Positions 1 to 32,312 of a stretch of 32,312 bases of DNA are shown here, one piece after another. Below the pieces are notes generated by a model, which was not told the DNA's origin, made no database searches, and saw nothing but the letters and a program-made list of their open reading frames with translations. This DNA is from Lysobacterales bacterium (GTDB taxonomy: Bacteria; Pseudomonadota; Gammaproteobacteria; Steroidobacterales; Steroidobacteraceae), in the NCBI GenBank assembly GCA_003819815.1, contig RPQJ01000030.1, positions 1 to 32,312 of the forward strand, written 5' to 3'. A program made the translations under genes and the position numbers. How positions within the stretch are numbered: position 1 is the stretch's first letter; the number at the start of each line of letters is the position of its first letter.

Positions 1-2
1 CG

Positions 3-1610
3 ACGGTCGCTTTACCGGCGAACGCCAAGGGTTCGGGGCAGGTGGCGGGCGTACTGAACGCTCGGGCGCTCGATGCGGCGACACTCGAATTTCCGCTGCC
101 CGACGGGCAGGTCCTGATCGCGTTGCAGGCACACGTGTCCAATGACAGTCGGCTGGAAACGCGGACGTGGACCGGCCGCATCGCGGGCTCACCGGGCGAT
201 CTTGTGTTGCTCGCGCAGCGTCGCGAAACGATCGTCGGGTTCGTGAGCAGCAGGGGGAAGATCTTCGAGATCCTCCCGGGCGTATCGGGCGAGCATGTGC
301 TGTTCGAAGTACAGAGCCCGCGGATGACGGTCACTGACGCAGTTCGCATGCCCGTCGAGTGCTCTCCGGGTGAGCCACGATTCGATGGCAGCGTCGTCGG
401 CAGCCTGTCCGCCACGTTGGTTCCGGTTGTGCAGGACCTGCTCGTCGTCTACACGCCCGCGGCGGGCGCGACACGGTCGCTGGCGGTCCTCGAAAGCATG
501 ATCGTCGCCGCCGTGGAGGCCGCAAACGCGTCGTACCGGCAGAGCGCGGTCAACGTTACGCTGAGTCTCGTCGGGCTGCAGGTGACCGATGTTGCCGAAG
601 GTCCCGGCATGGCCGACACCCTGCAGGCCCTCGGTCGCGACGCTGAGTGCATCGAAATGCGCAATAGCCTGGGCGCCGACATCGTGCTGCTCATCACCGA
701 AACAGCAGAAGAGGAATGGTGCGGATACGCCTACATCATGAAGTCGAATTCGACGCAGTGCGCGCCCTTTGCTTACGCTGTCGTGCGCTCGGACTGTCTC
801 AGCAGCCAGGCTCTGACGCATGAAATCGGCCATGTGCAGGGCGTGGCGCACGATCGAGAGACGGGCGGGAATCCGGGGGCCTTGCCATATGCCCACGGAT
901 ATCGACGTTGCACCCAGGACGGCACGGCGTTCCACGACATCATGGCTTATCGTTGCAAGAACACTCCCTGCGCCTCGCTGGCGACGTTCGCGAGTCCGGA
1001 CATCTACTACCTCGGCCATCCAACCGGCATCAGCTACGAGCTCGACCCGGCACAGTCAGCGGACGCCGTGCGGGCACTGAACGAGACGGGCCCAACCGTC
1101 GCCGGCTTTCGGACGACAGGACTGACGCCTCCTTCGGGACCCCTGTCTCTTGCGGCAAGCATGACGTCGACCGGCAGCGTGGACCTCACCTGGACGGACC
1201 ATGCAGACGACGAGGCGGGATTCGTGGTCGAGCGGACTACCGATGGCGTGAGTTTCGTGCAGATGGCCCGGCTCAGCGCGAACGTCAATCGCCATTCGGA
1301 CGGCACCACAAACCTGATGACCGTCTATTCCTACCGTGTGGCGGCGTACAACAGCGCGGGCCAGTCTCCATACTCCAACGTCGCCACCGTGAGGGCGACG
1401 CCAGGTGGCGATGACGGCGGTGGGCAACGTGGCAAAGGAGGAGGAGCCGCCGATGCATGGCTGGTCATCGCGGGGCTCGTGCTTCTTCTGGCGCATCGGG
1501 CGTCCGGGCGCGACCCGGTTGCCGTCTCGCGCGCCACAGCTCCCCGGCGAAGCTTCTCTTTCCGAAAGGCGCCGAACGAGCGGCCGCTGCGTTTCGATTC
1601 CGGCCGTTGA
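3..1610 (+). CDS. Secreted/membrane-anchored metzincin-type zinc metalloprotease (reprolysin-like) with FN3 domain and Gly-rich + TM C-terminal tail; 5' end truncated by window
   Basis: Contains HEIGHVQGVAHD (HExxHxxGxxHD metzincin zinc motif), an FN3-like segment (PLSLAASMTSTGSVDLTWTDHADDEAGFVVERTTDG...YSYRVAAYNSAGQSPYSNVATV), then GGDDGGGQRGKGGG + hydrophobic AWLVIAGLVLLLA + basic residues. The reading frame is open to the window edge upstream of the listed GTG at 42. Confidence 0.85.
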   Translation, partial: TVALPANAKGSGQVAGVLNARALDAATLEFPLPDGQVLIALQAHVSNDSRLETRTWTGRIAGSPGDLVLLAQRRETIVGFVSSRGKIFEILPGVSGEHVLFEVQSPRMTVTDAVRMPVECSPGEPRFDGSVVGSLSATLVPVVQDLLVVYTPAAGATRSLAVLESMIVAAVEAANASYRQSAVNVTLSLVGLQVTDVAEGPGMADTLQALGRDAECIEMRNSLGADIVLLITETAEEEWCGYAYIMKSNSTQCAPFAYAVVRSDCLSSQALTHEIGHVQGVAHDRETGGNPGALPYAHGYRRCTQDGTAFHDIMAYRCKNTPCASLATFASPDIYYLGHPTGISYELDPAQSADAVRALNETGPTVAGFRTTGLTPPSGPLSLAASMTSTGSVDLTWTDHADDEAGFVVERTTDGVSFVQMARLSANVNRHSDGTTNLMTVYSYRVAAYNSAGQSPYSNVATVRATPGGDDGGGQRGKGGGAADAWLVIAGLVLLLAHRASGRDPVAVSRATAPRRSFSFRKAPNERPLRFDSGR

Positions 1611-1673
1611 ACGTAGCGATGAAGTGTCCTCGGGGCGACGGCGGAAATGTCAGACTGTTCCAAGCCGTCCAGT

Positions 1674-1719
1674 CGTGACTGATCTTCCGCTTCGGGCCTG
1701 AACGAGCGGCTCAGTCACG
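1674..1719. other. Intergenic stem-loop (9-bp perfect outer arms)
   Basis: CGTGACTGA (1674-1682) / TCAGTCACG (1711-1719), with an inner CCGCT/AGCGG pairing; no T-tract follows. Confidence 0.5.
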
Positions 1720-1767
1720 GCAGACCGGACCCGCCTGGCTACCGTCGCCGACGCCCTGGAGGTCGAC

Positions 1768-2697
1768 ATGACGACATACCCCATCGACCGCCGCACCGCC
1801 GTGAAGCTGCTGGCCGCCGCCACCGCTGCAGCACTGGCGCCGTCCGGCTTCACCGCCGCAGGGGCCGACAGCATGACCACCCGCAAGGTACCGATGTCTG
1901 GCGAGGAGATTCCGGTGATCGGCATGGGCTCGTCCGGCACGTTCGACGTTGGCAGCGATGCAGCGAGTCGCGACGGGCTGCGCGGCGTGTTGCAGGCGCT
2001 AACGGACGCGGGCGGCAGCGTTATTGACACGTCGCCGATGTACGGACGCGCCGAGACGGTGCTTGGCGACCTGATCGAAGAGCTCCGCCCCACGTCGACG
2101 CTGTGGTACGCGACCAAGGTCTGGACGCGGGGACGCGAGGCGGGCGCGAAGCAGATCGAAGAGTCGTTTGCCCTCCTGCGCACGAAGCGGCTGGACCTGC
2201 TGCAGATCCACAACCTGCTCGACTGGCGCGAGCACCTGCCGACGCTGCGTGCGCTCGGCGAGGCGGGCCGCGTGCGCTACGTCGGCATCACGCACTACCG
2301 CGCCGACGCCCACGCCGAGCTCGAGCGCGTGCTGCGCGAGGAGCGCTTCGACTGGCTGCAGGTCAACTACTCGCTGGGCGAGCGGGAGGCGGACGCGCGG
2401 CTGCTGCCGTTCTGCCGCGAGCAAGGCATTGCGGTAATGGCCAACCGGCCGTTCGCGGACGGTGCGCTGTTCGAGCGCGTGCGCGGTCGCTCGCTGCCGC
2501 CGCTCGCGGCCGAGCTCGGGTGTACGAGCTGGGCACAGTACTTCCTCAAGTGGATCGTCTCCCACCCCGCGGTCACCTGCGTGATTCCCGCGACGTCGAA
2601 GCCGCGCCACATGCTGGACAACGTCGCGGCAGGCCGCGGCCCGATGCCCGACGAGCGGCAGAGGGCGCGAATGTTCGAGGAGTTCGAGGCCTCGTGA
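1768..2697 (+). CDS. Aldo/keto reductase family protein with Tat signal peptide
   Basis: N-terminus DRRTAVKLLAAATAAALAPSGFTAAGA (Tat RR motif and Ala-rich h-region); AKR motifs DTSPMYGRAETVLGDLI, LLQIHNLLDW, VRYVGITHY. Confidence 0.88.
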   Translation: MTTYPIDRRTAVKLLAAATAAALAPSGFTAAGADSMTTRKVPMSGEEIPVIGMGSSGTFDVGSDAASRDGLRGVLQALTDAGGSVIDTSPMYGRAETVLGDLIEELRPTSTLWYATKVWTRGREAGAKQIEESFALLRTKRLDLLQIHNLLDWREHLPTLRALGEAGRVRYVGITHYRADAHAELERVLREERFDWLQVNYSLGEREADARLLPFCREQGIAVMANRPFADGALFERVRGRSLPPLAAELGCTSWAQYFLKWIVSHPAVTCVIPATSKPRHMLDNVAAGRGPMPDERQRARMFEEFEAS

Positions 2698-2725
2698 AGC
2701 CCATCGCAACCATGCAGGGAATGCC

Positions 2726-3121
2726 ATGACGCTGCTCCACTGGAACCCCAACCTCAGCATCGGCATCGCCGAGGTCGATCGCGAGCACCGCGAGTTCGTC
2801 GACCTCGTGAACCGGCTGCATGCCGAACTCGGGCCAGCGCGCACGGGCCCGACCGCAGCCGCCTTCGTGCGGCGCGTGCAGGCGGACGTCGCGGCGCACT
2901 TCGCCCACGAGGAACAGGCGATGCGCGAGCGCGGCTACGAGGCGCTTGCGGAGCACCGTGCGAGCCACGTCCACCTGCTCGAGGAGCTCGGCGACGCACT
3001 GCGCGAGCTCGACGCCGGGCTGCCGCTCAACGACGAGCGGTTCGCGCGGTGGCTGTCCGCGTGGCTCGCGGATCACTTCCAGCTGCACGACGCGCGGTTC
3101 CAGCGGTACCCGGCACGCTGA
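2726..3121 (+). CDS. Bacteriohemerythrin
   Basis: LLHWNPNLSIGIAEVDREHREFVDLVNRLH, AHFAHEEQAM, EHRASHVHLL, DHFQLHDARF: the hemerythrin H/HxxxE/HxxxH/HxxxxD iron-ligand pattern. Confidence 0.92.
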   Translation: MTLLHWNPNLSIGIAEVDREHREFVDLVNRLHAELGPARTGPTAAAFVRRVQADVAAHFAHEEQAMRERGYEALAEHRASHVHLLEELGDALRELDAGLPLNDERFARWLSAWLADHFQLHDARFQRYPAR

Positions 3122-3227
3122 GCGGAACGCGACCGCGGTCACGCCCCGGACGGCGCGGCGCGGGCGCGGCGATCGGGGGCGGCGGCCTGCAGTACACTCG
3201 TGGCTGCACTGGCCTCCCGGAGTTTCG

Positions 3228-4232
3228 ATGGACCAGGTAAGCGTCGCAGTCGTCGGCGCCGGCATCGCCGGCCTCACCTGCGCGCGCGAGCTCGCCCGCG
3301 CCGAGGCCCGGGTGACCGTCTTCGAGCGCTCGCGCGGCCTCGGCGGCCGGCTCGGCACCCGTCGTCAGGGCAACTTTGCCTTCGACCACGGCGCGCAGTT
3401 CGTCACCGCGCGCAGCCGTCCGTTCGTCAAGTACGTCGAGATCGCGGGGCGCGCAGGCGTCGTCCTGCCGTGGCGGCCGCGGATCCTCGAGGACGACCGG
3501 GCGTGGGACGCCCCGATCGAGGAATGGCACGTCGGCGCGCCGGGCATGAGCGCGCTGGTCCGGCCGCTCGCACGCGGGCTCGACGTCATGATGGGCGTCG
3601 GGGTGAACGAACTGCTGCAGGGGCAGCGCGGCTGGGAAGTACAGACGGACTCCGGTCGTGCGCCCCGCACTTTCGATGCGGTGGCGGTCGCCGTGCCCGC
3701 GCCGCAGGCGCTCGCTCTGCTCGGCCCGCACGGGCGGACGTTCCGTCACATCGCAGACGTGCGCATGGCGCCGTGCTGGGCTGCGATGGTGACGTTCGAC
3801 GCACCGGTCGACGTCGGGGCCGAGGTGCGCCGCTGGACGACCGGCGCGCTCTCGTGGGCGGCCTGCGATTCGAGCAAGCCCGGGCGCCCGGTCGGGCCGC
3901 AGGCCTGGACGCTGCACGCCTCGGTGCCTTGGTCGCGCGAGCACCTCGAAGCCGACTCGCAGGAAGTGGCCCGCCTGCTGCTGCACGAGTTCGGGCGCTC
4001 GACCGGGACGCCGCTGCCAGCGCCGTCGCACCTGGCCGCGCATCGCTGGCGTCACGCCTACGCCGAGCAGGCGCTCGGCCTGCCCTGCCTGGTCGACGAG
4101 GAGATCGCCGCCGGCGCGTGCGGCGACTGGTGCATCGCGCCCCGGGTCGAGGCGGCCTACGAGAGCGGCCGCACGCTCGCGCACTCGTTGCTGTCGACGG
4201 TCGGACTCGCCTCGCCCGCCCTGCTGCGCTGA
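3228..4232 (+). CDS. FAD-dependent amine oxidase / renalase-like NAD(P)-binding protein
   Basis: ATG at 3228; VSVAVVGAGIAGLTCARELARAEARVTVFERSRGLGGRLGTRR dinucleotide-binding fold, FDHGAQFVTARS. The ORF track extends it upstream artefactually to 2820. Confidence 0.88.
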   Translation: MDQVSVAVVGAGIAGLTCARELARAEARVTVFERSRGLGGRLGTRRQGNFAFDHGAQFVTARSRPFVKYVEIAGRAGVVLPWRPRILEDDRAWDAPIEEWHVGAPGMSALVRPLARGLDVMMGVGVNELLQGQRGWEVQTDSGRAPRTFDAVAVAVPAPQALALLGPHGRTFRHIADVRMAPCWAAMVTFDAPVDVGAEVRRWTTGALSWAACDSSKPGRPVGPQAWTLHASVPWSREHLEADSQEVARLLLHEFGRSTGTPLPAPSHLAAHRWRHAYAEQALGLPCLVDEEIAAGACGDWCIAPRVEAAYESGRTLAHSLLSTVGLASPALLR

Positions 4233-4233
4233 G

Positions 4234-5229
4234 TCACGGCAGCGGCCGCGTCCGTTCCGCCGACGCCCCGGGCCGCAGCAGCCGGAGCCTCGCGCCGTCC
4301 CTGGCGAGGAGTTCGTAGAGTCCCCAGAGCGAGACCGCTACAAGCAGCGGCAGCACCTCGTAGATCACGCGATAGAGAAGCACCGATGCGAGCAGTTCCT
4401 CGGGCGGCACGTGCGGCAGCAGGAGCAGCAGCATCGACTCGAGGACGCCGAGCCCCGCCGGTACGTGGCTCACGACGCCGACCAGGACGCTCGAGAGGTA
4501 CACGGCGACGAACGGAAGGAAGGCCAGGTTCGCGGACTCCGGCAGCAACAGGTAGAGGATCGACGCGATCAGGCACACGTCGATCAGCCCCACTGCGATC
4601 TGCAGCCACGTGAACCGCGGCGTCGGCAGGTTCACGGCCCAGCCGCCGAGCCGGATCGGCGCCTTGCGACGGTGCACGAACACGACATAGGCGAGGTCCT
4701 TCGCGAGACCCACGCAGCCGAGCACGACGAGCCAGTGGGACGGCACGCGGAAGATCGCCTCGAGCCGATCGGCGGCGAACACGAGCGCGAGGTCGATCAG
4801 CAGGCCGAACGCGAGCGCGTACGGCATCGAGACGAGCAGGACGGTCGCGCCGACCTCGGTCGCGCTGAACCCCGCGGGCGCGTACATCCGGTAGCGCAGC
4901 GCGCTGCCGCTCAGTACGGTCTGGCCGAGCGCGTGACCGAGTGGAAACGCGATCAGCGCCGTGAGCGCCGGCTTCGCGCGGCCGATGCAGTGCTTCACGT
5001 AGCGAACGGCCGCGACTTCGAACGCCGCGAGCGTCGCGAAGGCGCCCGCCGCGCAGGCTGCGGCCAGCAGCAGGCGCTCGACGGGCATCGCCCGCACGTT
5101 CGCGATCACGTCGGCGACGTTGATGCGCTGGAAGGTGCGGTACAGGACCCACGCCGCGAGGCCCGCGATGACGAGGCTGGCCGCGGCACCGAGGATGCGC
5201 TTCAGCCGGCTGTGGCGCGGATCGGGCAT
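4234..5229 (-). CDS. Lysylphosphatidylglycerol synthase TM-region / UPF0104 (YbhN-like) multi-pass membrane protein
   Basis: Polytopic protein; motifs FPLGHALGQTVLSGSALRYRMYAPAGFSATEVG and VVSHVPAGLGVLESMLLLLL, typical of the LPG_synthase_TM family. Confidence 0.85.
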   Translation of the reverse strand: MPDPRHSRLKRILGAAASLVIAGLAAWVLYRTFQRINVADVIANVRAMPVERLLLAAACAAGAFATLAAFEVAAVRYVKHCIGRAKPALTALIAFPLGHALGQTVLSGSALRYRMYAPAGFSATEVGATVLLVSMPYALAFGLLIDLALVFAADRLEAIFRVPSHWLVVLGCVGLAKDLAYVVFVHRRKAPIRLGGWAVNLPTPRFTWLQIAVGLIDVCLIASILYLLLPESANLAFLPFVAVYLSSVLVGVVSHVPAGLGVLESMLLLLLPHVPPEELLASVLLYRVIYEVLPLLVAVSLWGLYELLARDGARLRLLRPGASAERTRPLP

Positions 5230-5277
5230 GGCCCGATTCTAGGCGTGGCCGACGACCGTGCGCAGGGTCGAGTTGAA

Positions 5278-5296
5278 AAGAATGATTCTCATTTAC
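5278..5296. promoter_or_regulatory. Putative Fur box
   Basis: AAGAATGATTCTCATTTAC; reverse complement core AATGAGAATCATT is identical to the central 13 bp of the GATAATGAGAATCATTATC Fur-box consensus (15/19 over the full site). It lies in the divergent intergenic region between the YbhN-like gene and HiPIP. Confidence 0.6.
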
Positions 5297-5411
5297 CACG
5301 TTGCCGCAGGCGAACCGAAACCATTGGGCGAAAGCGATGTCGAATGAACCGTACCCGCGTATAGAATCCTGTGTTCCCCATTCCGTTTCCGTGGCCGAGG
5401 AGAGTCTCCCG

Positions 5412-5744
5412 ATGACCGACCGTAAGATTGCCCGCCGCGACGTGCTCAAGGGTGCGCTCGTGGGCGTCGCGACCGTTCCGCTGAGCGCCCTGCTCGGCCG
5501 TGCCGAGGCCGCCACCGGCCCCGTCGATCCGAACGAGCCGCAGGCGAAGAGCCTGGGTTACGTGACGGACGCCGCGAAGGTCGACCCGAAGGCGAACCCG
5601 AATTTCAAGCCGGGCCAGCACTGCGCCAATTGCCTGCAGGCGCCCGCCGGCAAGGAAGCGGGCGGCATGGTTCCGTGCAACATCTTCGGCGGCCGCCAGG
5701 TCGCCGCGAAGGGCTGGTGCAAGGTCTGGGTGAAGCGGCCGTAA
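5412..5744 (+). CDS. High-potential iron-sulfur protein (HiPIP), Tat-exported
   Basis: MTDRKIARRDVLKGALVGVATVPLSALLG Tat signal; CANC...C...GWC cysteine spacing (HCANCLQAPAGKEAGGMVPCNIFGGRQVAAKGWCKVWV). Confidence 0.92.
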   Translation: MTDRKIARRDVLKGALVGVATVPLSALLGRAEAATGPVDPNEPQAKSLGYVTDAAKVDPKANPNFKPGQHCANCLQAPAGKEAGGMVPCNIFGGRQVAAKGWCKVWVKRP

Positions 5745-5770
5745 GCCACCGCGCGATCGTGACTCCAGGG

Positions 5771-5810
5771 ACGGCGCGACCGGGGAGACCCGGCCGCGCC
5801 GTCGTCTTTT
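5771..5810 (+). terminator. Rho-independent terminator downstream of HiPIP
   Basis: ACGGCGCG-A-CCGGG-GAGA-CCCGG-C-CGCGCCGT followed by CGTCTTTT. Confidence 0.8.
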
Positions 5811-5903
5811 CGGGAGCGGCCTCGACCCCTTGAAACCTCCGCCTGCGCACGCATCTAGGCCGCATGCAGGGGCCGCGGGTGCGGTCCCCCAGGAGGAAAT
5901 GCG

Positions 5904-6347
5904 ATGCGTGTCATCAAGTGGGAACCCTTCCGTGAGGTCGACGACGTGTTCAACCGCTTCTTCGCCGAGACGCTGCGGCACTGGCCGCGGCCGAATGCGG
6001 AGGCGCGCCCGGCGTTCGACTGGGCTCCGCTCGCCGACGTGAGCGAGACCGAGGCCGAGTACCTGATCAAGGCCGACCTGCCTGCGGTGCGCAAGGAAGA
6101 CGTGAGCGTCACCGTGCAGGACGGCGTGCTCACGCTGTCCGGCGAGCGCCGGCAGGAGCAGCATGCCGAAAGCGAGAAACTGCACCGCGTCGAGCGCAGC
6201 TACGGCAGCTTCGCGCGCCGCTTCGCGCTGCCCGAGAACGCGGACGAGCAGGGCATCCGTGCCGAGTCGCGGGACGGCGTGCTGCTGATCCACATCCCGA
6301 AGCAGAAGGTCGAGCAGCCGCAGCCGCGCCAGATCGAGATCCACTGA
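5904..6347 (+). CDS. Hsp20/alpha-crystallin family small heat shock protein
   Basis: MRVIKWEPFREVDDVFNRFF..., KADLPAVRKEDVSVTVQDGVLTLSGER, RRFALPENADEQGIRAESRDGVLLIHIPK; AGGAGGA ribosome-binding site upstream. Confidence 0.93.
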   Translation: MRVIKWEPFREVDDVFNRFFAETLRHWPRPNAEARPAFDWAPLADVSETEAEYLIKADLPAVRKEDVSVTVQDGVLTLSGERRQEQHAESEKLHRVERSYGSFARRFALPENADEQGIRAESRDGVLLIHIPKQKVEQPQPRQIEIH

Positions 6348-6416
6348 GCCCGCGCCTGCGGGCCGGGTCCCCGGCCTCGCCCCGTCATCACCGGCGGGGC
6401 GCGGTCGCGCCGGCCC

Positions 6417-6422
6417 TATAAT
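6417..6422 (+). promoter_or_regulatory. Possible -10 element (TATAAT) upstream of rraA-like gene
   Basis: CCCTATAATCGGG, 33 bp before the ATG; no convincing -35 seen. Confidence 0.4.
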
Positions 6423-6454
6423 CGGGCTCCTGTCACTCGACTGCGGGACGAGCC

Positions 6455-6940
6455 ATGACGACGACCCATGCCACCGCCGACCTCTGCGACGCCCACGGGG
6501 ACCAGATGCAGGTCTGTGAGCCGCTGTTCACGGCCTACGGAGGCAGGCGCGCGTTCCACGGCCCCGTGAGCACCGTGCGCTGCTTCGAGGACAACTCGCG
6601 GGTCAAGGAAGCCGTCGAGAGTCCCGGCGAGGGCCGCGTGCTCGTCGTCGACGGCGGCGGCTCGCGGCGCCGGGCCCTGCTCGGCGGCAACCTGGGCGTC
6701 GCAGCCGTGAAGAACGGCTGGTCGGGCGTGATCGTCTACGGTTGCATCCGCGACTCGGCCGAACTCGCGCCGCTGCCCCTCGGCGTCCGCGCGCTCGGCA
6801 CGATGCCGCTGCGCAGCGAGAAGCGCGGCGAGGGCGAGCGCGACGTGCCGGTGCGGTTCGCCGGCGTCACGTTCCGTCCGGGCGACCACGTCTACGTCGA
6901 CGAGGACGGCGTCGTGCTCTCTCACGGCCCGCTCGCCTGA
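6455..6940 (+). CDS. rraA: RraA family protein (RNase E inhibitor / HMG-CHA aldolase-like)
   Basis: [111 protein letters not shown]. Confidence 0.9.
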
Positions 6941-6951
6941 GGCGCGCCGCG

Positions 6952-7224
6952 ATGCCCCGCACCGTCTATTGCCAGTACCTGAAGCGCGATGCCGAGGGGC
7001 TCGACCGCCCGCCGTACCCGGGCGAGCTCGGCGAGCGCATCCACGCGCACATCTCGAAGGAGGCGTGGCAGCTGTGGCTGCGCCACCAGACGATGCTCAT
7101 GAACGAGTACCGCCTTTCGCCGATCGAGCCGAAGGCGCGCAAGTTCCTGGTCGAGGAAATGGAGAAGTTCCTCTTCCAGGGCGGGTCGGAAAAGCCCTCG
7201 GGCTACGTGGCACCCGAGTCCTGA
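6952..7224 (+). CDS. yggX: Fe(2+)-trafficking / oxidative damage protection protein YggX
   Basis: [73 protein letters not shown]. Confidence 0.94.
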
Positions 7225-7233
7225 CGGACGCGC

Positions 7234-7647
7234 TCAGCGGCGCCGGGCCGCGACGAGGGCGTGCCACGCGAGCAGCGCCCACGCCGCCATGAACGACAGC
7301 CCGCCGACCGGCGCCACCGCGCCGAACCACCGCGGCGCCCCGGCGGTCATCGCGTAGATCGAGCCGCAGAAGAACACGATCCCCGCGACCACGAGCCGCG
7401 CCGACCAGCGCAGCAGCGGCGTCGGGGACGTCGCCTGCGCGACGAGACCGAGCAGGACGAGCCCGAGTGCGTGGAGCTGCTGGTAGGTCACTCCCGTCCT
7501 GTAGCTCTCGAGCTGCCGCGGCGTTACAAGGTCCTGCAGCCCGTGCGCGCCGAATGCGCCGAGCGCGACCCCGAGCAGCATCAGCGCCGCGCCGCCGCCG
7601 ATGCAGCGTGCGGCGAAGGAGTCGATCATCGCGGGGCTCGGCGTCAT
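7234..7647 (-). CDS. DUF423 (YgdD-like) small membrane protein
   Basis: GVALGAFGAHGLQD...ESYRTGVTYQQLHALGLVLLGL and four hydrophobic segments. Confidence 0.88.
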   Translation of the reverse strand: MTPSPAMIDSFAARCIGGGAALMLLGVALGAFGAHGLQDLVTPRQLESYRTGVTYQQLHALGLVLLGLVAQATSPTPLLRWSARLVVAGIVFFCGSIYAMTAGAPRWFGAVAPVGGLSFMAAWALLAWHALVAARRR

Positions 7648-8738
7648 TCCGCCTCCGTGGCGTTCGTCGCCAGCTCGACCAGCACGGCGATGGGTTTCGG
7701 AAGCCCGACTCGCGCGGGATTCCGAGCATCGTACCAGCGGTAGCGGTCGTCCTCGCGCAGTGCCTCCGCCTTGCCGCCGCAGGCGACGACGAGCGGCCGC
7801 ATCTCGTAGTCGAAATGGCTGAAGGCGTGGCGCAGCACCGTCAGGCTGCGCGGTCGAGCGGCGCCCACGAGCTGCTCACGGCACCACTGCTCCGCGTGGG
7901 CGCGCGTCGGGAATTCCGGCAGGCCCCAGAGGCCGCCCCACACGCCGCTCGGCGGACGGCGTTCGAGCAGCACCTTGTGGCCGCCGCGCATGGCGAGGAC
8001 GAGCCAGCCCTCGCGCACCGGGCGCGGCGCGCGTGGCCGCGGCGACGGCAGGCGCTCCTGCAGGCCGGCGGCGCGTGCCACGCAGTCCGCGTTGAGCGGG
8101 CAGAGCAGGCAGGCGGGCCTCGAGCGCGTGCAGACCGTCGCGCCGAGATCCATGATCGCCTGCGTGTAGTCGGCGAGGCTCCCGTCGGGCAGGCACGCCT
8201 CGGAGAGCGACCACAGGCGCCGGTCGACCGCCGCCTCGCCGGGCGCTCCCTCCACGGCGAACACGCGGGCGAGCACGCGCTTGACGTTGCCGTCGAGGAT
8301 CGGGTGGCGGTCGCCGCGCGAGAGCGCGAGGATCGCGCCGGCCGTGGAGGGGCCGATGCCCGGCAGCGCGACGACGTCCTCGAACGAGCTGGGGAACTCG
8401 CCGCCGTGGCGCGCCACGATCGCCCGTGCCGCGCGCTGAAGGTTGCGCGCCCGCGCGTAGTAGCCGAGCCCGGACCACAGGTGCAGCACTTCGTCGAGCC
8501 GCGCGGACGCGAGCGAGCCGACGTCCGGGAAACGCCGCAGGAAGGCCTCGTAGTAGGGCAACACGGTCGCGACCTGCGTCTGCTGCAGCATGATCTCCGA
8601 GAGCCAGACGCGGTACGGCGTCCGCTCGCGCTGCCACGGCAGGTCCCTGCGACCGTCGGTCGCGTACCACTCGAGGAGCCGCGGTGCGACGCGTCGCGCC
8701 CGCTCGATCTCGCCGGCGGAGAGTGGCTCACTCTCCAC
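7644..8738 (-). CDS. mutY: A/G-specific adenine glycosylase MutY
   Basis: WYATDGRRDLPWQ, TPYRVWLSEIMLQQTQVATVLPYYEAF, ALPGIGPSTAGAILAL, C-x6-C-x2-C-x5-C Fe-S motif (CTRSRPACLLCPLNADC), NUDIX-like C-terminus. The GTG at 8738 is preferred over the track start at 8852, which would run deep into the neighbouring gene. Confidence 0.93.
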   Translation of the reverse strand: MESEPLSAGEIERARRVAPRLLEWYATDGRRDLPWQRERTPYRVWLSEIMLQQTQVATVLPYYEAFLRRFPDVGSLASARLDEVLHLWSGLGYYARARNLQRAARAIVARHGGEFPSSFEDVVALPGIGPSTAGAILALSRGDRHPILDGNVKRVLARVFAVEGAPGEAAVDRRLWSLSEACLPDGSLADYTQAIMDLGATVCTRSRPACLLCPLNADCVARAAGLQERLPSPRPRAPRPVREGWLVLAMRGGHKVLLERRPPSGVWGGLWGLPEFPTRAHAEQWCREQLVGAARPRSLTVLRHAFSHFDYEMRPLVVACGGKAEALREDDRYRWYDARNPARVGLPKPIAVLVELATNATEAE

Positions 8739-9279
8739 GGGCGCGACGCTCCACGTTGGTGAAAACCGTGAGCACGGACTCTTCGAGCATGCGTGGAGCG
8801 TACCTGCGCTCGATGAGCGCGGGAACCCAGAACCGGGGCTCGAACTCGGCACTATAAGACAGCCGGGTGCCCCCCTCCTCCGCGTGCCACTCGGTCCGGG
8901 CGCGACCGTGGCTCAGGTCGCTGAGCGCCGGCAGCACCACGGCCACGAGCACGCCCGGCTCCGCGCGCACCATCTCCACGCGATCCACGTACCGGCAGAA
9001 GAGCCCTGCGCACGCGAGTATCCGCGTGCGGATGCGCGTGTCGCCGCCCGGCGCCACGGCCTCGACCTCGCTGCGGCGGATCTGCGGATCGAGGGTCGCG
9101 TAGGCCGCGTAGTCGGTCAGCACTCGCGCGACGGCATCCGGCCTCGCTCCGAGGCGCGCCTCGAATTCGACTCGATAGACACCCGCGACGACCTCCGCCG
9201 AGAGCCGCTCGATCTCGATTGCCAGCGCCGCCGGTGCGGCAATGGCAAGCAGGAACCCGGCACAGACGGCGCGCAGCAA
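8728..9279 (-). CDS. SRPBCC / START-like (polyketide cyclase-type) exported protein
   Basis: Signal peptide MLRAVCAGFLLAIAAPAALA; FEARLGARPDAVARVLTDYAAYATLDPQIRRSEV, a SRPBCC-like beta pattern. Confidence 0.7.
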   Translation of the reverse strand: MLRAVCAGFLLAIAAPAALAIEIERLSAEVVAGVYRVEFEARLGARPDAVARVLTDYAAYATLDPQIRRSEVEAVAPGGDTRIRTRILACAGLFCRYVDRVEMVRAEPGVLVAVVLPALSDLSHGRARTEWHAEEGGTRLSYSAEFEPRFWVPALIERRYAPRMLEESVLTVFTNVERRARGE

Positions 9280-9286
9280 GCGCGGC

Positions 9287-11104
9287 TCAGCCGCAGACGA
9301 CCGGCGAGTCCGTACCCGCGCGACAGCCGTCCGGGTAGCCGTACTGCTTCCAGTAGTCGACGAAACCCATGCGCTCGGCGAGCTCGCCGAACCGCGGGTC
9401 GCGCCGCATCGCGACGCCCTCGGGCCCCCACGCGAAGTCGGCGTCCCAGTGCTTGGCCCACACCGTCGGGTCTTCGGCCAGCGCGTCGAACATCACCTCG
9501 TAGGCCACGTCGACGGCGCCGAGCTCGACGTAGGGCTTGATGAGCTTGTGCTGGGGAATCACCTTCGGGTCGATCCGACGCATTTCCGCGACGACCTGCG
9601 GGCGCAGGCCCGGGTCGGCCACCGCATCGACGTAGCGCGCGATGACCGGACGCAGCGCCTCGGGAAGCTCCTCCTGGGCCGCGATGAGTCGTTTGGCATC
9701 GTCCCACTGTCCGCGACGCAGCGCGACGGCCGCATCGATTCCAAACTGCTTCTTGCCGAAGCCTAGATCCTCGGCGAGGCGGTTGTAGCGAAGCGCCTGC
9801 TCGTCGTCGCCGTGCATGAGATACATGCCGGCAAGATTCGCCGCGATGATCGGCGACGTGGGATCGAGCTCCTGCGCGCGCCGCGCCTGCGCGAGCGACT
9901 CCTCGACGCGCCCGACGCGGCCGAGCAGCAGCGAGTACCAGTGGTGCGGCGTCGGCTCGTTCGGCTCGAGCGAGATCGCGAAGAAGAAGCCCGACTCGGC
10001 GTCGAGCAGGTCGCCGCGCTCGGCGTTCATCTGCGCGAGGACGGCGTGCGCCTCGCCGATCTTCGGGTCGATCGAGAGCGCCTGCCGGGCCGCCTGCTCC
10101 GCGAGCGGCATCAGCCGTTCCTCGTCGCCTTCCTCGCGCGTGTAGCCCGGCAGTACGACGTAGGCGGAGGCGAGCGCCGCGTGCGCGCGAGCGAACCCCG
10201 GATCGAGCCCGAGCGCACGCTGGTACAGCTCGATCGAGCGCCTCAGATTCTCCTCGCCGCGGCGCTTCCAGACGGCGCGTCCCTGCAGGTAGAGCTCGTA
10301 CGCCTCGACGTTCTGCGTCGGCGCCTGGTCGCGCATCGCGAGCTGCTGCTCCCGGGGCGCAAGCTCGATGCGCAGCTTGTCGACGATGGCCGCCGCGATC
10401 TCGTCCTGCACCTGGAAGATGTCGGCCATGCGGCGGTCGTAGGTTTCCGACCACAGGTGGAAGCCCGTGTCGGCGTCGATGAGCTGCGCGGTGATGCGCA
10501 CCTGGTCGCCGGCCTGCCGCACGCTGCCCTCGAGCACGGTCTCGACGCCGAGTTCCTGCGCGACCTGCCGTACGTCGACGTTACGGCCCTTGTACGCGAA
10601 CGACGACGTGCGCGACGCGACCTCGAGGCCCGGGACGCGGGCGAGCAGGTTCAGGAGTTCCTCGGTCATGCCGTCGCTGAAGTAGTCGCGCGAGTCGTCG
10701 CCGCTCAGGTTCGTGAACGGCAGCACGGCGATGGAATTGTGGCCTTCGCCCGCGTGCGCCCGGCCGTAGCCGCGCTCGTAGAGCAGGTAGGCGAGCCCCG
10801 CCATCAGCGCGAGCACGACCGCCCCGTAAGCGGCCCGCGCCCGGATGCGGTCGGACGCGCTCGTGCCCGCGGGCGATTCCGTGCGCTCGATGCCGCCGGG
10901 CCCCACGTCGAAGATCCACGCGAGGACCATGGCGACGGGAAACCCGACCAGCAGGAAGACGACGACGAAGGTCACCGTCCACTCGGGCAGGCGCAGCGCG
11001 GGCAGCACGACCGACGACGCCTCCGTCACCGCCCAGGCGACGGCGCCGTACGCGATCGCGACCTTGCCGACGCGCCGCCGCTTCAGTTCTGCGAGGAAAG
11101 CCAT
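9287..11104 (-). CDS. Membrane-anchored TolB/FlgO-like domain + TPR repeat protein
   Basis: N-terminal TM helices; NSIAVLPFTNLSGDDSRDYFSDGMTEELLNLLARVPGLEVASRTSSFAYKG...GQVRITAQLIDADTGFHLWSETYDR; C-terminal TPR-like repeats. Confidence 0.85.
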   Translation of the reverse strand: MAFLAELKRRRVGKVAIAYGAVAWAVTEASSVVLPALRLPEWTVTFVVVFLLVGFPVAMVLAWIFDVGPGGIERTESPAGTSASDRIRARAAYGAVVLALMAGLAYLLYERGYGRAHAGEGHNSIAVLPFTNLSGDDSRDYFSDGMTEELLNLLARVPGLEVASRTSSFAYKGRNVDVRQVAQELGVETVLEGSVRQAGDQVRITAQLIDADTGFHLWSETYDRRMADIFQVQDEIAAAIVDKLRIELAPREQQLAMRDQAPTQNVEAYELYLQGRAVWKRRGEENLRRSIELYQRALGLDPGFARAHAALASAYVVLPGYTREEGDEERLMPLAEQAARQALSIDPKIGEAHAVLAQMNAERGDLLDAESGFFFAISLEPNEPTPHHWYSLLLGRVGRVEESLAQARRAQELDPTSPIIAANLAGMYLMHGDDEQALRYNRLAEDLGFGKKQFGIDAAVALRRGQWDDAKRLIAAQEELPEALRPVIARYVDAVADPGLRPQVVAEMRRIDPKVIPQHKLIKPYVELGAVDVAYEVMFDALAEDPTVWAKHWDADFAWGPEGVAMRRDPRFGELAERMGFVDYWKQYGYPDGCRAGTDSPVVCG

Positions 11105-11169
11105 CGGATCCGTGTCCTGACCGTGGCCGTATTCTCCACGAATCTCCCGGGTTGGACACTCCGCTCAGG

Positions 11170-12093
11170 TCATTTGTTGCAGACGCTGATGTCCCCGTTC
11201 AGGGTCTTGATCCGGACCTGCGCGCTGCCGGACCCCTCCTGGAACCGCAGCTCGCTGCCCGGCGCGTACTCGTCGGTGCGCACCGGCTTCGGACCGAAGC
11301 AGTTGCGGATGTCGCCGTTGAAGGTCGAGACCTCGAATTCGGCGCCGACCGGGCCCGCTATGTCGAGGCGGATGTCCCCGCTGATGCTCTCGAGGTCGAG
11401 GCGCGCGTCCGCGGCGAGGCGACCGCGGAGGCCGAGGTCGCCGCTTGTCGAGCGCACGCGCGAGCGCGCGACGTCGGTCATCGTGATCGCCAGGTTGCCG
11501 CTCACCGTGTTCGCGTTCACCTCGCCCGCGACGTTCGCGAGCGTCGCGTCCCCGCTCACCGTCGTGAGCGTGACGAGGCTGCGGGCACCCGAGCCCGTCA
11601 CCTCCACGTCGCCGCTCACCGACTTGATCTCGACGTCCTGGGCGGCCGTGGCGGTGCGCACGTTGCCGCTCACGGACTGCAGCCGCTGCCCGCCCCGCAC
11701 GCCCTCGACGGCGATGTCGGCGCTGATCGTGTTGACCGAGAGTCCGCTCCCGCTCGGCACCTTCACCACGAGCCGCGTCTCGTCCACGCCGTACGAGCGC
11801 TTCGGCAGCACCACGCGGATCCGCGTGAGCTTGCCCTGCGTCGTGAACTCGAGGCGCTCGCTGCCCTCGCCGAGCTCGCCCGTCACCTCGACCTCGTTCC
11901 GCGGCCAGCCGGTGACGGTCACGGAGCCCGCCGTGTTCGCGACCTCGATGCGCCCAGCCGGGTCGGCTGCAGAACGCTGGTCGATGGATGCGGCCACCGC
12001 GGGCGACGCAGCCGCGAACGCGGCGGCTGCATACGCAAGCGCCGCCACGGCTGACGGGGCGCGGACGAAGGCGGGTCGAAGCATGCGGGTCAT
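11170..12093 (-). CDS. DUF4097-type beta-strand-repeat (putative adhesin-like) exported protein
   Basis: Repeated xSVSGDV/TVSGNL units (SVSGNVRTA, SVSGDVEVTG, TVSGDATLANVAG, TVSGNLAI, STSGDLGLRG, SISGDIRLD, TFNGDI). Confidence 0.85.
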   Translation of the reverse strand: MTRMLRPAFVRAPSAVAALAYAAAAFAAASPAVAASIDQRSAADPAGRIEVANTAGSVTVTGWPRNEVEVTGELGEGSERLEFTTQGKLTRIRVVLPKRSYGVDETRLVVKVPSGSGLSVNTISADIAVEGVRGGQRLQSVSGNVRTATAAQDVEIKSVSGDVEVTGSGARSLVTLTTVSGDATLANVAGEVNANTVSGNLAITMTDVARSRVRSTSGDLGLRGRLAADARLDLESISGDIRLDIAGPVGAEFEVSTFNGDIRNCFGPKPVRTDEYAPGSELRFQEGSGSAQVRIKTLNGDISVCNK

Positions 12094-12683
12094 AGCGGAA
12101 TCCTCTTCTCGGTCTCGTCTGCAACCGCGCGCAGGTCGGCGGCGGCGGTGATCTGGCTGGCGTTCGCGAGCACGGCGAGCTCGTCCTGGTAGGTCGCGAG
12201 CAGGAGCTCCTCGAGCAGCGGGTCGCCCGGGCGCTCGGCGAGCAGGCCGTTGATCTCGGAGCTCGCCCGCCGCAGCTCGCCGAGATTCGCCTCGAGGCGC
12301 TGGCGCGCCGACGGGGGCATGCGGTCGATGCGGCGCGAGAGTTCGTCCACGAGGTTGCGCCGCGCTGCATCGTAGGCGGGATCGAGCGTGTGGCCCGGTC
12401 CGAACGCGGTGCTCGCCGTGCCCGGGACCGGCGCCTCGGCCACCGGTCCGGCGGCGACCGGCGTGCCCGCGCGCCGCACCAGGCTCGCCGTGATCGCCGA
12501 CGAGGCGACCACGAGCACGACGGCCGCGGCGGCGGCCCAGGGCCAGCGCAGGCCGCTGCGGCCCGGCCGGTCCTCGACGCGCGCTGCGATGCCGGGCCAG
12601 AGATCCCGCGGCGGGTCGACGCTGCGCGGCAGTCGTGCGAGCGCCGCTTCCAGAGCGCGATCGTCGTCGGGGCGGATGGTCAT
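12090..12683 (-). CDS. Probable anti-sigma factor-like single-TM protein
   Basis: ATG at 12683; soluble N-terminus, one TM (WPWAAAAAVVLVVASSAITASLV), periplasmic helical region; ATGA-type overlaps with both the sigma and DUF4097 genes. Assigned mainly by context. Confidence 0.7.
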   Translation of the reverse strand: MTIRPDDDRALEAALARLPRSVDPPRDLWPGIAARVEDRPGRSGLRWPWAAAAAVVLVVASSAITASLVRRAGTPVAAGPVAEAPVPGTASTAFGPGHTLDPAYDAARRNLVDELSRRIDRMPPSARQRLEANLGELRRASSEINGLLAERPGDPLLEELLLATYQDELAVLANASQITAAADLRAVADETEKRIPL

Positions 12684-13300
12684 GGCTCTTCCTCCAGCGC
12701 GAGTCGCTCGCCGAGCAGCCGGCGGGCGCGATGCAGCTGCGACTTGCAGGTGCCGACCGCGAGCCCGAGCATCGCGGCCGCCTCCTCGTGGGAATAGCCG
12801 TAGATGCCCGTGAGCACCAGCACGTCCCGGGCCCCGGGCGGCAGGCGCCGGATCGCTTCCTCGAGGTCGATCACCGCGGCGTCCTCGCCGAGCGACGGAT
12901 CCGCGAGCGTGTCGGCGACCACCTCGTCGATCGGGCGGTCCGCCCCGGTCGCCTCGCGACGCCGCCGGCCGTGGGCGAGCACCGCGTTGACCGCGATCCG
13001 GTGCAGCCACGTGCCGAAGGCGCTGCGGTAGCCGAACGACGGCAGGCTGCGCCAGGCCTGGACGAACGTCTCCTGGGTGCAGTCCTCGGCGGTGGCGGGA
13101 TGGGCGGTCATGCGCAGGCAGAGTCCGTAGACGTGGCCGACGTGCAGGCGATACAGCGCCTCGAACGCGGCCGCCGATCCGCGAATGGCCGCCTCGACCA
13201 GCGGGCGCTCCTCCTCGCGGCGTCGCGCGCGCTCGAATTCGCTTGCGTCATCTGCTGCCCTCACCGCCACCTCGGCCCTCGTTTCCCGTCCGGCGGGCAT
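12680..13300 (-). CDS. ECF-type RNA polymerase sigma factor
   Basis: FEALYRLHVGHVYGLCLRMTAHPATAEDCTQETFVQAWRSLPSF...FGTWLHRIAVNAVL; region 4 LPPGARDVLVLTGIYGYSHEEAAAMLGLAVGTCKSQLHRARRLL. Confidence 0.93.
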   Translation of the reverse strand: MPAGRETRAEVAVRAADDASEFERARRREEERPLVEAAIRGSAAAFEALYRLHVGHVYGLCLRMTAHPATAEDCTQETFVQAWRSLPSFGYRSAFGTWLHRIAVNAVLAHGRRRREATGADRPIDEVVADTLADPSLGEDAAVIDLEEAIRRLPPGARDVLVLTGIYGYSHEEAAAMLGLAVGTCKSQLHRARRLLGERLALEEEP

Positions 13301-13389
13301 GGTACCGCCCGGGAGCCGGTGGAACCGGAGCGTTGCCTGCCGGAGCTAAGATGCGGCGGATCGCCGAATGGTTCGAAAGGAGAGCCCCG

Positions 13390-14181
13390 ATGGCAGACGA
13401 AGTGCGGATCGAGCTTCAAGGCCCGGTGGCGACCGTGATCCTGGACCGCCCTGGGGTCCGCAACGCGATCGACCCGCCCACCGCCTCGCGGCTCGCTGCC
13501 GCCTTTCTCGAGTTCGAGCGCGACGACTCGCTGCGGGTCGCCGTGCTGTGGGGCGCCGGCGGCACGTTCTGCGCCGGGGCCGATCTCAAGGCCGTGTCGG
13601 CGGGCTGGGACCCGTCGCGGCTCGTACCTCCGTCGGGGGAAGCGCTCGACGGCTTCGGGCCCATGGGTCCGACGCGCCTCGCGCTGGAGAAGCCCGTCAT
13701 CGCCGCCATCTCCGGGCACGCCGTCGCGGGCGGCCTCGAACTCGCACTCTGGTGCGACCTGCGGGTGATGGAGGACGACGCCGTGCTCGGCGTGTTCTGC
13801 CGCCGCTGGGGCGTGCCGCTCGTCGACGGCGGCACGGTGCGCCTGCCTCGCCTGATCGGCGAGAGCCGCGCGCTCGACCTCGTCCTCACGGGGCGGCCGG
13901 TGGGCGCGGCCGAGGCGCAGTCGATCGGCCTCGTGAACCGCGTCGTGCCGCGCGGCGCGGCCCGCGTCGTCGCCGAGGCGCTGGCCGAGGAGATCGCGGC
14001 GTTCCCGCAGCGGTGCCTGCGGGCCGACCGGCGTGCGGTGCGTCGCCAGTGGGGACTCGAGGAGCGCCAGGCACTTGCAGCCGAATTCGCGGACGGGCTC
14101 GCGGTGCTCGAGAGCGGCGAGTCCGCGGAAGGCGCCGCGCGCTTCGTCGGCGGCGCGGGCCGCGGCGGACTGCCGGCCTAA
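13390..14181 (+). CDS. Enoyl-CoA hydratase/isomerase (crotonase) family protein
   Basis: ATILDRPGVRNAID-type motif (VILDRPGVRNAIDPPTASRL), GGTFCAGADLKAV, KPVIAAISGHAVAGGLELALWCDLRV, GLVNRVVPRG. Confidence 0.92.
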   Translation: MADEVRIELQGPVATVILDRPGVRNAIDPPTASRLAAAFLEFERDDSLRVAVLWGAGGTFCAGADLKAVSAGWDPSRLVPPSGEALDGFGPMGPTRLALEKPVIAAISGHAVAGGLELALWCDLRVMEDDAVLGVFCRRWGVPLVDGGTVRLPRLIGESRALDLVLTGRPVGAAEAQSIGLVNRVVPRGAARVVAEALAEEIAAFPQRCLRADRRAVRRQWGLEERQALAAEFADGLAVLESGESAEGAARFVGGAGRGGLPA

Positions 14182-15500
14182 TTCGGGCGAGTCTCGAGGA
14201 AGTCGACCGTCGCGGCGACCAGCGCGCGCAGCCCGAGGTCGAGCGACGACTCGTCGACGTAGAAGAGCGGCGAGTGGTTCGAGGGCGCGGTCGCCGCGTC
14301 CTGCCCCTTCGGCGTCGAGCCCACGAAAAAATAGAACGTCGGCACGACGCGGGCGATGTGCGCGAGGTCCTCGGCGGCCGTGACGTATGGGATCTCGACG
14401 ACGTTGCCCGCGCCCGCCACGCGCTCGAGCGCCGGCAGTGTCCGCTGCACGAGGGCCGGGTCGTTGACCAGGGCGGGACTGCCGTCCTCCTGCACCGCGA
14501 GCGTCGCGGTGGCGCCGTGGGCAGCCGCGACGTGCTCCACCTTGCGACGGATGTCCTCGAGCACCTGGTCCCGCACCGCGGGATCGAAGGTACGGACCGT
14601 GCCCAGCATCTCGACGGAGTCGGGGATGATGTTGTGGCGGATGCCGCCCTTGATCGCGCCCACGGACACCACGGCCGGATGGCGCGTGATGTCCGTCTGC
14701 CGGCTCACGACGGACTGCAGCGACACGACGATCTCCGAGGCCGCGACGATCGGGTCGACGCCACCCCAGGGCCGCGCGCCGTGCGTCTGCGCGCCCTGCA
14801 CCTCGATGCGGATCGTGTCCACGGCCGCCATCAACGCGCCCTTGCGATAGCCGATCTGGCCGGCGTTCTGCGAGGACCACAGGTGCAGGCCGAACACGAC
14901 GTCGGGCTTCGGATCGCGGAACACGCCTTCCGCCAGCATGCGCGGGGCACCCGCGATCTCGCCGTCGGGCCCGCCCTCCTCCGCCGGCTGGAAGACGAAG
15001 AGCACGGTTCCCGGCAGGTCGGCGCGACGCCGCGCGAGCACCTCGGCCGCGCCCATCAGGATCGCCGTGTGGCCGTCGTGGCCGCAGGCGTGCATGACGC
15101 CGACCTGCTCGCCGCGGTATGCGGTCGTGACCGTCGACTTGAACGGCACGTCCGTGCGCTCCGTGACGGGCAGCGCATCCATGTCCGCCCGCAGCGCGAC
15201 GACGGGCCCGGGCCGGCCGCCCCGCAGGATGCCGACCACGCCCGTGACCGCGATGCCGGTCCGCACTTCGAGGCCGAGCGAGCGCAGGTGTTCGGCCACC
15301 CGTTGCGCGGTCCGCACCTCCTGGTTGCCGAGTTCGGGATGCTGGTGGAAGTCGCGTCGCCACTCCACGACGCGCGGCGCGACGGCACGGGCGGCGTCCT
15401 CGAGCCAGGGAGGCGCAGGGGATTCCGCCGAGTGCGCGGACGGCGTGCCGGCGAACATCGCGAGGACGAGCGGAAGGCGCAGCGAACCTGGGACGGGCAT
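14178..15500 (-). CDS. M20 family amidohydrolase/metallopeptidase with signal peptide
   Basis: ATG at 15500; RRDFHQHPELGNQEVRTAQRVAEHL, RADMDALPVTERT, HACGHDGHTAILMGAAEVL, FQPAEEGG. Confidence 0.92.
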   Translation of the reverse strand: MPVPGSLRLPLVLAMFAGTPSAHSAESPAPPWLEDAARAVAPRVVEWRRDFHQHPELGNQEVRTAQRVAEHLRSLGLEVRTGIAVTGVVGILRGGRPGPVVALRADMDALPVTERTDVPFKSTVTTAYRGEQVGVMHACGHDGHTAILMGAAEVLARRRADLPGTVLFVFQPAEEGGPDGEIAGAPRMLAEGVFRDPKPDVVFGLHLWSSQNAGQIGYRKGALMAAVDTIRIEVQGAQTHGARPWGGVDPIVAASEIVVSLQSVVSRQTDITRHPAVVSVGAIKGGIRHNIIPDSVEMLGTVRTFDPAVRDQVLEDIRRKVEHVAAAHGATATLAVQEDGSPALVNDPALVQRTLPALERVAGAGNVVEIPYVTAAEDLAHIARVVPTFYFFVGSTPKGQDAATAPSNHSPLFYVDESSLDLGLRALVAATVDFLETRPN

Positions 15501-15617
15501 GGCCGATTCCTGGCAGTCGGGTAGCGAGAGCATAGCCGAAGGCCGTCGCCGCGGCGGACGCACGGCAGGTCACGGATGCGCGGCTTATACTGAGGCTGCA
15601 TCCGGGGGTGTGCCGTC

Positions 15618-15860
15618 GTGCTGCTGAAGATCGTTTCCGTCGTGCTCGGCGTCGCGGGCCTCGCCTGGCTCGCGCTGCTCTTCTCCTCGCGCGCGATTCT
15701 CGTCGGCGAGCGCGTCGAGGACGCGACGCTGCACCGCCAGCTCGTCTGCACCTACTTCTCGGGCAGCCGCACGATGGTCAAGAAGTACTGGTATTCGCCC
15801 AGCGATCGTCTCGGTCGCGCCGCGTGCCCGCGCTGGGAGCGCGTGCGCCTCGCGGAATGA
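15618..15860 (+). CDS. Small single-TM protein, possibly YobH-like
   Basis: 80 aa, GTG start, N-terminal TM (LLKIVSVVLGVAGLAWLALLFSS), two Cys (VCTYFSG...RAACPRW); TATACT -10-like box at 15586-15591 upstream. Confidence 0.6.
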   Translation: MLLKIVSVVLGVAGLAWLALLFSSRAILVGERVEDATLHRQLVCTYFSGSRTMVKKYWYSPSDRLGRAACPRWERVRLAE

Positions 15861-15887
15861 ACCCGAGCCCCCCCGGAGCACCCGTCG

Positions 15888-17795
15888 ATGACCGGACTGC
15901 CGCGACTCGCCCTCCTCCTCTGCACGTATGCCGCAACGCTCGCCATGACACAGCCCGACACCGCCCTCGGCCAGGCCGTCACACCGGCCGTCGCCCGCTC
16001 GATCGCGAAGACGCAGAAGCCGCCGCTGCACGGGCAGCACTGGATGGCGATCACGGGCAAGCCGCTCGCTGCCACCGCGGGCGCGATGATGTTCCAGCGT
16101 GGCGGCAACGCCGTCGACGCGGCCTGCGCGATGATCGCGGCCACCTCGACGATGTGGGACGTCCTCTCGTGGGGCGGCGAGACGCAGGCGCTCGTCTACG
16201 ACCCGCGCACGAAGAAGGTCGTCGCAATCAACGGGCTCGGCGTGGCCCCGACGGGTGCGACGGTCGAGTTCTTCCGCAGCCGCGGCATGGACTACCCGCC
16301 CGCCTACGGGCCGCTCGCCGCAGTGACGCCTGGCACACCGGGCGGCCTGATGCTGATGCTCGCCGGGTACGGCACGCTGTCGCTCGCGGAGGTGCTCGGG
16401 CCCTCGATCGAGCTTGCCGACGGCTACCCGATCGACGCCGAGACGGCCGACAACATCGAGCGCTGGAAGGACAAGATCAAGGAGTGGCCGTACTCGCGGC
16501 AGACGATGCTCCCGCACCTCGGCGAGGCGCGCGAGGCCCCGCGGCCCGGCGAGATCTTTCGCCAGCCCGACCTCGCCGCGACGCTGCGGAAGCTCGTCGA
16601 GGCCGAGCGCGAGGCGCTCGCCGCGGGCAAGTCGCGCAAGGACGCGATCCAGGCCGCGCACGACCGCTTCTACCGCGGCGACATCGCCCGCGAGCTCGTG
16701 CGCGGCACGCAGGAACAGGGCGGGCTCATCACGCTCGAGGACCTCGACCGCTGGCGGCCGCTCGTCGAGGCGCCGCTCACGACGAACTACCGCGGCATCG
16801 ACGTCTACAAGCTCGACGTGTGGACGCAGGGCCCGGCGCTGCTGCAGGCGCTGAACCTGCTCGAGCACTTCGACCTGAAGGCGCTCGGCTACAACAGCGC
16901 GAACTACGTGCACACGGTCTACCAGGCGATGAACCTCGCCTTCGCGGACCGCGACTTCTACTACGGCGACCCGTCGTTCCCGCCCGAGGAGCCGACGCGC
17001 GGGCTGCTGTCCAAGGACTATGCGAAGGCGCGCGCCGCGACGATCCGCATGGACCGCAACGACGCGACGGCCGGTCCGGGCGATCCCTACCCGTACCAGG
17101 GCGGCGTGAACCCGTTCGCGGACCGGCTGCGCGACACGAGGCGGGCCGATGCCGCGACGCCGGACGCAGCGCTCTCCGGGGCCGGACTCGAGCGCTTCGA
17201 GCAGGGCTTCCGGAGCGGCACGACGACGGTCGTCGCGGCCGACGCGCAGGGCTGGCTCGTCGCGGTGACCCCGAGCGGCGGCTGGATCCCGGCCACGATC
17301 GCCGGACGCACGGGCATCGGACTCAGCCAGCGCCTGCAGTCGTTCGTGCTCGACCCGGCGCTCAACCCCTACAACGTGCTCGAGCCCGGCAAGCGCCCGC
17401 GCGTGACGCTGACGCCGAGCCTTGCGTTCAAGGACGGCAAGCCGTGGCTCGCCTTCGCCGTGCAGGGCGGCGACTCCCAGGACCAGAACCTGCTGCAGTT
17501 CTTCCTGAACGTCGTCGAGTTCGGCATGACGCCGCAGGAAGCCGCGGAGGCCGCGAACTTCACGAGCTACCAGATGCGCAGTTCCTTCGACAGGCACGAG
17601 TCGCAGGCCGGGCGGCTGGTGCTCAACGAGTCGATGCCGCAGTGGGTGCGCCGCGAGCTCGCGCAGCGCGGCTACAAGCTCGAGTACGAGCAGCGGAGCT
17701 CCGGGCCGATCAACGCCATCCTGCTCGACCACGCCCACGGCACGATCTGGGGCGGCTCGAGCAACCACGGCGAGGACTACGGCATCGCCTGGTAG
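15888..17795 (+). CDS. Gamma-glutamyltransferase family protein (Ntn hydrolase)
   Basis: AATAGAMMFQRGGNAVDAACAM, PGTPGGLMLMLAGYGTLSLAEVL, GLITLEDLDRWRP, GTTTVVAADAQGWLVAVTPSGG, NPYNVLEPGKRPRVTLTPSLAFKDGKPWLAF. Confidence 0.88.
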   Translation: MTGLPRLALLLCTYAATLAMTQPDTALGQAVTPAVARSIAKTQKPPLHGQHWMAITGKPLAATAGAMMFQRGGNAVDAACAMIAATSTMWDVLSWGGETQALVYDPRTKKVVAINGLGVAPTGATVEFFRSRGMDYPPAYGPLAAVTPGTPGGLMLMLAGYGTLSLAEVLGPSIELADGYPIDAETADNIERWKDKIKEWPYSRQTMLPHLGEAREAPRPGEIFRQPDLAATLRKLVEAEREALAAGKSRKDAIQAAHDRFYRGDIARELVRGTQEQGGLITLEDLDRWRPLVEAPLTTNYRGIDVYKLDVWTQGPALLQALNLLEHFDLKALGYNSANYVHTVYQAMNLAFADRDFYYGDPSFPPEEPTRGLLSKDYAKARAATIRMDRNDATAGPGDPYPYQGGVNPFADRLRDTRRADAATPDAALSGAGLERFEQGFRSGTTTVVAADAQGWLVAVTPSGGWIPATIAGRTGIGLSQRLQSFVLDPALNPYNVLEPGKRPRVTLTPSLAFKDGKPWLAFAVQGGDSQDQNLLQFFLNVVEFGMTPQEAAEAANFTSYQMRSSFDRHESQAGRLVLNESMPQWVRRELAQRGYKLEYEQRSSGPINAILLDHAHGTIWGGSSNHGEDYGIAW

Positions 17796-17851
17796 CGGCG
17801 CCGTCGCGCCCTCCCGGCCGCGCCAGTCAGGACCGCAGCGGGACCGCGCGC

Positions 17852-18934
17852 CTAGCCGGCGTCGCGCGCCTGCTGCTCGCGGATCACCATTGCGACCAAC
17901 GTCACGATCGTGAGCGGAATCACGAAGCTCAGCATCACCGTCGAGAATTCCTCGAGCGCGTCGTGCTGCTGGGCACCCAGGATCAGGTACACGACGTAAG
18001 CCACGTAATAGGCCAGGAACAGCAGCCCACGCCGGCGGCCGATGCGGCGTCCGAGCAGGAACACGGGCAGGCTCGCGACGGCCACCGCGATCATGACCCA
18101 GATGTCGAAGTTGAGCACCGCGGGAGCGATCTCGAGCCCGGAACGGCTCACGACGCCCGAGATGCCGAGGCAGCCCAGGATGTTGAACGTGTTGCTGCCG
18201 ATCACGTTGCCCACCGCGATGTCGCGCTCGCCGCGGATCGCCGCCATGACCGACGTCGCGACCTCGGGCATCGACGTGCCGGCCGCGATGATCGTGAGCC
18301 CGATAACGAGGTCGCTGACGCCGAGCGCACGCGCGAAAACGACTGCCGCGTCGACGAGCCAGTTCGAGCCGAGCACGAGGAGCCCGAGGCCCGCCGCGAT
18401 CAGGAGCACCTGCACCGCCCAGTGGCTGTCCCATTCGCCCCGGCGCGGCACGCCCGCGGCATACTCGTCACGGATCTCCTTGGTCTCGGCCCGCGACTGG
18501 CGCACCAGGAACACGAGATAGGCGACCAGCAGCACGAGTAGCAGCGCGGCCTCGAGCCGGCTCAGCTCGCCGCCGATCACCAGCATCGCGAGGATCAGCG
18601 AAGCGCCGATCATGATCGGCACCTCCTGGCGGATGATCTGCGAGTGCACGACGAGCGGCGTGATCACCGCGCTGATGCCGAGGATGAACAGGATGTTGAA
18701 GATGTTGCTGCCGACGACGTTGCCGACAGCGATGTCGGTGGTACCGTTCAACACCGCGCCCACGGACACGGCGATCTCGGGCGAGCTCGTGCCCATCGCA
18801 ACGATGGTGAGACCCACGACCAGCGGGGAAATCCCGAGCGACAGCGCGATCTTCGAGGCGCCTCGCACGAGCGACTCGGCCCCGAGCACGAGGGCGCCAA
18901 GGCCGAGGATGAAGAAGACGACGTGGATGAGCAT
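17852..18934 (-). CDS. Calcium/sodium antiporter (CaCA family, YrbG-like)
   Basis: Duplicated alpha repeats GLTIVAMGTSSPEIAVSVGAVLNGTTDIAVGNVVGSNIFNILF and GLTIIAAGTSMPEVATSVMAAIRGERDIAVGNVIGSNTFNIL. Confidence 0.94.
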   Translation of the reverse strand: MLIHVVFFILGLGALVLGAESLVRGASKIALSLGISPLVVGLTIVAMGTSSPEIAVSVGAVLNGTTDIAVGNVVGSNIFNILFILGISAVITPLVVHSQIIRQEVPIMIGASLILAMLVIGGELSRLEAALLLVLLVAYLVFLVRQSRAETKEIRDEYAAGVPRRGEWDSHWAVQVLLIAAGLGLLVLGSNWLVDAAVVFARALGVSDLVIGLTIIAAGTSMPEVATSVMAAIRGERDIAVGNVIGSNTFNILGCLGISGVVSRSGLEIAPAVLNFDIWVMIAVAVASLPVFLLGRRIGRRRGLLFLAYYVAYVVYLILGAQQHDALEEFSTVMLSFVIPLTIVTLVAMVIREQQARDAG

Positions 18935-19013
18935 GGCGTGCAGGAACCGTGACCGATTGCCGGACGTGCGAGTTTATCGCAGCCTTCGGGCGACGTCGGG
19001 CTAAGCTCTCGCG

Positions 19014-20063
19014 ATGGGCACCCATCGTGTCGTGTGGCGTCTCGACCGGGCGGGCTCGATCGACCGGCTGCGGCAAGTCGAGGAGCCCGTGCCCGACCCT
19101 GGCACGGGCGAGGTGCGCGTGCGCGTCGAGGCCGTCGGACTAAATTTCGCCGACCTCTTCGCGGCCCAGGGCCTCTACTCGGCGACGCCGAAGGGATCCT
19201 TCATTCCCGGCCTCGAGTGCACCGGCGTCGTGGAGTCGTTCGGTCCGGGCGCCGTGGACTCGGGGCTCGCGCCCGGCGACCGGGTCGTGGCGCTCACGCG
19301 TTTCGGGGCGTACGCGACCCGGCTCAACGTCGGCGTCGAGTACCTGCGGCGTGCGCCGCCCGGCTGGTCCGCGGTGCAGGCCGCGGCGTGGGCCGTGCAG
19401 GGTCTCACCGCGTGGTATGCGATCGTGCCGCTCGCGCGGGTCGGCGCGGGCGACGTGGTGCTGGTCCAGTCGGCCGCCGGGGGCGTCGGGCTGCAGGCGC
19501 TCGCGATACTCGCTACGCTCGGAGCGCGACCGGTCGCGGTCGTCGGCCGCGAGGAAAAGCGCCGCTTCCTGATCGAGCACTGCGGCCTCGCGGAGTCGTC
19601 GGTCCTGGTGCGCGAGCGCAGGCAGTTCGGCGCCCGGCTCGACGACGCCCTCGCTGCCTGCGACGCCAAGGGGTTCGACTGCGTGCTCGACGCCGTGCTG
19701 GGCCCCGGCTTCCGCCCGGCCTTCGAGCGCCTGCGGCCCGAAGGCTGCTGCGTGCTCTACGGCGCCGCGGACTTCATGTCGCGCTCGGCACGGCCGAACT
19801 ACCCACGCCTCGCCTGGAGCTACCTGCGTCGGCCGCGGGTCGACCCGCTCGCGATGATCGCCGCAAACCGCAGTCTCATGGCCTTCAACCTGATCTGGCT
19901 GTGGGAGCGGGCGGAGCGATTGCCCGCGGCCTACGCCGGCCTCGAGCGGCTGGCTCCGGATCCGCCGCACGTGGGCGCGGTGCTGCCCTTCGACGACGCG
20001 CCCTCCGCGCTCCGGCTGCTGCAGGGCGGCGGCACGATCGGCAAGGTGGTGCTCGAGGTCTAG
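19014..20063 (+). CDS. Zinc-binding-dehydrogenase family / quinone oxidoreductase (VAT-1-like MDR)
   Basis: VEAVGLNFADLFAAQGLY, FIPGLECTGVVESFG, VLVQSAAGGVGLQALAILATLGARPVAVVGREEKRRFL. Confidence 0.88.
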   Translation: MGTHRVVWRLDRAGSIDRLRQVEEPVPDPGTGEVRVRVEAVGLNFADLFAAQGLYSATPKGSFIPGLECTGVVESFGPGAVDSGLAPGDRVVALTRFGAYATRLNVGVEYLRRAPPGWSAVQAAAWAVQGLTAWYAIVPLARVGAGDVVLVQSAAGGVGLQALAILATLGARPVAVVGREEKRRFLIEHCGLAESSVLVRERRQFGARLDDALAACDAKGFDCVLDAVLGPGFRPAFERLRPEGCCVLYGAADFMSRSARPNYPRLAWSYLRRPRVDPLAMIAANRSLMAFNLIWLWERAERLPAAYAGLERLAPDPPHVGAVLPFDDAPSALRLLQGGGTIGKVVLEV

Positions 20064-20085
20064 CGGCGTGATGCCGCCGGCCGGC

Positions 20086-21264
20086 TCAGCCGCTCGCCGC
20101 GAGCTGCTCGCGGTGATAGAGCCGGGCCGCGAGCCACCACACGGCCACGACGAGCAGCGCGCCTGCTCCCAGGCTCAGCGCCCACTCGAACGGGGCGATG
20201 CGCTCGCCGCGCAGCACCCGCAGGATCAGCTGGTTCTGGCCGAGGAACGGCACGGCCAGCATCCAGGCGCGCGTCTTCACCGGCGCGACCATCAGGTACA
20301 GCGTCGGCAGCATCGGCAGGAAAATGAGGAGCGGCAGGTAGCCCTGTGCCTCCCGGTGGCTGCGCGCGAACGCGGCGAGCGCGGTCAGCACGGTGGCACC
20401 CAGCAGCACGACGGGCAGCACCACGAGCAGCAGCTTCACGAGCGCGTCCGCGGGCACCGCGAGCGAGGCGTCGACGCGGTTCTCGGGCACGAACGTGAAC
20501 GCCACGCGGTACATGACCAGCGTCGCGAGCAGCGAGAGCAGCGTGAACGCGGCCGTCGCGAGGATCTTGCCGCTGATGATCGCCTCCCGCGACGCCGGCG
20601 TCGCGAGCAGCGGCTCGAGCGACTGGCGCTCGCGCTCGCCGGCCGTCGCGTCGACGGCGAGCTGCATGCCGCCCACGAACGCGAGCAGCAGCAGCAGGTA
20701 CGGCAGCATCTGCTGCGCGAGGTCGAAGCGCGACTCGGGCGTGGCGACGTCGCGCGAGCCCAGACGCAACGGTTGTGCCACGGACGGGTGGATGCCACGC
20801 GCGACGAGCCGCAGCGCGCCCACTTCGCGATCGTAGGCGTCGAGCAGGCCGCGCAGCCGCGCCACCGTCGCCCCGGACTGCAGCGGTCGCGAGCTGTCGT
20901 AGACGAGCTCGAGTGACGCAGGACGCCCGGCGCGCCAGTCCTCCGCGTAGGACGGCGAGATGCGCAGGATCGCCTCGTGCCGCTGCCCGCGGACCGCGGC
21001 TTCGGGGTCCGCGGGCGCGTCGATGACCCGGACGTCGTGAGTCGCGAGCCACGCGAGCAGGTTCGGCGCGTGCTCGCGCCCGACGACGGGCAGCTCCAGC
21101 GTGCGCTCGAGCTGCTCGGCCTGCTTGCGCATCCCGAGCGTGCTCAGGCCCGCGAGCAGCAGCGGCACCGCAAGCGGCATCACGACGAGCGCGACGAGCA
21201 CCATCCGCCGGTCGCGGAACGCGTCGAGCAGCTCCTTCCGGAACACCGTCCAGACCGCGTTCAT
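20086..21264 (-). CDS. ABC transporter permease (NatB/ABC-2 type)
   Basis: VFRKELLDAFRDRRMVLVALVVMPLAVPLLL; LATPASREAIISGKILATA ABC-2 motif; multiple TM. Confidence 0.88.
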   Translation of the reverse strand: MNAVWTVFRKELLDAFRDRRMVLVALVVMPLAVPLLLAGLSTLGMRKQAEQLERTLELPVVGREHAPNLLAWLATHDVRVIDAPADPEAAVRGQRHEAILRISPSYAEDWRAGRPASLELVYDSSRPLQSGATVARLRGLLDAYDREVGALRLVARGIHPSVAQPLRLGSRDVATPESRFDLAQQMLPYLLLLLAFVGGMQLAVDATAGERERQSLEPLLATPASREAIISGKILATAAFTLLSLLATLVMYRVAFTFVPENRVDASLAVPADALVKLLLVVLPVVLLGATVLTALAAFARSHREAQGYLPLLIFLPMLPTLYLMVAPVKTRAWMLAVPFLGQNQLILRVLRGERIAPFEWALSLGAGALLVVAVWWLAARLYHREQLAASG

Positions 21265-22007
21265 GCGAGGAGTCCCTCGTCGCTGCCGATCGCGCGCACG
21301 AATGCGTCCTCGAGGCTGGCCTCGCCCGTCCGTTCCCGCAGTTCGTCCGGCGTGCCCCGGGCGACGACCCGGCCGCGCGCGATCACGACGATGCGGTCGC
21401 AGAGCGCCGCCACCTCCTGCATCACGTGGCTCGAGAGCAGCACGCAGCGCCCCTCCGCCCGGAGTTCGCGCAGGAAACCGCGCAGCGAACGCGTCGTCAT
21501 CACGTCGAGCCCGTTCGTGGGCTCGTCGAGCAGCACGTTCCGCGGGTCGTGCACGAGCGCCCGGGCGATCGCCGTCTTGGTCCGCTCGCCCTGCGAGAAG
21601 CCTTCCGCGCGCCGGTCGAGGATCTCCCGCATGCCGAGGGCGTCCGCGAGCCGCGCGACGCGCTCGTCGATGCGCGCCGGGTCGAGCCCGTGCAGCCGCC
21701 CGAAGTAAGCAATGTTCTCGCGCGCCGTGAGCCGCTTGTACAGGCCGCGCGCGTCCGGCAACACGCCGAGCCGGCGGCGCACCTCGTCGGGACGCGCGGC
21801 CGGGTCGTGCCCGTCGATGAGCACGCGCCCCGACTCCGGCTGCATCAGGGTGTAGAGCATCCGGAGCGTGGTGGTCTTGCCGGCGCCGTTGGGCCCGAGG
21901 AGCCCCGTGATCTCGCCGTCCGCCGCGCGGAAACTCACGCCGTCGACCGCAGTCACGCGGCCCGTGCGCGTCGCGAAACTCTTGCGCAGTTCGATGACCT
22001 CGATCAT
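21261..22007 (-). CDS. ABC transporter ATP-binding protein (NatA-like)
   Basis: ATG at 22007; GLLGPNGAGKTTTLRML Walker A, FSQGERTK signature, NVLLDEPTNGLDV Walker B, H-loop LLSSHVMQE. Confidence 0.93.
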   Translation of the reverse strand: MIEVIELRKSFATRTGRVTAVDGVSFRAADGEITGLLGPNGAGKTTTLRMLYTLMQPESGRVLIDGHDPAARPDEVRRRLGVLPDARGLYKRLTARENIAYFGRLHGLDPARIDERVARLADALGMREILDRRAEGFSQGERTKTAIARALVHDPRNVLLDEPTNGLDVMTTRSLRGFLRELRAEGRCVLLSSHVMQEVAALCDRIVVIARGRVVARGTPDELRERTGEASLEDAFVRAIGSDEGLLA

Positions 22008-22014
22008 GCGGCCG

Positions 22015-23496
22015 TCAGGGCCCCCACCCGTACGCGCCCGTGAAGGGCGGCGTGTGCCGCAGGCGATCGAGGCACGTCGCGTCGAGCGTTCGCGCGTCGG
22101 CCGCGGCCACGAAGCGCCCCAAGAGCTGCGGCATGCAGCCCGTGCCGAGCACGCCGTGTGCCTGGCCGCGGGCCACGAGGTGGCGGCCGTTCGGGAGCGT
22201 GCGGACGACCTCCTCACCGTAGCGAGGCGGCGTCACGGGATCGAACTCGCCCGACAGCAGCAGCACCGGGCGGTCGCTGTGGAGCGGCGCATCGAAATCG
22301 GCGGGACGCGTGCCGCGCGGCCAGACCTCGCACTGCGCGAGCAACTGTTCGACGAAGCCCGCCCCGAGCAGCGTCTGCGCATCCGCGGCGTCCGGCTGCA
22401 GCCGGTCGGCATCCTCGGCGCAGCTTACCGATAGCTGCAGGCCGACCTGGATCTGCTCGCCCACCAGCGTCTCGACCATGCGCGCCTGGGCCATCAGCGT
22501 GCCGGGACGGCCGGCCGCCGCTTCGGCGAGCGTGAACGGGATGAGCGCGGCGAGCTGCGGAGCATAGGCGTAGAGCCGCACGACGCCCGCGACGGTGTCG
22601 GACGACAACTCGTCCTCGCGCGGATCGTGGGTGACGGGGTCGCGGTAGGAGACGCGCTCGGGCGCGCGCTTCAGGCGCTCCAGCAGTGCGACGAGCGTGC
22701 TGCGCGGATCGCCGTAGCGGGCGGCGCAGGCGGCATCGGCGACGCACCGCGCGAACTGCGCGTCGAGGGCAGCTTCGAGGTTGCGGGCGTGCTCGGACCC
22801 GAGCGCGAGCGTTGGTGGCAAGACGCCGTCGAGGACCGCCGTGCGTATCCGCGACGGGTGCCGGCGCAGGTACTCGAGCGCCACCCGCGTGCCGTAGGAC
22901 ACGCCGACCAGGTTCACCTGCCCGGCGCCGAGCGCCGACCGCACGGCTTCGAGATCCGCCACGGCCGCGCTGGTCGTGTACTGGCGCACGTCGGCATCGA
23001 GCGATTCGAGGCATTGCGCCGCCAGCTCCCGCGCGGCTTCCGTGCGGGGCGTGGTGACCGCCGCCGGATCGGGACCCTCGGTCCGCGACGGACACGCGAG
23101 CGGATTCGAACCGCCGGTGCCGCGTTGATCGACCAGTACGACGTGGCGGTCGCGCAGCACCTCGGCGAAGGCCGCAGCCGCCACCGGAAAGGCCTCGCGG
23201 GCGGACTGCCCGGGACCACCCGCGAGCAGCAGCACCGGGTCGGGCGCCGGGCGGCGCGAGCGGGTCGGGACGACGGCGATCGCGAGATCGATCGTGCGCC
23301 CGCCCGCGCGTTCGCGGTTCTCAGGCACAGGCAGCGTTCCACACTGCGCCGACACCGTGACCGGCCAGCCGGGTGCCGCAAGCGTGCAGGGCTCGAGTTG
23401 CAGCGCACCGAACGCGCGCGAGCCGTCGGCGGCGCCGGCCGGCAGCACCGCGACCAGCCCGCACGCCAGGAGCCCCGCGTACGCCAGACGTCCCAC
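22015..23496 (-). CDS. Exported alpha/beta hydrolase with TAP-like C-terminal domain
   Basis: GTG at 23496; signal peptide; GTLPVPENRERAGGRTIDLAIAVVPT, LLLAGGPGQSA, VVLVDQRGTGGSNPLACP, NLVGVSYGTRVALEYLRRHP, PVLLLSGEFDPVTPP. Confidence 0.88.
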   Translation of the reverse strand: MGRLAYAGLLACGLVAVLPAGAADGSRAFGALQLEPCTLAAPGWPVTVSAQCGTLPVPENRERAGGRTIDLAIAVVPTRSRRPAPDPVLLLAGGPGQSAREAFPVAAAAFAEVLRDRHVVLVDQRGTGGSNPLACPSRTEGPDPAAVTTPRTEAARELAAQCLESLDADVRQYTTSAAVADLEAVRSALGAGQVNLVGVSYGTRVALEYLRRHPSRIRTAVLDGVLPPTLALGSEHARNLEAALDAQFARCVADAACAARYGDPRSTLVALLERLKRAPERVSYRDPVTHDPREDELSSDTVAGVVRLYAYAPQLAALIPFTLAEAAAGRPGTLMAQARMVETLVGEQIQVGLQLSVSCAEDADRLQPDAADAQTLLGAGFVEQLLAQCEVWPRGTRPADFDAPLHSDRPVLLLSGEFDPVTPPRYGEEVVRTLPNGRHLVARGQAHGVLGTGCMPQLLGRFVAAADARTLDATCLDRLRHTPPFTGAYGWGP

Positions 23497-23580
23497 GTCG
23501 ATTCCTCGTTCGTCCGCCTCCCGGACCGGCGTCCGGACCGACCGGCTCCGGCGCCCGATTTCGGCTAGGATGCCCGGATC

Positions 23581-24186
23581 ATGCAAGGCCTGCCACCCGT
23601 CACGCGCGCGTTGCTACTCGTGAACGTCGTCGTGTTCGTGATCCAGCTGATGACGGGCAACCTGCTCATCCGTCCGTTCGCGCTCTGGCCGTTTGCGAAC
23701 CCGGCGTTTGCGGGCGCGCCGTCGTTCGCGCCGTGGCAGGTGCTGACGTACGGCTTCCTGCACGGCGGCCTGACGCACCTGTTCTTCAACATGTTCGCGC
23801 TGTGGATGTTCGGCGGCGAGATCGAGCGGCTGTTCGGCTCCCGCCGCTTCCTGATCTACTACCTCGTCTGCATCGTCGGCGCCGCCGTCACGCAGCTCGT
23901 CGTGCTCGGCGCCTCGCCGAAGCCGCCGATGCCGACCGTCGGTGCGTCGGGCGGCGTGTTCGGGCTGCTGCTCGCCTACGGGCTCGCCTACCCGAAGCGC
24001 AAGCTGATGCTGCTGTTCCCGCCGATCCCGATGCCCGCGTGGCTCTTCGTCACCTTGTACGGCCTGCTCGAGCTGTACCTCGGCGTCACGGGCTCCGGAC
24101 AGGGCATCGCGCATTTCGCGCACCTCGGCGGCATGGCCGCCGGCTACGTGCTGCTCGTGTACTGGATGCGCCAGCGCCGGGCCTGA
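23581..24186 (+). CDS. Rhomboid family intramembrane serine protease (1)
   Basis: WQVLTYGFLHGGLTHLFFNMFALWMFG, VGASGGVFGLLLAYG (GxSG), AHLGGMAAGY. Confidence 0.92.
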   Translation: MQGLPPVTRALLLVNVVVFVIQLMTGNLLIRPFALWPFANPAFAGAPSFAPWQVLTYGFLHGGLTHLFFNMFALWMFGGEIERLFGSRRFLIYYLVCIVGAAVTQLVVLGASPKPPMPTVGASGGVFGLLLAYGLAYPKRKLMLLFPPIPMPAWLFVTLYGLLELYLGVTGSGQGIAHFAHLGGMAAGYVLLVYWMRQRRA

Positions 24187-24220
24187 CCGCCCGGCGCGGC
24201 CGCCGCGACCTGGAGGACCC

Positions 24221-25336
24221 ATGGCCCGCAAACGAACGCTGCGCAACGCCGGCACCGTCGTCGTGCTCGAGCACCGCTCCCGGGTGCTCGCGGACAACCC
24301 GCTCGACGATCCACGGGATCGCCGTCTGGCCGTCTGGCTCCCGCCCCACTACGACCGCCGCGGATCCGGACCGGGCCAGCGCTACCCTGTCCTCTACGAC
24401 TTTGTGGGCTACACGGGCTCGGGGCTCGCGCACCTCAACTGGAAGCCGTTCAGCGAGAACGTCGCGGAGCGCGCGGCGCGCCTCGTGCATCAGGGCCGCA
24501 TGGGCCCCGCGATCCTCGTCTTCCCGGACTGCTACACGAGCCTCGGCGGCAACCAGTACGTGAACTCCTCGGCGATCGGACGCTACGCCGACTACCTCGT
24601 CGACGAGATCGTGCCGTTCGTCGACCGCGAGTTCCGCACGCTCGCCTCGCGCGAACACCGGGGCTGCTTCGGCAAGTCCTCGGGCGGCTACGGCGCGATG
24701 ATCCACGGCATGCGCTACACGCGGTACTGGGGCGCCGTGGCGAACCACAGCGGTGACGCGTACTTCGACTTCATCTACCGGGCGGACTGGCCGAACACGC
24801 TGAACCAGCTCGCGAAGTACCGGCGGCCCGCGATCGCCGCGGGCCCGGTGCGCGCACCCCGCGACAGCGCGGCCGAGCGTTGCCTGCGGGAAGGCCTCGA
24901 CGACGGCCGCGTGCGGCGCTTCCTCGAAGCCGTCTGGCGCAAGCCGAAGCTCTCGAGTGCCGAAGTGCACGCTCTCATGAACGTCTGCATGGCGGCGACC
25001 TACGACCCGGACCCCGAGGCACCGCTCGGGTTCCGCCTGCCGTTCCACGCCGACACCGGCGAGCTGATCGAAGCACGCTGGCGGCGCTGGCTGGAGCACG
25101 ACCCGGTGCTGCTGGTCTCGAAGTACGCACGGAACCTGCGCAGGTTGAAGGGTGTCTACCTCGACTGTGGCTGGCGCGACCAGTACCACATCCACTACGG
25201 CGCCCGGCAGCTGTCGCGGCGGCTCGCGGCGGCCGGCATCCGCCACCGCTACGAGGAGTTCGACGACGACCACTCGGACATCGATCACCGCATGGACGTG
25301 AGCCTGCCGTACCTGTACCACGCGCTGCAACCGTGA
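24221..25336 (+). CDS. Alpha/beta hydrolase-fold esterase (enterochelin esterase/Esterase D-like)
   Basis: RRLAVWLPPHYD, YPVLYDFVGYTGSGLAHLNW, REHRGCFGKSSGGYGAMIHGMRY (GxSxGG). Confidence 0.85.
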   Translation: MARKRTLRNAGTVVVLEHRSRVLADNPLDDPRDRRLAVWLPPHYDRRGSGPGQRYPVLYDFVGYTGSGLAHLNWKPFSENVAERAARLVHQGRMGPAILVFPDCYTSLGGNQYVNSSAIGRYADYLVDEIVPFVDREFRTLASREHRGCFGKSSGGYGAMIHGMRYTRYWGAVANHSGDAYFDFIYRADWPNTLNQLAKYRRPAIAAGPVRAPRDSAAERCLREGLDDGRVRRFLEAVWRKPKLSSAEVHALMNVCMAATYDPDPEAPLGFRLPFHADTGELIEARWRRWLEHDPVLLVSKYARNLRRLKGVYLDCGWRDQYHIHYGARQLSRRLAAAGIRHRYEEFDDDHSDIDHRMDVSLPYLYHALQP

Positions 25337-26277
25337 ACCGTCCGCGCATCGGCATCGCGCTCGGCAGCGGCTCCGCGCGCGGCTGGGCCCACATCGGCAT
25401 CCTGCGCGGCCTCGCCGAGCGCGGCATCGTGCCCGACGTGATCACCGGCGCCTCGGTCGGCGCGCTCGTCGGCGCGGCCTGCGCCGCCGGCCGTCTCGAC
25501 GACCTCGAGCGCTGGGTCCGCGCGCTCACGCAGCGCGACGTGTGGCGGCTCGTCGATACCACGTTCCGTGCAGGCGGCGTGATGACCGGCAACCGACTTA
25601 TGCAGGCGATCGAGGCCTGCATCGGCAACGCGCCGATCGAGTCGCTGCCGCGCGCGTTCGCCGCGGTGGCGACCGACCTGTACACGGGAGAGGAGATCTG
25701 GCTGCACGACGGGCCTTACATGACGGCCGTGCGCGCCTCGAGCGGGCTGCCGGGGCTTTTCGCCCCGACCTGGCACGAGGGCCGCTGGCTGATCGACGGC
25801 GGCGTCGTGAACCCCGTTCCCGTCTCCCTGTGTCGCGCGCTAGGGGCCAAATTCGTCGTCGCCGTCGACCTGAGCCGCTCGGTGACCCGCATCGCGCTGC
25901 GGGCGCAGCGCGAGGCGCAGGAAGCCATGGAGCCGACGCCGACCACCGAGGCAAGCGCCGAGGGCAACGCGATCCTGAAGCGCTGGTCCGGCCTCCTCGA
26001 CGGTGTCGTCGAATCGTTCCGCAGCCGCCGCACGGAGCCCGGCCTGTTCGAGGTCATGGCGAGCTCGGTCAACATCATGCAGGACCGCATTACCCGCAGC
26101 CGGCTCGCGACGGAACCGCCCGACGTCGTGCTGCGCCCCGACCTCGCGGCCTTCCAGCTCATGGACTTCCACCGTGCGGCCGAGGCGATCGAGGTCGGCC
26201 GGCGTTACGTCGAGCAGGCGGCCGATGCGTTCGCGATACTGCAGCCGCCTGCCGCGCCCGGCCGCGATCCGTCGTGA
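25333..26277 (+). CDS. Patatin-like phospholipase family protein (RssA-like)
   Basis: GTG at 25333 overlapping the preceding stop (GTGA); IGIALGSGSARGWAHIGILRGL, VITGASVGALVGA (GxSxG), WLIDGGVVNPVPV (DGG). Confidence 0.92.
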   Translation: MNRPRIGIALGSGSARGWAHIGILRGLAERGIVPDVITGASVGALVGAACAAGRLDDLERWVRALTQRDVWRLVDTTFRAGGVMTGNRLMQAIEACIGNAPIESLPRAFAAVATDLYTGEEIWLHDGPYMTAVRASSGLPGLFAPTWHEGRWLIDGGVVNPVPVSLCRALGAKFVVAVDLSRSVTRIALRAQREAQEAMEPTPTTEASAEGNAILKRWSGLLDGVVESFRSRRTEPGLFEVMASSVNIMQDRITRSRLATEPPDVVLRPDLAAFQLMDFHRAAEAIEVGRRYVEQAADAFAILQPPAAPGRDPS

Positions 26278-27161
26278 CGGCATCCGAGCCCGTCGAGGTG
26301 TATCGCTCCTACTGGCGACCGGCCAGCGAGGAGCGCGGCTTCGTGCTGCACGCCGTCGGCATCGAATCGGTGGTCGTCCGGGTCGGCGCGACGTGGGTGC
26401 TCTACGTGCCCGCGGAGTCCACGGACGCCGCGCTCGTGCAGCTGCGACGCTACGAGCTCGAGAACCCGCCGCGACGCCGCCCCGCCGCGCCCGAGCCGCT
26501 GCACCGGCACGCGTGGGTGGGCTCCGCGGCCTACGCGTTCGTGATGCTGCTCGTCGGGTACCTGGCCGGCGAGTTCGCGTACGGCGTCGACTGGCTCGCG
26601 GCCGGCGCGCTGCGCGGCGCACCGACGCAGGCCGGCGAATGGTGGCGGGCCGTGACCGCGCTGACGCTGCACCTCGACGTCGGCCACCTGCTCGCGAACC
26701 TCGGCTTCGGCACGGTGTTCGGGCTGCTCGCCGGCCAGCTGCTCGGCACGGGCGTCGCGTGGGCGACGGTCCTCGCCGCGGCGGCGGGCGCCAATCTCGT
26801 GAACGCGTTCCTGCAGCCGGCGAACCACTCCTCGGTGGGTGCCTCGACCGCGGTCTTCGCGACGCTCGGGCTGCTCGCAGCCTACGCGTGGCGCCGGCGG
26901 CACGACGCCGGCGATCGCTGGGCGTACCGCTGGGCGCCGCTGGTCGCGGGCGTGATCCTGCTCGGCTTCACCGGTGCCGGCGGCGAACGCACCGACGTCG
27001 TCGCGCACCTGACGGGATTCGCGGCGGGCACGCTCGCCGGCATCGCGCACGCGCGCTGGCCGGCGCGGCGCGGCGCGGTTGCTCAATGGCTCGCTGGGCT
27101 GGTCAGCGTCGCAGTCCTTGCCGGCGCGTGGGCGCTCGCGCTTTCGGCGGCTGCGCGGTAA
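26274..27161 (+). CDS. Rhomboid family intramembrane serine protease (2) with soluble N-terminal domain
   Basis: GTG at 26274 overlapping the preceding stop (GTGA); EWWRAVTALTLHLDVGHLLANLGFG, SSVGASTAVFATLG (GxSxxxF), VAHLTGFAAGTLAG. Confidence 0.88.
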   Translation: MTASEPVEVYRSYWRPASEERGFVLHAVGIESVVVRVGATWVLYVPAESTDAALVQLRRYELENPPRRRPAAPEPLHRHAWVGSAAYAFVMLLVGYLAGEFAYGVDWLAAGALRGAPTQAGEWWRAVTALTLHLDVGHLLANLGFGTVFGLLAGQLLGTGVAWATVLAAAAGANLVNAFLQPANHSSVGASTAVFATLGLLAAYAWRRRHDAGDRWAYRWAPLVAGVILLGFTGAGGERTDVVAHLTGFAAGTLAGIAHARWPARRGAVAQWLAGLVSVAVLAGAWALALSAAAR

Positions 27162-27178
27162 AGCCGCGGCAGCTGCTC

Positions 27179-27295
27179 CCGGAGCGGGGGCAGAGGGGCT
27201 GCCCGGCCGGGACGCGTGAACCCATCCCTGGGGCTCCGGCGCCGCGTCCCTGCGGCGCACGGCCCGGCCGGACAGCCCCTCTGCCCCCGCTCCGG
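27179..27295 (-). repeat. Long-stem hairpin element A (conserved core on - strand)
   Basis: Arms 27179-27211 / 27263-27295 (33 bp, 32 matched); 51-nt core 27212-27262 whose reverse complement is CCGTGCGCCGCAGGGACGCGGCGCCGGAGCCCCAGGGATGGGTTCACGCGT. Confidence 0.92.
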
Positions 27296-27408
27296 AAACG
27301 GTGGCGCACGCCGTGAGTCGATGCAGTGGTGAGGCGCACACCATCGCGCTCGGCGGCTCGTTCCATCGATCCGTTTCCCCGCCGTCCCTCGACGCCGCAC
27401 CTGCAGCA

Positions 27409-27521
27409 GCGCGTCCGGGCGTGGGGTGGCCTGCCCGGGCCGTGCGCGGCAGGGATGCCGCGCCGGAGCCCCAGGGATGGGTTCACGCGTCCCGGGCAGG
27501 CCACCCCACGCCCGGACGCGC
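27409..27521 (+). repeat. Long-stem hairpin element B (conserved core on + strand)
   Basis: Arms 27409-27439 / 27491-27521 (31 bp, perfect); 51-nt core 27440-27490 CCGTGCGCGGCAGGGATGCCGCGCCGGAGCCCCAGGGATGGGTTCACGCGT, 48/51 identical to the A core. Confidence 0.93.
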
Positions 27522-27536
27522 GGCCGACTGCGCGCC

Positions 27537-27660
27537 GAACCGTTCGGGTGGCTCCGGAGTACTTCCGAGGGCCGTGCGCCGCATGGACGCGGCGCCCGGA
27601 GCCCCCATGGAGGGGTTTACGGCGTCCCTCGGAAGTACTCCGGAACCACCCGAGCGGTTC
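27537..27660 (+). repeat. Long-stem hairpin element C (conserved core on + strand)
   Basis: Arms 27537-27571 / 27626-27660 (35 bp, 33 matched); 54-nt core 27572-27625 CCGTGCGCCGCATGGACGCGGCGCCCGGAGCCCCCATGGAGGGGTTTACGGCGT. Confidence 0.92.
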
Positions 27661-27676
27661 CTGAACCGCAGTCGCC

Positions 27677-28024
27677 TCAGATCGACACGCGCACGGAGCC
27701 GTCCCGCACGGTGACCTTGTAGATCGTGAGCGGCTTCTGCCCGCGCACCGCGTTCAGGAGCTGGATGCCAACCGGGAAATTCGCCCAGTCGATCACCTCG
27801 CCCGTGCGGATGTCGAAGCGGGCGCGGTGGAACGGGCACTGGACCTTGCAGCCATCGACGATCTTGCCGCGGGCGAGCGGCGCGAAGACGTGCGTGCAAC
27901 TCGCCTGCGTGGCGTAGAAGCCGTCCGCGAGGTGGTAGACCACGATGTTGCGGCCCGCCACCTGGAAGGCCTTCATGTGGCCGCGCTTGATCTCGTCGGT
28001 GCGGCAGACGACGTGCTGCTTCAT
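27677..28024 (-). CDS. Rieske (2Fe-2S) ferredoxin-like protein
   Basis: ATG at 28024; ASCTHVFAPLARGKIVDGCKVQCPFHRARFDIRTGEVIDWA (CxH...CxxH). Confidence 0.92.
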   Translation of the reverse strand: MKQHVVCRTDEIKRGHMKAFQVAGRNIVVYHLADGFYATQASCTHVFAPLARGKIVDGCKVQCPFHRARFDIRTGEVIDWANFPVGIQLLNAVRGQKPLTIYKVTVRDGSVRVSI

Positions 28025-28139
28025 GGCTCCCCCGTCCGGCCATGGCGTGGCCACAGTGTAGCCGCGGCGCCCGTCCCGGCGCGAGCGGACACGCATCGGG
28101 ATTTACCGGTATCCTCCCGCGACTTCGAGCGAGCCCGCC

Positions 28140-30143
28140 ATGGCACTGCAGCAACTCACCGACGAACAGATCCGCACCTGGACCCGCGAACAGAAGGACC
28201 GCTGGTGGCTCGAGCGCGTGTTCCGCGGCGACATGCCGCAGCTCACGCTGCGCTCGGCGCTCACGGGGTTCGGCCTCGGCATGCTGCTCTCCGCGACGAA
28301 CCTGTACGTCGGCGCCAAGACCGGCTGGACGCTCGGCGTCGGCCTCACCTCGGTGATCCTCGCCTTCGCGACCTACCGTCTGCTGTCGCAGCTCGGCGCC
28401 CGCGACATGACCATCCTCGAGAACAACTGCGTGCAGTCGATCGCGACCGCGGCCGGCTACATGACGATGCCCCTCACGTCCGGGCTCGCCGCGTACATGT
28501 GGGCGACCAACAGCGTGCTGCCGGTGTGGCAGATCGTCTGCTTCACGATCGTGCTCTCGATCCTCGGCGTGCTGGTCGCTTTCCCGATGAAGCGACGTTT
28601 CATCAACGACGAGCAGCACCCCTTCCCCGAGGGTCGCGCGTGCGGCGTCGTGCTCGACGCGCTGTACGAGAAGGCCGAGGCCGCGAGTGGCATGTTCAAG
28701 GCCCGGGCGCTCGCGCTCGCCGCCGCCTTCGCGGCCGGCCTGAGCTTCGTCTCGGGCGAGAACTTCATGCGCCTCGTGCAGCAGAAGTGGCTCGGGTTCT
28801 CCTCGTCGTGGCACCTGCCGCACAACCTCGACGGGTGGTACTACTCGCTCGTGGAGCGCGGCCTGGCGCCGCTGCCGAAGCTCGCCGGCGTGGATCTGCG
28901 GCAGCTCGCGCTCTCGCCGACGCTCGACCTCGCGATGATCGGCGCGGGCGGGCTCATGGGCATCCGCACGGCGGTGAGCCTGCTCGTGGGCGCCGTGCTC
29001 AACTTCGTGATCGTCGTGCCGATCATGATCTCGCTCGGCGAGATCGAGCCCAGGGCGGGCTCGATCGCCGAGGGCACGGCGCTCTTCGGTCGCGCGCACA
29101 TCCTGAACACGTGGGCGCTGTGGTGGGGCATCACGATGATGGTCGTCGCCGCCATGGTCGCGCTCTTCGCGCGGCCCGACGTGTTCGTCGACGCCTTCCG
29201 CACCCTGACCCGCAGGCGCAGCGCCGACCGGGGCGGCAGCGACGTGCTTGGCCACATCGAGCTGCCGCTCTGGGTGTCCTGGATCGGCGTTCCGATAATC
29301 GGCGCGTTCGGCGTCTGGATGGCGCACGAGTGGTTCGGCGTGCACTGGCTGCTCGGCGCGCTGTCGCTGCCGCTGATCCTGGTCCTTGCGCTGATCGCGG
29401 CCTCGAGCACGGCGCTCACCGGCATTACGCCATCCGGGTCGCTGTCGAAGATCCCGCAGTTCGCGTTCGGCGCGATCGATCCGCGCACGCCCGCCCCGAA
29501 CCTGATGACCGCCGTGATGTGCTCCGAGGTCGCGAGCAACTCGTCGAACCTGCTGATGGACATCAAGCCGGGCTACATGCTCGGCGCGAAGCCGCGGCAG
29601 CAGGCGGTCGGCCACGTGATCGGCATCTTCGCGGGTGCGATCGCGGCGACGCCGCTCTTCTTCGTGCTGTTCGGCCTCACGGGCTGGGACGCGGGCACCG
29701 GCAAGTCGGTCATGGACACGATGGTGAGCGAGAAGTTCGCGTTCCCGGCCGCGCTGCAGTGGAAGGGCGTGTCGGACCTCGTGACGGCCGTGTTCGGGGG
29801 CGACAGCGGCGGGCTGCTCTCGCGCTCGATCGTCTGGTCGATGGCGATCGCCGGGTTCTCGGCGCTCGTGATGGAGGTGCTCCGGATCCGCACCCACAAC
29901 CGCTTCCCGCTGTCGCCGCTCGCGATCGGGCTCGGCGTCGTGGTACCGCCCGATTCGACGCTGATGATGTTCGTCGGCGCCGCGTTCTTCTGGCTGATGA
30001 GCCGGCGCTACGGGGCCCGTCGCGACACGAGCGGGTACCGCGTCTGGGTCGATTCGCAGGAGCCGATCTGCGCGGGCCTCATCGCGGGCGCGGCGCTCGT
30101 CGGCATCGGCGACATCCTCGTCAAGGTGTTCGTGTTCGGTTGA
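28140..30143 (+). CDS. OPT family oligopeptide transporter
   Basis: Polytopic, about 667 aa; SATNLYVGAKTGWTLGVGLTSVILAFATYRLL, TILENNCVQSIATAAGYMT, FPEGRACGVVL, ALTGITPSGSLSKIPQFAFGAI, NLLMDIKPGYMLGAKPRQQAVGHVIG. Confidence 0.94.
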   Translation: MALQQLTDEQIRTWTREQKDRWWLERVFRGDMPQLTLRSALTGFGLGMLLSATNLYVGAKTGWTLGVGLTSVILAFATYRLLSQLGARDMTILENNCVQSIATAAGYMTMPLTSGLAAYMWATNSVLPVWQIVCFTIVLSILGVLVAFPMKRRFINDEQHPFPEGRACGVVLDALYEKAEAASGMFKARALALAAAFAAGLSFVSGENFMRLVQQKWLGFSSSWHLPHNLDGWYYSLVERGLAPLPKLAGVDLRQLALSPTLDLAMIGAGGLMGIRTAVSLLVGAVLNFVIVVPIMISLGEIEPRAGSIAEGTALFGRAHILNTWALWWGITMMVVAAMVALFARPDVFVDAFRTLTRRRSADRGGSDVLGHIELPLWVSWIGVPIIGAFGVWMAHEWFGVHWLLGALSLPLILVLALIAASSTALTGITPSGSLSKIPQFAFGAIDPRTPAPNLMTAVMCSEVASNSSNLLMDIKPGYMLGAKPRQQAVGHVIGIFAGAIAATPLFFVLFGLTGWDAGTGKSVMDTMVSEKFAFPAALQWKGVSDLVTAVFGGDSGGLLSRSIVWSMAIAGFSALVMEVLRIRTHNRFPLSPLAIGLGVVVPPDSTLMMFVGAAFFWLMSRRYGARRDTSGYRVWVDSQEPICAGLIAGAALVGIGDILVKVFVFG

Positions 30144-31020
30144 GCGAGTCGACCCGCCGCCGGAACGCCTCGTACTCGTCGACGACGCGATCGTGCACCT
30201 CGAGGTGCGGGTAGTGCCCCACGTCCTCGAGCACTACGACGTCGGGATCGGGCACCAGCTCGCGATACCGCTCCGCGAGATGCCGGCCCGAAACGGGATC
30301 GACCGCTCCACAGATAAGTCGCCGAGGCACCGTCGATGCCGTCAGCGCGCCGACCCAGCGCTCGCGGTTACGGCGGCGCTGCTCCATGTAGTTGATGAGC
30401 CGCGCGAGCGCCTGCCGGCCGCCGTCACGCTCGATCAGCACCCACAAGTCCTCGAGTTCCTCGCGGGTGGGCGGCGAGCGGCCCGAGATCGAGAGCATCG
30501 TCTGCTCGAAGCGCTCGTAGCGCATCGTGCGCGCCAGCAGCGGACCGAGGACCGGCCGTGCGAGCAGTTTCTGGATCGGCCGCGCGCGGTGCGTCTCGGG
30601 GAACAGGCCGCCGTTCAGGAACGCCATGCTCGCGATGCGGAGGCGTCCTTCGCGCTCGCGGGCCAGCAGCTCCTGGCCCACCGTGACCCCGTAGTCGTGC
30701 ACGAGCAGGTGCGCGTCCTTGATTCCGGCGTCGTCGAGCAGCGCCATGCAGAGGTCCGCCTGCAGCGAGATCGGGTACGTCGTGTCGCGCGGCTTCGCGG
30801 AGAGACCGAAGCCGAGCAGGTCGAGCGCGTAGAGCGAGTGGCGCTCCGCGAGGCGCGGCCAGACGCGGACCCAGTCATAGCTAGCGGTCGGGTAGCCGTG
30901 CACGAGCAGCAATGGCGGCTTGCCGGGAGCCACCTCGGTGCGCACGAAGATGCGGTGCCCGGCGAGCCGGCGATGCTCGCCGCGGCGGATCCATTCGTCG
31001 AGTCGCTGCGAACCGGCCAC
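30121..31020 (-). CDS. Alpha/beta fold hydrolase (epoxide hydrolase / haloalkane dehalogenase-like)
   Basis: PLLLVHGYPTASYDWVRVWPRLAERHSLYALDLLGFGLSAKP, LLVHDYGVTVGQELL (nucleophile Asp context), DVGHYPHLEVHDRV. Confidence 0.88.
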   Translation of the reverse strand: MAGSQRLDEWIRRGEHRRLAGHRIFVRTEVAPGKPPLLLVHGYPTASYDWVRVWPRLAERHSLYALDLLGFGLSAKPRDTTYPISLQADLCMALLDDAGIKDAHLLVHDYGVTVGQELLAREREGRLRIASMAFLNGGLFPETHRARPIQKLLARPVLGPLLARTMRYERFEQTMLSISGRSPPTREELEDLWVLIERDGGRQALARLINYMEQRRRNRERWVGALTASTVPRRLICGAVDPVSGRHLAERYRELVPDPDVVVLEDVGHYPHLEVHDRVVDEYEAFRRRVDSLNRTRTP

Positions 31021-31062
31021 TTGTCCTCCCCCACGCCCGGCTCCGGGCCGGTAGCCTGAAGT

Positions 31063-31833
31063 ATGCTCGGTTCGCTACCCGACGGCAGCCACGTGCTGGT
31101 GCAAGGCGCGAGCCGCGGCATCGGCCTCGAGTTCGTCCGGCAGTGCGCGGCCGATGCGCGGATCGCGACCGTCGTGGCCGCCTGCCGCAGGCCGATGGAG
31201 GCGTCGGACCTGCAGGCGCTCGCCGCACGCGATCCGCGCGTCCGCCCGGTCGCGCTCGACGTCACCGACGAGGCGAGCATCCGCTCGGCTGCGGCCGAGG
31301 TCGCGCGGATCGTTCCGCGGCTGCATCTCGTCGTCCAGTGCGCCGGCCTGCTGCACGATGCGGCCCGCGGGATCACCCCCGAGAAGCGGCTCGCGGACGT
31401 ACACGCGGATGCACTGCTCGCGAGCTTCGCCGTGAATGCGTGGGGCCCGCTGCTCGTCGCGAAGCACTTCGAGCGCTTGCTCGATCACCGCGAGCGTGCG
31501 ATCCATGCGAGCATCTCCGCACGCGTCGGCAGCATTGGCGACAACCGCCTCGGCGGCTGGTACGCGTACCGGGGTTCGAAGGCGGCCCAGAACATGTTCA
31601 CGAAGACGCTGGCCATCGAGTGGTCGCGCACGCGCAGGAACGTCATCTGCGTCGCACTGCATCCGGGCACGACCGACACCGACCTCTCGAATCCCTTCCA
31701 GGGCAACGTCGCGCCCGAGCGGCTCTTTTCGTCCGAGCGCACGGTGCGGCAGCTCCTCGGCGTCATCGACCGGCTGCAGCCTACGGACACGGGCAGGTTC
31801 CTCGCCTGGGACGGGACCGAGATCCCCTGGTGA
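31063..31833 (+). CDS. SDR family NAD(P)-dependent oxidoreductase (CsgA-like)
   Basis: VLVQGASRGIGLEFVRQ, DVTDEASI, WYAYRGSKAAQNMFTKTLAIEW (YxxxK), VALHPGTTDTDLSNPF. Confidence 0.92.
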   Translation: MLGSLPDGSHVLVQGASRGIGLEFVRQCAADARIATVVAACRRPMEASDLQALAARDPRVRPVALDVTDEASIRSAAAEVARIVPRLHLVVQCAGLLHDAARGITPEKRLADVHADALLASFAVNAWGPLLVAKHFERLLDHRERAIHASISARVGSIGDNRLGGWYAYRGSKAAQNMFTKTLAIEWSRTRRNVICVALHPGTTDTDLSNPFQGNVAPERLFSSERTVRQLLGVIDRLQPTDTGRFLAWDGTEIPW

Positions 31834-32312
31834 CGACGCTCGATCTGCTCTACCGCGACGACTGGCTCGTCGTCGTCGACAAGCCCTCGGGCCTGCTGGT
31901 GCACCGCTCGCCGATCGACCGCCACGAGACTCGCTTCGCGGTGCAGGTGCTTCGCGACCAGCTCGGCCGACGCGTGTACCCGGTGCATCGCCTCGACAAG
32001 GGCACGTCCGGAGCGCTCGCCTTCGCGCTCGATCCGACGACGGCCGCCGCTCTCGTCGCGGCGTTCACGGGGCGCGAGGTGCAGAAGACGTACCTGGCCC
32101 TCGTACGCGGGTGGCCGGTGCCCGAGGGTGTGATCGACCATCCGCTCCGCGCGGTCGCGGATCGCTACGCACCGGCCGACGACGGCGAGCCGAAGCCCTC
32201 TGTGACGGCGTGGCGCACGCTCGCGACCGTCGAGCTGCCGCACCGCGTCGATCGGTATCCCACCTCGCGCTATGCGCTCGTCGAGCTGCGGCCCGAGGGC
32301 GGCCGGCGTCAC
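31830..32312 (+). CDS. RluA-family pseudouridine synthase, TruC-like; 3' end truncated by window
   Basis: Manual translation from the GTG at 31830 (GTGA overlap): VTTLDLLYRDDWLVVVDKPSGLLVHRSPIDRHETRFAVQVLRDQLGRRVYPVHRLDKGTSGALAFAL...REVQKTYLALVRGW; open to the window edge. Absent from the ORF track because no stop is present. Confidence 0.9.
   Translation, partial: MTTLDLLYRDDWLVVVDKPSGLLVHRSPIDRHETRFAVQVLRDQLGRRVYPVHRLDKGTSGALAFALDPTTAAALVAAFTGREVQKTYLALVRGWPVPEGVIDHPLRAVADRYAPADDGEPKPSVTAWRTLATVELPHRVDRYPTSRYALVELRPEGGRRH

Follow-up and report, generated by a model that had tools for sequence, protein, structure and literature searches.

Three hairpin elements between convergent genes

The window, that is, the whole stretch of 32,312 nucleotides analysed here, contains a cluster of three long hairpins, flanked by a rhomboid-domain gene that ends at 27161 on the plus strand and by a Rieske-domain gene at 27677-28096 on the minus strand; the two genes are convergent and both point at the cluster. 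Element A (27179-27295, minus strand) has 36-nt arms that are 94% complementary (inverted repeat I4) and a two-hairpin core on top. Element B (about 27408-27523, plus strand) also has a two-hairpin core, and its long stem is part of 50-nt arms with 84% complementarity (inverted repeat I2), while element C (27537-27660, plus strand) has 38-nt arms that are 92% complementary (inverted repeat I3). All three fold far better than shuffled sequence, with z from -8.3 to -12.4 (-10.5 for A and -12.4 for C), and their sense folds are more stable than the antisense folds. Elements A and B make up a divergent unit, of which diverged paralogues are found on contigs C83 and C127. The spacer between them (27296-27407, assigned to neither strand) has no sigma-70 promoter match, nor does a sigma-70 scan find any elsewhere at the window locus, where this GC-rich genome may use weaker promoters; a scan of the locus for intrinsic terminators also returns none. 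A plasmid search for the region gives nothing informative.

A covariance model (R1, from alignment A3), built from 50 non-redundant copies that come from other genomes, picks out these three elements in the window and nothing else convincing: A at 27277-27197 on the minus strand (58.7 bits, E 2e-13), B at 27425-27505 on the plus strand (68.2 bits, E 7e-16), and C at 27557-27640 on the plus strand (83.3 bits, E 7e-20). One further match at 20622-20692 (E 0.022) is weak, has many broken pairs and was discarded. The core of element C belongs to the commonest class, GAGCCNNC[ANGGAN]GNNTTNACGGCGT.

The six core loops read exactly as an earlier note on this DNA had given them, in sequence and in coordinates. 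In the first hairpin of each core, these are A1 (27246-27251, minus strand; GCGCCGC[AGGGAC]GCGGCGC), B1 (27451-27456, plus strand; GCGCGGC[AGGGAT]GCCGCGC) and C1 (27583-27588, plus strand; GCGCCGC[ATGGAC]GCGGCGC), each closed by a C-G pair with a closing probability of 1.00. In the second hairpin they are A2 (27224-27229, minus strand) and B2 (27473-27478, plus strand), both GAGCCCC[AGGGAT]GGGTTC, and C2 (27607-27612, plus strand; GAGCCCCC[ATGGAG]GGGTTT). The note's description of all six as C-[ANGGAN]-G hexaloops holds for hairpin 1 of A, B and C, while for hairpin 2 it agrees with the comparative structure but is ambiguous in single-sequence folding, in which the closing pair has probabilities of 0.22, 0.22 and 0.00 in A2, B2 and C2, respectively. 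The single-sequence alternatives have the loop of hairpin 2 moved by one base, or opened; for C2 the one-base-shifted loop CATGGA is preferred, where the comparative structure favours ATGGAG. The loop-to-loop spacing is 22, 22 and 24 nt in A, B and C. The co-variation between twin loops of one element, also proposed in the note, shrinks to a weak tendency: both loops have the same second base in 26 of 50 relatives, where 18.6 would be expected (p 0.017).

Conservation of structure, loops and strand

The 50 copies behind the model were chosen by helix register, with no requirement on loop 1, and their alignment is free of gaps. Both sides change in 24 of the 27 pairs, and the outer stem and hairpin 1 vary freely with compensatory substitutions. 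The covariation score is 0.78, against 0.20 for shuffled and at most 0.16 for slid controls, and 92.7% of the cells at paired positions are complementary, compared with 62% after shuffling and no more than 45% in the slid alignments. Loop 1 reads A-N-G-G-A-N in all 50 copies, with the A, G, G and A invariant and the two N positions and the surrounding helix variable, and its closing pair is C-G in 49 of them. As background, ANGGAN occurs in 30 of 2123 other hexaloop hairpins with 6 Watson-Crick base pairs in related genomes (1.4%). ANGGAN retention in other copies, a check proposed in the note, is thus seen at loop 1 in all 50 of these copies, even though this loop was not used for selection.

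A second ANGGAN hexaloop lies 23 nt from loop 1 in the family, and in 142 of 157 copies the two loops are separated by 22-24 nt; since loop 2 belonged to the search pattern, its conservation is not independent evidence. The inner helix of hairpin 2 covaries. RNAalifold gives this hairpin as GCC-NNC[ANGGAN]GNN-UUYAC-GGC, and an alternative register pairs GAG with UUY; the parts involved are invariant or nearly so, and covariation does not choose between the two. The GCC...UUYACGGC GU part is invariant in the 50-copy alignment, and GA/GA flanks occur in the first hairpin of some relatives. Within one genome the outer stems of most copies are nearly unrelated to each other and yet well paired over about 30 bp, with a conserved 60-nt core.

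Mismatches in the outer stems are G.T in 237 cases versus A.C in 56, and 100 copies favour G.T versus 15 that favour A.C (p 1e-16, with related copies not fully independent). Equality of the two would be expected without selection on one folded strand, so the excess of G.T shows that the GGA strand is the folded one. The excess is equal in copies sense and antisense to codirectional neighbours, and, by a simple codon-usage gene caller rather than curated annotation, the copies take either orientation to neighbouring genes at random (29 sense, 33 antisense) and lie in 33 convergent, 62 codirectional and 13 divergent contexts, with promoter regions avoided. Random orientation together with an equal excess argues that transcription of the flanking genes is not what keeps the GGA strand folded; promoters of the elements' own, or a single-stranded DNA form during mobilisation, are possible explanations. 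No T-tract follows the sense stem: at least six T in 12 nt are found in 2 of 137 cases on the sense side and in 18 of 137 on the antisense side. In the named copies, the count of T in the 12 nt beyond the stem is 3.6 on the antisense versus 2.1 on the sense side. No conserved promoter or target motif is found at the stem bases beyond a weak A, seen in the named copies as a mild preference at the base immediately 5' of the 5' arm.

Distribution in Gammaproteobacteria

Overall, elements A, B and C are copies of a dispersed, structure-conserved family of Gammaproteobacteria. A search with the core pattern gives about 20 confirmed copies in the draft genome to which the window belongs, many of them in divergent pairs, and the covariance model finds 33 copies there and 11-20 in each of eight congeners. 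In the GTDB genomes, the pattern GAGCCNNCANGGANGNNTTNACGGCGT matches at least 119 stretches; among the matches listed, the records named to class or below are Gammaproteobacteria, a few being named only as Proteobacteria, and they include Stenotrophomonas, Xanthomonas, Marinobacter, Microbulbifer, Rheinheimera, Yersinia and Methylococcales. Across 299 genomes of the phylum, those with multiple copies belong to Gammaproteobacteria, and the reversed pattern has zero matches. The family is present in 41 of 296 Gammaproteobacteria genomes, with a highest copy number of 509.

All 28 close pairs counted among the listed matches of the genus and of genome G029 are divergent, with the GGA strands outward. 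The named sample has 17 close pairs, of which 11 are divergent and one is convergent. The genome with the most copies (G535, stretches L187-L256) carries about 509 of them in 5.1 Mb, among which subfamilies share long flanks with terminal inverted repeats; in some of its copies an insert inside hairpin 1 replaces the GGA loop, and no strand or replichore bias of the copies is visible. In another genome (G222, contig C1, 94444-95606, stretch L157), six direct copies follow each other regularly, about 227 nt apart, as an apparent tandem array.

Relation to known RNA families

At the gathering cut-offs of Rfam the window has no match, and weak eukaryotic microRNA matches to element C are artefacts of the long stem. 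One of the closest known systems is TwoAYGGAY (RF01731; Weinberg et al. 2010, PMC2864571), whose two small hairpins end in AYGGAY loops. It shares with our elements the long stem, the pair of small hairpins, the ACGG...CGU that follows the second of them, multiple copies in some genomes, and the tandem GA reported for it (PMC4333381), which is found in hairpin 1 of some element relatives. The window elements have the two-hairpin architecture, but their loops are ANGGAN (C1 is AYGGAY, C2 is ATGGAG, and those of A and B are AGGGAN), their core is short and their stems are GC-rich and copy-specific. Neither the window nor its genome has an RF01731 match at E <= 10 (gathering score 43 bits). One relative (L136) aligns loop-on-loop with TwoAYGGAY below the cut-off (27.8 bits, E 0.012), and another (L185) lies above it (43.8 bits) and is also matched by model R1 (E 4e-13), so that homology runs from an accepted RF01731 member through R1 to A, B and C.

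A second link leads to Ysr224 (RF02770), reported as expressed and multi-copy (PMC9029176, PMC12112432). In Yersinia proxima (stretch L042, 375-481), a Ysr224 match of 94 bits and an R1 match of 61 bits fall on one place, where the Ysr224 model runs along the strand that does not carry the GGA loops. In the window, the antisense strand of C scores 26.2 bits with RF02770, below the family's gathering score of 70 bits. Ysr224 thus has the same core as the window family and differs in that its Rfam strand is without GGA loops: the Ysr224 of Yersinia is this element read from its other strand, and the strand in Rfam is apparently wrong. These are the only transcripts of the family in the literature, and they are annotated on the strand without GGA. 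Because the window elements pass neither Rfam cut-off, it is by homology, and not by Rfam membership, that we place them as a GC-rich branch of a TwoAYGGAY superfamily. Compared with the literature searched, what is new is the breadth, the copy number, the copy-specific covarying stems, the divergent pairing, the strand asymmetry and the link between RF01731 and RF02770.

CsrA as candidate ligand

SELEX with CsrA gave the consensus RUACARGGAUGU, which in most cases lay in a loop of six bases closed by AC/GU; the ligand of RsmE in NMR is an ANGGAN hexaloop; and a single CsrA dimer can bridge two sites at a distance of 10-63 nt, working best when this exceeds 18 nt (PMC7652899). Among 176 copies, hairpin 2 fits [AU]CANGGANG[AU] in 69 and has UACARGGAUGU exactly in 14, and the elements carry at least two GGA sites in ANGGAN hairpin loops, as expected of a candidate CsrA-sequestering RNA. 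The earlier note had put the elements forward as candidate CsrA/RsmA ligands, and the comparison strengthens this: the hexaloop, the C-G closure, the fixed A-GGA, the free N positions and the spacing of the two sites are conserved class-wide while the helices around the loops are replaced, and the same ligand appears in the SELEX and NMR data (PMC7652899). The loops are therefore very probably conserved as CsrA-type ligands, and we infer CsrA as the likely ligand of the family. The idea is partly published, as CsrA sequestration was proposed in 2014 by Gardner and Eldai for TwoAYGGAY, of the same superfamily (PMC4333381); beyond that paper, nothing on the function of the family was found in the literature searched. 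The CsrB/RsmZ-type sRNAs are alike in their repeated GGA hexaloop hairpins, a CsrA ligand (PMC7652899), but they hold many sites in one sRNA, whereas the family has two sites per element in many scattered copies, and no promoter or terminator was found at the window locus.

No csrA is found in the draft genome itself, which is 87% complete; the note had seen neither a csrA gene nor a clear promoter in this DNA. Three congeners, including the one that is 100% complete, have csrA. In congeners the gene is found between tRNA-Ser/tRNA-Arg and an 879-aa neighbour, which we take to be alaS from its length and the usual synteny. The alaS gene is essential, and it is also missing from the draft, which has only a 36% partial match. 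Since alaS of the same locus is missing too, the absence of csrA is probably an assembly gap that leaves the whole locus unassembled. Within Gammaproteobacteria, csrA is present in 263 of 296 genomes (89%), so that its co-occurrence with the elements cannot discriminate, and this test of the CsrA idea was dropped. One genome (G495), 98% complete with seven copies and no CsrA match, counts against the CsrA reading.

Interpretation and alternative explanations

Taken together, we find it reasonably probable that the family is a dispersed repeat RNA with paired CsrA-type loops, which would bind CsrA when transcribed and might act as a distributed pool. In the folded GGA strand, a long stem leads by way of a three-way junction to two small hairpins, which present C-G-closed ANGGAN hexaloops at 22-24 nt from each other, so that one CsrA/RsmA dimer could hold both. 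The RNA might be made when transcription of a flanking gene runs on into the element, or from weak promoters between the two members of a divergent pair; if the A/B spacer held a divergent promoter, both GGA strands would be transcribed. The RNA of a transcribed element may then bind CsrA, and with 33 copies in this genome and as many as 509 in others, the elements could sum to a distributed pool that titrates or recruits CsrA. As the orientation is random and no promoter was found, the sponge-like role suggested in the note is kept as a putative one, and CsrA titration as a physiological effect is speculative. More tentatively, the class-wide repeats as a whole, which commonly form divergent pairs and number from tens to hundreds of copies, might make up a CsrA-binding pool spread over the genome, a sponge or a set of 3'-UTR tags composed of repeats and not of one CsrB-like gene, part of it misannotated as Ysr224 on the wrong strand.

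A mobile DNA element of the MITE or REP kind, whose hairpins are single-stranded DNA signals for a transposase that recognises the conserved loops and junction, and whose likeness to CsrA sites is coincidental, would account for the dispersed intergenic copies in random orientation, for up to 509 copies per genome in subfamilies sharing stems and inverted-repeat flanks, and for a G.T excess independent of flanking transcription. The family is indeed intergenic, high-copy, palindromic and paired in opposite orientation like the REP/BIME elements with RAYT transposases (PMC2817692), which its divergent pairs resemble. It differs from these in its conserved apical core on a variable stem, and a Y1 transposase (REP-associated, RAYT) is not required, being absent from two genomes with 56 and 10 copies (G527 and G576), both 99% complete. 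Moreover, no target or terminal motif is conserved beyond the weak A, the stems vary among copies that keep the same core, which is not the usual picture for fresh copies of a transposon, and the exact ANGGAN/C-G hexaloop in both hairpins is left unexplained. We consider this reading unlikely as the whole explanation; it is compatible with CsrA binding, as a mobile element can carry CsrA sites.

CsrA does not need the invariant GCC...UUYACGGC GU, and this part points to an additional interaction, which would suit a TwoAYGGAY-family structured RNA with another ligand, protein or RNA; this is improbable, as the loops have the length, the closing pair, the invariant A-GGA and the free N positions of the CsrA/RsmE ligand. 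That the long stem alone matters, as a bidirectional terminator or 3'-end stabiliser of the convergent rhomboid-like and Rieske-like genes, would fit the avoidance of promoter regions and the two flanking genes that point at the cluster, but the stem is followed by no T-tract, the scan finds no terminator, and the invariant core, the loops and the GCC/GGC-UUYAC motif are left unexplained, which makes it very improbable here.

In the prevailing view, a small number of dedicated sRNAs largely determine how active CsrA is. Should repeats between genes, in their hundreds, carry paired CsrA ligands of high affinity, the extent of titration could follow transcription or read-through across the genome, and an expansion of the repeats would offer a route to rewiring a global regulator. 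The family may represent a large group of CsrA-binding RNAs that had gone unrecognised, and it unites two unexplained Rfam entries, RF01731 and RF02770. Model R1 and alignment A3 give predictions that can be tested in culturable genera, among them Marinobacter, Stenotrophomonas and Microbulbifer.
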